Of a DNA stretch of 64,000 nt, positions 1 to 64,000 are shown piece after piece (the stretch's first letter is position 1; every line of letters begins with the position of its first letter). The notes below the pieces were generated by a model. It ran no database searches. It was not told the DNA's origin and worked only from the letters and a program-made list of their open reading frames with translations. The stretch spans positions 1 through 64,000 of IMG/VR virus record IMGVR_UViG_3300035691_000003; one strand, given 5' to 3'. The translations under genes were made by a program, and so were the position numbers. Source of the DNA: a virus.

Positions 1-1
1 C

Positions 2-136
2 GCCGACGACGTGTTTGGACTGGTGATCATGGTTGCGATTGTACTCATCGCCTTTAGTTTTATGGATAGTTGCACAGCACGTAGACGCTATCTCGATCTG
101 CGGGATCGTCTGGAACGAATCGAACAGAAGCGATGA
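2..136 (+). CDS. Small membrane protein, C-terminal part (cut by window edge)
   Basis: An open frame enters from the left edge and stops at TGA 134-136, leaving 44 residues. It holds one hydrophobic segment (FGLVIMVAIVLIAFSF) followed by a basic, charged tail (ARRRYLDLRDRLERIEQKR), so it looks like a single-pass membrane protein with a short cytoplasmic helix. The start lies outside the window. It overlaps the next start by ATGA, which suggests coupled translation. Function is unknown; holin or spanin-related roles are possible but unsupported. Confidence 0.6.
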   Translation, partial: ADDVFGLVIMVAIVLIAFSFMDSCTARRRYLDLRDRLERIEQKR

Positions 137-267
137 GCCTGCTAATCTCCATTGCCATCTTCCTCGTCGGCTTCCTCGTCGGCTATCTCTGGGCGTTGTT
201 TGAGGTGTGGGTGGATGGGCGGGAGAGGGCCGAGCGCAAACAGGAGGCTGCTGATGATGATGATTGA
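133..267 (+). CDS. Small single-pass membrane protein (44 aa)
   Basis: ATG at 133 overlaps the stop of the preceding frame (ATGA). The N-terminal 22 residues are strongly hydrophobic (MSLLISIAIFLVGFLVGYLW), followed by an acidic/basic tail ending in four aspartates. Very small proteins of this form are common near phage lysis and structural genes. No family is recognised. The GAGG inside its 3' end serves as the ribosome site of the next gene. Confidence 0.55.
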   Translation: MSLLISIAIFLVGFLVGYLWALFEVWVDGRERAERKQEAADDDD

Positions 268-517
268 ATTTGCCGATGACGACGGCCCGGCTGCCACTCT
301 CGCCGCACTGGAGCGGGAGGTGGTGGAGGCGGCAGTCGGCTTACATGAAGCAGGCAAGCAACAAGGGTCAGGTGACACGGAATGGTTCAGTGAGGACGTA
401 ACAGCGCGGCGGCGTTCAGGTGCCGAGGCGATTTTGAATAACGCGGTAGACACCCTCCTCGCCGCCCGCGCCGCACAATCTCCTCCCGCCGACAGTAAGG
501 AAGACAGGTTTCAGTGA
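254..517 (+). CDS. Unknown small protein (87 aa)
   Basis: Three consecutive in-frame ATG codons (254, 257, 260) follow a CAGGAGG site at 241-247; 254-260 is therefore the start region, and 254 is given. The protein is acidic at the N-terminus (IEFADDDG) and helical (ALEREVVEAAVGLHEAG; AEAILNNAVDTLLAARAAQ). It overlaps the upstream gene by 14 nt and the next by 4 nt. It may be a small virion or regulatory protein; I recognise no family. Confidence 0.55.
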   Translation: MMMIEFADDDGPAATLAALEREVVEAAVGLHEAGKQQGSGDTEWFSEDVTARRRSGAEAILNNAVDTLLAARAAQSPPADSKEDRFQ

Positions 518-606
518 TCACTATCATCTTCATACTGGTGGTTTTTATCTTGGGCGTTATTCTCGCCGTGGCTCTATCGGACGACGCTGACGGGGATAGT
601 TTTTAA
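514..606 (+). CDS. Tiny membrane peptide (30 aa)
   Basis: GTG start at 514 overlaps the upstream TGA (GTGA). About 20 residues form one hydrophobic helix (ITIIFILVVFILGVILAVAL), followed by an acidic tail (SDDADGDSF). It continues the run of short membrane proteins at the left end of the window. Coding status rests on the coupled start and the clean membrane-helix composition only. Confidence 0.45.
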   Translation: MITIIFILVVFILGVILAVALSDDADGDSF

Positions 607-654
607 GCAGGTGCAGTGAACTCGTGATACCATGCGCCGATGGGAGGACCGGTT

Positions 655-2082
655 GTGCAAACTGAAGACGACATCCGCCGCCGCCGTGCATTTCAAGACG
701 CGCTGAACCGTGGGTTACAGGCACCAGCGTTGAAGCAGCCATCACCAACATCGTCCTTCATGCCCGGCGAATCGGCAGGTATTCCAACCGGCATCAAGCT
801 GGGTGGCATATCAAAACTCCCCGACCCACGCAACCTCGGCCTGTCGCTGCCGCAACCAGCCACCCCGCCCATCAACCTCGAAGATATGCAGCCGCCGACG
901 CCGAACGAACCAGTCGCCCCCGCCTCCAGCCCGCGCATCGGCTACTCGACCGCCGGGCTGACCGGGACCGACGCGCTGATTCAACGTCGCCGGGCACTGG
1001 AGGAGGCCGACCCTGAATCACAGGTGACAGCAGCCGGGGAAATCCTCCCACCCCGCAAGACCGGCCATCTGCGCGGTCTGGGCCAAGGTGCGCTCATCGG
1101 CCTCGGCACTGGCGACCCCGACCGGCCTCTCTACTCGCTGGGCCAGATGATAGGCGGCGCAGTCACCGGCGCAGTCTCCCCGCGCTCCGTCGCCAAGATG
1201 CAGCGGCGCTTTGACCTGGGCCAACTCGACACCGACCTGGCACGGGGGCTGAAGCTGGAGGGACTGGAGCAGGAGGTCCGTGGACCGAAGTGGGGCCAGA
1301 CCTCCACGCGGGTAGTGCGGGAAGGTGAGTATCCCGGTATCGAAGCAGGCACGGAGATTCGCGTGCGCGTCGATCCGCGTACCGGCTCCGTCACCGACAT
1401 CGTCGGACCAAACCAGAAGCCCGTCATCAGCGACCTTGCCAAGCGTCCGTCTGCTGGAGCGCCCCACTACGAGAAAGATGCTGACGGCTATATGGTGACA
1501 ATCCAGGGCGGACAGTCGAAGCGCGTGGTGGACGAGAACGGCAAGCCGCTGCAAATCAAACGTGGCAAGGACGACGAGGAGTATGTCGAAGTGACGGTCA
1601 ATGGCCGCACGTTGAAGGTCAGTCCATCGCAGGCGCTCACCTACTACGGTCAAATCGGCGCGCAGGAAACGAAGCTCACCACTGAGCAGGCGGAGCGCAA
1701 GGCGAAGGCTGAGGCGGCGCAACAGGAACTGGAGTCGTTGGAGACGGCGGAAGAAGCGGCGCGCGTGGAGAAGGACCGGGCCTATCAGACACTCGACGCC
1801 ATGCGCAAAGACCCCAATCTCGCCAAAGAAGACATCGCGCAGGCCGAAGCGGCAGCCAAGGCGGCGGACACTCAGTATCAGTCCTTCGGTGAAAAGAAAC
1901 GCGATGCCAAGCGGCGGATTACGGAGAATACAGTGGCGACACCGCCTCCAGTCTCCGCCGCCCAGCCCTACGCTGGACGGACGATGTCACGGGCCGATCT
2001 GGAACGGTACGCGAAGGACAAGGGGTTGAGTATCGAGGAAGCCGAGAAGCAGGTTCGCGCACAGGGGGTGCAGGTTCAGTGA
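655..2082 (+). CDS. Unknown virion-associated protein with coiled coil (475 aa)
   Basis: The GTG at 655 is preferred over the in-frame ATG at 640, because a GGGAGG site (642-647) sits 7 nt upstream of the GTG and overlaps the ATG. The first ~150 residues are proline-rich and low in structure. Residues ~300-450 are a charged alpha-helical stretch (TEQAERKAKAEAAQQELESLE) typical of a coiled coil. The C-terminus ends in VRAQGVQVQ, nearly repeated at the end of the next gene. Position just before the giant internal protein and terminase suggests an internal or ejected virion component. This is inference; no family is recognised. Confidence 0.7.
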   Translation: MQTEDDIRRRRAFQDALNRGLQAPALKQPSPTSSFMPGESAGIPTGIKLGGISKLPDPRNLGLSLPQPATPPINLEDMQPPTPNEPVAPASSPRIGYSTAGLTGTDALIQRRRALEEADPESQVTAAGEILPPRKTGHLRGLGQGALIGLGTGDPDRPLYSLGQMIGGAVTGAVSPRSVAKMQRRFDLGQLDTDLARGLKLEGLEQEVRGPKWGQTSTRVVREGEYPGIEAGTEIRVRVDPRTGSVTDIVGPNQKPVISDLAKRPSAGAPHYEKDADGYMVTIQGGQSKRVVDENGKPLQIKRGKDDEEYVEVTVNGRTLKVSPSQALTYYGQIGAQETKLTTEQAERKAKAEAAQQELESLETAEEAARVEKDRAYQTLDAMRKDPNLAKEDIAQAEAAAKAADTQYQSFGEKKRDAKRRITENTVATPPPVSAAQPYAGRTMSRADLERYAKDKGLSIEEAEKQVRAQGVQVQ

Positions 2083-2288
2083 CATACAATCTCAGCAGTG
2101 AAGAGATGGGCTGCGCGATTGTCCACTATCTACGTGATGAAAAGAAGGTGGACGTGGACTATAAGAACATCTTCATTAACTGGAACGTGGACAATCAAGG
2201 TATCGTGACGACAACTATCCGCGTCGAGGAACAGGAACAGGTGCGGGCGCAGCGGGAAGTCGAAGCGCAGGGGGTGAGAGTGCAGTGA
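2079..2288 (+). CDS. Unknown small protein (69 aa)
   Basis: GTG start overlapping the upstream stop (GTGA). The body (MTYNLSSEEMGCAIVHYLRD) looks like a small globular alpha/beta protein; the tail (EQVRAQREVEAQGVRVQ) echoes the C-terminus of the preceding protein. The DNA of that tail, CAGGGGGTG, can act as the ribosome site of the following gene. No family recognised. Confidence 0.6.
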   Translation: MTYNLSSEEMGCAIVHYLRDEKKVDVDYKNIFINWNVDNQGIVTTTIRVEEQEQVRAQREVEAQGVRVQ

Positions 2289-2479
2289 GATGTCATCGGC
2301 TTATTCCGAACATACATTTGCATCCTGCGACTGGTGAGGCCGTTGAGGTAGGTTATGAATGCGTGGACTGCGACTTGGAAGATGACGGCCAGTGGGTTCA
2401 GGCGCAGAGCGGTGAGTATGTTTACGTGACACTCGACGCGGTGCCTACTCAGGTTTACCGAACGCGATGGGAGATGTGA
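2285..2479 (+). CDS. Unknown small protein with CxxC (64 aa)
   Basis: GTG start at 2285 in a GTGA overlap with the previous stop. It contains one CVDC pair and is rich in acidic and aromatic residues, ending TRWEM. A single CxxC is too little for a confident zinc site. It sits directly before the giant internal protein, whose GTG start follows its stop with no gap. Confidence 0.5.
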   Translation: MRCHRLIPNIHLHPATGEAVEVGYECVDCDLEDDGQWVQAQSGEYVYVTLDAVPTQVYRTRWEM

Positions 2480-5400
2480 GTGCCCGACAACGATCTCGAC
2501 GCTTATCTCAACCCGCTCACCGCTCCCCGCTCCCCCCGTGAGCGCGTCCACTCCATCGCCTCCCGCATCGGCCTCGACCCATCCATTGCCGACGACTACC
2601 TGAGACTTACCCGTATCGAATCCGGTCAGAATATCAACGTCCGCGACTCGCCCAAGGGAGCTAAAGGTTTCGGCCAGGTGATGCCCGACCGCCCCGGCTT
2701 GTCCACCCGCACCATCGGCAACAGGCGTTACAACCTGCGTGACCCGGATGAGAACGTCGAAGCTGGGCTGCGACTGTTTCAAGCCGGTGGCAGCGACCCG
2801 GTAGCGCGTCGGTTGGAATACTTTGGCGGCGCAGGCGCGCGACGGCAGTACCAGCGCACCGGACGCATTCCAAATATCTCCGACGGCAATATGACCGCCG
2901 CGCAATATGTCCGCGCTACCGGCGCGCAGCAATTACAGTCCCCAACCTCCGACCTCGACTCCTATCTCGACCCCGTGGAGCAGACCCCGCCTGTCAGCAG
3001 CCAGAAACGAGTTGTTCAGAATCCCCCAGCATCCCCCAAACAATCCACGACACAGTCTGCTCCACGTACTACCCCCAGCTATCGCCAGCCGTTCGCCCCG
3101 GTGTCGCCTGAGACGCAGGCTGCCATTCGCGCTGGCATCGCCGACGCCGAACGCCCACCCATCGCCCCTCCGCCCGGTCGCGCCGCCGCTCTGCTGCGCC
3201 AGTACGGGCAGACGAAGGGCGTGGAGAATGTCGTACAGCAACGTGAAGCGCAGACCCGTGCGGCAGTGGAGCAGGAGTATCGCGCGCGACGTGGGCCATA
3301 TGGCAGTCCGACTCCGACAGGGGCGCTTCACCTGATTGCTAACCCAATCGAGTCCCTCACCGGCCTGTTTCGTTCCGACGAGGAGAATATCAACCGGGAG
3401 ACGCAGGAGCGGTTGAAGCAGCAGCAGGTAGCCACTGAGCCGGAAGTCGAGTCGATTCGCAAAGAGTACGGGCAGATGTCCGCACCGGTGCGGTCGGTGG
3501 TTGCGCCACTGGCGAGAGGCGGGGCGTCACTGCTCAGCATTGCTGGAGGCTTGGCTAACCTTGGCGGAATGTTGCCGAAGGGTACTCTTCCGCCGTTGGA
3601 CAAACTCCACGACTGGGCGAAGAAGAGGGCGGCGATTATCGAGACTGGAGCATCGCTCCCGCCGCTCGCCGAGGAGCGCGGGCTAAGTTCTCTAATCACA
3701 GGTAACGCAAAGCTAAAGGAAGTCGAACGTGGCATCCCCGAGAAAGTCGCCACCGGGTTGGCCGACCTCGGCGTTGGGTTGGGCCAAATCATCCTGCTGA
3801 AGAAGGCGACGAACTTACCCTTCAACCAGCTCCTCGCCCTGGAAGCAGCGGCGAAATCAAGCGATTCACCAATCGACCAACAGCTTGGCAAAGCGGCTGA
3901 AGGGTATGCGCTTGGCTCGGCACTGGAATCAAACCTCAGTCGTGGTACAAACGCCGCCCTCTTCGGCCTCCCTACTGCCGCGCAAACTGGCTACGAAGTC
4001 AGCCAGGGCCGCATGTTGCCGCTCGACGCTGCAATTCAAACCGGCATTCAGGCGGGGGCCGGGGCAGTGTTGACGCCGTCGCGAAGAGGCAGGCCGAGCG
4101 AGGTGGCACAGGTTGAGTTGCGACCTGAGCCGCGCGTTGAAACATCGCAAAGAGACACGCAGGATACCGGTCGTCAGTTTAGGACTCTAGCTGACGTACT
4201 GGACCATGAGCGCTCGCTTCCCAAGGTGGAGCAGGATGCCTTTCGGGATGCACTGGCCGCTGATCCGGCAGTCGAAAAGGCAAACGCTGCATGGCTTGCC
4301 GGGGCTGATATGTCAGTTTTAGGCGAGGCGCACCGACGGTTTGCTGAGCGTTATTTCAACCAGAAGCCGGATACGGCAATCGAAAGGTACTTAGATGGGC
4401 CCCCAGTTCAAACCCAGCCGCCAGTGGAAACGGAACGCGCGCCGGTTGAGCCAGCCGCAATGGCGGAATCTTTGGCTCGTCCTGTTCAATCCGTGGACAG
4501 GACGGTTGGAGAGGTGGCCGCGCCCGAAGCTCCGGCCCGCTTCTTCCACCGCGACTACGGCGAAGTAATCGAATCCCCCAACCAGCGCGGCGTCAGCAAA
4601 GGTCGAGTGCGTGTTACTGCTGAGGACGGTACTGAGCACGTCATCAAGCGCAGCGCAATGACCGGTGCAGGCAATCAGCGCGCAGTGCCGATTCGCCCGG
4701 AGCCAGTTGCCGAATCTGCTCAGGCGGAATCAGCAATATCACCTGAGCGGAAAGCGCAATCCGCTCCAGTGGAAATCGAAAAGCGGTCGGAACCGGCGGC
4801 GGAATCTTCTACCACCGCCGTCAAAAACGCCGCGATGGCCTCCGACCGCGCCGCTCGCGATCTCCCCGAACTCGTCGCCGCCGAACCCCGTCGCGCCGCC
4901 GAAGTCCACCAACGCGCCCTCGACGCGAACACTCGCGACCCGCGCAGCGTGGATCGTCTCGTCGCTCAGTCTCTCACCGGCGACAAGAACCTCACCGACG
5001 TGGAAACCGCGCAACTTCGCCTCCGCGCGCAGGAGATTAAGAACCGCGAAGGTGAGCTGCTCGACGAACTCAACTCCGCCACCGACCCGCAAACCATCCG
5101 CGAGAAGCGCACTGAACTCGACTCGCTCACCGAGGAGTTCGACCAGCTTAGCCAGGCGACCAGGAAAGCAGGGACCGAGTGGGGGAGGGCCGGAGTTGCG
5201 CGCCAACAGGCCATCGACCAAGACTTCTCCCTCGTGGCAATGAAGGCGCGGCTGAAGGCGGCGAAAAGGGACGTGCTGACAGCGGCTGAGAACGCACGAG
5301 TCGAAGAACTGGAACGCAAACTTCGAGCGGCGGAGAAACGTGCCGAAGAAGCTGAACGGCAGGCAACGCAGCAAGAGTCAGCCAGCGCCGCCGACAAGTA

Positions 5401-8236
5401 CGTCAAAGAGCAGCGGGTCAAGGTGCGCAGCCAGACACGGCGCACGAAGGAGCAGTTGATTGCTGAGCGTTCGGCGCTGAAAAGCGAACTTTCAGCGTTG
5501 ATTGAAGCGCCTTCGGTGAAGGAGTTTTTACGTAATGAGAAAGGTGAGCTTGACCCCGAAAAGGCTGGGGAGCTGACACGTGTCCTGCGCGATCTTGCCC
5601 GCAACTACATCGAGGACGGAGTAACGAAAGCCGAAGAACTGGTGGATAGAATCCATGAGCATGTAAAGGATGTCAGCGACCTGACAAAGCGTGAAGTAAG
5701 CGATCTGATCTCCGGCTACGGCACAATACGTCGCGCAACCCAGAACCCGGTTGAGAGAAAACTGAATGAGATCAAGGCCATTCTTGCAGCGACTTCAGGC
5801 AGGGCTGACGTACTGGAAGAATCAATCCGCCCACTGCGTCGTGGACAGCAGCGCGAGAAACCTACCGAAGACCAACGCCGCGCGCTGCGGGAACTCAACG
5901 AGGCGATGCGTGAGCACGGCCCGGAACTGGCGCGCGAACCCTACGATCCGACAACCCGACAGGCAACTCCGCTCGACAAGGCAAAGACCACCACTCGAAA
6001 TCGCATCGAGCAACTCAACCGCTGGATCGCCGAAGGGAAACGTGAGACGCAGACCCGCACGGAAATTATTCCCGACGCAGAGCTTATTCGACTTCGCGCC
6101 GAGCGTGACGCTCTGGAGCAAACTGCGTCGCTCCTGGAAGATCCAAAGGCTGACGATCGCGCTATTGAGCAACGGGTGAAAGCGCTGGAAAAGTCACTGA
6201 CCGAGGTTCGTCAGCGGGTACAAAGCGGTCAGGTTGAGCCGAGACTGAAGACCGGCGCAAAGCAACTCTGGTCCGAAGAGATCGGGCGACTAACCAAGGA
6301 GAGGGAAGTGCTTAACGGCGTTCTCTCCGACATGCGTGCCGAGGCTAAACGTAAGGGGCGTCAGGCTACCCAGCCAGCTGAGGTCTACGGCCAGCGCATG
6401 TCATGGCAGGAGTTTGAGAAGGCGGCTCAGCGTGAGCTTAATCGACGCAAGGATCTGGACAAGCGGGCAATGGAGTACGAGCGCCGTATTCGTGAGCGGG
6501 ACTTTGCCGACAAACCAAAAGTCAAGCCGCAGTATACGCGAGAGACGATTGCGCGTACCAAGGAAGTTGATGCGCTAAAAGCCGAATACAACAAGCTGCG
6601 CTATCAGGCCACCCGCTCCTTCGGCGGCAAGCTCATCGACACCGGCGTCGGCGTTGGCAACATCCCCAAGACCCTGCTGAGCATGGCGGATGTTTCAGCA
6701 CTGCTTCGTCAGGGCGGCATCGGCTACGTGCAACACCCCGTTCTCTCCACCCGCGCCGCTCGCGACATGCTCACCGCCTTCACCAGCCACGGGTTCGCCA
6801 ACGTGGAAGAGGCCATCAAGTCCAACCCGAAATTCGACCTCGCCCGGCGCTCCGGCGTCGAGTTCACCGGCGTGGATCGCAACGACCCGCACCTGAACCG
6901 TCGCGAGGAGGGCTATCTCGGCTCCGGGGCGATTGACACACTCGCCAAGGGCCGCGCCAACCCGCTGCGTGCCATCAAAGCCGTCAAAGACTTCTCCGAA
7001 CGCACCTTCGTCTCCTTCCTCGACTCACAGCGCATGCGCATCTTCGAGCAACAAGCCCAGGCGCTGCGCGACATGGGTCTCACCGGCAAGGAGTTAGATA
7101 CAGCACTCAAGTCCCAGGCCAAATACATTAACATCATCACCGGACGCGGCTCGCTCGGCACTGAAGGCAACAAGTACGCCCCCGCGCTCAACCTCGCCAT
7201 GTTCTCTCCCCGGCTGGTGGCCTCCCGCTTCCAGTTTTTGAACAAGATGCTGAACCCGGTCGCGTGGGCCAGGATGCCCTCCGGCGCGCGTAAGCTCCAG
7301 ATGACCGACAACGTCAAATTCCTCGTCGGCACGGCGGCGGTGTTGGGACTGGCAAAAGCAGCGGGCGCAAACGTCAATCTCGACCCCGACGACGCGGACT
7401 TTCTGAAAATCAAAGTCGGCAACACTCGCTTCGACACCCTCACCGGTCTCCAGCAGCCCTTACGCTTCACCCTTCGCATGGCAAAGGCGATTCGCGGCGG
7501 CAAGACCTACAGCGGCGACCCCAAGGGCGACATTCTCGCCGACTTTGCGCGCTCCAAGGCATCCCCGGAAATCGGCCTTGGCTGGGACTTTTTCGCCGGT
7601 CAGAACCGCCTCAGCGGCAAGCGTTTCGAGCCATCCGACGTTGGCCGCAACCTCATCCCGCTGCCGCTGCAAGACTTCGCCGAATCCATCAAGGAGGACG
7701 GCGCACTGCGCGGCTCGGTCGAAGCGCTCCCCTCGCTCCTCGGCGTCGGCGTGCAGACCTACAAGGGCGCGGCGGAGAAGCCGACGACGGAGGCGGAGAA
7801 ACTGGCCCGGCGATTCCTTCGCAACAAACTGCCGGACGAAGCACGCGATCAGGAGCAAATCGACCTCGACACAAAGAAGTCGGAACTACGCGCTCGTGCG
7901 CGCCGAGGTGAGGACGTAACCAGTGATCTCGCGACACTCAAGGGCAAAATTACCGACCGCCAAGCCAAAGCCATCCTCGCCGCGCGTAATCGCACCCGGC
8001 TTCAGGAGGACGTCAACCGGCTGGGTATCAAGGACGCGCTCTTGGTCTACTCAGTGGCGAACCCGCAACAGCGGGCCGAGTTGCGTGACTTGCTCACCAA
8101 GAAAGCGCCACTAGCCGACGTGTTGCCACCCGACGAGCAGGCCAAGGTGCGCGCCAAACTGGTCGACTACGGTATCAGCGGCGGTCGCCCCGCCCGTCCA
8201 TTACGCCAATCCCGTCCGTCCCGAGCCGAGCGATGA
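2480..8236 (+). CDS. Giant internal virion protein with N-terminal lytic transglycosylase
   Basis: This 1918-residue protein starts at GTG 2480, 6 nt after GGGAG. Residues ~20-130 resemble an SLT/lysozyme-like fold: catalytic Glu in TRIESGQ (about residue 47), then GAKGFGQVMP (61-69) and later EAGLRLF. Such domains let ejected virion proteins cut peptidoglycan during DNA entry. The middle (~residues 790-1380) is a very long charged helical region. The last ~500 residues (FSERTFVSFLDSQRMRIFEQ, QPLRFTLRMAKAI) recall the C-terminal parts of large phage polyvalent proteins, but that assignment is from memory. It is probably packaged in the head and ejected. It overlaps the terminase start by ATGA. 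Confidence 0.85.
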   Translation: MPDNDLDAYLNPLTAPRSPRERVHSIASRIGLDPSIADDYLRLTRIESGQNINVRDSPKGAKGFGQVMPDRPGLSTRTIGNRRYNLRDPDENVEAGLRLFQAGGSDPVARRLEYFGGAGARRQYQRTGRIPNISDGNMTAAQYVRATGAQQLQSPTSDLDSYLDPVEQTPPVSSQKRVVQNPPASPKQSTTQSAPRTTPSYRQPFAPVSPETQAAIRAGIADAERPPIAPPPGRAAALLRQYGQTKGVENVVQQREAQTRAAVEQEYRARRGPYGSPTPTGALHLIANPIESLTGLFRSDEENINRETQERLKQQQVATEPEVESIRKEYGQMSAPVRSVVAPLARGGASLLSIAGGLANLGGMLPKGTLPPLDKLHDWAKKRAAIIETGASLPPLAEERGLSSLITGNAKLKEVERGIPEKVATGLADLGVGLGQIILLKKATNLPFNQLLALEAAAKSSDSPIDQQLGKAAEGYALGSALESNLSRGTNAALFGLPTAAQTGYEVSQGRMLPLDAAIQTGIQAGAGAVLTPSRRGRPSEVAQVELRPEPRVETSQRDTQDTGRQFRTLADVLDHERSLPKVEQDAFRDALAADPAVEKANAAWLAGADMSVLGEAHRRFAERYFNQKPDTAIERYLDGPPVQTQPPVETERAPVEPAAMAESLARPVQSVDRTVGEVAAPEAPARFFHRDYGEVIESPNQRGVSKGRVRVTAEDGTEHVIKRSAMTGAGNQRAVPIRPEPVAESAQAESAISPERKAQSAPVEIEKRSEPAAESSTTAVKNAAMASDRAARDLPELVAAEPRRAAEVHQRALDANTRDPRSVDRLVAQSLTGDKNLTDVETAQLRLRAQEIKNREGELLDELNSATDPQTIREKRTELDSLTEEFDQLSQATRKAGTEWGRAGVARQQAIDQDFSLVAMKARLKAAKRDVLTAAENARVEELERKLRAAEKRAEEAERQATQQESASAADKYVKEQRVKVRSQTRRTKEQLIAERSALKSELSALIEAPSVKEFLRNEKGELDPEKAGELTRVLRDLARNYIEDGVTKAEELVDRIHEHVKDVSDLTKREVSDLISGYGTIRRATQNPVERKLNEIKAILAATSGRADVLEESIRPLRRGQQREKPTEDQRRALRELNEAMREHGPELAREPYDPTTRQATPLDKAKTTTRNRIEQLNRWIAEGKRETQTRTEIIPDAELIRLRAERDALEQTASLLEDPKADDRAIEQRVKALEKSLTEVRQRVQSGQVEPRLKTGAKQLWSEEIGRLTKEREVLNGVLSDMRAEAKRKGRQATQPAEVYGQRMSWQEFEKAAQRELNRRKDLDKRAMEYERRIRERDFADKPKVKPQYTRETIARTKEVDALKAEYNKLRYQATRSFGGKLIDTGVGVGNIPKTLLSMADVSALLRQGGIGYVQHPVLSTRAARDMLTAFTSHGFANVEEAIKSNPKFDLARRSGVEFTGVDRNDPHLNRREEGYLGSGAIDTLAKGRANPLRAIKAVKDFSERTFVSFLDSQRMRIFEQQAQALRDMGLTGKELDTALKSQAKYINIITGRGSLGTEGNKYAPALNLAMFSPRLVASRFQFLNKMLNPVAWARMPSGARKLQMTDNVKFLVGTAAVLGLAKAAGANVNLDPDDADFLKIKVGNTRFDTLTGLQQPLRFTLRMAKAIRGGKTYSGDPKGDILADFARSKASPEIGLGWDFFAGQNRLSGKRFEPSDVGRNLIPLPLQDFAESIKEDGALRGSVEALPSLLGVGVQTYKGAAEKPTTEAEKLARRFLRNKLPDEARDQEQIDLDTKKSELRARARRGEDVTSDLATLKGKITDRQAKAILAARNRTRLQEDVNRLGIKDALLVYSVANPQQRAELRDLLTKKAPLADVLPPDEQAKVRAKLVDYGISGGRPARPLRQSRPSRAER

Positions 8237-10281
8237 GTCTCATCCCTGAACTAACCCCGGAGCTACAGGCGGAGTTCGGCGTCACCACCTTCGGTGAAGC
8301 GCTCCAGAAGATGCTGCCGCATCTCGGCAAGAAGTACCAGAAACAGGCGTGGCAGTTTGAGCAGGCTGTTCGTCAGCACTTCGCCCTCTCGCCTGATGAA
8401 ATCGAATCCCAAGGCGGCTGTGCCTGGGCCAAGAAGTTCTTCCCGCAATCCTTCACTCGCGACTTCACCAGCTACCAGTCCGACTTCTGGAAGTGGGGCT
8501 GGGACATCCAACCCGATGTTTACTATCGCCCGCGCGTGGAGTGCGAGCCGCGTGGGGTGGGTAAGTCAACGACGGCAGAAACCTGGCTGGTCAGCATCCT
8601 GGCCCGCAAGCGCCGCCGCACCGTCGGCTACATCTCCGGCACCGACGCCAAAGCCACCCAGCACTTCGGCGGCGTCAAACGCAAGTTGGAAAACGCCGAC
8701 CTGCTCAAAACCTATCCCCACCTCAAGCCGCAGGTGCAAAAGTATCGCAACGCCTTCAACTCCTGGTCACAGGATCGGCTCGTCACCGACGGGGGCCAGA
8801 CCATCATCCCCATCACCTTGCAAGGCTCCAATCGCGGCTTCAAGTCAGAAGATGACATCCGCTTCGACCTGCTCATCTTCGACGACATCGACTCGCTTGG
8901 TGAGAGCATCGACGTGATCATGAAGAACATCGAGCTAATCAAGTCGGAAATCATCCTCGCCGGTTACGCCAACACGCTCAGCGTCGTCTTCCAGAACCTC
9001 ATCCACCGCGATTCCATCGTCACGCAGATTATGGACCATCGGGCTGACGTGTTGAACGACCGCGACTTCCACGGCCCCTACCCGCTGATGAAGTGGTACG
9101 ACGCCGAACGGCTGGACCTCCCTGATGGGGGTAAGCGCTGGACCATCACGGCGGGAGAACCCTACGACCCGGCTATCTCCAAGGAATACGCGGAATCGAT
9201 CCTCAACCAAATCGGCAAAGACCTGTTCGACCGTGAGTGCCAGCAGGATGTCTACAAGGTCGCCGAGGACAAGGACTTTCGCGAGTGGGACGAGGTCTAT
9301 CACATCATCACCCAGTCGGAGATGGTGCGTGGGTTTGCGCAGGTGAAACTCCGCGACGAGAACGGGTTCTTCATCCCTTCCCGCTGGCATGTAGGCCGGG
9401 GATTTGATTTTGGTACGACGAGAGGACACCCATCAGCGATAGCCTATGTCACGCGACCCGATCAGACATGTCCCCTCGATGACTGCCACTTCGTCTTCGC
9501 TGAAGTTGTCGCACCAAAGTTTCCTTTTGATCCCTCACTGGCAAGTGAAGTGGTCAGCCCTGGTCGCGTGGCCCATGCGCTGAAAGTCACCGAGCGCAAC
9601 TTCCGCATCCACTCGTCGCAAATCGAGCAGTCGAAGATGTCGCACGAGGCGAGTGCTGCAAAAAATACCCTGATGCTCGACCTTCCCGAAGAACTCACCA
9701 CCTTCTTTAATAAGTGGAAGGCGGCGAAAGGCTCCGGCGTCCCGCAAATCCAGAACATGCTGGAAATCGACCGGACGAAGCCGCACCCCTTCCGCGTCTA
9801 CCCCGCTGGTCATAAACATGCCGGGATGCCGCTGATGGGCCGTCCGCGCCTCTACTTCGTAGTCGCCGACAATCAGGGCGAACTCTACTGCGACGGTGAC
9901 GGCAAGGTGCGCGTGCGCGGGGCGACTGACTCCGCCGGACTGGCCCGTTGTCGTTACGAGATGCCGCTCTACTCGCACCGCAACACCGGCAAGAAGAAGA
10001 TTGATGATGACTTCGTGGACGGGTTGCGCGGGCTGATGTCCACCTTTGGCGTTCACGCTGACGCACTCACCGAGCAGGAGGAAGTCGTCGCCGCGACCCC
10101 GGAGAAGTATCGCGCGGAGAACGTGTTTGGCGAGCACTACACGCAGGAGAAGGAGATGGCTTACAACTACGCCACCGCCGTTATCAAGCAGCGTCTGCAA
10201 ACCCCGCGTGTCATCACCTTTGATGAATTCAACCAACCTACCACGCGGGAAAATGATGAACTTGCCGAGTCGCTGTGGTAG
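8233..10281 (+). CDS. terL: Terminase large subunit
   Basis: A 682-residue packaging motor ATPase/nuclease. Walker A is PRGVGKST at residues 106-113; Walker B is FDLLIFDD at 211-218. The RNase H-like nuclease has GFDFGTTRG around Asp392 and a late acidic cluster DDDFVDGLRG near 591-599. It would pump DNA into the prohead through the portal and cut concatemers. It starts in an ATGA overlap with the giant internal protein. No small terminase is obvious; the short genes just downstream are candidates by position only. Confidence 0.95.
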   Translation: MSLIPELTPELQAEFGVTTFGEALQKMLPHLGKKYQKQAWQFEQAVRQHFALSPDEIESQGGCAWAKKFFPQSFTRDFTSYQSDFWKWGWDIQPDVYYRPRVECEPRGVGKSTTAETWLVSILARKRRRTVGYISGTDAKATQHFGGVKRKLENADLLKTYPHLKPQVQKYRNAFNSWSQDRLVTDGGQTIIPITLQGSNRGFKSEDDIRFDLLIFDDIDSLGESIDVIMKNIELIKSEIILAGYANTLSVVFQNLIHRDSIVTQIMDHRADVLNDRDFHGPYPLMKWYDAERLDLPDGGKRWTITAGEPYDPAISKEYAESILNQIGKDLFDRECQQDVYKVAEDKDFREWDEVYHIITQSEMVRGFAQVKLRDENGFFIPSRWHVGRGFDFGTTRGHPSAIAYVTRPDQTCPLDDCHFVFAEVVAPKFPFDPSLASEVVSPGRVAHALKVTERNFRIHSSQIEQSKMSHEASAAKNTLMLDLPEELTTFFNKWKAAKGSGVPQIQNMLEIDRTKPHPFRVYPAGHKHAGMPLMGRPRLYFVVADNQGELYCDGDGKVRVRGATDSAGLARCRYEMPLYSHRNTGKKKIDDDFVDGLRGLMSTFGVHADALTEQEEVVAATPEKYRAENVFGEHYTQEKEMAYNYATAVIKQRLQTPRVITFDEFNQPTTRENDELAESLW

Positions 10282-10282
10282 G

Positions 10283-10555
10283 ATGCTGGACGTGGCGGTA
10301 CAGTTCAGCAACATCAACGACCTGAAACAGCAACCGGCGCAGACTCGTTCCCGGCGGCATCGCGTGCAGTATCCGCGCCCGGACAAAGCGGAAACCGACC
10401 GGCTGGTTCGTCAGGGTGAGACGGCCTACAAGAAGCGCGGCTATAGCGACGCCGGGGCTGAGGCCGAAGCCGAGAAGGATTTTCAACTGGCGGAGATACT
10501 ACGCAAGCGCCGCCGCTTCCCAAAGGACTTGGACAACCTTGGCACGCCGAACTAA
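10283..10555 (+). CDS. Small protein sharing the capsid protein's N-terminal leader (90 aa)
   Basis: ATG at 10283 lies just past the terminase stop. The N-terminus AVQFSNINDLKQQ matches the start of the major capsid protein (AVQFSQITDLKRQ) at 10 of 13 positions; the rest is basic and helical and unlike the capsid protein. This suggests a head-associated role, for example binding the same partner as the capsid N-terminus. An alternative start is GTG at 10292. No family recognised. Confidence 0.6.
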   Translation: MLDVAVQFSNINDLKQQPAQTRSRRHRVQYPRPDKAETDRLVRQGETAYKKRGYSDAGAEAEAEKDFQLAEILRKRRRFPKDLDNLGTPN

Positions 10556-10616
10556 CGCCGCGCAGACCTTCGGTAGCTTCCCGCAGCCGATGCGAAAACA
10601 GATGGAGGGTGGGCCG

Positions 10617-10799
10617 ATGCCTGCGACCAGCAAGAAGCAGTTCCGGTTTATGCACGCAGTAGCGAGTGGTTCGATTAAGAAGCCGGGACTATCGGCGTCG
10701 GAAGCGGCGGAGTTTGTCAGCGGGCAGTCACCCAAGAAGCTACCGGAGAAAGCCCGACGCCACAAAGTCAAATACCCATCACCAAAGAAACCCAAGTAG
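10617..10799 (+). CDS. Small basic phage protein, DUF3008-like (60 aa)
   Basis: ATG at 10617 is chosen because GGAGG (10604-10608) lies 8 nt upstream. The start MPATSKKQFRFMHAVASG and the lysine-rich C-terminus resemble the short DUF3008-type phage proteins (MPAKSKKQQ..FM), whose function is not established. It lies among small head genes between terminase and portal. Confidence 0.6.
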   Translation: MPATSKKQFRFMHAVASGSIKKPGLSASEAAEFVSGQSPKKLPEKARRHKVKYPSPKKPK

Positions 10800-10814
10800 G
10801 AGGACTTAGCACCA

Positions 10815-11060
10815 ATGTCGCAATTAAGCTTTGATGTGGACTTCAACTCCGATGCCGCCATCGCACCTATCGCCGCCGCTGCCTGGGACAAGGTACGCGG
10901 CAAGGACGACGCAACCTTTAAGTCGGCAGTAGGAGATTTCCAGCTTACCCTGCTCAACCACTGCCGGAGCGCGTTGAGGACCGGCGCACTGAAGGGCGGC
11001 ACCGCTTTGGCTCGTTTTGAACAGGAAGTGGTCCAGCTTCAGGACCGCGCCAGGAAGTAA
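10815..11060 (+). CDS. Unknown head-region protein (81 aa)
   Basis: An AGGAGG site around 10798-10803 precedes ATG 10815. The protein is mainly alpha-helical (AIAPIAAAAWDKVRGKDDA; GGTALARFEQEVVQLQ) with no Cys-rich or membrane features beyond one Cys. A head-completion or small-terminase-like role is possible from position only. Confidence 0.55.
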   Translation: MSQLSFDVDFNSDAAIAPIAAAAWDKVRGKDDATFKSAVGDFQLTLLNHCRSALRTGALKGGTALARFEQEVVQLQDRARK

Positions 11061-11072
11061 AGGAGAATCGCT

Positions 11073-11429
11073 ATGGCCCAACTAGCCGGACTGCACTTTG
11101 ACGCCCAGCAACTCTCGGAACAGCAAATCGGCGGTGCCTGCAAGGGCGCACTGGCCGCTTACGCTGCTCCGCCATTTCTAACCGATGTCTCCATCGCCGC
11201 CGCGAACACAAATGCGGGATTGCAGGCTGCGGTCACTGCCGCTGCCGCCACTCGGCACGCCGACGAGCGCCCGATGGCCCCGCGTATCAATCTCGGCATC
11301 ACGCTGGGTTTATATTCGACGGAGTTAAGCGACTCGCGCATCAATGCGCTAACTACCGGCGCAGGGCTGGTGGGTTTAACCTACGCCGACCCGCTGGTGG
11401 TGGCGGGTAGCGCGTACCCGCCGGAATAA
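11073..11429 (+). CDS. Unknown head-region protein (118 aa)
   Basis: AAAGGAG lies 8 nt before the ATG. Alanine-rich N-terminal half, then a hydrophobic beta-type C-terminal half (INLGITLGLYSTELSDSRIN). It is the last gene of the post-terminase cluster and is followed by a 278-nt gap holding a candidate structured RNA. No family recognised. Confidence 0.55.
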   Translation: MAQLAGLHFDAQQLSEQQIGGACKGALAAYAAPPFLTDVSIAAANTNAGLQAAVTAAAATRHADERPMAPRINLGITLGLYSTELSDSRINALTTGAGLVGLTYADPLVVAGSAYPPE

Positions 11430-11545
11430 TATCAATCCGGGTGGTTCGTTTTCGCCGACGACGCAAGCCGCTTGGGGGCAGGTGGGCCACTCGTTGCTTA
11501 GCCTGATGCCACTGTTTGCTCTAGCAAGTGTGAACGATAATTGAC

Positions 11546-11697
11546 ATTGAACGGTTTAGGGGCCGCGATTCGTGCCCCGAGTTACTTTGAGTATGCCGAT
11601 CTAACATAGAGTTTAGGAAACTCGTAAGGCCACTGGACTACGAATCCGATCTGTGGCAGGTAGGTGCCCAAGAACCCTATCACCAGAGCCGTTCAAT
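11546..11697 (+). ncRNA. Candidate structured RNA between head genes (strand uncertain)
   Basis: The gap 11430-11707 has no convincing gene. Within it, ATTGAACGG (11546-11554) pairs perfectly with CCGTTCAAT (11689-11697). Inside are GGGGC/GCCCC (11559-11563 with 11574-11578), GAGTTT/AAACTC with a 3-nt loop (11609-11623), and GCCAC/GTGGC (11629-11633 with 11653-11657). This gives a closed multi-branch fold of about 152 nt. It ends 10 nt before the next ATG, so it could be a 5' leader element, or an independent RNA. A packaging-RNA-like role is conceivable because of the terminase/portal setting, but nothing shows it. Confidence 0.4.
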
Positions 11698-11707
11698 TTA
11701 ACTGATC

Positions 11708-12085
11708 ATGTGGATCACCCGTCGTGAACTGGCCCGATTGGAGCGTGAGCTTAAAGCCGCGCGCCAGCGAGCTGACGACGCCGAACGACGGCTGGCCTCG
11801 GAACGCGCGTCAAAAGACTGGGTCATCCTGCAACTAACCAGCCGGTTCGTCACCAAACAGGGGCTGTACGGGTTGGACCACGAGCCACCAACCTCACCAC
11901 CACCTGACCCACGTGGTTTTACCCGCCAGCCGACCGCTGAGGATGAGGCCAAGCGCGACTACTACATCAAGTGCTATCGCGAGGCGGGACGAAGCGAGGA
12001 GGACGCGGTAGCGCTCTGGGAGGCGGAGATGCGCAACGAGCCGGTGGTTTATCCTTACGAACAGGAGTCGCAGTCCGAGCAATGA
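11708..12085 (+). CDS. Coiled-coil protein upstream of portal (125 aa)
   Basis: Residues ~5-45 are a charged heptad-like helix (RRELARLERELKAARQRADD); the middle is proline-rich (DHEPPTSPPPDP); the C-terminus is helical and acidic. No clear ribosome site precedes ATG 11708; the structured element ending at 11697 is adjacent. It overlaps the portal gene region with ATG codons at 12082-12089. Function unknown; a head-assembly partner is plausible. Confidence 0.6.
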   Translation: MWITRRELARLERELKAARQRADDAERRLASERASKDWVILQLTSRFVTKQGLYGLDHEPPTSPPPDPRGFTRQPTAEDEAKRDYYIKCYREAGRSEEDAVALWEAEMRNEPVVYPYEQESQSEQ

Positions 12086-12088
12086 TGA

Positions 12089-14710
12089 ATGGCCGCTAAC
12101 CTAGTCCCATCCCCTGCTCAGCAGCCACCGACGCAAAACCGCGCGCCGCTCAAACCCCTCGTCGAACTCAAGCGTGGGGGTAAGAAACCGGCCTCTTACA
12201 TCGCCAAGGCCATCAAGGAGCGCTTCGACCACTTCCATCGCAAAGACCGCGAAGTCTTCCGTGAAATCATCAACGTCGGCTGGCTGGTCAATCTCTTCGT
12301 CAACGGCCAGCAGTTCCCGGTACGCAACCCTGTCACCGGCTCTTGGGGTGCTCTCCCGCTCACCGGCAACGCCAACTCCGACCAGCGCGCACTCAACATC
12401 ATGCGCAATGTCGTCACCAACCTGCTGGGCAAGTGGGAAAACTCCAGCCCCGACATCATCATCCGCCCCGGTCGCAACCTCGATACCTGCGTCTCCGCTG
12501 CCAAGGCCGCCGATACCATTAACAACTTCTACGAGCGCCAGTTTTACAACCACTGGTTCACACAACAAGAAGGGTTGATGGGGATGACTTTCGGCACCTA
12601 CGTCGACCGCTACAGGTATGACGAGTCGAAAGTTTCAATGTCAGTGGTTCAGGACATCTTTGAGACCCGAGACACGCAATTCGGCGGTGGGTTCGGCTAC
12701 TGTGCTGATTGTGAGCATATAGGCAACGACGCCGAGTTCGCGGGCGCTCCATCCGGCGACGGCCCTCTCAGCCGTCCCAAATGTCCCCAGTGTCAGTCCA
12801 CTGCCGTCGAAGTGCTCAACGCTCCCGCTGGTCAACTCAGCAGCGTCTCCCAACAGCGTCAGAAACAACTCGGCGACCTCGTCTGCGAACTGCTCCCCAT
12901 GCCCGCGTGCCGTTGGGACTTGTCGAAGCGCCCGGAAGACTCCGGCTGGTTCATCTATCGCCAGACGATTCCAAAGGGTGCAATCACCCGCGTGCTGGGC
13001 AATGTCCTCCTTCCCGAAGGCAACACTGACACCGACTACGGACTGGAAACCCTGCGCGCCCTCGGCCACCAGGGCAGCGCCATGACCGGATTCTCGGCCT
13101 ACGGCACCCAGCGCAGCCGTCGTGATGATGAGATACGCGATTCAGCTACCTTCGATGAGATGTGGTTGTCGCCCGATGACTATGCCGACATTACACTGAG
13201 AGGCGACGAGGAAGCAGTCGAAGGACCGCCACTACCCAAGGGCAAGTTGACCGATGTCTTCCCCGATGGACTCTGCGCTGTGGGCCTGAACGGCATGTCG
13301 GTCGTCCTTGCTCTCTATCCCGAGCGACACCAGAAGCACATCGTCTCCGGCACGTGGTTCATGCAAGCTGCCACCGGTGCAGGCCGGGGTCTCGCCGACT
13401 CAGTGGAGGTACAGAAACAGTTCAATACCGGCAACAACCAAGCCGCCTCCTACATGACCTCCACCTACTCTCCGGCGATTGGCTACGACAACCAGCTCAT
13501 CTCCGGCAACAAGATGAAGTACATTGGCACGCCGCGCACCAACATCCCCTTCGACCTCACTAAGCTTCCCGAAGGCCGTTCGATGAAGGATGCTATTTTC
13601 CAGTTCGCCCCCACCGCCATGCCGAACCAGTTCTTCAACTACTTTCAGGACTTTCTCGGCTTTCTCATCAAGAAGACGAGCGGAGCGAGCGACTACGACC
13701 AGGGCGACCCCGGCATCGCGCCCGGCAATCCCACTGCCACCGCAGCGGAAATCGACCAAGGCAACGCCGACGCCTTCAACGAACCAATCTTTCTCATCAA
13801 AGGCGACTGCCGCAAACGCGGCGCGGAACTGACCATCGAGCTCTTCCGCCGGCACTTCCCCATGAAGCGCTACTTCGACCTCGGCGGCAAGTACGGTGAA
13901 CAGCAGGGCATTGAACTCTCCGCCGCCGACCTGCAAGCTGACCTTGCCTACGAGCTAGACAAGGGCAGCGTGATGCCGAAGGGGCCGTACACGCGGCGTA
14001 AGAATCTAATGGCCTTCTATAATGTCGTCGGAGGCATGGAAGGGGTGGTGATGGGCGAGCAGGCCAACCCCCGGCTGCTGAACAACACGGCGCAAGAGTT
14101 CGACGTAGACCTTGAAATCAACGACTACGACGCCGTCGCTGAACTCTGCCGCCGACGGCTGGAGCAGATGAAGCAGGCGCTGAAGGTCGGCGTCACCGAC
14201 CCGCAACTGCTCGTTACTGAAGCTATCCAGCCGCCTATCAGTGCCAAGGAACTCGACCTCGCGGCGAAGGGCAGGTGGTTTGCGGCGTGGCTCTCGACCG
14301 ACGAGGGGCTGAACTCCCCGGCTCCGCTGCGCGCGGCTGCTGAACTGCTCGTCGATGGACAAATCGGTGGTCAGACGCAGCAGGACGCGGAGACGGCGTT
14401 ACAGCAGGGTGTGGTAGCGGCGGCGTCACAGGCTCCGGCAGCCCTCGGTGGCGCGGCGCTGGAACAGTCAGCCCAGCAGCCAGAGTCGCAGGAACCGGAC
14501 GCCACCGCCAAGATGCAGTTTGAGCAGGAGTTGACGCAGCAGCAGCACGAAGCGCAGGAGTCCGCCGCTGATCGGCAACACGAATTGGCAGTGATTGATG
14601 CCGAGGGTAAGCGCGACAAGGACGTTTCAACCCACGATGCGCAGCAGAAGATTAAGATTGAGCGGGCTAAGCCGAGGCCGAAACCAGCGACAGGAGCGAA
14701 GAGGAAATGA
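12089..14710 (+). CDS. Portal protein with internal zinc-ribbon-like insertion
   Basis: An 873-residue protein placed between terminase and scaffold, with the long helical C-terminal tail seen in podovirus portals (FEQELTQQQHEAQESAADRQ). It would form the dodecameric DNA gate at one capsid vertex. Four cysteines, C205/C208 (CADC) and C232/C235 (CPQC), sit in an insertion that looks like a zinc ribbon, unusual for a portal. The assignment is from length, position and overall character rather than a diagnostic motif. It starts at the third of three clustered ATGs, 3 nt after the upstream stop. Confidence 0.75.
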   Translation: MAANLVPSPAQQPPTQNRAPLKPLVELKRGGKKPASYIAKAIKERFDHFHRKDREVFREIINVGWLVNLFVNGQQFPVRNPVTGSWGALPLTGNANSDQRALNIMRNVVTNLLGKWENSSPDIIIRPGRNLDTCVSAAKAADTINNFYERQFYNHWFTQQEGLMGMTFGTYVDRYRYDESKVSMSVVQDIFETRDTQFGGGFGYCADCEHIGNDAEFAGAPSGDGPLSRPKCPQCQSTAVEVLNAPAGQLSSVSQQRQKQLGDLVCELLPMPACRWDLSKRPEDSGWFIYRQTIPKGAITRVLGNVLLPEGNTDTDYGLETLRALGHQGSAMTGFSAYGTQRSRRDDEIRDSATFDEMWLSPDDYADITLRGDEEAVEGPPLPKGKLTDVFPDGLCAVGLNGMSVVLALYPERHQKHIVSGTWFMQAATGAGRGLADSVEVQKQFNTGNNQAASYMTSTYSPAIGYDNQLISGNKMKYIGTPRTNIPFDLTKLPEGRSMKDAIFQFAPTAMPNQFFNYFQDFLGFLIKKTSGASDYDQGDPGIAPGNPTATAAEIDQGNADAFNEPIFLIKGDCRKRGAELTIELFRRHFPMKRYFDLGGKYGEQQGIELSAADLQADLAYELDKGSVMPKGPYTRRKNLMAFYNVVGGMEGVVMGEQANPRLLNNTAQEFDVDLEINDYDAVAELCRRRLEQMKQALKVGVTDPQLLVTEAIQPPISAKELDLAAKGRWFAAWLSTDEGLNSPAPLRAAAELLVDGQIGGQTQQDAETALQQGVVAAASQAPAALGGAALEQSAQQPESQEPDATAKMQFEQELTQQQHEAQESAADRQHELAVIDAEGKRDKDVSTHDAQQKIKIERAKPRPKPATGAKRK

Positions 14711-14925
14711 CCCCCACGGAAGCGATGAATAAATTGCACCTTCAGGCGTCTGGCTGGCCTGTAGAGCAGATTAAAGTTGTCAAACCATCACAACAATCTG
14801 CTATCATCCCCAGTCGTCGCGACGTTTTGCTTAAGCGCATCAACGACATGGAGACTGAGATTGGTCGCTTGGGTAAGTTGCTTGCAGAAGTAAGAGCAGA
14901 TGTTCTGCACCTGACAGTAAAGTAA
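14707..14925 (+). CDS. Small coiled-coil protein (72 aa)
   Basis: ATGA overlap with the portal stop. The C-terminal half is a heptad-like helix (LLKRINDMETEIGRLGKLLA), so it may oligomerise or bind a structural partner. No family recognised. Confidence 0.55.
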   Translation: MTPTEAMNKLHLQASGWPVEQIKVVKPSQQSAIIPSRRDVLLKRINDMETEIGRLGKLLAEVRADVLHLTVK

Positions 14926-14930
14926 ACACG

Positions 14931-15074
14931 ATGGCTAGAATTCCGGCAGTGGAACGTGGCTTAGTACCGCAAACTAACCACTGTCCAGCCTGCGGGGAAG
15001 CCTACGTCGTCCAGGGCGGCCATCAATGCCTTTCGTTTTGGCGACGACTGTACAGGTGGTTCACAACCGAATAG
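14931..15074 (+). CDS. Small zinc-finger-like protein (47 aa)
   Basis: ATG 14931 to TAG 15074. Contains HCPACG followed by GGHQC, a possible C-C-H-C metal site around residues 18-33, then an aromatic, basic tail (FWRRLYRWF). Such micro zinc ribbons are frequent in phages. No strong ribosome site precedes it, so coding status is moderately supported. Confidence 0.45.
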   Translation: MARIPAVERGLVPQTNHCPACGEAYVVQGGHQCLSFWRRLYRWFTTE

Positions 15075-15098
15075 GCAACCGACGCCCCGCGCGTACTT

Positions 15099-15157
15099 GC
15101 CACTGATTGAGTTGATGCCGTCCTTGACTGGAACCATCAACTGAGTCAGTGGCTTTT
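15099..15157 (+). terminator. Terminator-like hairpin before the capsid genes
   Basis: Two 19-nt arms, 15099-15117 and 15135-15153, pair with two non-Watson-Crick positions around a 17-nt loop, and TTTT (15154-15157) follows directly. This is the form of a rho-independent terminator and would separate portal and scaffold/capsid transcription, or act as a leader hairpin for the scaffold gene, whose start lacks a clear ribosome site. I cannot say which. Confidence 0.5.
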
Positions 15158-15182
15158 CTACTTTAGGCCACCGGCGACCACT

Positions 15183-16646
15183 ATGGAAACCGAACTCCAA
15201 GACGTAGCTTCTACTCCTGAAGCAGCCTCAACCGAGGTAGTGGATTCGTCTACCACTGTGATGGAGACATCTGGTGAATCGCAAGGCAGCGTTACAGCCA
15301 CAGATGCAGCGCAACAAAGCACGCAGGCCGCACAAACCACGACGGAGACCGACCCCTTGGAAGGTGTTCCGTCGGAGGACGAGCTAAGCAAACTCGTCGA
15401 GCAGAAGGTGCCCTACTCGGAAGCGCTGGCGCGATTGCGTCCGGCTTACGAAGGGCTAAAAACTAAGCTCGCCGAGTACGAACCACTGGAGCCGTGGAAA
15501 GCGGTGGCGCAAGCCGTCCCTGACCCGGCCCTGGCCCAGTCGTCCTACGAACTCGTCAACGCTCTCTACACGCCATCTACAGAAAATCCCAGCGGGTTTG
15601 ACCCGCGACCGTTTCTGGAGCAGGTAGAGAAGGACAGTCCTGGCACTGTCGATCAACTGTTCGCCACCATCTGCTCGTTCCCGGTCAACGTGGACGGACA
15701 GGTGACGACGGTTGTCAGGGAGCTTTACAAGGCCCACGGGCTGAACCCTGACCGCATTGACGACTATCGCAACATCGACAACCTGCGCGCTTCGGGGATC
15801 GTCACCGAAGCCGATCTCGCCAAAATTCCCGAGAAGTACCACGAGGCGTTCAAGGCACTGCCCGAGGACGCCCGCACCGACATTCTCGCCCTGAAGGAAT
15901 CCAACCCGGCGCTGGCCGACCAGTACCTACGAAACGCCGAACGCTCAATGGCCTCGGAGAAATTCGAGTCCCAGCAGCGTGAACGTGAGCAGCAGGAACA
16001 ACAGCGGCAGGAGCAACAGTTGGCCCAGCAGGTTGAGAACGCAGTCACCCAGGGAGTCTACGGCAAGATCGAAACCTGGTCCGGTTCCATTCACCAAAGT
16101 CTCTCGTCGCAGTGGAAGCCTTCCACGGACGAAGCGATCAACGATCTGGAATACAGCAAGGTACTGGGGACGCTGGCGGCGCTGCAAAGCCCCGCTCCGG
16201 CCTACCGGGCCATTGCTGAGAAGGCGCTGTCTAAAGTCGGTGCATCAATCGACGGCTTCGACGACCTCGTTAATCAGTGGCAGGCAGCGTACTCCGCCGC
16301 CGTGACCTACGAGCAACTAGGTCAAAAAGACAGTATGCCAGCCCGGCGCGCGGCGGCTCAGGCGACTCAGGCCGAACAACGGCTCCTGATTAAACTGAAC
16401 GACTACGCGCTGAAACTGGCCCAGCCAACCTCTTCCAGAATCGCGGACGCTTCCACCCAACAGGCTTCTCAACTGGCGGCGGCATCGTCGCGGTTTGTCC
16501 CGGCAGGTAACGGCACCACGCAGCAGGGGTTCGAGAATCCCTACTCGCAAAACCCACACCCGGTCGGCTCCCCGGACTACTACGCATTCAATCGTAAGAT
16601 TGACCGCGAGTACAACCTGACAAACGCTTCGGTGTACGGCACCTAA
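15183..16646 (+). CDS. Scaffolding protein
   Basis: A 487-residue acidic protein immediately upstream of the major capsid gene. The Thr/Ser/Glu-rich N-terminus is disordered-looking; residues ~255-285 are a Gln/Glu/Arg coiled coil (QQREREQQEQQRQEQQ). Scaffolds with these features guide capsid shell assembly and then leave or are degraded. Its C-terminus (YSQNPHPVGSPDYYAFN) is short and basic/aromatic. Assignment is from position and composition. Confidence 0.75.
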   Translation: METELQDVASTPEAASTEVVDSSTTVMETSGESQGSVTATDAAQQSTQAAQTTTETDPLEGVPSEDELSKLVEQKVPYSEALARLRPAYEGLKTKLAEYEPLEPWKAVAQAVPDPALAQSSYELVNALYTPSTENPSGFDPRPFLEQVEKDSPGTVDQLFATICSFPVNVDGQVTTVVRELYKAHGLNPDRIDDYRNIDNLRASGIVTEADLAKIPEKYHEAFKALPEDARTDILALKESNPALADQYLRNAERSMASEKFESQQREREQQEQQRQEQQLAQQVENAVTQGVYGKIETWSGSIHQSLSSQWKPSTDEAINDLEYSKVLGTLAALQSPAPAYRAIAEKALSKVGASIDGFDDLVNQWQAAYSAAVTYEQLGQKDSMPARRAAAQATQAEQRLLIKLNDYALKLAQPTSSRIADASTQQASQLAAASSRFVPAGNGTTQQGFENPYSQNPHPVGSPDYYAFNRKIDREYNLTNASVYGT

Positions 16647-16659
16647 AAGGAGAAAGCGA

Positions 16660-17937
16660 ATGCCAGCCGTACAATTCAGTCAAATCACTGACCTGAAACG
16701 ACAGGCGGTGGAGAAGGACGTGCGCCAGTTCTACGAGAACAACGACCCCGGTATGCGCGCGTTTGGTAAGGCGGTGGATAAGCCCAAGCTCACCGAGAAG
16801 GGCTATCGCCTGCCGGATTACGCTCGCCGTCCCACGGGTATGACCTGGTTCACGCCCGACAACAGCGACTTCAACCAGGCCAACGGTCCCCAGACAGTCA
16901 GCATGTGGGTCTATCCGACCATGTCTGCGTGGCCGATGATCTGGGCCGGTTCCACCATCGAGTCAATGGAAAACGACACCGAGGACAATGTCCAGTCCTA
17001 CGATCAGGTGATGGTCCAATACACCGACGTGTTCCGCAAGCGCATGAACCAGTACTTCTACAGCACTGGCAACGGCGCAGTGGCTTACTCGGCGTCAAAT
17101 ATCACCGCCCTCGGCTCCCAGACCCTCGCTGGCACCACCACCGCCGCCACCACTCCCGGCCAGACCAAGGGAACAATGTGGCTGTGGGAGGCGGAGACCT
17201 ATCAAGCCATCAACGCCTCCACCGGCGCGGTGCGGGGCACGTTCACTGTCACCACCGCAGGCACAACTTCCTGCACTATCAACGTCCTGAGCGGCACCAT
17301 CTCGTCAGGCGACCCAATCGTCATCCAGGGCAGCTACCAACTTGCCATGCGCGGGCTTTACTGGCTCATCAGCGACCAGAACCGTGTATTGCAGGGGCTG
17401 GATACGAGCGTGTATCCCGACCTCAACGTGCCCACTGTCGATCTCGCCGGTGCGCTGCTAACCCCAGCCGCCATCGAGAATGGCAAAGCGCTGTTGCAAA
17501 CCCGCAACAACCAGGTCGAGGCTAAGAACAACCTGACGGCCTTCATCACTCCGGGCCAGTACTCCACGATCCGCAAGCAGGGCTACAACCTTGGCTACTA
17601 CCTTCGTGAAGACGCCGGTTCGGACACCATGAAGGGCGTGCAGGGTGACTACACCGATGGCGACACCCGTTTCATTCTCGACGCCGACAACGACGAGGAC
17701 CGTGTGCCACTGACCAAAACGTCCGACTACAAGATCTACGAGATGAAGCCGTTTGGTCCGTATAAGCGCGACGGTCTTGACATGCGTATGCTGCTGGGTG
17801 CGAATCAGACTGGTTCGGACAACTGGCAGAAGGCGGTAGGCTGGAAGGGCAACCCGGCGACACTCAGTGGCCGTGGTTCGGCGCTCATCAAACGGGCGCA
17901 GTTGGCCTACGCAACCCAAGTCACGGCAGGGCTATAA
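16660..17937 (+). CDS. Major capsid protein
   Basis: A 425-residue protein with a strong AAAAGGAG site upstream of ATG 16660, following the scaffold and preceding decoration-like genes. It begins AVQFSQITDLKRQ, a leader shared with the small protein after terminase. Position, size, very strong translation signal and the mixed alpha/beta sequence fit an HK97-fold shell protein. I recognise no named family with certainty. Confidence 0.85.
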   Translation: MPAVQFSQITDLKRQAVEKDVRQFYENNDPGMRAFGKAVDKPKLTEKGYRLPDYARRPTGMTWFTPDNSDFNQANGPQTVSMWVYPTMSAWPMIWAGSTIESMENDTEDNVQSYDQVMVQYTDVFRKRMNQYFYSTGNGAVAYSASNITALGSQTLAGTTTAATTPGQTKGTMWLWEAETYQAINASTGAVRGTFTVTTAGTTSCTINVLSGTISSGDPIVIQGSYQLAMRGLYWLISDQNRVLQGLDTSVYPDLNVPTVDLAGALLTPAAIENGKALLQTRNNQVEAKNNLTAFITPGQYSTIRKQGYNLGYYLREDAGSDTMKGVQGDYTDGDTRFILDADNDEDRVPLTKTSDYKIYEMKPFGPYKRDGLDMRMLLGANQTGSDNWQKAVGWKGNPATLSGRGSALIKRAQLAYATQVTAGL

Positions 17938-17949
17938 AGGAGGGCATAA

Positions 17950-18288
17950 ATGAATAACCAGACATCACCTTCCTTTATCTCCGACAACATCAGTTCCACC
18001 AACGCGGTGAAGGTTAATCCCACTGCCGCGTATACGGTGGGGCCAAACGACAACTACATTGTCTGCGGGGGTAACTCGCTGGCAATCACGCTGGATTCAA
18101 CCAGCAATTCACCTGTCTACATCACGTCCATCGACGGCACCACGCAACGTACGGGCTGCACTGTCAAGATAGTTATTCCGGCAGGCACCCAGGACTTTGT
18201 GATTGCCGACGGAGGATGTGCAGCCAAGTGCATCCGTCTCGGCAGCGGGCCGGAATGGATTGTAATTGGAGCCAAGACCGCTTCGTAG
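17950..18288 (+). CDS. Decoration-like protein, paralogue 1 (112 aa)
   Basis: Starts 12 nt after the capsid gene behind AAAGGAGG. The core TYT-type strand YTVGPNDNYIVCGGNSLAI and the pattern SPVYITSIDGTTQRTGCTV are repeated closely in the next gene, so this is a tandem duplication. A beta-rich fold with Cys residues and position right after the capsid gene suggest a surface decoration or cement protein. Function is inferred. Confidence 0.7.
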   Translation: MNNQTSPSFISDNISSTNAVKVNPTAAYTVGPNDNYIVCGGNSLAITLDSTSNSPVYITSIDGTTQRTGCTVKIVIPAGTQDFVIADGGCAAKCIRLGSGPEWIVIGAKTAS

Positions 18289-18303
18289 TTGAAGCATTGA
18301 TGG

Positions 18304-18334
18304 GAAGCGGGTGGGCTTACAACCTGCTCGCTTC
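18304..18334 (+). promoter_or_regulatory. Hairpin between the decoration paralogues
   Basis: GAAGCG (18304-18309) pairs with CGCTTC (18329-18334); the loop can form further pairs. It lies in the 60-nt gap and could modulate or stabilise the capsid/decoration transcript. There is no T-run, so a terminator is unlikely. Confidence 0.3.
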
Positions 18335-18348
18335 TCGGAGAACGGTAA

Positions 18349-18684
18349 ATGCCAAATAACATCACCCAGCCCGTTCGTCTCAGCGATGGAGCGGCAAACA
18401 AGGCGGCGGGGCAGGTAATCACAGGTGCGACCTACACGGTTGGCCCGAACGACAACTTTATCATCTGCGGTGAAGATAACACGGTGGTCACGCTGGACGC
18501 CGACAGTAACTCTCCGGTTTATGTCAGCACCATCGAGGGAACGACTGCCCACACAGGCTGCACGGTCACGGACGGTGTCGTGGCCTTTACGGTTGCTGAT
18601 TCAGGCTGTGCCGTTGAGTGCGTTCGCTTTGGCCCGACACAGGAATGGGTCGTCGTAGGCGCAAAAACAGCCGCCGCCGTATAG
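18349..18684 (+). CDS. Decoration-like protein, paralogue 2 (111 aa)
   Basis: Clear paralogue of the preceding gene: YTVGPNDNFIICGEDNTVV and SPVYVSTIEGTTAHTGCTV align with it, and both end in an IG/VGAKTA tail. GGAGAACGGTAA precedes its ATG. Two copies may make a mixed lattice or separate head and tail versions. A more distant relative appears at 29076-29666. Confidence 0.7.
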   Translation: MPNNITQPVRLSDGAANKAAGQVITGATYTVGPNDNFIICGEDNTVVTLDADSNSPVYVSTIEGTTAHTGCTVTDGVVAFTVADSGCAVECVRFGPTQEWVVVGAKTAAAV

Positions 18685-18697
18685 GTATCGAAGCAAA

Positions 18698-19636
18698 GTG
18701 ACCGATTCACCGTATAACGACCAGAAACGATGGGCTGAGGCTGGCATCTTCAAGGCTCCGCTGTTTGACGCTCCGTCTTTCCAGCGGCAGATCGACAGGA
18801 TTGTCGGCCTCAGCCCGTCAGGTCAACCTATCGTCCGTCTGCTCTGGGCTTGGGACGCGCGTCGCTGGGAGAACGTCGCCTGGGACCAGTGGGGTAATGC
18901 CACGGCAGGCGAGTGGCGGCAGAAATACCGCGCCCTGACCATCGACATCGGCAACGACGACTACGTGGACATTGCACCGCCGAGGTGGGTGCTGGAGGAG
19001 CGGTACGAACCGCAGGCCGTGGCCGAGTCATGGGAACTGACCCGCTACCGGTTGAAGATAGTCGAGCCAGTCCCTATCGCCTGCCGCTACTGCAAGTCAC
19101 CGGGGCGCTTCTATAGTATCGACGAGCTAATCTCAATCTTCGCCCGCTGGGACATCAGTCAGGTTCATGACGGCAAGGTATTCGTCCACTGGGTTGATAC
19201 CGACCGCTCCGAAGGCCATCTGCTCGCCTGTCGCTTCTGCAACAATGACACCGAACTTCGCACCGTGCGGCAGGATGTTTGGGGCGAGGTGCCGCGTGAT
19301 GGGTGGTACAACCTGTTACCACACATCGGCATCATCGCCGAGCACTCCCACGGGTGCTGCAAGCGCGCGGCGGAGGAGTTTGGCGAGGTCTGCTACGGCA
19401 CGTACAAGGAGCCTGATGGACGGGAGCTGAAGCGGCTGAAGAAGGCCATTAGCAAGCGCAACCAGGAAGCAGCCACCAACCCGCACATCCGCCCCGAGCT
19501 GGACGCCGTCGCATTGGAACAAGCCAAGCGCTGGGGCTTGCAGATGATGGCCGACCGGGAAGTGAAGAAGCGGGGAGAACTGGCGGAGATTCGCCGGGCG
19601 CATCGGCCCAATAACAATGTTGTTTATTCAATTTGA
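18698..19636 (+). CDS. Unknown structural-region protein with two CxxC pairs (312 aa)
   Basis: GTG start at 18698. CRYC (near residue 129) and CRFC (near residue 177) could bind a metal together. The C-terminus is helical and basic. It lies between the decoration and connector genes, so a head-tail joining or minor virion protein is possible. No family recognised. Confidence 0.65.
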   Translation: MTDSPYNDQKRWAEAGIFKAPLFDAPSFQRQIDRIVGLSPSGQPIVRLLWAWDARRWENVAWDQWGNATAGEWRQKYRALTIDIGNDDYVDIAPPRWVLEERYEPQAVAESWELTRYRLKIVEPVPIACRYCKSPGRFYSIDELISIFARWDISQVHDGKVFVHWVDTDRSEGHLLACRFCNNDTELRTVRQDVWGEVPRDGWYNLLPHIGIIAEHSHGCCKRAAEEFGEVCYGTYKEPDGRELKRLKKAISKRNQEAATNPHIRPELDAVALEQAKRWGLQMMADREVKKRGELAEIRRAHRPNNNVVYSI

Positions 19637-19646
19637 AGGAGGCGCG

Positions 19647-19784
19647 ATGACCACGAGTGAGCTTGAGCGAATAGAGTCTTGGGGCTGGGCGGTTATCCGC
19701 TTCCCTGATGGGCACTTTGAAGCCAAGATGGGTAATGCTTGGATAAGTGGCCTGATAGAAACTGAAAACGAGGAATCAAAATGA
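19647..19784 (+). CDS. Unknown small protein (45 aa)
   Basis: AAGGAGG at 19636-19642 lies 4 nt before ATG 19647, and the stop overlaps the next start by ATGA, both good signs of a real gene. The sequence is aromatic and acidic (ESWGWAVIRFPDGHFEAKMG). No family recognised. Confidence 0.6.
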   Translation: MTTSELERIESWGWAVIRFPDGHFEAKMGNAWISGLIETENEESK

Positions 19785-20893
19785 GCGCAGTCTTAGACCA
19801 ACCAAAACCGCAAATCTTCGAGGCCGTCAACTACTTCGACAAGCGCGTGCTTGGCTCAAACGTGAAGCGCTGGGTTTGGTTTCCCGGTGACTTAATCGTC
19901 CCGGCGCGCAAGTCGGAAATCGACTGGCTGAAGGTGGGCGGCGAAGAAACCACCTCCCCCTGCCTGCAACGCTACGGGCGCGGGTTTGTACCGCGCGGAT
20001 TGGCGGCCCTACTGGAACTCGGCGGTGAGCCAATCCCTATGCGTCACCTCGGTGACTTGCAGGCCGTCGCGTGGCAGGGCATCCCACTCAACGAGAACGC
20101 AGTGAAGAACAACTTCGGCTTTGTGCCGGTCTACCCCGGTGACGGGTTGCGTGTGCTGCGCCGCTACTCACTCAACGATGGCGGCATTCGCAAAGGGCTG
20201 GACGAAGACACCGCGCTGGTGGGCAAGGAATGGGACGAGTGTCACAACGAAGAGAGCACCGGCATTCTCGACGTAATCGAACAGGCGATGTACGGCGATG
20301 GTATGTCCCCGACCCTTAGCGGACTGGAAGACCAGATTCGCTTCGCCCGCACCGACGATTCCCGCGTGGACCTCGGCAAGATGAAGGCCGACCGCCTGCG
20401 CATGTGCGACGAATTTCGTAACTGGGCCTCGCGCAAAATCGCCTACGAGCACGGGCTGCTCAAGTCCGGCACCGTGGCGATTGCTACCGATGCGGTGGGA
20501 GCAGTCGGCGGGTGGTCCTACTCCTACTCCCCTATCACCGAAATGCTGCTCCAGCAACTTGACATTCCCCGGCAGGATCAGCCGTTGCAGGAGATGGCCC
20601 GGATGGTAGCGCAGGTCAGTCAGCAGCCTGCCGCTCAGCCGCAAGGCATCACTGCCGTAGACATGGAAATCTTCGAGCGTAAGATGGATGAGCGGTTGGC
20701 AAAGGCACGGGAAGCAGACGCCGCGCGGATTGCTGAACTGGAGGCGCAACTGGCAGGCGGCGAGAAGTCCGACGACGCGCCCAAGACCTACACCTGCGAG
20801 CACTGCGGCGACGTGGTGAAGGCTACAGGCAAGGGCATTCATCTAGGCGTCCACTGCCGCGTGCTCCACCCGAAGACCGAAACAACCGAGTGA
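19781..20893 (+). CDS. Unknown virion-region protein with C-terminal zinc finger (370 aa)
   Basis: ATGA overlap with the upstream gene. The first ~270 residues are a globular unknown domain; a helical linker (RKMDERLAKAREADAARIAE) follows; the end carries CEHCG and GIHLGVHC, a C2-H-C-type zinc finger. The finger may anchor the protein to a partner or DNA. Position suggests a head-tail connector component. Confidence 0.65.
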   Translation: MSAVLDQPKPQIFEAVNYFDKRVLGSNVKRWVWFPGDLIVPARKSEIDWLKVGGEETTSPCLQRYGRGFVPRGLAALLELGGEPIPMRHLGDLQAVAWQGIPLNENAVKNNFGFVPVYPGDGLRVLRRYSLNDGGIRKGLDEDTALVGKEWDECHNEESTGILDVIEQAMYGDGMSPTLSGLEDQIRFARTDDSRVDLGKMKADRLRMCDEFRNWASRKIAYEHGLLKSGTVAIATDAVGAVGGWSYSYSPITEMLLQQLDIPRQDQPLQEMARMVAQVSQQPAAQPQGITAVDMEIFERKMDERLAKAREADAARIAELEAQLAGGEKSDDAPKTYTCEHCGDVVKATGKGIHLGVHCRVLHPKTETTE

Positions 20894-20901
20894 GGTGATG
20901 C

Positions 20902-21666
20902 GTGCCGACACTCCAGCAGATATGCACCAACGTCAGGCTTCTCGCTGACGATCCGCTTCCGCAGAAGCCTTCGCTGCGGCGCATTCTGCTGGCCGTCACG
21001 CAATCCACTCAGTCGCTCTACAATCAACTGGAGAACACCGGCGCGGCATGGTCCATTAAACCCGACTACACACTGGCCGTCAGCTCCGGCACCTCCGACT
21101 ACCTGCTCGCCGTTGACTCGTCCTACGGCAAGCCGATTCAGGTGCTCACCTACTACCCGTCTAATCAAGCCTACATCCAGCGCTACGTTGACTTCGTCGA
21201 GATGCAGGACTTGAACTTCGACTGGCCCTACCCGGTCAACATGGCGAACTATGTGCTGAACGATGGGTCGAACTGCACTGCCATGCGGATGGGGTTCTAC
21301 TATCGCGACGACGGCAGCCGCTGGGTGCGGGTGCTGCCACGTCCCCAACTAACCGCCAGCTATCTCATCACCTTCGCCGGGGGCAACTGGACAGAGAACG
21401 CCGGGATTGAGGACTCGCCGGTGCTGAGCCAGTTCCACCCGTTGGTGGAGTACTGGGCCACTGAGTCGGTGCTGCCTTCATGTCAATGGACCAACGACCA
21501 GCGGTACAACATGGACCATCGTAAGGAACTGGCTATGGCGCTGAAGAATGACGAGGCACGTATCGCCGACGAGTTTCAGCGCTACTGTCGCAGTCTCGTT
21601 GACGACCGCATGAGCCAACGGATGTCATCGCTGGACGGGACGATAGATTATGGAGGCTGGTGGTAG
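20902..21666 (+). CDS. Probable head-tail adaptor protein (254 aa)
   Basis: GTG start at 20902. The helical N-terminus (LQQICTNVRLLADD) and the all-beta middle are like the gp4/gp11-type adaptors that bind below the portal in podoviruses. The position after head genes and before the tail block agrees. Assigned from position and general form; no diagnostic motif. Confidence 0.55.
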   Translation: MPTLQQICTNVRLLADDPLPQKPSLRRILLAVTQSTQSLYNQLENTGAAWSIKPDYTLAVSSGTSDYLLAVDSSYGKPIQVLTYYPSNQAYIQRYVDFVEMQDLNFDWPYPVNMANYVLNDGSNCTAMRMGFYYRDDGSRWVRVLPRPQLTASYLITFAGGNWTENAGIEDSPVLSQFHPLVEYWATESVLPSCQWTNDQRYNMDHRKELAMALKNDEARIADEFQRYCRSLVDDRMSQRMSSLDGTIDYGGWW

Positions 21667-22407
21667 ATGTCGCTGACCTACAACGATGTGTTACGCCAGC
21701 TCGCCCTGACCACTAACTCGTTTGGTGGGGCAACCACTCCCTCGACGTTGAACTCCACCTACAACACCACTCCGCTGACGATTGCTAACTTCAACGTCGC
21801 GACTGGTTCGTCCATCTTCAGTTTCACCTTCCTCAAGGAGAAGTTGCTCAACGCGCAGGAGGGGTTGTTCATGGCGTTGGCTTCTACGTCAACCAACCCG
21901 TTGCGTGTGGCGATTGAATCACAGACCGCGTCTCTCGCCTACGGCGCGCAGATACTGACCAATGCTGCCGGTCTGCCGGTAGTGGGAGCCTACGGCACGG
22001 TCCGCGACGCGAGCAATAGCCAGCCGCTGACGCTAAATGAAATCGAAGACATCCGCATCCGAGTGCAGTCGTCGTGGATGGTGCTCAACGTCTATCAGTA
22101 CGCGATTGTTGGAGACCGTATCTACCCAACGCGACCGGGGGTGATAGTCGATGTCTGCGGTTATGAACGCCCTGACGCTGACGCCTTGGACCTGACCACC
22201 GAAATCCTGCTCCCCGACATCCTTGGCTCAGCGATGGTCCAGGGGGCAATAGCTGAGTGTTACCGGGACGACGAGTATCTCCAGCAGTCAGGCCGGGCGG
22301 CGGAGTTTTATCAGGCATGGATCACGGCTCTGCGCTCAGGCATGGCGCAGATTCAGCCGCAGAGCAATCCCACTCCTGACGCACAAACAGCTTACGCAAA
22401 GGCTTAA
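21667..22407 (+). CDS. Probable tail/connector protein (246 aa)
   Basis: Begins directly after the previous stop. Beta-rich N-terminal half (STYNTTPLTIANFNVATGSS), helical C-terminal half. Part of a row of three mid-sized proteins that by order would be connector or stopper proteins. No family recognised. Confidence 0.55.
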   Translation: MSLTYNDVLRQLALTTNSFGGATTPSTLNSTYNTTPLTIANFNVATGSSIFSFTFLKEKLLNAQEGLFMALASTSTNPLRVAIESQTASLAYGAQILTNAAGLPVVGAYGTVRDASNSQPLTLNEIEDIRIRVQSSWMVLNVYQYAIVGDRIYPTRPGVIVDVCGYERPDADALDLTTEILLPDILGSAMVQGAIAECYRDDEYLQQSGRAAEFYQAWITALRSGMAQIQPQSNPTPDAQTAYAKA

Positions 22408-22410
22408 CCA

Positions 22411-22974
22411 ATGACCTACCAGGAAATCTGCGACCGCATCCTCCTTGAAGCCCAGCGTGGCGGCGAGAAGGCGGAGCTTGCCAACCTGAACACCCAGTCG
22501 GTCATTGAAGCCATCATGCCCAGCGTGTTGCAGGAGGTGACGCAGAAGTACGCAAACGGTGACTCGAATCAGCAGTCGCTACTGCGGCAGACGCACACCA
22601 TCTCACTCACCAGCGGCATCGGCACCATTCCCAACGAGGTGATGACCACTCTCGTCTGGGGGTCAAATGTTTACATCGACGATGAACCGGACATCGGCCC
22701 ACTGATGTCCTACTCACCGTGGATTTCTTTCATCAACCCGGCCAGCGACTTACTCGGCTACTACTCGATTCGCGGCAGTAATGAATTCTACTGGGCCGAT
22801 CCCGGCGAGAGTTACCCCGACCTGACACGCACGTCGGATGTCTCGCTGACCATCGCTACGGTACTGACCATCCCTACTGACCCCGACATCGACACCGGCT
22901 GGGGCAGCGAACCGGAGAGCGACGTTATCGACCGCGCTGCCGAATACTTGAGAGGAGCGAAGATAGCCGCCTGA
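22411..22974 (+). CDS. Probable tail-completion/connector protein (187 aa)
   Basis: Starts with a helical adaptor-like N-terminus (YQEICDRILLEAQRG), similar in type to the LQQICTNVRLL start of the protein two genes upstream. This hints that both are distant members of one adaptor family. The rest is beta-rich. Its stop overlaps the next start as TGATG. Confidence 0.55.
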   Translation: MTYQEICDRILLEAQRGGEKAELANLNTQSVIEAIMPSVLQEVTQKYANGDSNQQSLLRQTHTISLTSGIGTIPNEVMTTLVWGSNVYIDDEPDIGPLMSYSPWISFINPASDLLGYYSIRGSNEFYWADPGESYPDLTRTSDVSLTIATVLTIPTDPDIDTGWGSEPESDVIDRAAEYLRGAKIAA

Positions 22975-24698
22975 TGGGGGAACAACTTCAGCCACGGACA
23001 GTTCACGGTGGGGCGTTCATCCCAACCACCCCGCGCTCCGGCAACCAGGGCGACACCATCTTTCGCGTCGAGTCGATGGCCCTGCGCGGACGCGACGACC
23101 ACCAGTACTGGGAAGTGATTGCCTCCGAGCGCGACCTAGACGAAGACTCACCGCTCGTCGCCCTCACCGGCACCATCGACCTCGTCGCCAACGACCCCAC
23201 CATCCTCGGCACTGGAACGCTGTTTCTCAGCGAACTACACATCGGTCAATTCGTCGTGGTGGTTGACGCTGCACCAACCCAGGTGCTGGTAGTCAAGCGC
23301 ATCGTCTCCGATACCGAGTATGAAGCCTGGCGCGCGCCGTCAGCCTCGCTTTCAGCACAAACCGGCTATCGTATGTCCATCCTCGACACCGTCAACCAGG
23401 ACCACTACACAATGCTCTGGGGCAGTCTGGTGCGATTGGACAAAGGTTCGCTATTGAGCGCAGGCAACGGGGTGGTAAGAATCAACGGTTCCGCTGTGCC
23501 GGGGATGTCGTTAAGTGCCACGCCGGAGCCGCAGATCAGCATCTATGATTCAGCCACGGGCAACTTCTCCAACTATACGATGGGAATGAACGAGCCAACC
23601 GCTCCCACTCTCGCGGCAGTCGGCGGCGGCACCAAGGGGATGCAGGGAGGCAACTACTCGCTCGTCATCACGCCCAACCGCACCGCCACACAAGGCTATA
23701 ACAACCCCTCCCTGCGCGCCGATGTAACCATCGCCACCGGCGACATGATCGCAATCACCTTTCCGGCAATGGACCTTGTCAACGGGCAGGACTCGTGGGG
23801 CGTGTGGGTGACGACCTTTGCCGACACGCTCGGCGCGGACCTCAATTATCTCAACGGCCCGTGGCACTTCTACGTCATTGTCGATTCCACGCAGGTTAGC
23901 TCAGCGGGCGGTACCTTCAACATCGAGTACTACGACGCGGAAGTCGAGGCGAATGAAATCGTCAGCTTCAACAACGACCCGCCGCCACAGGCCAGTGGTA
24001 TTGAACTGCTGAACTTCACCCCGGTCTGGTGGGGTGGGCGTGGACCATCGTACACCCGTGGGGCGACGACCACCGTTGACCCTGCCCCAGGCCCATTCAT
24101 CATGCCCGCCAAGCCGAACAACATCGAAGCGGCACCGGCGGACATCCAGTTCGCCTCGTCGCCACCGGAGACCCTCATCGGCGCGGTATCGGCACAGGGC
24201 CGCATCTACCTGCTGACCCCTAACCATCTGGAAATCGCCCAGGCTACCCCCGACCAGCGTGTGCCTATCATCATCCGGCCCTTCTGGAAGGATGGGTTCA
24301 GCAACCCGTACCAACTGGTCTTCGTCAACGGCAATCTCTACGGGTTCACGTTGGCCGGACCAACCCGCTCGGTGGGTGACGGAGACGAAATCGAAGCGGA
24401 GAAAGCCTGGGCCGGAGACGTGAGTGAAATCACCGACCCGTGGGCCATGCTGACCGCCGGACACGTGCTGGTGGGGTACTCGCCGTCGAAGGATGCCATC
24501 TGCTTCTTCCACGCGGCAGATGAGCTAAACACCGACGGTTTCTGGACCACCAAAATGCTGATGTACGGGCTGCCGCAACAGCAGTGGATTGGCGCGCGCA
24601 CCATCAGCCGCTCGGCTGCCGACTCAATCGTCAGCGGAGTGACGACCGTCGGTGAAAAGATGCTATTAACCATGGGAGGCCGGGTAGCGGCACCGTAG
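22974..24698 (+). CDS. Probable tail nozzle/stabilization protein (574 aa)
   Basis: A large, almost entirely beta-strand protein with repeated short segments (VALTGTIDLVANDPTILGTG; ISIYDSATGNFSNYTMG; MLTAGHVLVGYSPSKDAICF). Size, composition and place after the adaptors fit the beta-propeller nozzle or packaged-DNA stabilization proteins of podoviruses (T7 gp12 or P22 gp10 type). This is inference from order and composition. Confidence 0.55.
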   Translation: MGEQLQPRTVHGGAFIPTTPRSGNQGDTIFRVESMALRGRDDHQYWEVIASERDLDEDSPLVALTGTIDLVANDPTILGTGTLFLSELHIGQFVVVVDAAPTQVLVVKRIVSDTEYEAWRAPSASLSAQTGYRMSILDTVNQDHYTMLWGSLVRLDKGSLLSAGNGVVRINGSAVPGMSLSATPEPQISIYDSATGNFSNYTMGMNEPTAPTLAAVGGGTKGMQGGNYSLVITPNRTATQGYNNPSLRADVTIATGDMIAITFPAMDLVNGQDSWGVWVTTFADTLGADLNYLNGPWHFYVIVDSTQVSSAGGTFNIEYYDAEVEANEIVSFNNDPPPQASGIELLNFTPVWWGGRGPSYTRGATTTVDPAPGPFIMPAKPNNIEAAPADIQFASSPPETLIGAVSAQGRIYLLTPNHLEIAQATPDQRVPIIIRPFWKDGFSNPYQLVFVNGNLYGFTLAGPTRSVGDGDEIEAEKAWAGDVSEITDPWAMLTAGHVLVGYSPSKDAICFFHAADELNTDGFWTTKMLMYGLPQQQWIGARTISRSAADSIVSGVTTVGEKMLLTMGGRVAAP

Positions 24699-24712
24699 GA
24701 AGGACTGGAAAG

Positions 24713-25870
24713 ATGCTCTTATTCGTAGATTCAATGTCCCATTACACCGACTCGTTCCTGACGGCGAAGTGGGACGTGCGCGAAGTGGCGGCGGGATTTG
24801 GCGGCAGTGTGGTCCAGTCGCTGACCAGTGGGCGGTTTGGCGGTGGCGGCATCACCTTCGTCACTCCCACCTCCGGCCTGCTCAACGACCACGGCTACTA
24901 CATCCAGAAGAACTACAACGGCGTCTCGACGATTATTTGCGGGCTGGCGGTACTGCAAACCACCACGCAGGTAGTGCGCGGGGGACGGCTAGTGACCTTC
25001 CTCGATGGCTCTACGACCCAGGTAGCAATCAACATCCTGCAATCGGGCCAACTGGCTGCCTATCGAGCCACCACCGCCGGGACGGGATTCATCCTTGCCC
25101 CCAGTGGCAGCTCGCCGCAAATCACCACCCTCGGCACATCCGTCAGCGCCATCGCCTCGTCATCCTACGACTTTCTGGAAATCAAGGTGGTCCACCATCC
25201 AACTACCGGCTCCATCGAGGTGAAGCGCAACGGCGCAGCCTTCTGGACATTGAGCAATGTCAACACGGCTATCTCCGGCACTAACCAGTCGGCCTCGGTG
25301 ATTGTCGGCGGTTACACGTCACTCAACGGCGGTGTTGGCGCGAACCTCGCGCTACAGGCCGTCATCAGCGACTTCCACCTGCTCAACACCACCGCCAACG
25401 GCAGTGACCCCAACGACCCGGTAAACTTCATCGGCGACCGCCACTGGGAGGTAGTGGCCCCAACCACGGACTCGACCCCGCTCGACTGGACCATCACCGG
25501 CTCGGCCAGTCACTTTGCCAACGTCGATGAGATTCCACCCAACACAACCGACTACAATTCCACCAGCGTCTTGAACGATCAGGACGCGCTCCTCTACACC
25601 GACATTACCGGCCCGGCGGCGGCAACGGTGCTGCTGAGTTATACGATGTATCTAGAGAAGGACACTGGCGGAGCGGTGGGGGTGAGCGGCCTGATGGTCT
25701 CCCCGGCAGGTGGGGCAGGGACGATTGGCAATGGCACGGAGTTCCAGGTGCCGAACCCCTTTGCCTTCCGGCAATCGTTTCTCTGTACTGACCCCGCCGC
25801 ACCCGGTACTGACGCGCTGACGGTGGCGACGGTCAACGCCGGGGCGCATGGCTACGAACGCACGAGCTAA
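24713..25870 (+). CDS. Beta-rich tail protein, possibly lectin-like (385 aa)
   Basis: AGGAAGG precedes the ATG. Ser/Thr/Gly-rich beta protein; SSYDFLEIKVVHHPTTGSIE resembles strands of jelly-roll carbohydrate-binding or virion surface folds. Likely part of the tail or a surface appendage. No specific family. Confidence 0.55.
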   Translation: MLLFVDSMSHYTDSFLTAKWDVREVAAGFGGSVVQSLTSGRFGGGGITFVTPTSGLLNDHGYYIQKNYNGVSTIICGLAVLQTTTQVVRGGRLVTFLDGSTTQVAINILQSGQLAAYRATTAGTGFILAPSGSSPQITTLGTSVSAIASSSYDFLEIKVVHHPTTGSIEVKRNGAAFWTLSNVNTAISGTNQSASVIVGGYTSLNGGVGANLALQAVISDFHLLNTTANGSDPNDPVNFIGDRHWEVVAPTTDSTPLDWTITGSASHFANVDEIPPNTTDYNSTSVLNDQDALLYTDITGPAAATVLLSYTMYLEKDTGGAVGVSGLMVSPAGGAGTIGNGTEFQVPNPFAFRQSFLCTDPAAPGTDALTVATVNAGAHGYERTS

Positions 25871-25875
25871 TAGAT

Positions 25876-26490
25876 GTGGCAGACACTTCTTCCATCTCGC
25901 AGGCGATTGTCGAAGCGGCGGCAGATGACGCGACGACATCCGTCTCTCAGGCAGTGGTGGAGGCAGGTGTTGACGATGCTGCGACTAATACCAGTCAGGC
26001 GGTACTGGAAGCGGCTGCCGCTGACGCCACTGTTTCCGTCAGTCAGGTCGTCATTGAGTTTTCGTTAGGAGAAGAAATACCGCCATCGCCGCCAGAGCCA
26101 ATAACCGGGACATTTGCGTTCGACGAAGGCGGAGGCGTGGAGTGGTGGATCGTGCCACAACTGACGGATAGCGGGGTGGAATTGAGAGACAAGGTGATTA
26201 AAGCCGTGCGAGTGACGGGGTTAGTAACCAGCGCCAATGTCAAGGTCTACACCTACGGCCCCAGCGACCCGGTAGTGGTGGCTGATTTGGAGGACGGGAC
26301 GAACTCGGTGACAGGTGCAGTATCACTGCCCAACACCACCAACGTGGCTCAGTCGCCCCGGCTGCCGGTCGATTGTAAGAACGCCATGCTTAGTACCGTG
26401 CGGGTGGCTGGCACTTGGGACGGCACCAATCCGCGCAATCGTATTGATGAGATTCTCTACGAGTTGGCCCGACAGGGGGTGCGACGATGA
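25876..26490 (+). CDS. Tail-associated protein with N-terminal repeats (204 aa)
   Basis: GTG start at 25876. The first ~55 residues hold three copies of an ~17-residue unit of the form SISQAIVEAAADDATT, SVSQAVVEAGVDDAAT, NTSQAVLEAAAADATV. After a proline linker (PPSPPEP) comes a beta domain. Repeats of this form can make short trimeric stalks, so an appendage-linking protein is plausible. Confidence 0.6.
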   Translation: MADTSSISQAIVEAAADDATTSVSQAVVEAGVDDAATNTSQAVLEAAAADATVSVSQVVIEFSLGEEIPPSPPEPITGTFAFDEGGGVEWWIVPQLTDSGVELRDKVIKAVRVTGLVTSANVKVYTYGPSDPVVVADLEDGTNSVTGAVSLPNTTNVAQSPRLPVDCKNAMLSTVRVAGTWDGTNPRNRIDEILYELARQGVRR

Positions 26491-26813
26491 TCCGCTTTCA
26501 TATCACCAAGGATGACGCAACCTCCACCACCGACTGGCAGGAAGAACCCCTGCGCAGCGGCTCCTCGGCAACTGCCATGGTGCGGATGGCGGAACTGCGT
26601 GCGACACATGGACCAGCGGCACGTATTAGCATTGAACGTGATATTGTCCCGCCGCGCGCGCCGCAAGAGTGGGTCAGGTTCAGCGTGAAGGAGAAGGATG
26701 GGGCGATCAGGTTCAGCAACTCGGTACTGAAGTCGCAGGCGGACGAGTTCGAGGCAGAGATTCGCCGCGATTATCCCAAGGCGGAAATCGCCCGGCAGGA
26801 GTGGACGGTATAG
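26487..26813 (+). CDS. Unknown tail-region protein (108 aa)
   Basis: ATGA overlap upstream and direct contact with the next ATG downstream, so translation is coupled. A small alpha/beta protein (WVRFSVKEKDGAIRFSNSVL). No family recognised. Confidence 0.55.
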   Translation: MIRFHITKDDATSTTDWQEEPLRSGSSATAMVRMAELRATHGPAARISIERDIVPPRAPQEWVRFSVKEKDGAIRFSNSVLKSQADEFEAEIRRDYPKAEIARQEWTV

Positions 26814-27410
26814 ATGGCTTACGACCTCTACAACGTAGACCTCGACCCAAACACAATCTACTACAACGTCTACTCCTCGACGCTGGTTCAGCCAACCATC
26901 ACCACCAACATCAGCGGCGACGTAATTACCATCACCACCATCAACGGTGGTGGCGGTGGTCAAGCGACAGGGCCGCAAATCACCATCAGCGGCGGCTTGA
27001 CGGGTATGAACTTTGTCGCCAGCGGCAATACCATCGCACTGGAAGGGACGTTGATTATCGCCAACGGCGGCACCGGGGCAACCACCGCAGCAGGCGCGCG
27101 CACTAACCTCGGCCTCGGAACAATCGCCACACAGGATGCCAGCAACGTCACCATCACCGGCGGCTCCATTACCGGCATTACTGACCTGGCTATCGCAGAC
27201 GGCGGCACTGGGGCTTCAACTGCCGCAGCGGCGCGCACGAATCTTAGCGTCCCACGAATCCATACCGCAGCGGTTGCTCCCGCCGTAACCGACGACGGAG
27301 CGGCAGGTTTTCCCACTGGAACACTCTGGGTGGATACCGCGCTGGACGACGCCTATATCTCGGTCGATGACGCCACAGGCGCGGCGGTCTGGAAGAAGAT
27401 AACGCCATGA
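26814..27410 (+). CDS. Tail fibre-like protein (198 aa)
   Basis: Contains the repeat typical of phage fibres: IIANGGTGATTAAGARTNLG and a second IADGGTGASTAAAARTNLS, with GSITGIT-type beta strands between. Such units form trimeric beta-helical shafts. The short length suggests a minor fibre or base-attached piece. Overlaps the next start by ATGA. Confidence 0.75.
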   Translation: MAYDLYNVDLDPNTIYYNVYSSTLVQPTITTNISGDVITITTINGGGGGQATGPQITISGGLTGMNFVASGNTIALEGTLIIANGGTGATTAAGARTNLGLGTIATQDASNVTITGGSITGITDLAIADGGTGASTAAAARTNLSVPRIHTAAVAPAVTDDGAAGFPTGTLWVDTALDDAYISVDDATGAAVWKKITP

Positions 27411-27901
27411 TGCGACGGCTGGGTATCAACGATGCTGACGTACTGCGCGAGGCGTGGGGCTGGGACGAAGGCCGCCCGGCGTGGTACAGGCAGGCTGACC
27501 GGGTGTTTAATCGCGGGACAGTGGGGGATTTCGTCGCTCAACTGGCCGACACCCAGCGCGTCTTTCTCGGCGTGTGGGGCGAGCGATTAGAAGCGGTCAT
27601 CTTGGCCCACCACCACGGGAGCGGCATCGTCGAGGGCCATCTACTCGCTCGACGCCAAGCCGACACAGCCCTGATTGCCGTAGCAGGCCGACACATCATC
27701 TACGAGCTTCTTGACTACGGCTTGACCCACGCTATCGTCTGGGTGGCAGAAAGAAACATTGGCGTGCGGCGGCTCTGTGTTAATATCGGCCTTGAACCGG
27801 ACGGCGTGGTAATGTGGCGCGGTTCGTACCACGGGCGGGTAATCAAATGGGTCAGACATTCGATTCGACGTAAGCAGTTACTAATGGACGTAGCAGCCTG
27901 A
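27407..27901 (+). CDS. GNAT-fold protein in the tail block (164 aa)
   Basis: Two adjacent ATGs (27407, 27410). The C-terminal half has the acetyltransferase pattern ERNIGVRRLCVNIGLEPDG (the N..RRL...GF type signature) preceded by a beta-alpha segment (LTHAIVWVAE). Phages carry such GNAT-like proteins (T7 gp13/DUF2824-type) among virion genes, where they seem to act in assembly rather than clear catalysis. The function here is open. Confidence 0.6.
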   Translation: MMRRLGINDADVLREAWGWDEGRPAWYRQADRVFNRGTVGDFVAQLADTQRVFLGVWGERLEAVILAHHHGSGIVEGHLLARRQADTALIAVAGRHIIYELLDYGLTHAIVWVAERNIGVRRLCVNIGLEPDGVVMWRGSYHGRVIKWVRHSIRRKQLLMDVAA

Positions 27902-27911
27902 GTCCCCTGAG

Positions 27912-28406
27912 ATGCCAAAGAACACCAGCAACACCACCACTTCCGGCTCCACCAGCCAGCAATACGGCAACACTGCCACCTACGGGCAGATCCAACCCGA
28001 ATCGAACAAGTATATTGATGAGTTTGCGAACTTCCGGCCCCAGACCGATCCGACGATAGGGTTCCGCGCCGGGGACGCGAAGCGGCGGTTGGCGTCGCAG
28101 TTTGCCAACCCAACCGGCGGCTTCATCACTCCCGCCATGCGCGACGCAATCATGCGCTCCGAAAGCCGGGGTATCGATCAGGATGCCGCGCAACAGTTCC
28201 GCGCCGGGACTTACGACACCAACCAGCAACGAATGGGCCAGCTTGGCTCACTGGCAGCGTTGATGGCCCCGAGACTCGTGCAGACCGGCTCATCGGGCAC
28301 GTCCAGCGGAACGTCCAGCGGCACGCAGAACACTGAAGCGGGAAGAAACCTGTTTGGCAACATACTCGACGTAGGCATGGGAGCCGCGTCGATGGCGCTG
28401 ATGTAG
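27912..28406 (+). CDS. Probable small internal virion protein (164 aa)
   Basis: Ser/Thr/Gln-rich N-terminus (NTTTSGSTSQQYGN), a helical centre and a short repeat SSGTSSGTSSGT before a hydrophobic C-terminus (ILDVGMGAASMAL). Small proteins of this form, with an Ala/Gly membrane-like tail, occur among ejected podovirus proteins. Inference from composition and position. Confidence 0.5.
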   Translation: MPKNTSNTTTSGSTSQQYGNTATYGQIQPESNKYIDEFANFRPQTDPTIGFRAGDAKRRLASQFANPTGGFITPAMRDAIMRSESRGIDQDAAQQFRAGTYDTNQQRMGQLGSLAALMAPRLVQTGSSGTSSGTSSGTQNTEAGRNLFGNILDVGMGAASMALM

Positions 28407-28409
28407 GCG

Positions 28410-29063
28410 ATGCTCAACCTGCCACAAATCATTGGTGAAGTGCTTGACGCAGCGCGCAACCCGGCACTGCTCTGCTCCTTCGGCAGCGACTCGACGCTAC
28501 TCCTGCACTTCGCCCGACAGGTGAAACGCGACATCCCCGTCTACTACTTCGGCGATTCACTTCCCAGGCTCGCGCAACAACTGGTCATCGACGACGACCT
28601 GATGGTGCTGGGTTACGCTCCCGCTGATCGTTATCTCGTGCCGCAAGGTGACGGAGTAGCACTCGTCGAGGAATACGACATCAACGGGCAGCGGGTGCCG
28701 ATGGTGTCGCCAGTGAAGGTTTCACGGGAAACATGTACAGCAGAGAGTAGCTGGGGGCACACTCCATCCTTCCACTTCCCCCACGACATCGTTCTCTGGG
28801 GTTATAAGCGCACCGACCGCCACCCGCTCATTCCCGCCACTTTCGCGCGTGAAATCCAACTGGGCCATACGAAGTTTGTCGCCCCACTGTACGATTTAAC
28901 CGACCAGCAGGTGGGTGATGCACTTACAGCCCTCGGCCTCGACTACGTGCGTGAGGATGCAGCGGAGTTCTGCGATGAGTGCCTGAACTCGATAATCAAC
29001 AGCAACTGGGACAGAGACGCGGCCTTAGCGGGTTTCCGCAGCCGATTCCACTTCAGTAACTAA
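28410..29063 (+). CDS. PAPS reductase / adenine nucleotide alpha-hydrolase family protein
   Basis: 217 residues with the PP-loop motif LCSFGSDSTLLLHFAR (residues ~20-36; the family form is SGGKDS) and a C-terminal CDEC pair. Members bind ATP or PAPS in sulfate assimilation, tRNA thiolation or DNA phosphorothioation. The usual PAPS reductase C-terminal Cys motif (ECGLH) is not seen, so sulfate reduction is not shown. It opens a three-gene insert with a glycosyltransferase and an acetyltransferase inside the tail block. The substrate is unknown. Confidence 0.75.
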   Translation: MLNLPQIIGEVLDAARNPALLCSFGSDSTLLLHFARQVKRDIPVYYFGDSLPRLAQQLVIDDDLMVLGYAPADRYLVPQGDGVALVEEYDINGQRVPMVSPVKVSRETCTAESSWGHTPSFHFPHDIVLWGYKRTDRHPLIPATFAREIQLGHTKFVAPLYDLTDQQVGDALTALGLDYVREDAAEFCDECLNSIINSNWDRDAALAGFRSRFHFSN

Positions 29064-29075
29064 AGGAGACTCGCA

Positions 29076-29666
29076 ATGTCGATTGACAACATTACCCGGC
29101 AGGCCATCACCAAGAACGTCAGCTCGGCCTATACGGCGCAGTTGGAAGACAACCAGATCATCGGCGACTGCACCAGCGCGGGCTTTACCGTGACGCTCTA
29201 CCAGGTTGACGACGGAGCAATTCATCGGCTGATTGTAGCGGTTGACCCTGCCGACTCTTCGGGTAACACGCTGACCATCACCGACGGCACCTTTTCGACG
29301 ACTTTGAGCGCGGCAGGCGCGGCAGTCACATTGGAAACGCAATATGACGGCAGTTGGATGATTGTCGGTGAGTACCCGGTGACCAGCACGGCAACCGCGA
29401 CATCCTCGGCGACATCCGCCGGGCTGGCAGCATCGGTGGCGGATTCTGCGGCTGTCTCCGCAGCGGCAGGTGGCACCGGAGCCTCCACCGCAACCTCGGT
29501 GGCAACGTCGCAGAACACGACCCAGAGCACAACCATCTCGCAGAACCTGTCCACCACCAATAGCGCAGTTCTCAGTGGCGTGTCAGGGACGGCGAGCGTG
29601 GCAACTTCGCAAAATGTTTCCCAGAGCGCAACCGTGAGCGTGGCGCAGAGCACGGCAGCGAGCTAA
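29076..29666 (+). CDS. Decoration-like domain plus Ser/Thr-rich tail (196 aa)
   Basis: AAAGGAG upstream. Residues ~15-105 resemble the decoration paralogues at 17950-18684 in pattern (AYTAQLEDNQIIGDCTSAGF ... SWMIVGEYP versus YTVGPNDNYIVCGG ... EWIVIGAKT). The C-terminal 85 residues are Ala/Ser/Thr-only repeats (ATSQNTTQSTTISQNLSTTN) typical of extended virion surface stalks. Probably a surface protein. Confidence 0.6.
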   Translation: MSIDNITRQAITKNVSSAYTAQLEDNQIIGDCTSAGFTVTLYQVDDGAIHRLIVAVDPADSSGNTLTITDGTFSTTLSAAGAAVTLETQYDGSWMIVGEYPVTSTATATSSATSAGLAASVADSAAVSAAAGGTGASTATSVATSQNTTQSTTISQNLSTTNSAVLSGVSGTASVATSQNVSQSATVSVAQSTAAS

Positions 29667-29675
29667 AGCAACCGA

Positions 29676-30653
29676 GTGAAGATCGGCCATATTTCAGCCT
29701 ATAACGGCAGCGGAATGCACCGCGTCGCGGAGTCGTTGGTAAAAGCCGAATGCGCCCTCGGCCTCGATTCACGACTGGTCAACATGCATGAGACAAACGC
29801 AGCGGAGTTGGATGAAGTCGCCACCTGCGACATCTTTGTGCCGCACACGCACTTTCCCAACGAGATTAAACGCCGCCTGACCAAGCCGCTGAAGATGGTG
29901 TTTATCTCGCACGGCACGCCCGAGTACATCGTGCAAAGCGCGTTCGAGGCCGGAAAGCACGGCTACGGGCATGGCGACGGGCTAATGCTCTGGATGCACT
30001 GGATGAAGACGGCGGATGCGGTTTGTACTTTCTGGCCCCGGCATCAGGCAATCATGCAGTCAATGTGCGATAAGGCCACCAAGGTTCACCTGCTCCCACT
30101 CGGCATGGACCACGATTTCTGGAAGGCGGGACCAAGCAAGGGGAAATTTGCTGGTAATCCATCGGTGATGACTTCAGAGAACAGCCACTTTATGAAATGG
30201 GCCTATGACCTGTTCATCGCGTGGCCCTGGGTTTACGACCAAGTCCCCGACGCCTGCTTGCACGCCACCTACGTCCCCACGGACCAGCATCGCTACTGGT
30301 TTCCGATTGTTAATCGCAACGGGGCCAGCTACGGGGCGCATATCAGCCCGCTGACATGGCAACATGACGAACTGCGAGGTATTCTCAAATCCATCGACTA
30401 CTACTGCAATCTCGTCCGCTACGGCGACTTCAACCATATGGGCTTGCAAGCGGCACTTTGCGGCGCGAAGGTCATCAGCTATCGCGGCAACCCTTTCGCC
30501 GACTACTGGCTTGATGAAGGAGACCAGCGGGACATGGCCCGGCAGCTTATCGCCATCTTCAAGGGTGAAGTGGAGCGGCGGGAGAAAGCGCCGATACCGC
30601 AGTTGAGCGAGATGGGGCAGGCGACGAAGGAGATCTACGAAAGGATTGCATGA
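29676..30653 (+). CDS. GT-B type glycosyltransferase
   Basis: GTG start at 29676. The N-terminus MKIGHISAYNGSGMHRVAES has the glycine-rich loop of family-4-like transferases, and the C-terminal half has YGDFNHMGLQAALCGAKVIS followed by YRGNPFADYW, the nucleotide-sugar-binding region (E/x7/E-like is altered: GLQAALCGAKVI). It would transfer a sugar to a glycan or protein. Its place among tail genes suggests modification of virion proteins or of host surface sugars. Overlaps the acetyltransferase start by ATGA. Confidence 0.8.
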   Translation: MKIGHISAYNGSGMHRVAESLVKAECALGLDSRLVNMHETNAAELDEVATCDIFVPHTHFPNEIKRRLTKPLKMVFISHGTPEYIVQSAFEAGKHGYGHGDGLMLWMHWMKTADAVCTFWPRHQAIMQSMCDKATKVHLLPLGMDHDFWKAGPSKGKFAGNPSVMTSENSHFMKWAYDLFIAWPWVYDQVPDACLHATYVPTDQHRYWFPIVNRNGASYGAHISPLTWQHDELRGILKSIDYYCNLVRYGDFNHMGLQAALCGAKVISYRGNPFADYWLDEGDQRDMARQLIAIFKGEVERREKAPIPQLSEMGQATKEIYERIA

Positions 30654-31159
30654 ATCAGTTCACCAACGGTGCATTTAACTTCATCGACACCTCCGCAAAG
30701 ATCGGCGAAGATTCGACCATCTGGCACTATGCCGTCATCCTGGCCGATGTCGTCATCGGCAACAACTGCTCCATCGGCTCCCGCGCCGAAATAGGCCGGG
30801 GGACGAAGATTGGCGACAACTCGCGGATTGGTTCCGGCGTATTCCTGCCACCCAACTCATCCATCGGCAAAAACGTGTTCATCGGGCCGGGGACAGTGGC
30901 AACCGACGACCGTCACCCCTTCGCCGGGAATGCAAGCTATGTCGCTGAACCGCCGATATTCGACGACTTTTGCTCAGTAGGCGCGGGTTGCGTGCTGCTG
31001 CCGGGGGTGAGAATCGGCAAGAAGGCGATGGTAGGAGCCGGAGCCATCGTCACCAAGGACGTTCCCGCCGGGGCCGTGGTCTACGGCAAAGCAGCGGAGG
31101 TGCGACAGCGGACTTTTAACCACCTGCGGCGTGAATACGACTGGATAGGAGGAGCGTGA
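30650..31159 (+). CDS. Hexapeptide-repeat (left-handed beta-helix) acetyltransferase
   Basis: 169 residues of hexapeptide turns: AVILADVVIGNNCSIGSRAE, IGRGTKIGDNSRIGSGVFLP, SIGKNVFIGPGTVATDD. Later GVRIGKKAMVGAGAIVTKDV and PAGAVVYGKAAEVR match WlbB/WbpD-like sugar N-acetyltransferases, which act on UDP-amino sugars for surface polysaccharide. With the glycosyltransferase just upstream it forms a small sugar-modification unit. Confidence 0.85.
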   Translation: MNQFTNGAFNFIDTSAKIGEDSTIWHYAVILADVVIGNNCSIGSRAEIGRGTKIGDNSRIGSGVFLPPNSSIGKNVFIGPGTVATDDRHPFAGNASYVAEPPIFDDFCSVGAGCVLLPGVRIGKKAMVGAGAIVTKDVPAGAVVYGKAAEVRQRTFNHLRREYDWIGGA

Positions 31160-31506
31160 TGGCACTGGCACAGGCTGGCGGAACAGGCTACTTCAACGCG
31201 GCGGTCAGCGAGACTAAGGTCTCCGTCGTCGCCGGGTCGGTGTTGCTGTTCAATATCCTTGGCTTTAATACTGGCGCAGCGGCAAGCTATCTTCAGTTCT
31301 TTGACGCGCTGGCGGCGGACGTTACAGTAGGCACCACCACGCCAAGGTTTGTCATCCCGCTGCCTATCGCCGGTGGTCTCAGTGACACCTACACGCTGCC
31401 GGAGGCGTTTCGCACGGGCATCGTCATCGCCTGTACCGTCACACCAACCGGAGCCGGAGCGCCCGGCGCGGCGGCGCTGGTGAAGCTCAGCTACGTCGGA
31501 GGATGA
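31159..31506 (+). CDS. Beta-rich virion-type protein (115 aa)
   Basis: ATG 31159 is preferred (AGGAGG ends 6 nt before); a GTG at 31156 is also in frame. Hydrophobic and beta-rich (ETKVSVVAGSVLLFNILGFN; LPIAGGLSDTYTLPEAF). Small proteins of this type appear as phage appendage or decoration subunits. Assigned only by composition. Confidence 0.55.
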   Translation: MALAQAGGTGYFNAAVSETKVSVVAGSVLLFNILGFNTGAAASYLQFFDALAADVTVGTTTPRFVIPLPIAGGLSDTYTLPEAFRTGIVIACTVTPTGAGAPGAAALVKLSYVGG

Positions 31507-31510
31507 ACCA

Positions 31511-31753
31511 ATGGCGTTCTTTGGCGGCGGCAGTGGAGGAGGTGGCTCGGTGGCTATAGGACTGGAAACCGCTACGCCTGCGGTGGGTGACGGCATAGAG
31601 ACCCAGTTTGTCTTCGTCGGTACTCCCGTACTGGTGATGTGCAACGGGGTGGTCTATAGCCCGGACAACTGCACGGTGGCAGGTACAACGGCAACCATTC
31701 CGGTGCCGCCTGAAATTGGACGGCAGATAACAGCGCTGACGACCACAGGGTAA
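31511..31753 (+). CDS. Glycine-rich small protein (80 aa)
   Basis: Begins MAFFGGGSGGGGSVAIGLET, a flexible glycine linker, followed by a beta domain with one Cys (GTPVLVMCNGVVYSPDNC). It likely joins larger fibre parts. No family recognised. Confidence 0.5.
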   Translation: MAFFGGGSGGGGSVAIGLETATPAVGDGIETQFVFVGTPVLVMCNGVVYSPDNCTVAGTTATIPVPPEIGRQITALTTTG

Positions 31754-31765
31754 GGGAGGGTTGAG

Positions 31766-32617
31766 ATGCCGAGAATACAACCGGAGCAACTAAAGGTGGG
31801 AGCTGGTCCATGGCATACCGTGCCCAAGTACGGCGTCGGGCCTCCTTACGAACTGGAAGCGTCGCGTATCACCGACGACGGTACGGACATCAGCCTGCCT
31901 ACCCTGAGCTTCCAGGTCGGCGATCTCCAACTGGACAGTAACGGCACGCGAATCCGGCTGACGGATGTAAGCAAGCTCATCGAGCTTTACGTGAACCGGA
32001 ATGACGCCGAACACCGATCCACGTTCGCCATGGGCGGTTCTCCGGGTATCGCGACGCTGGAAGCCAGTGATGGAACGGTAGTCGCTGAACTGTCCCTGGC
32101 TCCGGCGTCCTCCGAGGTTCGATTGGGGTTCACCGCCGCTGTCGGCGTTCTCCGACTGAACGCGGCCACGACCTACCTGCCATCCAGCACGACAAACATC
32201 GGGACGGACGCGAATTCGCAAACGGCCATCGTGGGGACCGTGACACGTAATGGAGTACCGCTGGGGACCGCATCCTACGTGCAGCAGTTGGCGCAGATTG
32301 CAAGTATCAGTCCGACTGACATTCTAATCGGCGGCGCGTCGCTCGGCGCGGGTCTGTACCGCCTCTCCTACTACCTCGTAACCACCGTCGCAGGCACATC
32401 CGGCACGGTGAAGGCGACGTTTGACTGGACTGACGCGGGAGCCGCGCGGGTAGTAGACTCAGCAACCATCACCTTCGGCACATTGGCCGACCCATCCTCG
32501 GGAACGCTAATCATCCAGCTAACTGGCGCAGACCCGATTCGTTACTCAACCACCGTGGCTGCCGCCGTCGGCGATCCACAATACGCGCTGTACATAGCAC
32601 TGGAGCGATTGCAGTAA
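31766..32617 (+). CDS. Tail fibre/appendage protein (283 aa)
   Basis: GAGGGTTGAG precedes the ATG. Beta-strand repeats of fibre type (ISLPTLSFQVGDLQLDSNGT; VGVLRLNAATTYLPSSTT) then a compact beta domain (GLYRLSYYLVTTVAGTSGT) with strands like those of phage head or fibre tips. Likely part of an appendage. Confidence 0.6.
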   Translation: MPRIQPEQLKVGAGPWHTVPKYGVGPPYELEASRITDDGTDISLPTLSFQVGDLQLDSNGTRIRLTDVSKLIELYVNRNDAEHRSTFAMGGSPGIATLEASDGTVVAELSLAPASSEVRLGFTAAVGVLRLNAATTYLPSSTTNIGTDANSQTAIVGTVTRNGVPLGTASYVQQLAQIASISPTDILIGGASLGAGLYRLSYYLVTTVAGTSGTVKATFDWTDAGAARVVDSATITFGTLADPSSGTLIIQLTGADPIRYSTTVAAAVGDPQYALYIALERLQ

Positions 32618-32662
32618 GGACTCGATACACCGCCCGAAGGCGGGCAAGGCAAGGAAGAAGGG

Positions 32663-33148
32663 ATGGTTGAAATGGATAAAAAGATTGCAGCGAGTCAGTT
32701 ACAGCAAGATGGAGCAATGACCGTGCTTAGCGCAACGGTTGAACTTACTGACACACAGTTCAAGGCGCTACCCACCACGGTCGCGGAAATCGTACCCAAC
32801 AGTGAGGCAGGCAAGGTCGTGCTGTTCCTCAGTGCCGTGCTGCTAGCAAACGTTACCGGCGGCGCTTATGGAAACATCACCGATCGGCAGTTTGAATTCA
32901 CCTGGGGGAGCGGCAACGAAGGAATAGCCGTCAGCGACAGGTTCGACATGGGAGTAGCGCTTAGCGGCAATATCGGCACTCCGACACTAAGTACCGTGAC
33001 GCCGATAACCGCCTCGGTGCAGGCGCTGGAAGACGTAGAAGCGCGGTCTATCGTGTTGCGCGTGGTGTCAGGCGCAGGCGACTTCACTGACGGTGACTCC
33101 ACGAACACTGTCAGTGTCACTGTTCTGTACGTGATCCTTGACGTATAA
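32663..33148 (+). CDS. Unknown beta-rich structural protein (161 aa)
   Basis: AAGGAAG before ATG 32663; a second ATG lies at 32672. Residues after ~20 form an all-beta domain (VELTDTQFKALPTTVAEIVP; GKVVLFLSAVLLANV). A stable CCGCC-CGAA-GGCGG hairpin lies in the leader (around 32629). No family recognised. Confidence 0.55.
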   Translation: MVEMDKKIAASQLQQDGAMTVLSATVELTDTQFKALPTTVAEIVPNSEAGKVVLFLSAVLLANVTGGAYGNITDRQFEFTWGSGNEGIAVSDRFDMGVALSGNIGTPTLSTVTPITASVQALEDVEARSIVLRVVSGAGDFTDGDSTNTVSVTVLYVILDV

Positions 33149-33154
33149 CCAGCG

Positions 33155-35212
33155 ATGAGCGACCTGACTATCTCCGCAGCCGGATTTACCATCCAGCCAC
33201 TCGTTGACGAGAGGGATGGTCCAGCGGAGATACGCTGGTACTACAACCGCGCCTTTCTCGATTCAGTAAACACACAGGTGCAGTGGGGGACCGGGACTAC
33301 CGGCTTCTGGGTGACGACACCCTGCTCGGTGGCTGCGGGGCTAGTGACGGTGGACCAGGACACGCTGCTCTGGACCACCGACGATGCCCAAGATCCAAAC
33401 CCCGGCTCAATCCTCCTCAGCGCCGGGCTGTATTCATCACGCGGCAAACTGGTCCAGCAGCTAACCATTATCGGCAAGTCGCAGTGGATTGTACCGTCCT
33501 CGCAAGCTCCAACTACCACCTGGGCCAACTTCGTCGCCTATAATTCCGCCGCCTTTCTCGCCAATCCACCACAGGTGTTTTACACCGCCGCGCAGGTGGA
33601 CGCGCTGGTGGACCGCTCCTTTGACGAACATCCAGCCACCGACGGCGACCTCGGCTCCGTGCTGCTGTCGGTCCCCGCTACCGTACCTGCTCAGCCAGTC
33701 GTCTGGGGCGCGAACGATCCGTTAGTCAGAGACGCGCTAAAGATTCAAGGCGTGGACGTGGTTAGCACCACCCCACTCGACACACAGGTGCTGGCCTATA
33801 ACCAGTCCAATAACCAGTGGGAACCGTCGAATCAAGCTGCGGGAACCGGGAATGTCGTCAGCAACGAGATTATCTCAGTCGATGGTGAGATTACGCTGTT
33901 TAGCGGGACCGGTGGGAAGACAATCAAGCGGGGTGGGTTCACCGGGCTGCTCAAGGCGCTGGCAGGAGTGGTATCAGCGGCAGTCGCAGCAGTGGATTAC
34001 GTTGTGCCGGGAGTGATTACCGGGAGCGGACTGACACAGGCCACCGCGCGCCTGTTGGGCCGCACAACGGCGTCTTCGGGAGCAGTGGAGGAAATCTCCG
34101 TCGGCACCGGGTTGCAACTCGCCGCCGGGGTACTGTCAAATACTGCTGCCGATACAGGTATCACGCAACTTACCGGAAACGTAACCGCTGGACCTGGAAG
34201 CGGCAGTCAGGTAGCGACAATTCCCAGTGACACCGTGATCTACGCAATGATGCAAAATGTCTCAGCAGCGGATAAGTTGCTCGGTCGCGGTAACAGCGGA
34301 GCCGGTGACGTGCAGGAGATTACACTCGGCACGAATCTCGCCATGAGCGGTACAACGCTCAATGCTTCAGCGGGTACTGGGACAGTCGGCAACGTCGGCA
34401 CGCTGACTACAAACCAAGTCATCCTTGGTGCGGGCGGCACCGACATTACCGCGCTTGGCTCACTAGGCACGACGGTGACGGTGCTGCATGGAAATGCCGC
34501 CGGTGCGCCGACCTTTGCGGTCGTGACCCCGGCAGACGCGGCGGGGAATACCAGCGGCTCGGGAAACTTTGCACTGGTTACGTCGCCAGTGTTTACCACC
34601 CCAACGCTCGGTGCAGCCACGGCCACATCCGTCAACGGCCTGACTATCACTTCGTCTACCGGCACGCTGACAATTACCAATGCCAAAGTGGTCAGCTTTA
34701 ACCACTCGCTGACCTTTGCAGGCACCGACTCGACAACGATGACGTTTCCCTCAACGTCGCAAACGATTGTCGGTCTTACTGCTACCCAGACACTTACCTC
34801 AAAGATTATCAGCCTGACGGCAGCCCACGGCACGGACGACACCTGTGAGGGGTTGCAGGTTACCGGCCTGAACGCCGGAGCGACAATTGCCCAATGGGAA
34901 ACTGTTTACCTTGACGGGTCATCGACGTGGCAACTAGCAGACGCCAATGGCAGTAGCACCTACCCCGCGCGAGGATTGGCAACGGCTGCCTATGTCAGTA
35001 CCAACCCAGCGGCAATTCTTGTTCGTGGAACGGTACGAAACGACGCTTGGAACTGGACGCCGGGAGGAGCACTCTATCTCTCGGGAACACCGGGAGGGCT
35101 GACACAAACCGCCCCCTCCACGTCGGGCGACAAGGTTCAAGTAGTGGGTTTTGCACTCACCGCCGACATCGCCTTCTTCGACTTCAATAGCACTTACCTG
35201 ACAGTGACTTAA
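33155..35212 (+). CDS. Long tail fibre protein (685 aa)
   Basis: Fibre repeats throughout: LLGRTTASSGAVEEISVGTG, NVTAGPGSGSQVATIPSDTV, LLGRGNSGAGDVQEITLGTN, GNFALVTSPVFTTPTLGAAT. These match the beta-stranded shaft repeats of many tailed-phage fibres. The N-terminal ~200 residues lack the repeat and probably attach to the tail. The C-terminal ~100 residues form a different, Cys-containing tip. Confidence 0.8.
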   Translation: MSDLTISAAGFTIQPLVDERDGPAEIRWYYNRAFLDSVNTQVQWGTGTTGFWVTTPCSVAAGLVTVDQDTLLWTTDDAQDPNPGSILLSAGLYSSRGKLVQQLTIIGKSQWIVPSSQAPTTTWANFVAYNSAAFLANPPQVFYTAAQVDALVDRSFDEHPATDGDLGSVLLSVPATVPAQPVVWGANDPLVRDALKIQGVDVVSTTPLDTQVLAYNQSNNQWEPSNQAAGTGNVVSNEIISVDGEITLFSGTGGKTIKRGGFTGLLKALAGVVSAAVAAVDYVVPGVITGSGLTQATARLLGRTTASSGAVEEISVGTGLQLAAGVLSNTAADTGITQLTGNVTAGPGSGSQVATIPSDTVIYAMMQNVSAADKLLGRGNSGAGDVQEITLGTNLAMSGTTLNASAGTGTVGNVGTLTTNQVILGAGGTDITALGSLGTTVTVLHGNAAGAPTFAVVTPADAAGNTSGSGNFALVTSPVFTTPTLGAATATSVNGLTITSSTGTLTITNAKVVSFNHSLTFAGTDSTTMTFPSTSQTIVGLTATQTLTSKIISLTAAHGTDDTCEGLQVTGLNAGATIAQWETVYLDGSSTWQLADANGSSTYPARGLATAAYVSTNPAAILVRGTVRNDAWNWTPGGALYLSGTPGGLTQTAPSTSGDKVQVVGFALTADIAFFDFNSTYLTVT

Positions 35213-35214
35213 AA

Positions 35215-36015
35215 ATGACAGTCAACGCAATCAACGGAGTCGCGCTCACTGCCCTCTCGGCAATCGACGGAGTGAGTCTGGCGATCCTGAACGCGGTGAG
35301 CGGGCAGACACTGGCAGCGACGACTGATCCGTTCTTCTCTAGCGTAGTACTACTCGTTCCGTGGAACGGCACTGATGGGCAGACTACGGCTACCGATCTC
35401 TCTAATGCGGCCCATACCTTATCGTTTCAAGCCAACGCGCAAATCGACACCGCGCAATCGTGGTTCGGAGGTTCGTCGCTGCTACTGGACGGCGACAGTG
35501 ACCGAGTAGAATCTGCCGATAGCGCCGATTGGACCATGGCGGCTGGTGACTGGACGATGGAGGCGTTCATCCGCGTCAACTCGTTTGCACTGGAGCCAAC
35601 CCAGACAATCTACAGTCACTACTCTTCAACCAGCAATCAACGCTCCTTCTGGTGGCGGTTTAACGCAACCACGATGGAGTTCATTTACTCCACCAACGGA
35701 ACCGCGACAACAACTATCTCCGGCTCGTTTACGTTTAACACCGGAACGTGGTACTACGTGGCGGCGAAGAGATCAACTACGTCGCTGATCCTGTATGCCG
35801 CAGTTGCCAGTGACCCAACAACTACCGTGATTCAAACCGGGGCCGTAGCGACGGACTCCTTCTTCAATTCCACTACCGTGCTTAGAATCGGCTCGGCCCA
35901 GTCTGCCGGAGTGAATGCCGCCGAACTGAATGGCTGGATGAACCAGACACGAATTACCAAAGGCGTTGCGCGTGATGTAAGCAACGTGCCGACTGCTCCA
36001 TTTCCGACATCATGA
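35215..36015 (+). CDS. LamG/concanavalin-like lectin domain protein (266 aa)
   Basis: Residues ~40-260 have the LamG-type pattern: [49 protein letters not shown] and [16 protein letters not shown]. Such domains bind carbohydrates and are frequent at phage fibre tips. It starts 2 nt after the long fibre gene and may be its tip or accessory lectin. Confidence 0.75.
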
Positions 36016-36022
36016 GACAATT

Positions 36023-37642
36023 ATGAAAACCCTGCTACTCATCCTACTGCTCCCCGCCGCGCTGCTGGCCCAGTCGGCCAACACCTTTCGCCAAGTCACC
36101 TTTGCCAACCTCGGCGTGCCGAACGATAACAACGTGCGCTACGTGACGGACGGCGGGGTTGATTCAGTGACCGGCAACTGTACCAGCGGCGGGTTTGGAG
36201 CCTATGCCTTCCGGGTGCAGACCGGCGCGACGACTTTTGTCTGGCGCTGCTCGGTGTTTGTGCCGGGTGGTGGAGGCACCGGGAATGGCGACGTGTCCAG
36301 CGATACGGCTACCGCATCAGTCGGCCAAGCGGCGGTCTTCTCCAACACCACCGGCAAGCAGATTGGCCGGTTTACTTCGTCGGGCTGGGTCAAAGCAACC
36401 GGCGGAGTGTTGACGACGGTGGCGAGTGTCAGCCTGGCGTCGGATGTCACCGGCAATCTCCCTGTGGTGAACTTGAACTCTGGCACTAACGCATCATCCG
36501 GCACCTTCTGGCGCGGCGACGGGCAGTGGGCTACACCGGTGGGTGCTGGTGATGTCAGCTCCAACACTGCCGTCTCAGTCAACGACGAGTTGGTCCTGTT
36601 CAACAGCACCAGCGGCAAGTCGATTAAGCGCGCGACGAGCAGCGGGCTGGTGAAGCTCACCTCGGGCGTGGCGTCAACTGTCGCTGCTCCAACCGGCACT
36701 ATCGTCGGCACGACGGATGCGCAACCACTGACCAACAAAACGATTGACGGCAGCCTGAACACGATTACCAACGTGTCGCTGGCAACCGGCGTAACCAGCA
36801 ACCTGCCAGTGACCCGGCTCAACTCCGGCACCGGGGCAAGTGGCTCAACCTTCTGGCGCGGCGATGGGACGTGGGCGACTCCCGCCGGGGCGGGCACCGT
36901 GACGAGTGTCGGCTTAGCACTGCCCAATATCTTCTCCGTCAGCGGCACACCGGTGATATCGTCAGGGACGCTAACTGCAACCCTCGCCACTCAGACGGCC
37001 AATACCGTGTTCAGTGGGCCAACCACCGGCAGCGCCGCCACGCCCACCTTCCGCGCGCTGGTGGCAGCCGACATCCCGGCGCTGGGCGCGTCGAAGATTA
37101 CCTCGGAGACAATGGCAACTGCTCGGCTGGGTAGTGGCGCGGCATCGTCGTCAACCTTCCTGCGCGGCGACCAGACCTGGGCTACCCCAACCGCCGGGGC
37201 GGGAGGCTCGACCACCCAATTTCAGTTCAACCTCACCGGCGCACTGGCAGGAGCGTCCAACTTCCTCTTCACCCCAGCCACCGGGCAGATGACGGCCAAT
37301 CAGGCAGGTAATGGCAACAACGTCTTCTACGGCAAGCGCGTGACCGACACCGGTCCTACCGGCAACTTCTTCCTGTTCCAGAACCAGGCAGGCACGGTGG
37401 ACTTGTTCAAGGTGGACGTGACTGGGGCGGTGATACTGAATTCAGCTACTGGCATACAGGATGTGCTGACGGTGCAGAAGGGGGTGCAGCTCACCACCGG
37501 CACGAGACCGACGTGCGACTCGACGACGCGCGGGACGTTCTGGTACGTGGCTGGAAGTGCCGGGGTGGCCGACACCGTGGCGGTGTGCGCCAAGAATTCT
37601 AGTGATGTTTTTTCGTGGGTTAGTATCGCCGCGATTCCATAA
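36023..37642 (+). CDS. Fibre-like protein with N-terminal signal peptide (539 aa)
   Basis: Starts [20 protein letters not shown], a classical signal peptide (basic start, Leu core, ALLA-Q cleavage site). The mature part is fibre repeat: [20 protein letters not shown] and [19 protein letters not shown], with [19 protein letters not shown] between. A secreted precursor is odd for a tail fibre, which is normally built in the cytoplasm. It may be exported to the host surface. Only weak GAGA is seen as a ribosome site. Confidence 0.75.
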
Positions 37643-37649
37643 GAGAACT

Positions 37650-40568
37650 ATGAGACCTTTAATTCTACTTGCCCTACTCGCCCTCCCCGTCGCCGCCCAA
37701 ACACCGCCCGGCACCCACATCACCCTCGACGGTTCATCTCAGTACCTGAGCGGCACTACTCCAACTGGGACGAGGCAGTTGCGCGAAGTGTCATCACGCA
37801 TGACCAGCGCGCGGATTGGTCACACCACCGACCAAGTGCTATTCGACTGGACCGGCGTAGGGACGCTGTATATCAAGGCGGTGAGCGGCACCACCACCAA
37901 CCTGCAATTTGTTCCCGCCACCGGCACCGGCACCACCACGGTAAACATCAGCGCCTTCACCACCGGATTCATCTATCGCTTCGCCTATGACGACATCGGG
38001 CCGAATATGGCCTACCTGTTGCAAGCGTGGGATGCGCGGGGTGATCCAAAGACGGTGGTCTCAGCAGTGCAAACCGCCTCGGTCTCATCTATCGACCCCA
38101 ACAACCGCGCCTTTCGCATCGGAGCGAAGCTCGACGGCACGCTCCACCTGCAAGCCGACATCGACTTCTGGCGCTGGCACGACCAATGGATTCCCCAATA
38201 CCCACAGGCCAGTGCGCCGGGATTACAGCTCCCCTACCCGACGTTTGCCGAGAACTGGCTGGCCTGCCACTCGATTAACGGGAATGAGAACTGGGTTGAT
38301 TATCGGTTTGAGAATGACCTGACGAACTCCGGCACTCTGACCATGCCGCTGACCGCGACAGGCGCACCGACATTCGCGGCCAATTCCAACACCCGCCCAA
38401 CTGCTTATGGCGAGGATCTAACCGGCGTAGCCAAAGGCCGTCTCCCGCTCAATGGCACCTTCTCTTATGACTACGACTCCAGCGGGCTGGTGCCGACGAA
38501 TCTCTCCGATACCCTGTCCACCAACTGGACCTGCGTGTCGGCTCCCGGCGCGGGCTGTGGGGCGCTAACTATCCGCCAGCCAACCCGGCTGTTTACCTGG
38601 GCCGATGGCGGCACGACTGTCGGCACCTACACGTTTACCTTCAGCGTCTCTGACGGCTCGTCAACTGACACCGACACCGTAACCATCCAGGTCGGGGCTG
38701 TCACCGCCTCAGTCGGCACCACCACCTGCTTCATCGATGAGCCATGCTTCATTGACGCATCCGCATCAACCAACTGGGACTCCATCAACGTGGATTTCGG
38801 CGAGAGCATTCCCGGCTCCTCGCTCCACTACGCAATGAGCATTCCCAAGGGCGTGCATCGCTATCACGCGGCGGGGGACTATACGGTGACGGTCTCAGCA
38901 CGGGATGCGCAACCGTCTCCGGTGACGGCCACCGCAACCACCACCATCACAGTCAGCGCCCGCGCAGAAGCCGACGCCGCCAACACTGAAGACCTAACCA
39001 ACCCACTCAACGCCAACTACATCTCCCCGGCTAATTGCACTGGGGACGCAGCCGGGAATCTCACCAAGGTGCAGGCAGCACTGGACATCGCCAAGAGCCG
39101 TAATACCGTGGCGCAGAAGGTGGTCCTGCCTGCCGGGTGTCGGGCCGATGGGCAACTCACCGCCAAGGTGCCGGTTGGTAGTGCGTATATCACGGTGATT
39201 AGCTCCGGCACGCTGCCGCCATCACACAAGCGCATCACCCCCGGCGACATTGCTCAGATGTTCACTGTGCGTGGGACGACGAACAACCTCTCGCCTCTCA
39301 TCAGCGACCTGGCGGGTACGTCGCACCATTACAAGTTTCGAGGGATCGTGTTCGAGACCAGCGTCCAGCAGTTTGCGATTGTCGAACTGGGCGCACCGTC
39401 AGTTGAAGATTCAGCAGCGGAAATCTCGCACCACTTCATCATTCAGCACTGCATCATTCGCCCGACCGATGAGTTCTCGGTCAATATCCAGAACGGGATT
39501 CTCTACAACGCCAATGACGTAGCGATCATCGACAGCTACATCTACCCGATGTCTTCATCCGGCATCGAATCCCACAACCTGCTCACCTATTCAGCCGAGG
39601 GCCGTCACGCGATTGATAACAATTTCCTCGGCGGCTCATCCATCAACTACTTCGTCGGCGGTGCAACCACTATTGTGCGCGGCATGGTGCCGTCTTATAT
39701 CGAGTTCAACGAGAACTATCTGACTCACCCACTGACGTGGCAGCCTTCTAACCCAGCCTGGGACGGCAAGACGCGCGGGGTGAAGAACCTGTGGGAGCTG
39801 AAGACCGGGAGCTATGTATCAGCACGGGGCAATAAGATTGAGAACAACTGGACTGATGCGCAGCAGGGTATCGGCGCGTTCTTCCAAGCTACCTGCGACT
39901 CCGGCAATTGGGCCACGGCGAATTACATCGACTGGGGCTACAACTGGCTGTACAACATCGAGAAGGGAGTGGAGTTTCGCGGGTCTGAGTATCGCGGCAC
40001 CGTGCAGTCGCGCAAGGTGTGGTTCTCAAATATCCTAATGGAAGCGCTGACGAACCGCGCGATTACCTTTATCCAGGCGTGGGAGCCACGTATTAACCAT
40101 GTCACCATGCTGGCGGTCACTAACCACTCGGCGGTGATGGACGGCGAGATGCGCGGGCCGGGGTTTATGTACGAGAACTCGATTGCTTATGAAGGGGCGT
40201 TTGGCTGGTTCGGCTCCGGGTTCTCCACCGGCACGCCGAGTTTGAACATCTACTTCCCTGGGTTTATATTCACCAGCTCGTTGCAGGTGGGTGGGTCGGC
40301 GGGGAGTTACTCTGCACCTATCACAGCTATGCAGTTCCCGGCCAGTCAGGCAGCGGTGGGGTTTACCGACCCAGCTAGCGGCAACTGGAGCTTGGCGGCG
40401 AGTTCGCCGTACAAGGGCGACGCCAACGACGGCACCGACCCAGGCGTCAACTGGGTGGACCTGCAAGCCCACTTGCTCAACACCGTCAGCGGCAACTGGA
40501 CGACGGTACGCGGGGCTGGAATGAGTGGAAAAGCGACAATTAGCGGCAAGGGGGTGGTAGTTCAGTGA
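37650..40568 (+). CDS. Large beta-helix/PKD surface protein with signal peptide (972 aa)
   Basis: Start ATG 37650 gives MRPLILLALLALPVAAQTPP, a signal peptide (VAA-Q). Then come a LamG-like region (~20-210), an Ig/PKD-like domain (SVSDGSSTDTDTVTIQVGAV; GVHRYHAAGDYTVTVSARDA) and a right-handed beta-helix from ~450 (NYISPANCTGDAAGNLTKVQ). Beta-helices in phage spikes often cut or bind polysaccharides. The combination of signal and spike architecture resembles a secreted bacterial surface protein taken up by the phage. No catalytic residues could be assigned. Confidence 0.75.
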   Translation: MRPLILLALLALPVAAQTPPGTHITLDGSSQYLSGTTPTGTRQLREVSSRMTSARIGHTTDQVLFDWTGVGTLYIKAVSGTTTNLQFVPATGTGTTTVNISAFTTGFIYRFAYDDIGPNMAYLLQAWDARGDPKTVVSAVQTASVSSIDPNNRAFRIGAKLDGTLHLQADIDFWRWHDQWIPQYPQASAPGLQLPYPTFAENWLACHSINGNENWVDYRFENDLTNSGTLTMPLTATGAPTFAANSNTRPTAYGEDLTGVAKGRLPLNGTFSYDYDSSGLVPTNLSDTLSTNWTCVSAPGAGCGALTIRQPTRLFTWADGGTTVGTYTFTFSVSDGSSTDTDTVTIQVGAVTASVGTTTCFIDEPCFIDASASTNWDSINVDFGESIPGSSLHYAMSIPKGVHRYHAAGDYTVTVSARDAQPSPVTATATTTITVSARAEADAANTEDLTNPLNANYISPANCTGDAAGNLTKVQAALDIAKSRNTVAQKVVLPAGCRADGQLTAKVPVGSAYITVISSGTLPPSHKRITPGDIAQMFTVRGTTNNLSPLISDLAGTSHHYKFRGIVFETSVQQFAIVELGAPSVEDSAAEISHHFIIQHCIIRPTDEFSVNIQNGILYNANDVAIIDSYIYPMSSSGIESHNLLTYSAEGRHAIDNNFLGGSSINYFVGGATTIVRGMVPSYIEFNENYLTHPLTWQPSNPAWDGKTRGVKNLWELKTGSYVSARGNKIENNWTDAQQGIGAFFQATCDSGNWATANYIDWGYNWLYNIEKGVEFRGSEYRGTVQSRKVWFSNILMEALTNRAITFIQAWEPRINHVTMLAVTNHSAVMDGEMRGPGFMYENSIAYEGAFGWFGSGFSTGTPSLNIYFPGFIFTSSLQVGGSAGSYSAPITAMQFPASQAAVGFTDPASGNWSLAASSPYKGDANDGTDPGVNWVDLQAHLLNTVSGNWTTVRGAGMSGKATISGKGVVVQ

Positions 40569-40637
40569 CGGGGGCCAACTTTCCCCGTTACAGGTTTGCG
40601 AGGGTCTGATACACTGCTGGGGTAGGAGGACCACTGG

Positions 40638-41138
40638 ATGAATAGACGACAGTTCACATGGCGCGGGATTCTTACCTTCTTAGTCCTCGGATTCGCTGGC
40701 AGCGCTTTCAAGTGCGACTCCGATAAGGTATCAATCTACGTACTGACCATCACCAACTTTCTCAAACAGATTTCCTCTATCATGCCGCAGTGGGCGGCGA
40801 CAATTACCAAGATTCTGGCAGTCGCAACCGACTTCGATGCCGCCTACAAGCATGGCGACTTCTCCAGCGCCGACAACCTGTTCAACACGCTCGACGAGAA
40901 CATCCTAACGCTGACCAAAGACTTGGGCGTCAACCTCAGCGACCATGTGAAAATGCTGCTGGCGGTGATTGGGGCGACGGTGCAGACGGTGGCTGTGTTG
41001 CTGCATGAGCAGATTATGAAGCAACCGGCGTCGGCTATCGCAGCGGCCCGCGCGGCGAAGTCCAGCAACGCAGTGGAACGGTTGTCGGCCCCAGCGGCGG
41101 TCAATGCAACCTTTGAAACGGCTAAACTGAAGCCGTAA
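40638..41138 (+). CDS. Exported or membrane-anchored protein (166 aa)
   Basis: The start MNRRQFTWRGILTFLVLGFA has a twin-arginine and a hydrophobic segment ending GSAFKC, a poor lipobox (Lys at -1). The rest is amphipathic helix (EQIMKQPASAIAAARAAKSS) with a second hydrophobic stretch (LLAVIGATVQTVAVLL). An exported or two-pass membrane protein near the lysis group. The AGGAGG-type site at 40625 supports the start. Confidence 0.6.
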   Translation: MNRRQFTWRGILTFLVLGFAGSAFKCDSDKVSIYVLTITNFLKQISSIMPQWAATITKILAVATDFDAAYKHGDFSSADNLFNTLDENILTLTKDLGVNLSDHVKMLLAVIGATVQTVAVLLHEQIMKQPASAIAAARAAKSSNAVERLSAPAAVNATFETAKLKP

Positions 41139-41142
41139 GTTT

Positions 41143-41266
41143 CGGAACGTCTCGGTGGCTAGTAACGAGCACGATGATGAGACGGTGACATGGAAAGAAG
41201 GAAGGTACATTCGAGGCGTTCGCAACTGTTGAATCAAGCAGGTAGACCACGGCACGGGACGTTCCG
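41143..41266 (+). ncRNA. Candidate structured RNA/leader (strand uncertain)
   Basis: In the 155-nt gap before the next gene, CGGAACGTC (41143-41151) pairs with GACGTTCCG (41258-41266), extendable by one T-A pair. Just inside the 5' arm, CTCG/CGAG encloses a loop containing AGTAA; GTCTC/GAGAC is a competing pair. No gene is seen. It ends 27 nt before ATG 41294, so it may be a leader of that gene. Confidence 0.35.
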
Positions 41267-41293
41267 AGATTAGCAGCACATGGAGCGGCTGTA

Positions 41294-41899
41294 ATGTTCG
41301 ACTGGTTGTGGAAGATGACCAAGACCAAAGATGAGAGACAGTTTGAAATCCTCGACCAGCGGCTAATCGACATTCAGGGCAGGTTGAAGAAACTGCGCGT
41401 GGAGATCGACCAGCAAGCCAATAGCAACCAAGGAAAGTTTGACAATCTTACAAAGTTAGTAGTGGCCGAGACAGAACAGATCCTTAAGGCCATTCAGGCA
41501 ATCCAACCGGCCCCGGTGCCGAATAAATCTCTGGAGGTAACATTCGTGTTTAAAGTAGCAAACGATCATCAGGACGAACCGTATTCCATCGCCATCGGCA
41601 GCGTGACGGACGCGGAAGGCGAGACGCTTCCCGACACCAGAGGACTGACCGTGGAAGTCACGTCAAGCGATGATACGGTTGTAAGCCCCGGCTTCGACTC
41701 GGCGACGAATTCCGGCATCGCCCACTTCGGTAAATCCGGCGTTGCGTCACTGAACGCAGTCGTGAAGAACGCCAAGGGTGACATTCTCGGCAGCGGCGCG
41801 GCGGATTTTACTGTGACCACCGGCGATCCCGCAGCGGTGAGCGATGTCAAGATCTCGTTTGGCGGACTGACTGAAGAAGCACCGCCAGTGGAGGGCTAA
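41294..41899 (+). CDS. Coiled-coil plus Ig-like domain protein (201 aa)
   Basis: The first ~75 residues are helical (DQRLIDIQGRLKKLRVEIDQ; ETEQILKAIQAIQ), then a proline hinge (PAPVPNKS) and a bacterial Ig-like fold (LEVTFVFKVANDHQ; TVEVTSSDDTVVSPGFDSAT; GVASLNAVVKNAKGDILGSG). Phage Ig domains often bind cell-surface sugars. Its short acidic C-terminus is free. The structured element upstream may control it. Confidence 0.65.
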   Translation: MFDWLWKMTKTKDERQFEILDQRLIDIQGRLKKLRVEIDQQANSNQGKFDNLTKLVVAETEQILKAIQAIQPAPVPNKSLEVTFVFKVANDHQDEPYSIAIGSVTDAEGETLPDTRGLTVEVTSSDDTVVSPGFDSATNSGIAHFGKSGVASLNAVVKNAKGDILGSGAADFTVTTGDPAAVSDVKISFGGLTEEAPPVEG

Positions 41900-41902
41900 C
41901 CA

Positions 41903-42076
41903 ATGCCACTCGCATACATCTTCTGGCTGCTCATCATCCTCTGGGCCATCTTTGGGTTGGGTTATCCCTTCGTTGTGGAGACGCCCAACCGGAGGATTAT
42001 CAGCGGCGGCAATCTGCTACTGTTCGTGCTCATCGTCCTGCTGGGTTGGCAGGTGTTTGGGAGTGCAGTGAAGTAG
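41903..42076 (+). CDS. Small two-helix membrane protein, holin candidate (57 aa)
   Basis: ATG 41903 to TAG 42076. Two hydrophobic helices, AYIFWLLIILWAIFGLGYPF and LLLFVLIVLLGWQVFG, flank a charged turn (VETPNRRIISGG). Size and topology fit a holin, which makes holes in the inner membrane to release lytic enzymes. It lies in a run of membrane and coiled-coil genes at the end of the late operon. No endolysin is seen beside it. Confidence 0.6.
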   Translation: MPLAYIFWLLIILWAIFGLGYPFVVETPNRRIISGGNLLLFVLIVLLGWQVFGSAVK

Positions 42077-42100
42077 TCACACCAACAGGAGACATCGTGC

Positions 42101-42688
42101 TTGCCCGGAAACAGCCGACAGGGAATAGGCGTAGACGCAATGGGTGGGCCGGTAATCGACCCAACCAAGAACGTTCTCGACTTAACCAACGCGGCCAACA
42201 AGCGGCAAGACGACCTCCGCGAGATGTACAACCGCTTCATCGAAGCGTCGATTCGGCGGTTAGATGAAACGGTCAGACGGGTTGAGCAGATAGCGGACCT
42301 AAGAGCACAGCACGCGCACGATGTCAGCATGATCCATCAGGCCCATGACCGTGAAATTCACAAGATGGAGCAGGACAAACTGGCGGCATTTCGGGCCAGC
42401 GATGAGATGGCGAGGATCACCGAGGCGAATCGTAGTCTCGCGGCAATCCAGGTGGTTGAGCGAACATTGAACTCCACGGCAACCGCACTGGCAAGCCAGA
42501 ACGCCGAGAACAATGTGGAAGTTAATCGACGACTGGCAGCACTTGAGAAGTCCAGCTACGAAGGCGCAGGTAAGGGGACGGGAGCCAAGAATACCGTCAC
42601 CTACGTGGTGCTGGCAGTCGGCATGGTAATGTCGCTAATAACAATCGGCTCGGTAATAGTAGCAATCGCTTTCGCAATCAGACATTAG
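42101..42688 (+). CDS. Coiled-coil protein with C-terminal membrane helix (195 aa)
   Basis: TTG start at 42101, 9 nt after AGGAG. A long charged helix (~residues 30-140) leads to a C-terminal membrane segment (TYVVLAVGMVMSLITIGSVI). A C-tail-anchored coiled coil suits holin-associated or XhlA-like lysis proteins, or a spanin-like part. Inference only. Confidence 0.6.
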   Translation: MPGNSRQGIGVDAMGGPVIDPTKNVLDLTNAANKRQDDLREMYNRFIEASIRRLDETVRRVEQIADLRAQHAHDVSMIHQAHDREIHKMEQDKLAAFRASDEMARITEANRSLAAIQVVERTLNSTATALASQNAENNVEVNRRLAALEKSSYEGAGKGTGAKNTVTYVVLAVGMVMSLITIGSVIVAIAFAIRH

Positions 42689-42708
42689 AACAAGGAGCAA
42701 TCGCCCAG

Positions 42709-42876
42709 ATGAGTAGCAAACATGAACAAGACCACCCAGCACCGCAAGGACTGCCGGATGAGACTCCACCGACAACCAAGCCGGTTGGACCACCGGATAA
42801 ACCCGGCCCACTCGGCGACGTTCCCATCCCGCCTGAGCCGCCCAAGCCGCCTGACCCTCCCGGTGGAGGCAACTGA
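42709..42876 (+). CDS. Proline-rich small protein (55 aa)
   Basis: AAGGAG precedes ATG 42709. Nearly one third Pro with PEPPKPPDPP at the end; no Cys and no membrane segment. It could be a periplasm-spanning linker of the lysis group or an unstructured peptide. Low complexity makes the function unclear. Confidence 0.5.
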   Translation: MSSKHEQDHPAPQGLPDETPPTTKPVGPPDKPGPLGDVPIPPEPPKPPDPPGGGN

Positions 42877-42881
42877 ATCAA

Positions 42882-43349
42882 ATGAGCGCCCGTCCGCTGC
42901 CGCAGGTAGATGACACGATCTACACCGTCTCACTATGGAAAGACGAACTCGACTCAACTTACAAGTGGTGGCAGAAGGCGTTCTATCGGTTCCTCTACCT
43001 GCCCTTCAATGAGTTCTCGCTGAAGGTCATCAAGATACCCAAGGCGACAGAGATTGAACGCGAGGGCGATAAGGTCCGCTTTCGTATCTGGGAAATCATC
43101 GGCCACTACGGTTCACCCGACGAGGCGGACATCACCTGCACGACTCCTCGGCACTGTTACAAAGACTATCCCTACGGGCGGCGCTTCCCTGACATCAGCG
43201 GACAGATAGGCCATGGCCCGGTCTTCCCTCGCGCTAAAGACCCTCGTAAGCGTATCCAGCCAATCATGGACACGACGTTTCTACCGCGCCGTGAAGTAAG
43301 CCAAATGAGAAATGAAATCGCCCGGCTGAATCAGGTACTGGACCAATGA
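42882..43349 (+). CDS. Unknown late protein (155 aa)
   Basis: ATG 42882, 5 nt after the upstream stop. An aromatic, basic alpha/beta protein (YKWWQKAFYRFLYLPFNEFS; HCYKDYPYGRRFPDISG). The C-terminus is helical (REVSQMRNEIARLNQVL). No family recognised; position in the lysis-like group is the only clue. Confidence 0.55.
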   Translation: MSARPLPQVDDTIYTVSLWKDELDSTYKWWQKAFYRFLYLPFNEFSLKVIKIPKATEIEREGDKVRFRIWEIIGHYGSPDEADITCTTPRHCYKDYPYGRRFPDISGQIGHGPVFPRAKDPRKRIQPIMDTTFLPRREVSQMRNEIARLNQVLDQ

Positions 43350-43355
43350 TCGACC

Positions 43356-43832
43356 ATGCAAGAGAACCCGACAGTTCCTCATGTTCTAATACTGGTCTCG
43401 AACTTCATTACAGCAATCCTTTCAATTGGCGGAACCCTAACCGCTCTATGGTTTAAGGGGAGACGCGAGCCTGCCGAGGTAAGGCGCATAGACGCCGAGA
43501 CCCATAACCTGCAAGTCACCACAGAAATTGCCCCGATAGGAATCAGTCTCGAATTACTGCGAGAACTCCAGGCAGTCAGAAAGAAAGCTGAGGACCGTGC
43601 TGAGCAGTCGCTATTGAAGGAAGACCAGATGCGCGGGCAGATCCTCTTCTGGCGCAACAAGGCTGAAGAGTTGGATGGACAGTTGATTGAGTCTAAGGAA
43701 GAGGCCGCTCAGCTACAGACCCGCTATAACCTGAAAAAAGCCGAACTGGAAAAGGCGATGGGCCTACTGCAAATAAAGCACGTCAGCTACGGTGACGCGG
43801 ACCAGCCGAAAGATCGCAGCGGAGAAAAATAG
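43356..43832 (+). CDS. Membrane-anchored coiled coil, inner spanin-like (158 aa)
   Basis: An N-terminal membrane helix (LILVSNFITAILSIGGTLTALW) is followed by a long charged coiled coil (residues ~60-145). This topology is that of Rz-type inner spanins, which bridge to an outer-membrane partner at lysis. No embedded Rz1-like lipoprotein is visible, so the call stays tentative. It is the last convincing + strand late gene. Confidence 0.55.
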   Translation: MQENPTVPHVLILVSNFITAILSIGGTLTALWFKGRREPAEVRRIDAETHNLQVTTEIAPIGISLELLRELQAVRKKAEDRAEQSLLKEDQMRGQILFWRNKAEELDGQLIESKEEAAQLQTRYNLKKAELEKAMGLLQIKHVSYGDADQPKDRSGEK

Positions 43833-44531
43833 AGGCAGCACCCGCCTCCCACAGCCAGCACCACCTCGTCGTAAAAGGAGAACAATCTCGGAAACTTAGT
43901 CGTTCCGTTGGCTGGAAGTGTAGCACAGGTGGAGCGGGCGAGCAGATAGAAAGACGACGCCAGTCACCCGACGCCGCCTCCCATTCCAAAGTGGTCTAGG
44001 TCTGTAGATTTTTGCCTGGTTGTCTCCTCCTTTCAATTGATGGATTACGAACACTGGTTGATTGCGTCGTGGATTCAAACCACGTTTGGGACTTCAGTAG
44101 TCAGGCACAGTCCCACCGTCAATAGGACAGATGCTGCTATCCACGCGAGCATGGTCGCCTGGGGTCCAACTCGGCCCGTTGCTTGCCGATTTTCACAGCA
44201 GTTCTCCCCACCTCAAGAAGTCTCTGGTCTCGCCGAATGGGCTTAGCGTGCTCCAGTAGGATTACTCCACTGGTCCACGGTACTAACGAGCCGCCGTGAA
44301 AGGTTGTACTAAGTGCTTAACACCGGAGGATCGTTACCTACCTCCCAGCCTTTCCCTCGTGCTCTCCCGCTGCACTCCTGAGTTCCTGTCACTTCCGAGC
44401 GCTTTCGTCAGAGCGCCACCGCAATCAAAGAATTATAACGTGGACCACTCCCTCCGGCTTTCACGGAGCAGCGCCAAGGATTCCGATGACAAGGCACGCG
44501 CTTATCGCGCCAGTGGCCCACGAGATTCAGC
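43833..44531. other. 699-bp gene-free region with many hairpins
   Basis: No frame here looks like a real gene. Perfect short hairpins abound: GAGGC/GCCTC (43832-43848), CGTGG/CCACG with a 7-nt loop (44068-44084), CTCCG/CGGAG around 44451-44467, and GCGCT/AGCGC near 44400-44416. On the - strand, GGAGG/CCTCC near 44320-44340 has a loop with GGTAAC. It lies between the convergent late and early blocks. It may be part of a large structured RNA, a terminator zone, or both. Confidence 0.5.
44055..44428 (-). ncRNA. Candidate ~370-nt RNA with paired ends and -10 box
   Basis: On the - strand a perfect TATAAT (44432-44437) lies 4 nt upstream of TTGATTGCG (44428-44420), which pairs with CGCAATCAA (44066-44058), followed at once by CCA (44057-44055). 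Next to the 3' strand is CGTGG-TTTGAAT-CCACG, a T-arm-like hairpin. Length and ends recall tmRNA, but the T-loop lacks its conserved C, no -35 box is clear and no tag-like frame is seen. The 9-bp pairing alone could occur by chance. Confidence 0.3.
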
Positions 44532-44783
44532 CTAGTTCACAATCGGGCAACCATGGGCTTCCATGCACCCCTTGTAAATACCGGCGGCGTGCGTCACGCA
44601 TCCCTTGAACTGGTCTGGGGTTATATCGTCTCCGTAGACTATTACACAGCTGAGCATGTCGGCGTCGGCAAGGCCCTCACATGCGGCGTTAGCCTGATCG
44701 CAGGGAATAAACGCAGCCGATCCAGTGGGCGTGACTAGCAGCCCTATGGTGAGCAATGCCAGTATGATTAGTTTTCGTCTCAT
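44532..44783 (-). CDS. Small secreted cysteine-containing protein (83 aa)
   Basis: Starts MRRKLIILALLTIGLLVTPT, a signal peptide with likely cleavage near TGSAA; the mature part (~58 aa) has six or more Cys (CDQANAACEG; LSCVIVYGD; GCVTHAAGIYKGCMEAHGC) that could form disulfides in the periplasm. GGAGAG precedes the start. It is the only clear gene inside the 2-kb hairpin-rich region. Function is unknown; a host-surface or exclusion role is possible. Confidence 0.6.
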   Translation of the reverse strand: MRRKLIILALLTIGLLVTPTGSAAFIPCDQANAACEGLADADMLSCVIVYGDDITPDQFKGCVTHAAGIYKGCMEAHGCPIVN

Positions 44784-44821
44784 TAGTCTCTCCTGTCTAA
44801 AGGGTTAATGGTCAGGCAGTC

Positions 44822-44909
44822 TCTCAACCCACCAGTTCCGCCGTCACCGCACTCTACATTGTCACGTCTCCCGAATCGGCGACAGCCACCTCTACGCGGT
44901 GGGTTGAGA
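44822..44909. repeat. Perfect 12-bp inverted repeat, module 1
   Basis: TCTCAACCCACC (44822-44833) and GGTGGGTTGAGA (44898-44909) are exact reverse complements around 64 nt. Right after it, GGGGG (44911-44915) and CCCCC (44925-44929) enclose a loop that is exactly ATTGCGCGG; that loop can also pair with CCGCGCAA at 44995-45002, a possible pseudoknot. Confidence 0.6.
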
Positions 44910-45105
44910 AGGGGGATTGCGCGGCCCCCGCAGGCGGTGGGTTCGACACGTTACGACCACCTCTCCCCGGTCTGTCCTCTCGTGCCAGAGTAAGCCGCGC
45001 AAACTTGATTCAATTGTCAATTCAACCTTGGACCACCGCCGCCACCTTTTCAGACGGCTTGGGGTTCATCGCCAAAGATGCCGTAACCGAGTGGCCCAAG
45101 GGTCG

Positions 45106-45186
45106 GTCGAGTAGGATGATTTCAAACCGCAAGTCCGAAGACCTACGATGAAGCAGGTGTTACCACTCTGCTCCATCCTACTCGAC
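45106..45186. repeat. Perfect 13-bp inverted repeat, module 2
   Basis: GTCGAGTAGGATG (45106-45118) pairs with CATCCTACTCGAC (45174-45186). On the - strand the interior has GCAG-AGTGGTAACAC-CTGC and AGGTC-TTCG-GACTT (a UUCG tetraloop hairpin), giving a tRNA-like three-way shape, but without a proper anticodon arm or T-arm. Confidence 0.6.
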
Positions 45187-45535
45187 TGCGATTGCGCGGG
45201 GCCGGGCTTGATACCGGCTACGGCATGTCGAGTGGCGTTCTGCCGTGTTGTCACGGCTCTTAGCTAGCATCTTCGGAACCTGCCATGCCTTCCTATCCGA
45301 ATACTCAGTAGCGTTTCCTTCAACGCCGTCCGCGCAAATTCAGTTGTCAATGGCCGTTTGCAGTGGCTCAGGTCGCTCGGCGTCCTCGTTCTCGTGCCTA
45401 CCTCGCAGTTGACTCTACTGCTTCAGGCTTGTTTTTCCGAGATAAGGCAGATGGAGACGAGAGTCTTTACAGCCTCGCTCCACAGTCGTTTACCGTGGCT
45501 TTTACCGCCCTCAATGACCACTGCAAACATCTGAT

Positions 45536-45596
45536 GCGGGACTTGTCTGGAGCGCCTTCGTTCTCCCCGCTGGTGTTACCAGCCAGCGAGTCCCGC
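45536..45596. repeat. 8-bp inverted repeat with GTAAC-loop hairpin, module 3
   Basis: GCGGGACT (45536-45543) pairs with AGTCCCGC (45589-45596). Inside, GCTGGT/ACCAGC (45569-45574 with 45578-45583) is a perfect hairpin; on the - strand its loop region reads GGTAACACC, as in module 2. Confidence 0.5.
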
Positions 45597-45829
45597 GCAA
45601 CTATGCCGCGACTTGTATTAACGGCGCTCGCGGCCAACGACGAGCGGTTCAACGTAGCCGCCACCGTCGGGTTCTCCGTTCCCGCTATCTGGTCATCCTG
45701 TCAATTCAGGCGGTTGACGGGAGCACTTTAATTACATCGTCCTCCCCAGATCACTGGTGCCCCACCCATCGTTCAGTGTCCGCTTGCGCGGTGAATGCTC
45801 AGTCTATTGACGAGCGAGTGGGGCGTGAT

Positions 45830-45982
45830 TCAAATATCCATCGCGCACTCGTGTGTACACTCAGCGCAACAGTCGCAAAAGTCATCGCTGTCATTGTCGT
45901 TTATCTCAACCGCGTAAGGACAGCTATGGGATTCGTCCGTTGCTTCATTTTGGCAGCCCGCTCGACCTGTGCATTTAGCCAT
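45830..45982 (-). CDS. Cysteine-rich microprotein (50 aa)
   Basis: Begins MAKCTGRAGCQNEATDESHS, then SCPYAVEIND and DFCDCCAECTHEC: nine Cys and two His spaced for one or two zinc sites. GGTGAG precedes the start. Small treble-clef or zinc-ribbon proteins like this are common in phage early regions and often bind host proteins or nucleic acid. It is the last gene of the leftward early operon before the gene-free region. Confidence 0.65.
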   Translation of the reverse strand: MAKCTGRAGCQNEATDESHSCPYAVEINDNDSDDFCDCCAECTHECAMDI

Positions 45983-45988
45983 GGTAGC

Positions 45989-46348
45989 TCACCTTACCTC
46001 CGCACCCTGCACCGCCCGCCGCACCCCACGCCGCACCTCCCAGTCGTCCCGCTCCCTCGTCCCTGGCAATCCCGGCACAGTGAGTCGCTCAGCGTCGGGT
46101 AGAGTGCCCAGTGCCACCACCAGCGCCGCCAGTAGTCGGGCATTCTGCCGTTCAGTAAACAGGGCACTGATTAACGAACCTTGCCGTGCTTCGCGATACA
46201 GCAGCAGCGCTTGTCGCAGTCCAATCTTCACCGGCTCACATAAGTCGCAGAAGACGAGAGCGACGAGGTGGGTGGATGGTAGGGTTAGTGGTCGAGGTTG
46301 CGGCCTCTGGGCCAGCGCGACCAGTAGAGCGAGTTCAGCGACTATCAT
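45989..46348 (-). CDS. Unknown early protein (119 aa)
   Basis: Start ATG 46348 is chosen because GGGAGG lies ~9 nt upstream; longer in-frame starts exist. Helical, Leu/Ala/Arg-rich (MIVAELALLVALAQ; RQNARLLAALVVALG). It overlaps the upstream gene by 14 nt. No family recognised. Confidence 0.5.
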   Translation of the reverse strand: MIVAELALLVALAQRPQPRPLTLPSTHLVALVFCDLCEPVKIGLRQALLLYREARQGSLISALFTERQNARLLAALVVALGTLPDAERLTVPGLPGTRERDDWEVRRGVRRAVQGAEVR

Positions 46349-46508
46349 CGTCGTCGTCCTCCCGCTTCCCATTCAACTCATCAATCGCTAGTGCTAACTC
46401 TCGCTCATGCTCCGGCATATTCCCCGGCCAGTTGGGCTGCACCTCAGCACGCCAGCGACGGGCGGCGGTGAGCAGGCGGGTGGTGGCGTCAGTGGTTAAC
46501 TCGGGCAT
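46335..46508 (-). CDS. Unknown early protein (57 aa)
   Basis: AGGAGA precedes ATG 46508. Helical, with RLLTAARRWRAEVQPNWPG and an acidic tail (EDDDDDSR). Overlaps both neighbours, typical of this compact operon. No family recognised. Confidence 0.5.
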   Translation of the reverse strand: MPELTTDATTRLLTAARRWRAEVQPNWPGNMPEHERELALAIDELNGKREDDDDDSR

Positions 46509-46702
46509 CTGGCATCTCCTTTCGCTTTCACCTGTCGCAGCCGCTTACGATCACCGATGAACATCCCCTGTGCGGCAATCTCGCTGAACGCTACAGCTTT
46601 ACGGTCTGGCTCCAACCGCTCCAACAATTCCTCCCGGCGAAACTCACAGAAGAGGCAATAGTCGTCGTAGTGGATGGTGCCACAACAGCGGCATTCACTC
46701 AT
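46496..46702 (-). CDS. Zinc-ribbon microprotein (68 aa)
   Basis: Start ATG 46702, preceded by GGGGGAGG. MSECRCCGTIHYDDYCLFCE gives two CxxC pairs (a zinc ribbon), then a charged helix (RREELLERLEPDRK). A protein- or nucleic-acid-binding early microprotein is likely; the partner is unknown. Confidence 0.6.
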   Translation of the reverse strand: MSECRCCGTIHYDDYCLFCEFRREELLERLEPDRKAVAFSEIAAQGMFIGDRKRLRQVKAKGDARCPS

Positions 46703-46877
46703 CGGTCGCCTCCCCCACTGTACACAACGGCCCTGGTTCTCCATCAGGATCGCCGTCCCAGCACAGCCAGCAGCGACGTGGATCGTGGTCCTCTGTCTTG
46801 GTCGCATTGCAGTGACGACAAGTTACAGGCTCGCACTCATACGGGTGCATGTCCTCGGCGGTACAGGCGAAGCTCAT
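46695..46877 (-). CDS. Cysteine-rich small protein (60 aa)
   Basis: ATG 46877 follows GGAGG by 8 nt and overlaps the upstream stop (ATGA). Motifs CRHC and CWLC plus His (ATKTEDHD) suggest one zinc site in the middle. No family recognised. Confidence 0.55.
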   Translation of the reverse strand: MSFACTAEDMHPYECEPVTCRHCNATKTEDHDPRRCWLCWDGDPDGEPGPLCTVGEATDE

Positions 46878-47155
46878 ATCAGCACCTCCGGTTCCGCGCA
46901 AAGAAAGCAGGCGACATAACTGCCGTCGGGAAGCGGTAGGAACCCGTCTTCACAGCAGTGTTCACTATCATCAAATAGCCAGCCATCGCCACGGCAGGTA
47001 GAACATCCATCTCCATCAGCCTGTTCCCCGGTCCCGCTACAGTCGCGACAAACTACTTCGGCAGGCAGCAGGAATTCAAACGGCCAGTCAGCGGGAAAGT
47101 CGAACGATTGCGGGTAAGGGTCGCGAATGTCAGTGTCGTCGATGGCGGGAATCAT
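46874..47155 (-). CDS. DnaJ-type zinc-finger protein (93 aa)
   Basis: CRDCSGTG and CSTCRGDG match the CxxCxGxG repeats of DnaJ cysteine-rich domains, followed by CCEDG and a final CFLC. There is no J-domain, so it is a stand-alone zinc domain. Many phages encode such single repeats; a chaperone role is not implied. Confidence 0.6.
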   Translation of the reverse strand: MIPAIDDTDIRDPYPQSFDFPADWPFEFLLPAEVVCRDCSGTGEQADGDGCSTCRGDGWLFDDSEHCCEDGFLPLPDGSYVACFLCAEPEVLI

Positions 47156-47307
47156 TGGGTGGCTCCTGTCTCGTCTTCATTGCAAAGTAAATTACCCTGA
47201 ATATGGTCAGCGATTGCCCGCAGACGCTCCACGCCGTCACCAAACTCCTGAGCGCTGGCCGGGTCGGCCATTTCCTGCACCTGTCGCAATAGTTCGTGGG
47301 GTTCCAT
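47152..47307 (-). CDS. Unknown early protein (51 aa)
   Basis: ATG 47307 shares one base with the upstream TGA, and its own stop overlaps the next start. Mostly helical and acidic (MEPHELLRQVQEMADPASAQ). No family recognised. Confidence 0.5.
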   Translation of the reverse strand: MEPHELLRQVQEMADPASAQEFGDGVERLRAIADHIQGNLLCNEDETGATQ

Positions 47308-47579
47308 CAGTCGCCTCCTTCCGGCAGCGCTTGCAGAGGATTCGCGCCAACTATTAGATCCACTTCCTCTTTGCGAAGCACCGACGCACAGGAAGCCAGT
47401 GAAGTAGCAATCAGCAACGACAGGCCCGCAGTGTACCGAGCAGCGTCTTGCAGTGCCTCGATTTCAGACTTCCCCTGGCCGATGATATGGAAATCCTCGA
47501 ACCACACGTCCCAGGGATCGTCAGCGCCCTTCGTCTCGGTTACGTAGATTGTACCCACGTCGCTCTTGTATTTGCTCAT
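47307..47579 (-). CDS. Unknown early protein (90 aa)
   Basis: Start ATG 47579 with GGGAGG 6 nt upstream. An alpha/beta N-terminus (GTIYVTETKGADDPWDVWFE) and a helical, hydrophobic centre (ALQDAARYTAGLSLLIATSL). No family recognised. Confidence 0.5.
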   Translation of the reverse strand: MSKYKSDVGTIYVTETKGADDPWDVWFEDFHIIGQGKSEIEALQDAARYTAGLSLLIATSLASCASVLRKEEVDLIVGANPLQALPEGGD

Positions 47580-47580
47580 C

Positions 47581-48081
47581 TCAACCTCCCGTGCTCGCAG
47601 CCTGTGTCGGAGCGACGAACTCATGATAGTTCACATACCCCAGTGTCACATCGTGAATCCCGTCGTTCTCCAGTCCCTTGCACACCTTGCTGTCAATCTC
47701 AAAGGCACACTTGTCACCGTTGCTCATCAGCATCTGTAATCGCCCACTAACATCGGTGGAGAACTGGTGCTGGCTATCCCCGTCACCGTGGTCCCCGTCG
47801 TCTGGGTCGGTGCTGCCACAGATGGCGCACATGGGTTTGCGCTGCTGGGCCAGATTCTTGTTAAGTGTCGCTGCCAGCCCGGTGGCACGCGCCGATCTGT
47901 TGCCAGTGGCGCGGGTGCGCTTCTTGACGCCCTTGCCGGTTCCCTTTGTCGGCTGCAACGACTCGACCAGGAGATCGCGCTCACTGTCGGACAGCCCGCG
48001 CAAGGTGGCCAGCAACGCGGATTCGTCGTCGCTGAACTGACGTTGTAGACTGTAGACTTTAAGCACGTTTCGCAGATTCAC
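47581..48081 (-). CDS. Unknown early protein with CxxC (166 aa)
   Basis: GTG start at 48081 with AGGAG upstream. Basic central part (GTGKGVKKRTRATGNRSARA) may bind nucleic acid; CAIC follows near residue 95 but no second CxxC is close, although a further Cys pair lies downstream (KCAFEIDSKVCKG). No family recognised. Confidence 0.55.
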   Translation of the reverse strand: MNLRNVLKVYSLQRQFSDDESALLATLRGLSDSERDLLVESLQPTKGTGKGVKKRTRATGNRSARATGLAATLNKNLAQQRKPMCAICGSTDPDDGDHGDGDSQHQFSTDVSGRLQMLMSNGDKCAFEIDSKVCKGLENDGIHDVTLGYVNYHEFVAPTQAASTGG

Positions 48082-48296
48082 AATAATTGCTCCTTCCTTT
48101 GCTTGTTAGCGGCCCATTGTAAGAACGTCTCAAACTTCCAGTCAGTCAGGCTCTCAGGGCCAAATGTTACTGAATGACCGCGCGTTTCCATCTCAGCTAG
48201 AAACTCTTTCATCAGCGCGCGGAGGTAGTCTAAGTCGGCGGCAATACCCACTCGTGATGGAAACTGGCGCAGATTGGATTGGGCAGGGGTGGTCAT
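48078..48296 (-). CDS. Unknown early protein (72 aa)
   Basis: ATG 48296 overlaps the upstream stop (ATGA). Helical (IAADLDYLRALMKEFLAEME). No family recognised. Confidence 0.5.
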   Translation of the reverse strand: MTTPAQSNLRQFPSRVGIAADLDYLRALMKEFLAEMETRGHSVTFGPESLTDWKFETFLQWAANKQRKEQLL

Positions 48297-48421
48297 AGAT
48301 CGTCGTCCTCGCAGCACTTACAGCAGGTAGCGCACTTGCGACAGTCGGCGCATTGATAAACTTCGCAGTCACAGCCGTAAGGTGATCCCTCTGACAGGCC
48401 ACAGCAGTAGCACTCGTTCAT
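48293..48421 (-). CDS. Very cysteine-rich microprotein (42 aa)
   Basis: MNECYCCGLSEGSPYGCDCE then CADCRKCATCCKCCEDD: 13 Cys in 42 residues, the densest in the window. It overlaps genes on both sides by ATGA. It could hold several metals or act as a metal-bound protein-binding patch. Too short for family assignment. Confidence 0.55.
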   Translation of the reverse strand: MNECYCCGLSEGSPYGCDCEVYQCADCRKCATCCKCCEDDDL

Positions 48422-48915
48422 CCCATTCTCCGCTCATTCAAATCCGGCCCTGCTCGCCGAAGGTATTCGCAGGCTGTCATCAGGCGTTGTAGGTCATCTC
48501 CTAACATCCCCAACGCTCTATTGCAGGTGTCGCAAAGCAGCCCGCGAACATACCCCGTCTCATGGTCGTGGTCTACGACAAGGCGAGACTTAGATGCCTG
48601 CTTCTCCGGTAACTGCCCACAGGTCGCGCAACGTCCGTTTTGCTGCTTCAGAAGAACAAAGTAATCCTCGACGGTTAATCCGTATTCCTTTAGATAATTC
48701 CGGAATCGCCACAAGCGCCGTTGGGTCAATGTTTGCTCGTCAGTATATCTTCGCCGCTCAGCGCAGCGCTGACATAGACCATCTTTAGTGAACCGCGCTC
48801 GATCAGGACAACAAGATGCTCGTGGCAGAAATGGCTCTCGGTCTTTTACGTAACAGCCACTACATAGGCCCCGTGCCTTTAGTCGTCGTTCGGGATGACA
48901 GGTTGCTGCTCTCAT
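48418..48915 (-). CDS. Recombination endonuclease VII
   Basis: 165 residues with the Endo VII (T4 gp49-type) HNH signature: CATCG, then LVVDHDHETGYVRGLLCDTC and NRALGMLGDD. An N-terminal Cys cluster (CSGCYVKD; CQRCAERR) gives more zinc sites. It resolves branched DNA before packaging. Start ATG 48915 is favoured by AAAAGG upstream; an upstream TTG is possible. Confidence 0.85.
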   Translation of the reverse strand: MRAATCHPERRLKARGLCSGCYVKDREPFLPRASCCPDRARFTKDGLCQRCAERRRYTDEQTLTQRRLWRFRNYLKEYGLTVEDYFVLLKQQNGRCATCGQLPEKQASKSRLVVDHDHETGYVRGLLCDTCNRALGMLGDDLQRLMTACEYLRRAGPDLNERRMG

Positions 48916-49421
48916 TGATCGCAACCTTTTCCGGTCTGCCCGTAGTCAGCAGGAGACGTAAAATCCTTCCAATGAACCCAACGATCTTTGCAGTGAAAGC
49001 CCCAGTCGCGCGTTACCCGGCCCGTGACTACCAGTGTCCAGCATGGTAACGAGCCTCCACCCAGCAGCTTTGACAGTACGACCCGATGCGCGTGTCTGGC
49101 CCTGCGAAAAGCAATAGACGGAGCGCGACGAAACAGGAGGTCTTGGTCCACGGCATCCCCGACAATCTCGCGATACTCCCCTTTGAGCATCACCGATACA
49201 AACCACCACGGATGATCGTGCAGCGCTCGGTCCTCATCGTCGTGCAGGAACTTGTGCAGATAGACATTTAGCCACGGGTTGCGCGGAATGACGTACCAGC
49301 GCAGGAGGTAACGGTCGCCGATGATGAAGTGAGGCTTGAGCGACCACCAGCCGCGCGCCCACTGCACCACCGAGGCTCGCAAGCTGAATCCACTACCGCC
49401 GCTTCTAGTTCCATAAGCCAT
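48912..49421 (-). CDS. Cupin-like phage protein (169 aa)
   Basis: HDDEDRALHDHPWWFVSVML followed by ARHAHRV and PCWTLVVTGRVTRDWGFHC form a metal-binding cupin core (His/Asp/His). Such proteins recur in phages with unknown substrate. It overlaps the endonuclease start by ATGA. Confidence 0.7.
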   Translation of the reverse strand: MAYGTRSGGSGFSLRASVVQWARGWWSLKPHFIIGDRYLLRWYVIPRNPWLNVYLHKFLHDDEDRALHDHPWWFVSVMLKGEYREIVGDAVDQDLLFRRAPSIAFRRARHAHRVVLSKLLGGGSLPCWTLVVTGRVTRDWGFHCKDRWVHWKDFTSPADYGQTGKGCDQ

Positions 49422-49453
49422 CTGTCGTCACTCCTCCACGCACTCCAACCCGG

Positions 49454-49807
49454 CTATTCGATCAGCAGGCCACCAACCGTCAGCCCCTTGGCCGACCTCC
49501 GAGTGAATATTCTCGTCGCCACGCGCGGGCCTTCGCTCAACTTCACTTCCAGAATGTTCCCCTTGCACCACTTCGCCTCCTTCACCGCCATCGGGTACGG
49601 GTAGCCGTCAACTTCCGCGAATACAAACAACCCACTGGCCCACGCCTTCTTGATCAACGCCGGGCCGAACTTCACGCCGCAGTGCGTAGTAGGCCAGCCT
49701 TCAACGCCGCCCTGGTGGCTGTAGTCGAACTCGTAGGACACCTCGGTCGGCGCACTTACCTCGAACTCGCCCGGTCCTTGACGATTAACCCAGTTCAGCC
49801 TTGGCAC
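49454..49807 (-). CDS. Unknown early protein (117 aa)
   Basis: No ATG fits; GTG 49807 is chosen, with GGAG 7 nt upstream. It overlaps the preceding gene's end. Beta-rich start (EFEVSAPTEVSYEFDYSHQG) and a helical middle (PALIKKAWASGLFVFAEVDG). No family recognised; the start is uncertain. Confidence 0.5.
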   Translation of the reverse strand: MPRLNWVNRQGPGEFEVSAPTEVSYEFDYSHQGGVEGWPTTHCGVKFGPALIKKAWASGLFVFAEVDGYPYPMAVKEAKWCKGNILEVKLSEGPRVATRIFTRRSAKGLTVGGLLIE

Positions 49808-49955
49808 GTTGTTTCTCCACGTACTCCATCGCCGCGTCCCAGCCGGCACAGAATTCCTCCCGACCCAGCGTGGTTCGCAACGGCCACTCGCGGTCGTATT
49901 GGTCGGCGGCCACTTCACGCGCCAGCAGCGCCTGCTCGTTGGGTGATAGTTCCAC
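49785..49955 (-). CDS. Unknown early protein (56 aa)
   Basis: GTG 49955 follows the upstream stop; a TTG at 49982 is an alternative. Helical: SPNEQALLAREVAADQYDRE and GREEFCAGWDAAMEYVEKQR. No family recognised. Confidence 0.45.
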   Translation of the reverse strand: MELSPNEQALLAREVAADQYDREWPLRTTLGREEFCAGWDAAMEYVEKQRAKAELG

Positions 49956-49956
49956 G

Positions 49957-50169
49957 TCAGTAGCAATCCCTTCGACTGCCAAACTTGCGCTCGTAGTCGT
50001 CTTCGTATCGCCGTTGCTGTTTCTCTTGTCGCTGGCGGTGACGATTACCGGCCATGAAGCCTGCGACGAAGATCCGCTGGTCCGTAGTGCTGTAAGTTCC
50101 CTTGGCGAAGTCCAACCACGCGGCTTGGGCCGCCGCTGTTAACGGGTCGATGGTGCTTGAGTCAGTCAT
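49957..50169 (-). CDS. Unknown early protein (70 aa)
   Basis: Start ATG 50169 after GAGGGAGAG. AAQAAWLDFAKGTYSTTDQR and a basic tail (RHRQRQEKQQRRYEDDYER). A 99-nt pyrimidine-rich gap upstream shows nothing else clear. No family recognised. Confidence 0.5.
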   Translation of the reverse strand: MTDSSTIDPLTAAAQAAWLDFAKGTYSTTDQRIFVAGFMAGNRHRQRQEKQQRRYEDDYERKFGSRRDCY

Positions 50170-50268
50170 TCTCTCTCCCTCTATCCTCCCCAACCACCCC
50201 TCCCTTACCGCACTCCCGGCAGTCTCCTCTATTCCACCGGAGCACGGGGAGGAGGGGTGGGTGGAGCT

Positions 50269-50736
50269 TTAAGTCGTCGTCGCTGTCGTCGCTGTCGTCG
50301 CTGTCATCGTCTTCACCATCACCCTCTCCCGGACGACGACTTCAACCTTCTCCTCTGTCGAATCCACTGCATCCCATGAACCAGCGCGAACCAGGAAGTC
50401 ATTAAATCCACATTTCTCCGCAATTGTATCGATAGTTAGCTTCAGTAGGTTGGCGACATCGAACACTCGCGGTTTCCCGTTCTTGTAGTGAAACGGGAAG
50501 TGGTAAGTGGCATGGATCTCCACTGATGAATCTTGAGCCACTTTGAACCTTGGTACATATCGCTTTGATTCCGACTTCCATCGATAACACTCAGGGCGCA
50601 AAAACACTTCCCTAGTTGAATACCGGATCTGATACAGGCTATTAACCGTGACAGGGAGCGACGGGAGAGTGAAGCGGACCTCGTTGGCCGTTACCGCTTC
50701 TATTGCCCTCTCTATCTCTCCTATCGCTCTCTCCAT
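50269..50736 (-). CDS. RusA-like Holliday junction resolvase
   Basis: Start ATG 50736 (other starts lie up to 50769). The core VFDVANLLKLTIDTIAEKCG then FNDFLVRAGSWDAVDSTEEK matches the RusA fold (Asp..Asn..Lys and a later Asp). It would cut four-way DNA junctions, working with the helicase and ATPase genes upstream. The C-terminus runs into an Ala/Thr repeat made by tandem 9-bp units (DNA ~50273-50310), which looks recently expanded. Confidence 0.7.
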   Translation of the reverse strand: MERAIGEIERAIEAVTANEVRFTLPSLPVTVNSLYQIRYSTREVFLRPECYRWKSESKRYVPRFKVAQDSSVEIHATYHFPFHYKNGKPRVFDVANLLKLTIDTIAEKCGFNDFLVRAGSWDAVDSTEEKVEVVVRERVMVKTMTATTATTATTT

Positions 50737-50752
50737 CACCCCACGTCCCCCT

Positions 50753-51319
50753 CTACGCGGATTCACCACCGTCGGCGGATCGAAAGTTAGTCAACTCGTT
50801 CTTAAAGTCCCCGGTTCCCTCGTATTTCCCGTTGACCTTCGTTTTGATCTCCCGCCGTTTGATGTCGGCGATGAACTCACGGCCCAATAGAGAGCCGAGG
50901 AACTCGTCGTTCACCCGCACGTTGGTGACATCTTCGCCCATCGCTTTGAGAAACTGCTTCGTCGGAAAACGGGCTTCGTTCTGCCACCAGGGGGATTTGA
51001 AAGCGTCGGGGAAGTCGCGACTGTTGAAGGTCAGTACTAGCTCGGGGAACAGAACCTTCTTCGCGTATTTCCCTTCACCGTCCACTCCCTCGGGACCGAC
51101 CTGCGCCTCCACTACCAGCCGCTTCACCATCCAGGTCTTCGTGTCTTTGTCTTCGGCGGTCCTCACACTGGCCTTCTTGATCGAAAAGTGGACCTTAGCC
51201 GCCGGTTCCAGCACCCCTCCCTGCTGGTCGGATAAATCACCGACATCAACCTCATCGGTCACGTTGAACGGCACCGTTCCGTTGTCGTCTTCAACTGTTC
51301 CGTAGTCCAATTCAGGCAT
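50753..51319 (-). CDS. Probable ssDNA-binding/DUF669-like protein (188 aa)
   Basis: Lies directly downstream of the Sak4-like ATPase and upstream of the resolvase, the usual place of DUF669/SSB-type proteins in phages. A beta-rich centre (VHFSIKKASVRTAEDKDTKT; VLFPELVLTFNSRDF) would suit an OB-fold. The assignment is mainly from synteny. Confidence 0.5.
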   Translation of the reverse strand: MPELDYGTVEDDNGTVPFNVTDEVDVGDLSDQQGGVLEPAAKVHFSIKKASVRTAEDKDTKTWMVKRLVVEAQVGPEGVDGEGKYAKKVLFPELVLTFNSRDFPDAFKSPWWQNEARFPTKQFLKAMGEDVTNVRVNDEFLGSLLGREFIADIKRREIKTKVNGKYEGTGDFKNELTNFRSADGGESA

Positions 51320-51396
51320 GGCTGTATCCTCGCTTCTGTGGTTAGTTGTTTAGATTGTCAAAGCTCACATGTAAGCTTCGGTTAGAGCAATCGGGT

Positions 51397-52281
51397 TTAC
51401 GACGATGCTGGTTTAGTCGCCGCCGCTGGGGCAGGCGGTGTCGCCACCGCTTTCGACTGACCGTTCCTCGCTGTCGCCGTAAGAATGTCGTAAAAACTCT
51501 TGTTCGTGATGTCGATCTTCGCCGGCAGTCCGTACTTGTTCTTCGCCTGGATGATCGTCTGCATCGCCGGGGTCTTCTGACAGTAGGCCCAGTAGTTGAG
51601 GGTTTGATTCCCTTTGTCGTCTTTGGCGACCTTATGCTCAAGGTAGATCACGGCACCGGGAAGTCCGTCGATAGTGTTCCTGAACGAGCCGATGATACGA
51701 GGCGCAATGTCGCTGTCCTTCACCGTTTTCTTCTCCATCGCCTCATCGCTCTCCCGTTGAATATGACAGGTCATTACGACATTAAGCCTGAGTCGGGTTG
51801 CCATCGTCAGAAAGTCGGCGCGAATGAACTCGTTCAGAAAGATCGACAACGCCTCAAACGCCGCAAACTTATTCGTCTCGTTCGCCGGGTTCGCTTTGAT
51901 CTGCGCCCACTTCATTTGCATGAAGAAGGTCAGACCATCGAGCGTAATGGTTTTGACTCGACCCTCTGTCGCTAACTGTTTCGCGTGAGCCAGTATGCCG
52001 TAGATCGACGACCGCTCGTTCGGGTCTTTGGTACGCTTAAACGCATCTTTCAACTCGCTCGACTGTTCGCTATTGAACTCTTCCAAATGGACCAAGTTCT
52101 TCGCCAGTTGAACCGACCGGGGCCGTTGGAGCTTTAGAAACTCCAACCCCACCGGGTCGCAGGCGATAACATAGTTATCGGGAAAGGTTAGCGCCAGGTC
52201 TGTTTTACCTGCGTCCGGTGGCCCGTTGACCAGCAGGATGTAGATTGGGTTTGATTTTAGAAACTCTTCAGCGGTTGGCAT
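51397..52281 (-). CDS. Sak4-like RecA-fold ATPase
   Basis: 294 residues. Walker A VNGPPDAGKTDLA (~residues 18-30) and a Walker B-like TITLDGLTFF. AAA_24/Sak4 ATPases promote strand annealing or load recombination factors. The C-terminus is a low-complexity tail (ATPPAPAAATKPASS). It is coupled with the DUF669-like gene downstream. Confidence 0.75.
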   Translation of the reverse strand: MPTAEEFLKSNPIYILLVNGPPDAGKTDLALTFPDNYVIACDPVGLEFLKLQRPRSVQLAKNLVHLEEFNSEQSSELKDAFKRTKDPNERSSIYGILAHAKQLATEGRVKTITLDGLTFFMQMKWAQIKANPANETNKFAAFEALSIFLNEFIRADFLTMATRLRLNVVMTCHIQRESDEAMEKKTVKDSDIAPRIIGSFRNTIDGLPGAVIYLEHKVAKDDKGNQTLNYWAYCQKTPAMQTIIQAKNKYGLPAKIDITNKSFYDILTATARNGQSKAVATPPAPAAATKPASS

Positions 52282-52316
52282 TGGTCCCTCTTACGATGAT
52301 TATAATTGCCGGTTGT

Positions 52317-53255
52317 TTAGACTTCGACCACCACTTCCATCGGCGCGTCGAACAGCGTCACTGGACTACAGGAGCCGTCGTGGCCCTGGTCCAATACGCA
52401 TCGCCTCAATTCATCGGTCATCTGATTACAGATCCTCCGGTATTGGACTTCGATTAGCTCACTATCCTGTGGGTAGCTCCACCCGGCACCGCAGATGGCT
52501 TTATACGAACACCATCGACACGAGTTAGTGTTAATACGCCAAATCTCCGTTTGGCGACTGCGTTCTATATCCGCTATCCAGTCGGTCTCTGACGCTTGCT
52601 CAATAGCTAACTGCTCACCGTTGCGATTGAACATCTGCCGCTCGAACGCATTCCAGAACCCGGCAGGCTCTCCCTTGTAAGCATGTTGACGAAAACGAAA
52701 GCTTAAGGCGTTGATATAGAACCCGTCACATTCCCCGTACCGCTCCTTGATAAACTTGTAATAACCTGTGATTTGACTATTCGGGTTGAACTGACTCCAG
52801 TAGTCGGCGTTGAGATACTTCCCAGTGGTCTTGTGGTCGAACCCGTAGATGCCGCCTTGTTCTAAATTCTCCATCACGAGGTCTAAGTGGACCACGTGGC
52901 CGTCGTCGCGGGAATCGGCCTTCTCGCAACTTATCACCTTCCACTTGCGATCCTCGTCCCGCCAGCGACGAGCATAAGCCGCCAGGGCGACGACGCCGTT
53001 CTCCCTGGTTTTTGCCAGATCTGTCGGGTCCAACTGAACCGGGTAGATGGAGAGAAACGCCTCTTGCGCTGATTTTAAACTGCCGCCCAAGTAGAGGTGT
53101 CGTAGCCCTTCGTGAATCGCCTCGCCGAATCGTAGATGGTGATCCGACGATTCGTCACCACGCTTCCGTAAGCCGACCTCATACTCGTAGAAGTAGCGAA
53201 GAGGACAGAGCTTGTAGCTGTCGAGCTGACTATGGGAGTAGGAATAGGTCGTCAC
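52317..53255 (-). CDS. Cas4/RecB-family PD-(D/E)XK nuclease
   Basis: GTG start at 53255. SHSQLDSYKLCPLRYFYEYE (first Cys), then GFDHKTTGKYL (the D/E-x-K motif) and late CRWCSYKAICG (three Cys) give the four Cys of an Fe-S or zinc clamp typical of RecB-like/Cas4 nucleases. It likely trims DNA ends for recombination with the Sak4 ATPase. The family is clear; no link to CRISPR is implied. Confidence 0.8.
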   Translation of the reverse strand: MTTYSYSHSQLDSYKLCPLRYFYEYEVGLRKRGDESSDHHLRFGEAIHEGLRHLYLGGSLKSAQEAFLSIYPVQLDPTDLAKTRENGVVALAAYARRWRDEDRKWKVISCEKADSRDDGHVVHLDLVMENLEQGGIYGFDHKTTGKYLNADYWSQFNPNSQITGYYKFIKERYGECDGFYINALSFRFRQHAYKGEPAGFWNAFERQMFNRNGEQLAIEQASETDWIADIERSRQTEIWRINTNSCRWCSYKAICGAGWSYPQDSELIEVQYRRICNQMTDELRRCVLDQGHDGSCSPVTLFDAPMEVVVEV

Positions 53256-53401
53256 GGCTTCTTCTTTCCTGTCTTATCCCACGAGTATGACTTACAACGC
53301 GGGCAAACAACCGGGCGCGCCATCAACGACAGCCATCTGTGACCACAGTTGGGTCGCCGGCATTGATGTTCAAACATTTCCATTGAAGCTTTCCGTTTCA
53401 T
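53252..53401 (-). CDS. Zinc-ribbon microprotein (49 aa)
   Basis: ATG 53401; its TGA overlaps the GTG start of the nuclease. HQCRRPNCGHRW and VCPRCKSYSW give a CxxxxC/CxxC ribbon. It may be a partner or regulator of the adjacent nuclease. Confidence 0.55.
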   Translation of the reverse strand: MKRKASMEMFEHQCRRPNCGHRWLSLMARPVVCPRCKSYSWDKTGKKKP

Positions 53402-53462
53402 GGGCGGACAATCTACTACTACGTGGTTAAGGTGTCAATAGTCAAAGTGACCGATCCTCCGG

Positions 53463-54842
53463 TTAAATCCACCGGACTACTCGCGGGTCAATCTTGCATC
53501 GAGTGGCTAACAGCTCCGGCGTACCGACGATCCTCAGCCCCTCTGGCGCACGACAACGACTGACCGCCACGTAGGTCATCGCCGGCGTGCCGAAGAAGAA
53601 GTTACGCAGGTCGAGTTGAACGCGATCCAGGGTCAACCCCTGAGACTTGTGAACAGTGGAAGCCCACGCTAACCGGAGGGGTAGGTACTCCACTGCGCCG
53701 ATCACGTACTTCTCCGCCTGTTCGTCAAAGTACGGCTGTCCCCAGGTGGCCGACGATCCGATCGCCCCGCACTCGTCAGGGTCCACCGTATGCACCTTCC
53801 TCGTAATCACCCCGACATTCACCACCGAGTCGTTGCGCGCCAACCGTACCTGGATATGCTGACTGTCACGACCAACGATCAACCCGCAGTCACCGTTCGC
53901 GTAGGTAAACCCCTTCGTATCGTTGGCGAGAATCATCACGTAGGCACCGATCTTGAGTTCAATCTTGGGCGGAATATGGGACCATTCACCAGGAGGGCGG
54001 TTGACGTGCCAGCGCTTCGAGTTCACGGCAAACTTCTCCCCGCGCACCCGTTGCAGCGCCTGCCAGTTGAACCGATCCACTTCGTCGTTCTTTGCCATGA
54101 TGGTAGTGCCGGGGAAGTGGAGGTCGAGGGCGGAGGAGAAGTCAGCGGTGGTCGAAGCCAGGAGTTCGGCTCCAGCCACGCCTTCACCGGCTCGTAGATA
54201 GTTAATCGCTGCCAAAAAGTCCCCATCCCCCTGTCGCCAGTTCTTCTCCAGTCGTTCGGTGCCGCCATCGAACTCCGGCCAGCACTCGGCCCCGAAGATC
54301 CATCGCGCTTTAATCGGCGGCAGTTGACAGAGGTCGCCAACGAGCACTAACCCAATCCCTTCCGGGTTTTTTGACTTCAGCACTGCCTTCCGCTGATTCG
54401 CCTCCCGACAGGCTTGATATAAGGTGTCCAACTGTTCCGCTGGCATCATTGACACCTCGTCAACGTAGAGGTTGCGGGCTGATTGCGCCAGCTTCGCCAG
54501 TCTCGTGACCAGCCGCCCGCTGACGAACGCGTTGATCAGCGACTCGGTATCGAAGTAGCGAAGGAGAGAGTTGATCGTCACTGTGCCGAGGTTCACACCC
54601 GCGATCCCCGTAGTGGCACACAGCACCCCTTCGCGTGGATCGTCATGAATCGCCTCTCGCACCTGGTACGTCTTACCTGTTCCAGCGGCCCCGGTAATGA
54701 AACGACAACGGGGCGGTGGCGTGTCGTCGGTCAGATCGAGGTCAAATCCACCATCGTCGTCGGTAGTGACGGTAGTGTCGGTAGTACTGTCAGTTGTCGT
54801 AGTCGCTGTGGGCCGTAGCTGATCCAAGTCTTCATTTACCAT
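53463..54842 (-). CDS. Pif1/RecD-like SF1 helicase
   Basis: 459 residues from ATG 54842, ~11 nt after AGGAGG. Walker A FITGAAGTGKTYQV (~55), Walker B LYVDEVSMM, motif III GDLCQLPPI, and the late SF1B motif WASTVHKSQGLTLDRVQLDL. It unwinds DNA in replication or recombination. The N-terminal Thr/Asp-rich stretch is low complexity. Confidence 0.85.
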   Translation of the reverse strand: MVNEDLDQLRPTATTTTDSTTDTTVTTDDDGGFDLDLTDDTPPPRCRFITGAAGTGKTYQVREAIHDDPREGVLCATTGIAGVNLGTVTINSLLRYFDTESLINAFVSGRLVTRLAKLAQSARNLYVDEVSMMPAEQLDTLYQACREANQRKAVLKSKNPEGIGLVLVGDLCQLPPIKARWIFGAECWPEFDGGTERLEKNWRQGDGDFLAAINYLRAGEGVAGAELLASTTADFSSALDLHFPGTTIMAKNDEVDRFNWQALQRVRGEKFAVNSKRWHVNRPPGEWSHIPPKIELKIGAYVMILANDTKGFTYANGDCGLIVGRDSQHIQVRLARNDSVVNVGVITRKVHTVDPDECGAIGSSATWGQPYFDEQAEKYVIGAVEYLPLRLAWASTVHKSQGLTLDRVQLDLRNFFFGTPAMTYVAVSRCRAPEGLRIVGTPELLATRCKIDPRVVRWI

Positions 54843-54996
54843 CTGTCGTCGTCCTCCTATCCCCAAACTCCCCCGCGATAATCTCAGTCAACACCCGGCT
54901 CTCATCAACCGACAAAGGCTGACAGCAAGCTGTGCGGTACTCGCTGAACCTGGTTAGAACCCGCCGCGCTCGTTCGACCGTGTCGGTGGTCGTCAG
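54832..54996 (-). CDS. Possible small early protein (54 aa, start unclear)
   Basis: The frame ERARRVLTRFSEYRTACCQP then SVDESRVLTEIIAGEF looks protein-like and overlaps the helicase start, but has no ATG/GTG start; only CTG 54996 is available. A good ribosome site (AAAGGCGG) instead points to ATG 55003 in another frame that stops after 32 residues. A frameshift in the assembly or in the gene may explain this. Confidence 0.25.
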   Translation of the reverse strand: MTTTDTVERARRVLTRFSEYRTACCQPLSVDESRVLTEIIAGEFGDRRTTTDGK

Positions 54997-55042
54997 CCTT
55001 CATTACTTACACCGCCTTTCTTACCGTGTTGGGCCAAGTTAG

Positions 55043-55318
55043 TCACAGTTCCTCGCAAGGTCGTTTGTGACCCACGTCATAAATGTCGATTGCGTCCAGT
55101 AGCGGACCAATGCGATAGGCGAATTCATCCTTACGTTCATAGCCGACACGTCGCCATTCAACGGCGGCATCAACGACCGCTTGCAGCCGGTCAATCTCAG
55201 CGATGAGAGCGAGGATGAGCGACGGCGAAACATCCACCACGACGCGGCTATCGTCCTTGGCGTCTTGCACCTGCTTCCTTAGGCGCTCCATCCATTCCTT
55301 CAGCTCATCAGTTGGCAT
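55043..55318 (-). CDS. Unknown early protein (91 aa)
   Basis: GGAG upstream of ATG 55318. Helical, coiled-coil-like (LKEWMERLRKQVQDAKDDSR; LILALIAEIDRLQAVVDAAV). No family recognised. Confidence 0.55.
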   Translation of the reverse strand: MPTDELKEWMERLRKQVQDAKDDSRVVVDVSPSLILALIAEIDRLQAVVDAAVEWRRVGYERKDEFAYRIGPLLDAIDIYDVGHKRPCEEL

Positions 55319-55320
55319 AT

Positions 55321-55563
55321 CTACTGCTCCGTTTCCAGCACCTTTACACCTTCAAGCGACTCATGGTGATCACACGGGTCTTCTTCAGGGCAGCAATCCG
55401 TAATGCCGATTCGTTTACCTTCGGTGTTTAAGCAGGGCTTCAACCAAACGCGTTCGCCTTCATGGTTGGTGATCATCATGTCCTCTTTCCAGCGGAGCCC
55501 CTCAAGCAGCCGCTTTGCCTGTCGCTGTTCAGGTGTTAGAACTAGATCGTCGTCAGTTGGCAT
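55321..55563 (-). CDS. Unknown early protein (80 aa)
   Basis: Start ATG 55563 behind AGAGG; it starts MPTDDDL, like the next gene's MPTDEL. Contains GITDCCPEEDPCDHHES, a Cys/His group that may bind metal. No family recognised. Confidence 0.5.
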   Translation of the reverse strand: MPTDDDLVLTPEQRQAKRLLEGLRWKEDMMITNHEGERVWLKPCLNTEGKRIGITDCCPEEDPCDHHESLEGVKVLETEQ

Positions 55564-55576
55564 TGGAATCCTCTGG

Positions 55577-55792
55577 TCAGTAACCCTCAAACTCCGGCAG
55601 CGCTTCATACGCCTTGCGATTCATCTTTCCCGTTGTGATCGTTAGCGTGATCGGCTTATCGTCCTTGCTCCAGTTCTCAAGCTCGCTGCGCATGTCATCA
55701 AGGACGCCCTCGATCGTGTCCTGCGTTGGGCCGCCCATGCCGTCGTTATCGAATCGGTAAACGGCTATGTCGGGTTCGTTCTCACCACACAT
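55577..55792 (-). CDS. Unknown early protein (71 aa)
   Basis: Start ATG 55792 with GAGG upstream. Acidic and helical (DTIEGVLDDMRSELENWSKD), ending in a short alpha/beta piece. No family recognised. Confidence 0.5.
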   Translation of the reverse strand: MCGENEPDIAVYRFDNDGMGGPTQDTIEGVLDDMRSELENWSKDDKPITLTITTGKMNRKAYEALPEFEGY

Positions 55793-55802
55793 TTTGGAAT
55801 CC

Positions 55803-56066
55803 TCACTTATCAATGCGGAGTTTCGAGTAGAGTGCGCGGGCGCGTTCGCAGTCCAGTGTGTGATCCGGACTGCCGGCGTTGGGCGGCAATGCGCACCAGC
55901 AGCATTCTCCAGAAGGAAAACTAACTACCAGCCCACGCAGCACTTCGCGGACTTCTGCAAGTTCAGCGTCGATCAGGTCTTCGTATTCAGTAGTTTCAAG
56001 CGCGACCAGCATGCCGTCACCTTGATCGATCTTCTCTAGTAGTTCGGCGGCTAATTCACTTGCCAT
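55803..56066 (-). CDS. Unknown early protein (87 aa)
   Basis: Start ATG 56066, spacing good from GGGGAG. Helical N-terminus (SELAAELLEKIDQGDGMLVA) and a CCWC ... C group that may hold zinc. Shares a base with the upstream stop region. Confidence 0.5.
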   Translation of the reverse strand: MASELAAELLEKIDQGDGMLVALETTEYEDLIDAELAEVREVLRGLVVSFPSGECCWCALPPNAGSPDHTLDCERARALYSKLRIDK

Positions 56067-56485
56067 CAGCGCTCCCCTTCCGGCGGTGTGTACTTCTCTG
56101 CCAACTTGTTCCACGTAAAGCAAGCCTGTGAACAAAGGACGTTAGCGCAATTGGCAAACGCGGGCTTGTGTTTCGCTTCGACATGGTAGGAAAACGCGGT
56201 TTCCTTTAACAGTGCCGCCGTGGCTCGTAGATGCCGCGCCAGCACGTCTCGTTCTCTTTCCAGGTCAGCGTGAGAGGAGAATGATTCCGGCGTGATCGGA
56301 CCAAAGAACTCGCCGACCGATACGCTCGTCGGATCTGGTTCAGCAACGGAGTAGAACAAGCCGTCTCTTACCTCAACGATTTCGGGCGCGTAGGTCTGAT
56401 CGTAACGCCACCAATAGACGCCATTGGCGTCAGGCTTAGCCCATCGCCGTTCCCCTGTCTTGCGCTCTTGAGAAGATTTAGTCAT
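56066..56485 (-). CDS. Unknown early protein (139 aa)
   Basis: Start ATG 56485, overlapping the previous gene's end by 8 nt. N-terminal tryptophan-rich strand (NGVYWWRYDQTYAPEIVEVR), then a helical Cys-containing C-terminus. No family recognised. Confidence 0.5.
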   Translation of the reverse strand: MTKSSQERKTGERRWAKPDANGVYWWRYDQTYAPEIVEVRDGLFYSVAEPDPTSVSVGEFFGPITPESFSSHADLERERDVLARHLRATAALLKETAFSYHVEAKHKPAFANCANVLCSQACFTWNKLAEKYTPPEGER

Positions 56486-56729
56486 AGCCCTCAACGTGGT
56501 ACTTATTGCAATGCGCAATCGTAGCTTCGTGATCGTGGTTCAGGTCTGCAACGTGGTTCCGTAGTTGCCTTATTTCGTCGATGAGCAGTTGCACGACCGG
56601 CGGTTTAACCAGTGCGTTAAAATCTTCCATCGCGGCGAAGCGCCGAAAGATAGTGGCGCGGAGCGCCCGGTGCGTTACGCGCTCGACCTCCGCGATTACA
56701 GAATCGATATCCCGCGCTGTATTGGTCAT
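56478..56729 (-). CDS. Unknown early protein (83 aa)
   Basis: ATG 56729. Helical throughout (RDIDSVIAEVERVTHRALRA; VVQLLIDEIRQLRNHVADLN). No family recognised. Confidence 0.5.
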   Translation of the reverse strand: MTNTARDIDSVIAEVERVTHRALRATIFRRFAAMEDFNALVKPPVVQLLIDEIRQLRNHVADLNHDHEATIAHCNKYHVEGYD

Positions 56730-56744
56730 TCAAGTACCCTCGTT

Positions 56745-56891
56745 TCAATCCACCTTGCAGAAAAAGCAACTTCCCGCTTCGGTTGATTCACAATCCGCAC
56801 AACGCTGATCGTCTTCAATTTCGATCCGCGCGGTTCGTTCCACCGTCTCCTGTTCGCCTGTAGAAGGATCAATAGGCGTCGAAGCAATCAT
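56745..56891 (-). CDS. Zinc-ribbon microprotein (48 aa)
   Basis: ATG 56891 to TGA 56745. Ends with RCADCESTEAGSCFFCKVD, a CxxC/CxxC ribbon. It overlaps the upstream gene's end by 23 nt in a different frame. Part of the microprotein set. Confidence 0.5.
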   Translation of the reverse strand: MIASTPIDPSTGEQETVERTARIEIEDDQRCADCESTEAGSCFFCKVD

Positions 56892-57213
56892 GTCGATTGA
56901 ATCCTTTCTGGGTTGCGCAAGCCTGCTGGCAGACGGAACAAATCAGCATCCGCCTGCGCCGAAGATAATGCACTGGATTACAACCGCTGCAAGCTTGCGG
57001 CTGAGAACTATCAGGATGATCGTCCGGCTCCCACGTTTCTCCCACAGGACACCAGCGGACAAGTGTTGATTCAGCCCGTCGCTCACCTGTAGAAGAAGTT
57101 GATTTACAACACTTGCTGTAATCGTTAGCGCATTCCAACTCGTCGCAATCGAAGAAGTAAAAACAGTTCGGGCAATTGTGGCGATGGGTCGTCTTCACTG
57201 TCTCAGTAGCCAT
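56869..57213 (-). CDS. Multi-zinc-finger protein (114 aa)
   Basis: At least three Cys clusters: CPNCFYFFDCDELEC, CSGC, and the C-terminal C2-H-C-like ICSVCQQACATQKGFNRHDC. A nucleic-acid- or protein-binding early protein. No family recognised. Confidence 0.55.
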   Translation of the reverse strand: MATETVKTTHRHNCPNCFYFFDCDELECANDYSKCCKSTSSTGERRAESTLVRWCPVGETWEPDDHPDSSQPQACSGCNPVHYLRRRRMLICSVCQQACATQKGFNRHDCFDAY

Positions 57214-57231
57214 TCCTATGCAGTCTCCTGA

Positions 57232-57600
57232 TTATTCCCCATACACCGGTCGTCTCGGATAGTTGTGCGGCGGGTGTTGGAGTTGGGTGATTCGCAATAG
57301 GACCGCATCGAGAAAGCGGCCTCGCAGTTCGGTCTGCTCGTCGCTTTCATCCAACCAGAACAGCCACGGCATCGAACACTGAAACCCAACTGGGGTTGTG
57401 CTTGGATCACCTGCGTCCAGCACGTCGGCTATGGCAGCGCGCACTGTCGCTGCATCAGCCCAGAGGGGTGGTGGTTGCTGGTCCTGGCGCTTATCATCAT
57501 CGCTGTGGGTCAGCTCATGACAGGGACACTCGGGGATGGAGCACTCACCGGTCGGCTGCGCACCCACCCGCCATTCGTCGTTGGGTTTGATGTGGGTCAT
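57232..57600 (-). CDS. Unknown early protein (122 aa)
   Basis: ATG 57600 with AGGAT upstream. Contains CSIPECPCHELTHSDDD, a possible Cys/His metal site, then helical segments (DAATVRAAIADVLDAGD). No family recognised. Confidence 0.5.
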   Translation of the reverse strand: MTHIKPNDEWRVGAQPTGECSIPECPCHELTHSDDDKRQDQQPPPLWADAATVRAAIADVLDAGDPSTTPVGFQCSMPWLFWLDESDEQTELRGRFLDAVLLRITQLQHPPHNYPRRPVYGE

Positions 57601-57605
57601 AGGTA

Positions 57606-57980
57606 CTATCCGTCCTCTCGAAGCAACTCAGCCAAAGTGTCGGCGTAGTTCGCGACCTCGCTAAAGCCTGACGAATGACCCTCTTGCCACGCAATGCGAT
57701 ATAGAGCGTCAAACTTTGGGTGTCCTTCGAGCCTTAGCGCCCTAGCCAGCTCGGTCTTAAACCACTGCTCGGCTTCCGTTTGACCGTCTTCCCACGCACG
57801 GCGCTGAGCTGTTACGGCCTCTTTCGCGTCCTCGTAGTCACCAACGGCTCTACCGTATTCTCGTCCAGTTTTGTAGTCCTCGCGTTTTGGAGCTTTTGGC
57901 ATTTCGGGGTACGAGAACGACCAAGCACGTCTCTCGGCCTCTTCAGCTACGTCCCAGGCCGTTTGCAATTCAGTCGTCAT
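57606..57980 (-). CDS. Unknown helical early protein (124 aa)
   Basis: ATG 57980. Long charged helices (QTAWDVAEEAERRAWSFSYP; KEAVTAQRRAWEDGQTEAEQ). No family recognised. Its start overlaps the next gene. Confidence 0.55.
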   Translation of the reverse strand: MTTELQTAWDVAEEAERRAWSFSYPEMPKAPKREDYKTGREYGRAVGDYEDAKEAVTAQRRAWEDGQTEAEQWFKTELARALRLEGHPKFDALYRIAWQEGHSSGFSEVANYADTLAELLREDG

Positions 57981-58188
57981 TACCTAACTCCCATCCATTC
58001 AAGTCTTCGTCATCTGATTCAATCTGACTAAAGCACTGCGAGCATGCGCCCTCTTCTAAGTCGGCTTCAGTAATCTTCCCGCCGCAGTTCTGACAATAGC
58101 CATCCCCAATGTCATACCCAGCATCCTCGGCCCGTTCCCGCAGCCGCGCAAGTGTCGCGTCGAAGTTGAAGGTGGCGGTGGTAGTCAT
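57970..58188 (-). CDS. Zinc-ribbon protein (72 aa)
   Basis: A helical N-terminus (FNFDATLARLRERAEDAGYD) then YCQNCGGKITEADLEEGACS and QCFSQ, a classic CxxC-x(14-16)-CxxC ribbon. Overlaps neighbours by ATGA-type junctions. Confidence 0.6.
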   Translation of the reverse strand: MTTTATFNFDATLARLRERAEDAGYDIGDGYCQNCGGKITEADLEEGACSQCFSQIESDDEDLNGWELGNDD

Positions 58189-58484
58189 CGCACGCTAGCC
58201 TCCATGTCGAGCTTCGTCATATCGTAGAATCCCAGCCGCTCACAAATCCGCATCATCTGATGAGGCGTTTCGCGCTTCTCGTTGAAAATGAGCGCACCGG
58301 CACAGTGGACCGAGTTTTCAGTTGCTTCGTAGCCGCCGTCTAGATCGTCGTCGTTCAGCTTTGCAGTCTTATGACAGGGGAACTCGCCTTGCGCGAACTC
58401 TCGTAGTCGTCGCATTGAGAATCCGTGTGCCATCGACTTGAGAAAAGGACACGCATCGCAAGGTGTTGTCATCGTATACTTCAT
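58185..58484 (-). CDS. Cys/His phage protein, DUF6283-like (99 aa)
   Basis: PCDACPFLKSM, GEFPCHKTAK and SVHCAGALIF follow the pattern of a recurring phage family that I recall as DUF6283, with a Cys/His metal site; function unknown. Ends HQMMRICERLGFYDMTKLDM. Confidence 0.55.
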   Translation of the reverse strand: MKYTMTTPCDACPFLKSMAHGFSMRRLREFAQGEFPCHKTAKLNDDDLDGGYEATENSVHCAGALIFNEKRETPHQMMRICERLGFYDMTKLDMEASVR

Positions 58485-58491
58485 TGGCCCA

Positions 58492-58701
58492 TCACTCCCC
58501 TCCCGCTCGCGTGGTGGCGTACCTCATCAGCGCCACGCCGCGCACGACGCCCATGTGCCACCATTGATAAGCCAACTGCTTCGCCAGTTGCAGGTCGGCT
58601 TCGGCTATGTCGCGCGGTGCGTCCGACAGCCATTCCAGCCAGCGCTTCTCAAACCCGTTATCACCGCGCACTATTGCGTCTGCTGCGTCAATAATCGCCA
58701 T
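58492..58701 (-). CDS. Unknown early protein (69 aa)
   Basis: ATG 58701 after GAGG. Helical (AIIDAADAIVRGDNGFEKRW; LQLAKQLAYQWWHMGVVRGV). No family recognised. Confidence 0.5.
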   Translation of the reverse strand: MAIIDAADAIVRGDNGFEKRWLEWLSDAPRDIAEADLQLAKQLAYQWWHMGVVRGVALMRYATTRAGGE

Positions 58702-58725
58702 CACTCACCTCGTTGTTGGGATTGG

Positions 58726-59124
58726 TCACTGGGCCTCTTCGTCGATTAGCTTCTGAATCCGAGCGGCGGCATCGTACGGCGTCTCAAGACTCCAGTCGTG
58801 AAATAGACCATAGGCTGCATTGCCAGACTCTCTCTGATAGTTTAGGCCAAGCTCTTTCGCCGCCCTCGCAAGCGGACTTTTTACCACACGCCCCGAAGGG
58901 TCGATAAAATCAAAGTCAAGCACGCTGGACCTTTCATCTTCCGGTCTTAACTGCCGCTTGTAACCAGCCAGATCCAATGTATGTCCAGCAATGCACATGA
59001 CTGAGCCGCAGTCTGACTTCACGGCAATCACGTTCATGTGAAAGTGCTCAGGATGCCGCATTCGCATGAACCGCGTCTTCAACCGCTTCAATAGCTCGAT
59101 GTTCAATTTAGTTTTCGCCATCAT
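58726..59124 (-). CDS. Unknown early protein (132 aa)
   Basis: AGGAG before ATG 59124 (59121 also possible). Contains CGSVMCIAGHTLDLAGYKRQ, a Cys/His-like segment seen in several phage early proteins, and a C-terminal helical part (YDAAARIQKLIDEEAQ). No firm family. Confidence 0.5.
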   Translation of the reverse strand: MMAKTKLNIELLKRLKTRFMRMRHPEHFHMNVIAVKSDCGSVMCIAGHTLDLAGYKRQLRPEDERSSVLDFDFIDPSGRVVKSPLARAAKELGLNYQRESGNAAYGLFHDWSLETPYDAAARIQKLIDEEAQ

Positions 59125-59146
59125 TCACTCCTTCGCTTGTTATTCT

Positions 59147-59356
59147 TCAGCAGACGCAGTGGTTAGTAAGCGCCATCATCGACGCCTGTCGATACCGGTC
59201 ACGTTCCTCGTCGGTTGTAATCACCACGTCTGCCGGATGCACGTAGACCTCCAGTCAGCCGTTGCGCCACTCGGTAGTAACCTGCCCGCCGGTTTTCTCG
59301 GCTCGATACTTAATCGAGTTGAGACTGCAATAGTTGCAAGGTGTTAGTTCGCTCAT
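59147..59356 (-). pseudogene. Zinc-binding early protein interrupted by in-frame TGA
   Basis: From ATG 59356 the frame gives MSELTPCNYCSLNSIKYRAE and TTEWRNG, then TGA (59257-59255), and continues in the same frame as LEVYVHPADVVITTDEE to TGA 59147. Relatives in other phages, as I recall them, read NGW-(L/I/T)-x-VYVHP, so the TGA stands where Trp (TGG) is expected. Either a nonsense mutation, a sequencing/assembly error, or readthrough. TGA is used as a normal stop throughout, so a changed code is unlikely. Confidence 0.6.
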
Positions 59357-59362
59357 CGGTCG

Positions 59363-59632
59363 TCACTCCCGCTCGAACACATGCCAGACGAATGGGCTTT
59401 GCTGGACCGTGGCAATGTAACGCCGTCTGATGTCGCCGCCGCTAACCACTGGGCCACCTGTGCCGATAGTCTCGAACACTCGCTCGTCGGTTGGTGGTAG
59501 GTCAAGGTTCACAATGGCCCACAGGTAAACTTCGTCTCGTTGAACTTGTACGGTCAAGACTTCCGCGCCTGCCGGTAGCCAGAGGGTTTGCAGGTCAGTT
59601 ATCTGTAGTGGGTACTTGTAAATTGTCTGCAC
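59363..59632 (-). CDS. Conserved phage protein, DUF7352-like (89 aa)
   Basis: MQTIYKYPLQITDLQTLWLP then AGAEVLTVQVQRDEVYLWAI and QQSPFVWHVFERE match a widespread phage family I believe is DUF7352; function unknown. Good conservation makes it a reliable gene. Confidence 0.65.
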   Translation of the reverse strand: MQTIYKYPLQITDLQTLWLPAGAEVLTVQVQRDEVYLWAIVNLDLPPTDERVFETIGTGGPVVSGGDIRRRYIATVQQSPFVWHVFERE

Positions 59633-59644
59633 CGTGTCACTCCT

Positions 59645-59779
59645 TCACTCGTTATCCGCCCGGCAGCACCGATAACACAGGTCGCCATAGGTCGCATCGC
59701 GCGTAGTCGGCTTACCGCACTTGCAACAGGGAACATGCATCGGTTTGCCGTCGTTAAGGTCATCATCTGTCGCCATCAT
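59645..59779 (-). CDS. Zinc-ribbon microprotein (44 aa)
   Basis: AGGAG lies just upstream of ATG 59779 (59776 also possible). VPCCKCGKPTTRDATYGDLC then YRCCRADNE: two CxxC pairs. Part of the Cys-rich early set. Confidence 0.55.
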   Translation of the reverse strand: MMATDDDLNDGKPMHVPCCKCGKPTTRDATYGDLCYRCCRADNE

Positions 59780-59782
59780 CCA

Positions 59783-60109
59783 TCACTCCTTTTTCAACTG
59801 GTGGGGGAAGGGTTGGTTAGGTATTACTCCCCTCTGCTCAGTCTCGCGAGCTTTTCTGGTGACAAACCGAGCGGCTTCTTGCACGGCCACTAAATCCGGG
59901 CGATCAAAGAAGTCCTTGGCATCCGTAGTCGTATCCGCCAGCGCGTTCACAAGTTCGCGATAAAACGTGAGTTCTGTTCGCTCACAAGTCTGAGCGAGAC
60001 TCAATGACCATCCTGAATCCATCGAGGAATTCCGCTCTGCGTCTTCCGCGTTCGCCGCCAGCCGCCGCTTCCACGACTCAAGGTCGAATGTTGTCATTGT
60101 CTCCGTCAT
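59783..60109 (-). CDS. Unknown helical early protein (108 aa)
   Basis: Start ATG 60109 with GGAGG ~10 nt upstream; ATG 60133 is an alternative. Helical (DLESWKRRLAANAEDAERNS; VAVQEAARFVTRKARETEQR). No family recognised. Confidence 0.5.
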   Translation of the reverse strand: MTETMTTFDLESWKRRLAANAEDAERNSSMDSGWSLSLAQTCERTELTFYRELVNALADTTTDAKDFFDRPDLVAVQEAARFVTRKARETEQRGVIPNQPFPHQLKKE

Positions 60110-60164
60110 TTGCCCTGTGCCTCCATCCATCATTTTCCCTGACGTTGCGGAGTCTAGCGTGCGT

Positions 60165-60599
60165 CTAGCGGGTTCCCGCCGCCTTCCTTGCCGCTGCTAG
60201 GACTTCGTTCAAGTTGGCCATCTTTCGCTCAACATGCAGCAGCGCATCCCGCACCGCGCGGTTAGGGTCTTTGAATTGAGCGCACCTGCTCGGCGTCCAC
60301 ATTGCCAGCCCGCCCGGACTACCCTTTACCCTGTCGCCAATCATGCACCAAAACTTCGTCCCACCGTCTGTCGGGTATACCTGCACCGGCCCAGATACCG
60401 CCCGCCAGTGCCAGCCCATGTTTTCAAAGACCAGCGGCTTCCAGCCGGTCCCGCGCAGCCGCTTAACCAGCGCAGCGGCATTCGCCACGGCGGCATCGTA
60501 CTCAGCTCGCGTACAACCCCGGCCACAAGCGGGCGCGCAGTACCTCGTCCCGTTGGCTTTTGGCCTCCATGATGGCGTTCGTTGCTTGGTCTGTTTCAT
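60165..60599 (-). CDS. Unknown early protein, first gene of the leftward operon (144 aa)
   Basis: ATG 60599 lies only 9 nt after the -10 box of the leftward promoter and has no ribosome site, so it may be translated leaderless. Cys cluster RYCAPACGRGCTRAEY near the start, then an alpha/beta part (WKPLVFENMGWHWRAVSG; TPSRCAQFKDPNRAVRDALL). No family recognised. Confidence 0.6.
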   Translation of the reverse strand: MKQTKQRTPSWRPKANGTRYCAPACGRGCTRAEYDAAVANAAALVKRLRGTGWKPLVFENMGWHWRAVSGPVQVYPTDGGTKFWCMIGDRVKGSPGGLAMWTPSRCAQFKDPNRAVRDALLHVERKMANLNEVLAAARKAAGTR

Positions 60600-60608
60600 A
60601 ACGAGCGC

Positions 60609-60637
60609 ATCCTAGCACCGCCTGTTATGCTTGTCAA
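60609..60637 (-). promoter_or_regulatory. Leftward early promoter
   Basis: Read on the - strand: TTGACA (60637-60632), 17-nt spacer, TAGGAT (60614-60609; 4 of 6 of TATAAT). The ATG at 60599 follows after 9 nt, so the transcript would start at or just before the start codon. Confidence 0.7.
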
Positions 60638-60652
60638 CGATTATTTTTCCAC

Positions 60653-60682
60653 TTGACAGAAAAATCTGATTGCTGTTACCCT
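60653..60682 (+). promoter_or_regulatory. Rightward promoter for the regulator/ATPase pair
   Basis: TTGACA (60653-60658), 18-nt spacer, TACCCT (60677-60682) preceded by TG, an extended -10. The ATG at 60691 follows after 8 nt, again nearly leaderless. With the leftward TTGACA it forms TGTCAA-N15-TTGACA, an inverted repeat that could be the operator of the ribbon-helix-helix protein. Confidence 0.55.
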
Positions 60683-60690
60683 GCGACACT

Positions 60691-60894
60691 ATGGGACGAC
60701 TGAAACAGAAACAAACCAAGGCGCAGATAGCGGCGCGGGTATCTCCTTTGGTGAAGATTGCCATTGAGTCGGTCGCCAAGGAGGAACGGCGCACCGAGTC
60801 GCAGACTATCGAAATCCTGCTGGAGGAATCGCCGCGCATCAGAGCGAAACTCAGCCCGTCCAACGGAACACGCAAGCAACCAGTCTCGGTCTAA
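60691..60894 (+). CDS. Ribbon-helix-helix (Arc-like) regulator (67 aa)
   Basis: Basic N-terminus, a strand (AQIAARVSP), helix A (VKIAIESVAKEERRTE) and helix B (SQTIEILLEESPRI) follow the ribbon-helix-helix plan of Arc/CopG repressors. It sits next to the divergent promoter and probably represses one or both directions. Start ATG 60691, with no ribosome site. Confidence 0.65.
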   Translation: MGRLKQKQTKAQIAARVSPLVKIAIESVAKEERRTESQTIEILLEESPRIRAKLSPSNGTRKQPVSV

Positions 60895-60903
60895 TAGCCA
60901 GCG

Positions 60904-61890
60904 GTGTCCTACTTTGAAGAAGACATACCCCGCAGGCCGGAGATTGTGTCTGGCCTGTTCAGGGAAGGGCAGATTATTACCTTTGCTGGCCCTTTCAATG
61001 TTGGCAAGACGCCCTTGCTGGCTGATTTGGCCGTGCATGTTGCGTCGGGGACCAAGTGGTGCGGGCGCGAGGTAGTAAAGCGCCCAGTCATCCATTTTGA
61101 CTTTGAGTCATCCGATCCAGACTTTCGCCGCACCTACCGAAACATCGCCAACCGACTTGGAATCAACCTGAAAGTCCCAAAGGACATTGCCCCGTTTCTC
61201 CTTAACAGCACGATAGAAGACCCGCGCACGAAAGCGCTGCTGAACGTAAAAAACAGCGCCACGATGGTCAAGCTACTGGACGCGCTATTAACCAAGGCTC
61301 CTGACAGTCTCATCCTATTCGACCCGGTTGAGATGGCCTTTCCCATTGACGTACTGAAGAAGGCCTCCGTCTTGGCTCTTTACCGCCTCCTGCGTGAGCT
61401 TCTCGGCAAGTTTCCCCGTTCGGCAGTTCTGAACACGCACAATCTCCGTAAGGACATGCGCCGCCCAGGGCCACAGCCGGATCTAATGCTCAACCCTCAC
61501 GACTGGCTACAGGAAGTCGCCGGGTCACTCGACCTGATTAACCGCAGCGACGTGAGACTGGGTGTTAACCGGCATTCCGACAACGTGGTGGTGGTAAACG
61601 GCGCGCGGCGGGGTGAGGACATGTTTCCCATGCTGCTGGCTCCGGTTGATGACGATCCTGATGAACTGGCCGGATTCAAGCCAATAGCCTCATCTAAACA
61701 AGACCTCCACGAACTCCTGTCACACGCTCAAATCGGCTACTGGAAAGAGCTTCCTGAAAAGTTCCGCTTCATCGACCACGCCAACAACGGTATCCCCAAA
61801 AGCAGTCTCTCCCGGCTGATAAAGCGCTGTAGTTCCTTAGGTTTACTGACCACCGATGGCTCGTGGTTTACTAAGATTCCCCTCAAATAG
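60904..61890 (+). CDS. RepA-like hexameric helicase ATPase (AAA_25)
   Basis: GTG start at 60904. Walker A FAGPFNVGKTPLLADLA (~residues 27-43), then VIHFDFESSDPDF and Walker B-like SLILFDPVEMA, later AVLNTHNLRKD. This is the RecA-fold ATPase of RepA/AAA_25 type, used as replicative helicase in plasmids and phages. The C-terminal ~80 residues look like a winged helix (SSLSRLIKRCSSLGLLTTDG). The iteron-like array right after the stop supports a replication role. Confidence 0.75.
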   Translation: MSYFEEDIPRRPEIVSGLFREGQIITFAGPFNVGKTPLLADLAVHVASGTKWCGREVVKRPVIHFDFESSDPDFRRTYRNIANRLGINLKVPKDIAPFLLNSTIEDPRTKALLNVKNSATMVKLLDALLTKAPDSLILFDPVEMAFPIDVLKKASVLALYRLLRELLGKFPRSAVLNTHNLRKDMRRPGPQPDLMLNPHDWLQEVAGSLDLINRSDVRLGVNRHSDNVVVVNGARRGEDMFPMLLAPVDDDPDELAGFKPIASSKQDLHELLSHAQIGYWKELPEKFRFIDHANNGIPKSSLSRLIKRCSSLGLLTTDGSWFTKIPLK

Positions 61891-61913
61891 CCAATTCTCC
61901 ACGCACGCAGATA

Positions 61914-62062
61914 ACTGGAACCAATGGAACAACTCTTTTACTGGCAATTACTTAGTCACTGGAACCAGCACTGGAACTAACTGGAACTTGGTTCCGGTGA
62001 GGTTCCACCCTTGGTTCCATTACGTAACTACAACAAACTACTGGACTTAGGTCATTGGTTCC
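61914..62062 (+). repeat. Iteron-like GGAAC/GTTCC array, candidate origin
   Basis: About nine copies of an (A)CTGGAAC-type unit or its complement in 149 bp: direct at 61914, 61924, 61959, 61970 and 61980, inverted (GGTTCC) at 61990, 62001, 62013 and 62057, plus degenerate copies near 61940 and 62040. Several are 10-11 bp apart, one helical turn. An AT-rich stretch with hairpin CAAAAT-CGACT-ATTTTG-type pairing follows (~62100-62125). This layout, next to a RepA-like ATPase, fits a replication origin. A regulator-binding array is the alternative. Confidence 0.55.
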
Positions 62063-62114
62063 ACAATGGGGTATGCGTAGAGGTTTTTTGGGGGCAAAAA
62101 TCCAGCAAAATCGA

Positions 62115-62324
62115 CTATTTTGGCCTTGGTCTGAGCCGGTTCGCTATTTGTCTCCACCACCGCAGACCAGCATCCCCGTCGGTCGGCATGGCGATGACCA
62201 GTCTGAGCCTCCTCGTCGTGTCCTCATCCACCGGCCAGGACATGCGACTGGTCTGGTGCCGGGGTCTGACGGCGAGCAGTTGGTCAATGTCGGCCAGGTC
62301 GGTGGGAGTTAGAACTTTTCCCAT
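62115..62324 (-). CDS. Unknown small protein (69 aa)
   Basis: ATG 62324 overlapping the upstream gene by 16 nt. Helical start (LTPTDLADIDQLLAVRPRHQ) and a basic end (ANRLRPRPK). It ends close to the iteron-like array. No family recognised. Confidence 0.5.
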   Translation of the reverse strand: MGKVLTPTDLADIDQLLAVRPRHQTSRMSWPVDEDTTRRLRLVIAMPTDGDAGLRWWRQIANRLRPRPK

Positions 62325-62503
62325 CGTTCCTCCTCGTCAAGTAGTACCAGCCAACGGGAGAGCAACGCTGCTGCCTCGTCGTCGCCATGTTTCAGGCAGT
62401 AGACCATCGCGCTGAATACGTGCTCATAGGGAGTGCGCCGGTGGCGGCGGATGCGCGCGCGGGAGTCGTCGAGGCGTGGGCCGGGGATGTCGGCGGTTCT
62501 CAC
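62309..62503 (-). CDS. Unknown small protein (64 aa)
   Basis: GTG 62503 in a GTGA overlap with the upstream stop. Arg-rich first half, helical second half (EHVFSAMVYCLKHGDDEAAA). No family recognised. Confidence 0.5.
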   Translation of the reverse strand: MRTADIPGPRLDDSRARIRRHRRTPYEHVFSAMVYCLKHGDDEAAALLSRWLVLLDEEERWEKF

Positions 62504-63015
62504 CGGCGCACTCCAGCGGCGGCGGCGTCAACCGCTTTACGCAGCTCGTCACGGCCCTTGATCAAACCCGGCGTGGTTAACGCGAATTCCGCGCGTTTGA
62601 TAAGTTCGGCAAGCAATCGCCTCAACTTCACTACTGCATTGTGGTCGGCGACGATTTGCTTCATTACCGCCCGGTCGTCAGTGTTCAGTTCACCGTTCGG
62701 GCCATGCGCTTCAACTCGCGCCATAAACCGAAGGTTACCAGTGCGGGTGACTGAGACGATTAGTCCCGACTCTCGCGCTTCCCATTCATGCCACTCCCCC
62801 AGGCCAGCATTCGGGGCGGGTTTAAGGATGTCGTCGGTGACGTATTCCACCCTCCCGCGCATGCCTCGCCCGGTGAATCCGCCAGTCGCAACGGGTCCGC
62901 AGCCGTCCTTCGGCCTGAACCCTGCCGCTTGTTCGGCGTTGACGAACTGCTCTTGTGTGACTTCCTGCCATTCAGTCTGATGGTCAGCTTTCAGGTAGTA
63001 GCGCTCATTCATCAT
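62500..63015 (-). CDS. Unknown protein (171 aa)
   Basis: Start ATG 63015 is chosen (GAGAGG upstream); an ATG at 63072 adds 19 residues. MNERYYLKADHQTEWQEVTQ then a glycine-rich centre (GFRPKDGCGPVATGGFTGRG) and a helical C-terminus. Similar starts occur in small phage proteins of unknown function. Confidence 0.55.
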   Translation of the reverse strand: MMNERYYLKADHQTEWQEVTQEQFVNAEQAAGFRPKDGCGPVATGGFTGRGMRGRVEYVTDDILKPAPNAGLGEWHEWEARESGLIVSVTRTGNLRFMARVEAHGPNGELNTDDRAVMKQIVADHNAVVKLRRLLAELIKRAEFALTTPGLIKGRDELRKAVDAAAAGVRR

Positions 63016-63078
63016 CGTGTTCCTCTCACCGCGACTCAGCACAGCATTCTGATAGGGTTTATCGTTGAACATTGGTTG

Positions 63079-63306
63079 CTAATCTCCTTCCTCGTCTTCC
63101 GTTGCCGACTCCTGAATCTCGCGCACTACGTCGTCTTCGGCGTAAACAAAGTGCAGGTTCTGTTCGGCGTCGCGCCAGATTTCATCATAAACAGCCTGCT
63201 TAATGGCGACAGTATCCATGTCCCGGTAGTCTTCCGGGTCGATGTCGATGGATCTCGTTGTTCCCTGCCACTCCCATTGGTCAAGTTCGTATTCGACTTT
63301 CATCAT
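63079..63306 (-). CDS. Unknown acidic protein (75 aa)
   Basis: Two adjacent ATG codons at the start (63306). Acidic, with DIDPEDYRDMDTVAIKQAVY. The 206 nt upstream (63307-63512) show no gene I trust and no clear RNA. Confidence 0.5.
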   Translation of the reverse strand: MMKVEYELDQWEWQGTTRSIDIDPEDYRDMDTVAIKQAVYDEIWRDAEQNLHFVYAEDDVVREIQESATEDEEGD

Positions 63307-63512
63307 TGTCCTCGTCTCTGCTCAAATAAGCCTCTCTCAGCCGTTTTCCAAATCGGCAGTCTGATTTCACCTATCGCCACTTCCGACGCCTCCAGCCCGT
63401 TCTAATCGCTCGCCAGAGGCATCGTAGCAGCCTCTCACAGCCCGCAGGAGCCACGATTGGCCCCAGAGACGGCTTGCGCCTTGTCCGGCGGGATTCTGAC
63501 GCCCCCGCCGTC

Positions 63513-63794
63513 CTAAACTCGCCTCTCTCGCAATAGACGCCGCATAATTGCCACGTTGACGTTCATCCACTTGTCACCAAACGGGAAGAAGTACCAGTTA
63601 CGCCACAGAGCGATTTTCTTTTGCCGTGACCGAAACGGGTAAAAGTCAGGCAGGCGCATCCATTGCGGCATTGCAGCCATGTGCTCTGCCAGTGATTCCG
63701 AAAACCGTTTACGCCAGTTACGGCGATAGTTACTACGAGCCCATCCGAGAGCTTGTTGCTCACGTTCTGTCAGTGGTTGTTTCATTATCGCCAT
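63513..63794 (-). CDS. Unknown basic protein (93 aa)
   Basis: ATG 63794 overlaps the upstream TGA. REQQALGWARSNYRRNWRKR and a tryptophan/phenylalanine-rich part (LWRNWYFFPFGDKW). Strongly basic and may bind nucleic acid. No family recognised. Confidence 0.5.
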   Translation of the reverse strand: MAIMKQPLTEREQQALGWARSNYRRNWRKRFSESLAEHMAAMPQWMRLPDFYPFRSRQKKIALWRNWYFFPFGDKWMNVNVAIMRRLLRERRV

Positions 63795-64000
63795 CACTTC
63801 CCGCCCCGCGCCTGCCTGAGCGCCTGTTCAATCTTATCCACGCTGATTGCAAATCCTTCGCGCAGATCATGGATGTCAAAGTCACGCGCCTTTTGCCAGG
63901 TTCGCAGGGCGGCAAGCTCATCCTCCAGCGCCCGGACGAGCGCGGCGTGAATCGGCACCGCCAGCGCGATTGCTTCTGCCGTAGTATCAGTTTTAATACC
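63794..64000 (-). CDS. Unknown protein, C-terminal part (cut by window edge)
   Basis: Open from 64000 to TGA 63794 (68 residues). Helical: AVPIHAALVRALEDELAALR and IHDLREGFAISVDKIEQALR. The start lies beyond the window. Confidence 0.5.
   Translation of the reverse strand, partial: GIKTDTTAEAIALAVPIHAALVRALEDELAALRTWQKARDFDIHDLREGFAISVDKIEQALRQARGGK

Follow-up and report, generated by a model that had tools for sequence, protein, structure and literature searches.

Predicted secretion signals on adjacent fibre and spike genes of an uncultivated phage and on cysteine-rich fibres of other viral contigs

The window analysed here is a 64 kb stretch of DNA (64,000 nucleotides) out of the 74,840-base record of an uncultivated virus in IMG/VR. 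Its genes include those for a terminase, a major head protein, a Dda-like helicase and an exonuclease, as well as tail-fibre-type genes. TerL had no match among cultured phages in the host search, and a search with a defence-system library gave no match. Late in the structural block, an ordinary fibre gene and a LamG-type gene are followed by two genes, named here P1 and P2, and by the gene at 40638–41138. The features of this segment are the following (SP, signal peptide).

33155–35212, plus strand: ordinary fibre of 685 aa without SP; repeats paralogous to those of P1; counterparts without SP in related phages.
35215–36015, plus strand: LamG/ConA-like lectin-type protein without SP; matches phage baseplate/virion families.
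36023–37642, plus strand: P1, fibre-repeat protein of 539 aa with a predicted Sec-type SP; cysteine pairs 53/76 (N-terminal domain) and 498/522 (C-terminal knob).
36023–36070, plus strand: P1 signal peptide by rule-based score, predicted cleavage between LLA and Q; SP character kept in two homologues.
37650–40568, plus strand: P2, 972 aa, with predicted SP MRPLILLALLALPVAA cleaved before Q; PKD/Ig-like and putative beta-helix regions; C-terminal tag SGKATISGK.
37650–37697, plus strand: P2 signal peptide by rule-based score, predicted cleavage between VAA and Q.
40503–40568, plus strand: C-terminal 21 residues of P2; the tag, here in the form GKATISGK, is found in all three second-slot proteins (see below).
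40638–41138, plus strand: third consecutive exported-looking protein by rule-based score, twin-arginine-like leader MNRRQFTWRG; homologue in contig L083.

The ATG of P1 lies 7 bases past the preceding stop codon and a 7-base gap separates P1 from P2. The start of P2 is position 37650; the mechanically called ORF of 1003 aa begins too early, at a GTG at 37557. Past the structural block and on the opposite strand, positions 44532–44783 encode an 83-aa protein with a strong signal peptide and six cysteines.

Signal peptides were scored by rule, on a positive n-region, an uncharged hydrophobic 9-mer and small residues at −3 and −1. The structural block has 37 genes on the plus strand, of which three passed, namely the consecutive genes P1, P2 and 40638–41138. 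Both the P1 leader and that of P2 (MRPLILLALLALPVAA, predicted to be cleaved before QTPP) have the features of Sec/SPI signals under this rule, the residue at −3 being L in P1 and V in P2. The background rate in other viral loci is about 3% of non-fibre genes (20/580, many of which adjoin fibres with a signal peptide), so that two textbook signal peptides side by side are unlikely to occur by chance. A first-pass annotation had reported export signals on two adjacent genes at this position and had argued that export of such proteins needs an explanation. The rule-based score and the presence of a signal peptide on the P1 homologues of two other phages bear out the former; the signals look real, and the latter stands too. 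The leaders of P1 and P2 thus resemble genuine Sec-type signals, and export of the two proteins is a prediction with good, if indirect, support. The protein encoded at 40638–41138 is homologous to that of L083:18268-18759 (31%, 5e-21) and both have twin-arginine-like leaders (MNRRQF and MHRRSF); this pair is a possible Tat-exported phage protein.

P1 is a fibre by its repeats, which are shared by hundreds of phage ORFs (590 relatives in viral contigs before limits were applied), and by its location in the structural module. It is also homologous to the ordinary fibre encoded two genes upstream at 33155 (27%, 4e-16), in agreement with the fibre label it had been given. The cysteine pairs 53/76 and 498/522 are retained in P1 and in its two homologues (P0002 of contig L082 and P0004 of contig L002), whose additional cysteines also occur in pairs. 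Neither P1 nor the P1 alignment gave a significant match to PDB chains by sequence. AlphaFold models of P1 and P2 were poor (mean pLDDT 33–35).

P2 has PKD/Ig domain matches and is homologous, over its beta-helix half, to a repeat-rich protein of L082 (28% identity, 2e-25). The earlier label of beta-helix protein fits these matches; the fold is a reading of the sequence (model pLDDT 33) and the N-terminus may be lectin-like. Pfam gave no enzyme match for P2, P0003 or P0005, and for P2 neither an enzymatic nor a receptor match was found. P2 had no detectable match among solved structures in the PDB by sequence, and neither P2 nor its L082 homologue matched cultured phages or plasmids. P2 was also compared, as a single sequence and as a two-sequence profile, with 84,980 genomes of bacteria and archaea; these pattern-based scans, which detect close relatives only, found none.

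Two related contigs encode P1: L082 (71,949 bases), which has 81% identity to the window in a nearby transferase-like gene, and L002 (73,583 bases). The homologues share 64% (P0002, L082) and 62% (P0004, L002) identity with P1. Their leaders, MKSLLITLVIPIVVMAQA in L082 and MSKAFSWAFVIIIASFMSVQGQA in L002, have the same signal peptide character, and the leader DNA of the window and of L082 differs at 22 of 57 nucleotides. In both contigs the P1 gene and the one that follows it share an ATGA overlap, and the product of the latter also starts with a signal peptide (MRLRFLLSLTLTTLLVVSA... in L082, MIRHLLYVLLFIPFASVSISAQA in L002). The second slot comprises positions 37650–40568 of the window, L082:16856-19156 and L002:9524-11014. 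The body of its protein is homologous between the window and L082 and has no evident relation to these in L002. All three proteins end with a C-terminal tag G[KR]xx[LI]SGK that is absent from the other C-termini among 3,875 ORFs; the motif was derived from the same three proteins, and the count is a measure of its specificity rather than an independent test. It is possibly a docking or sorting tag. L083, a third related contig, lacks P1 and P2 and keeps the ordinary fibre, which shows the pair to be accessory. From the comparison of these phages, the second slot is an accessory position in which a leader and a tag flank an exchangeable body, beside a conserved, presumably exported fibre. Its proteins do not follow the even cysteine parity of the fibres described below (9 cysteines in P2, 5 in its L082 counterpart, 4 in the third). 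With odd counts in P2 and in its L082 counterpart, the case for disulfides is carried by the fibres and not by P2.

Other features were observed in L002. Residues 77–155 of P0005 (L002:9524-11014), which bears a signal peptide, are similar to a chain of a phage distal tail protein (PDB 23gd, 7.5e-6), the sole relevant match of the PDB sequence searches. An antisense HNH-type ORF (L002:7290-8050) lies at the junction between signal peptide and mature part of the L002 P1 gene. Upstream, the stub of an old leader (MRRLLILILLLPGMAYSQAAN) persists, and the intact ORF is headed by a different leader. Rfam found no group I intron at this gene.

The association between signal peptides and fibres was surveyed in a set of 188 complete, deduplicated fibres obtained by a scan with the P1 repeats and by three more scans with other signal peptide-bearing fibres. 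A signal peptide was present in 29 of these 188 (18 N-terminal families) and absent from 159, a proportion that is not a population frequency since the set was gathered by similarity to four fibres that carry one. The median cysteine content of the mature part is 1.13 per 100 aa in fibres with a signal peptide and 0.27 in those without, about a 4-fold difference (p = 6e-11). Fibres devoid of cysteine account for 45/159 of the latter and for none of the former. The cysteine count is even in 25 of the 29 fibres with a signal peptide, compared to 43 of the 114 cysteine-containing fibres that lack one (Fisher p = 2e-6). These p-values are inflated by related sequences and the test at the level of N-terminal families (18 versus 53) is safer; the density difference holds there (p = 2e-5), with an even count in 14/18. 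Non-fibre genes without signal peptide from the same contigs show no difference in cysteine content (mean 1.08 versus 1.07, p = 0.31), which argues against a composition effect. The rule missed the leader of several cysteine-rich fibres classified as lacking one (L135, L219, L303), so that the comparison errs, if at all, on the low side. Proteins that fold in an oxidising envelope are expected to have paired cysteines, and fibres assembled in the cytoplasm are not. Their excess and parity support disulfide-forming, hence extracytoplasmic, folding of the fibres with predicted signal peptides.

A neighbour with a signal peptide is found within two genes of 17/26 of these fibres, compared to 14/143 of those without signal peptide. 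Q follows the cleavage site in 13 of the 29, in many contigs, and is therefore not specific to the phage of the window. The Acidobacteriota host that the first-pass annotation proposed from this cleavage style is a conjecture, and no host genome was linked to the phage. Where tested, the contigs carry baseplate, tail, head-closure and virion structural genes, and the fibres thus belong to phages rather than to host debris. An ordinary fibre is also present in the window, L082, L002, L148, L223 and L273. Fibres with a signal peptide were the sole kind detected in the examined flank of several contigs (e.g., L042, L106, L117, L242, L281). No signal peptide was found on the matching fibres of cultured phages in the six records inspected, and in the open-access literature, mostly titles and abstracts, the pattern of signal peptide-bearing tailed-phage fibres appeared in no title or abstract. 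The leaders of the fibres L015:7554-9950 and L018:7560-9962 have a lipobox-like LSGC and these are possible lipoprotein tail fibres. A signal peptide-bearing carbohydrate esterase (SASA, 2e-14; L068:10136-11179) adjoins a fibre with a signal peptide.

The explanation we favour, to which we give an even chance, is that the phage has accessory forms of its own fibre and spike, P1 and P2, which are exported and act at the host surface. Export itself draws support from signal peptides that are conserved in character, recur in unrelated phages and track cysteines of the disulfide type. The succession of a fibre and a lectin gene without signal peptide by a fibre and a spike gene that have one, the latter pair being dispensable and the body of its spike exchangeable, points to a copy of the adhesion apparatus that is exported. 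The host Sec pathway would carry P1 and P2 out of the cytoplasm during infection, signal peptidase would cleave their leaders and P1 would acquire its disulfides in the oxidising compartment of the envelope. The mature P1 fibre and the exchangeable P2 spike, probably glycan-binding or glycan-modifying, would then act on the surface of the infected cell, where they may occupy or trim the surface glycans used by the virion fibre. The benefit might be to keep progeny and competitors from re-adsorbing to the producing cell or its debris. Among the explanations listed in the first-pass annotation, surface action or receptor masking fares best.

Export of a receptor-inactivating protein has a precedent in phage T5, whose Llp is an exported envelope lipoprotein that inactivates the RBP receptor and blocks re-adsorption of the same phage (PMC9586334). 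A masking role of P1/P2 would be functionally alike, and the LSGC of the L015 and L018 fibres recalls its lipobox. Llp is, however, a small periplasmic FhuA-binding lipoprotein while P1 and P2 are large (539 and 972 aa), of SPI type and without lipobox. The MAT superfamily of Bdellovibrio combines a signal peptide with phage-like trimeric fibres on the predator surface, 13 of 21 with S74 domains (PMC10769870). P1 resembles these surface-displayed fibres by its signal peptide, the domain that follows it directly and a shaft like that of phage tail fibres; MAT proteins are cellular and chromosomally encoded whereas P1 is encoded by a phage, and it has no significant sequence match to solved MAT fibre tips, so that any similarity to them would be remote. 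WceF of Pantoea is a Tat-exported glycosidase with a tailspike-like beta-helix fold (PMC7949094), likewise a tailspike-type protein with an export signal that is used outside the cytoplasm, but it is a host gene product of an EPS operon and uses Tat, P2 being a predicted Sec substrate. The comparison suggests that P1 and P2 are structurally more like the Bdellovibrio surface fibres and WceF than like T5 Llp. Ordinary tailed-phage fibres (with DUF5907-type or GDGTW repeats) have the repeats and genomic position of P1; they differ by the absence of a signal peptide and by few, often unpaired, cysteines.

The main rival is that the signal peptide-bearing fibres are virion parts exported first, folded and disulfide-bonded outside, and docked to virions at lysis. 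Such a fibre would be stabilised by extracellular disulfides, and the genes lie within tail and head modules of many phages, beside baseplate, tail and head-closure genes; the contigs in which they are the sole fibre genes detected fit a virion role better than the surface role favoured here. The pair is nevertheless dispensable in L083, an ordinary fibre is always present in the window, L082 and L002, and we know of no tailed phage that adds its own fibre from outside, which makes this route rather unlikely. It is also unlikely that the proteins are secreted enzymes that degrade glycans or modify the matrix and so open what encloses the infected cell, allowing release and spread; P1 would then carry the P2 enzyme or serve as its adhesin, and the system would be a secreted depolymerase and not a receptor mask. 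The beta-helix type assigned to P2 is common among polysaccharide-acting proteins, the L068 esterase provides a carbohydrate-active neighbour with its own signal peptide, and WceF shows that a glycosidase of tailspike fold can be exported (PMC7949094). Export would be needless for proteins freed at lysis, and P2, P0003 and P0005 are without enzyme match in Pfam.

Since export is predicted from sequence, the leaders might instead be uncleaved hydrophobic segments that stay in the cytoplasm and serve for virion attachment or membrane contact. We consider this improbable in view of the n-, h- and c-regions and AxA-Q-type sites found across many families, and of the cysteine excess and parity restricted to the fibres that bear such leaders. 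Recent capture of host exoproteins, another of the earlier proposals, has the least to recommend it and appears very improbable. PKD, Ig and beta-helix domains such as those of P2 are common in bacterial exoproteins, but P1 consists of repeats known from phage fibres and has a homologue in the ordinary fibre of the same phage, and at 62.7% and 59.3% GC the two genes lie close to the phage average (58.3% in the window). No close bacterial relative was found for P2 in scans that are weak, and its beta-helix half is shared with a related phage at 28% identity only, so that P2 is not a recent arrival.

We see an even chance that a widespread and unrecognised class of tailed phages produces fibre proteins that are Sec-exported and disulfide-bonded, alongside further exported proteins whose body is exchangeable and which share, in the family of the window, a C-terminal tag. 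The infected cell would then show on its surface or secrete a decoy of the apparatus by which the phage binds its receptor, or else fibres that matured beyond the cytoplasm would be added to virions. It is assumed that tailed phages both produce their virion fibres and put them together in the cytoplasm. Should fibre-like proteins be exported by many environmental phages, some annotated “tail fibres”, genes that serve in host-range prediction, would not be virion parts, or a new assembly route would exist. The cysteine signature provides a cheap sequence test that is independent of signal peptide predictors. Export-tagged fibres with paired cysteines in many unrelated environmental phages suggest that fibre copies are sent outside the infected cell and not only into the particle.
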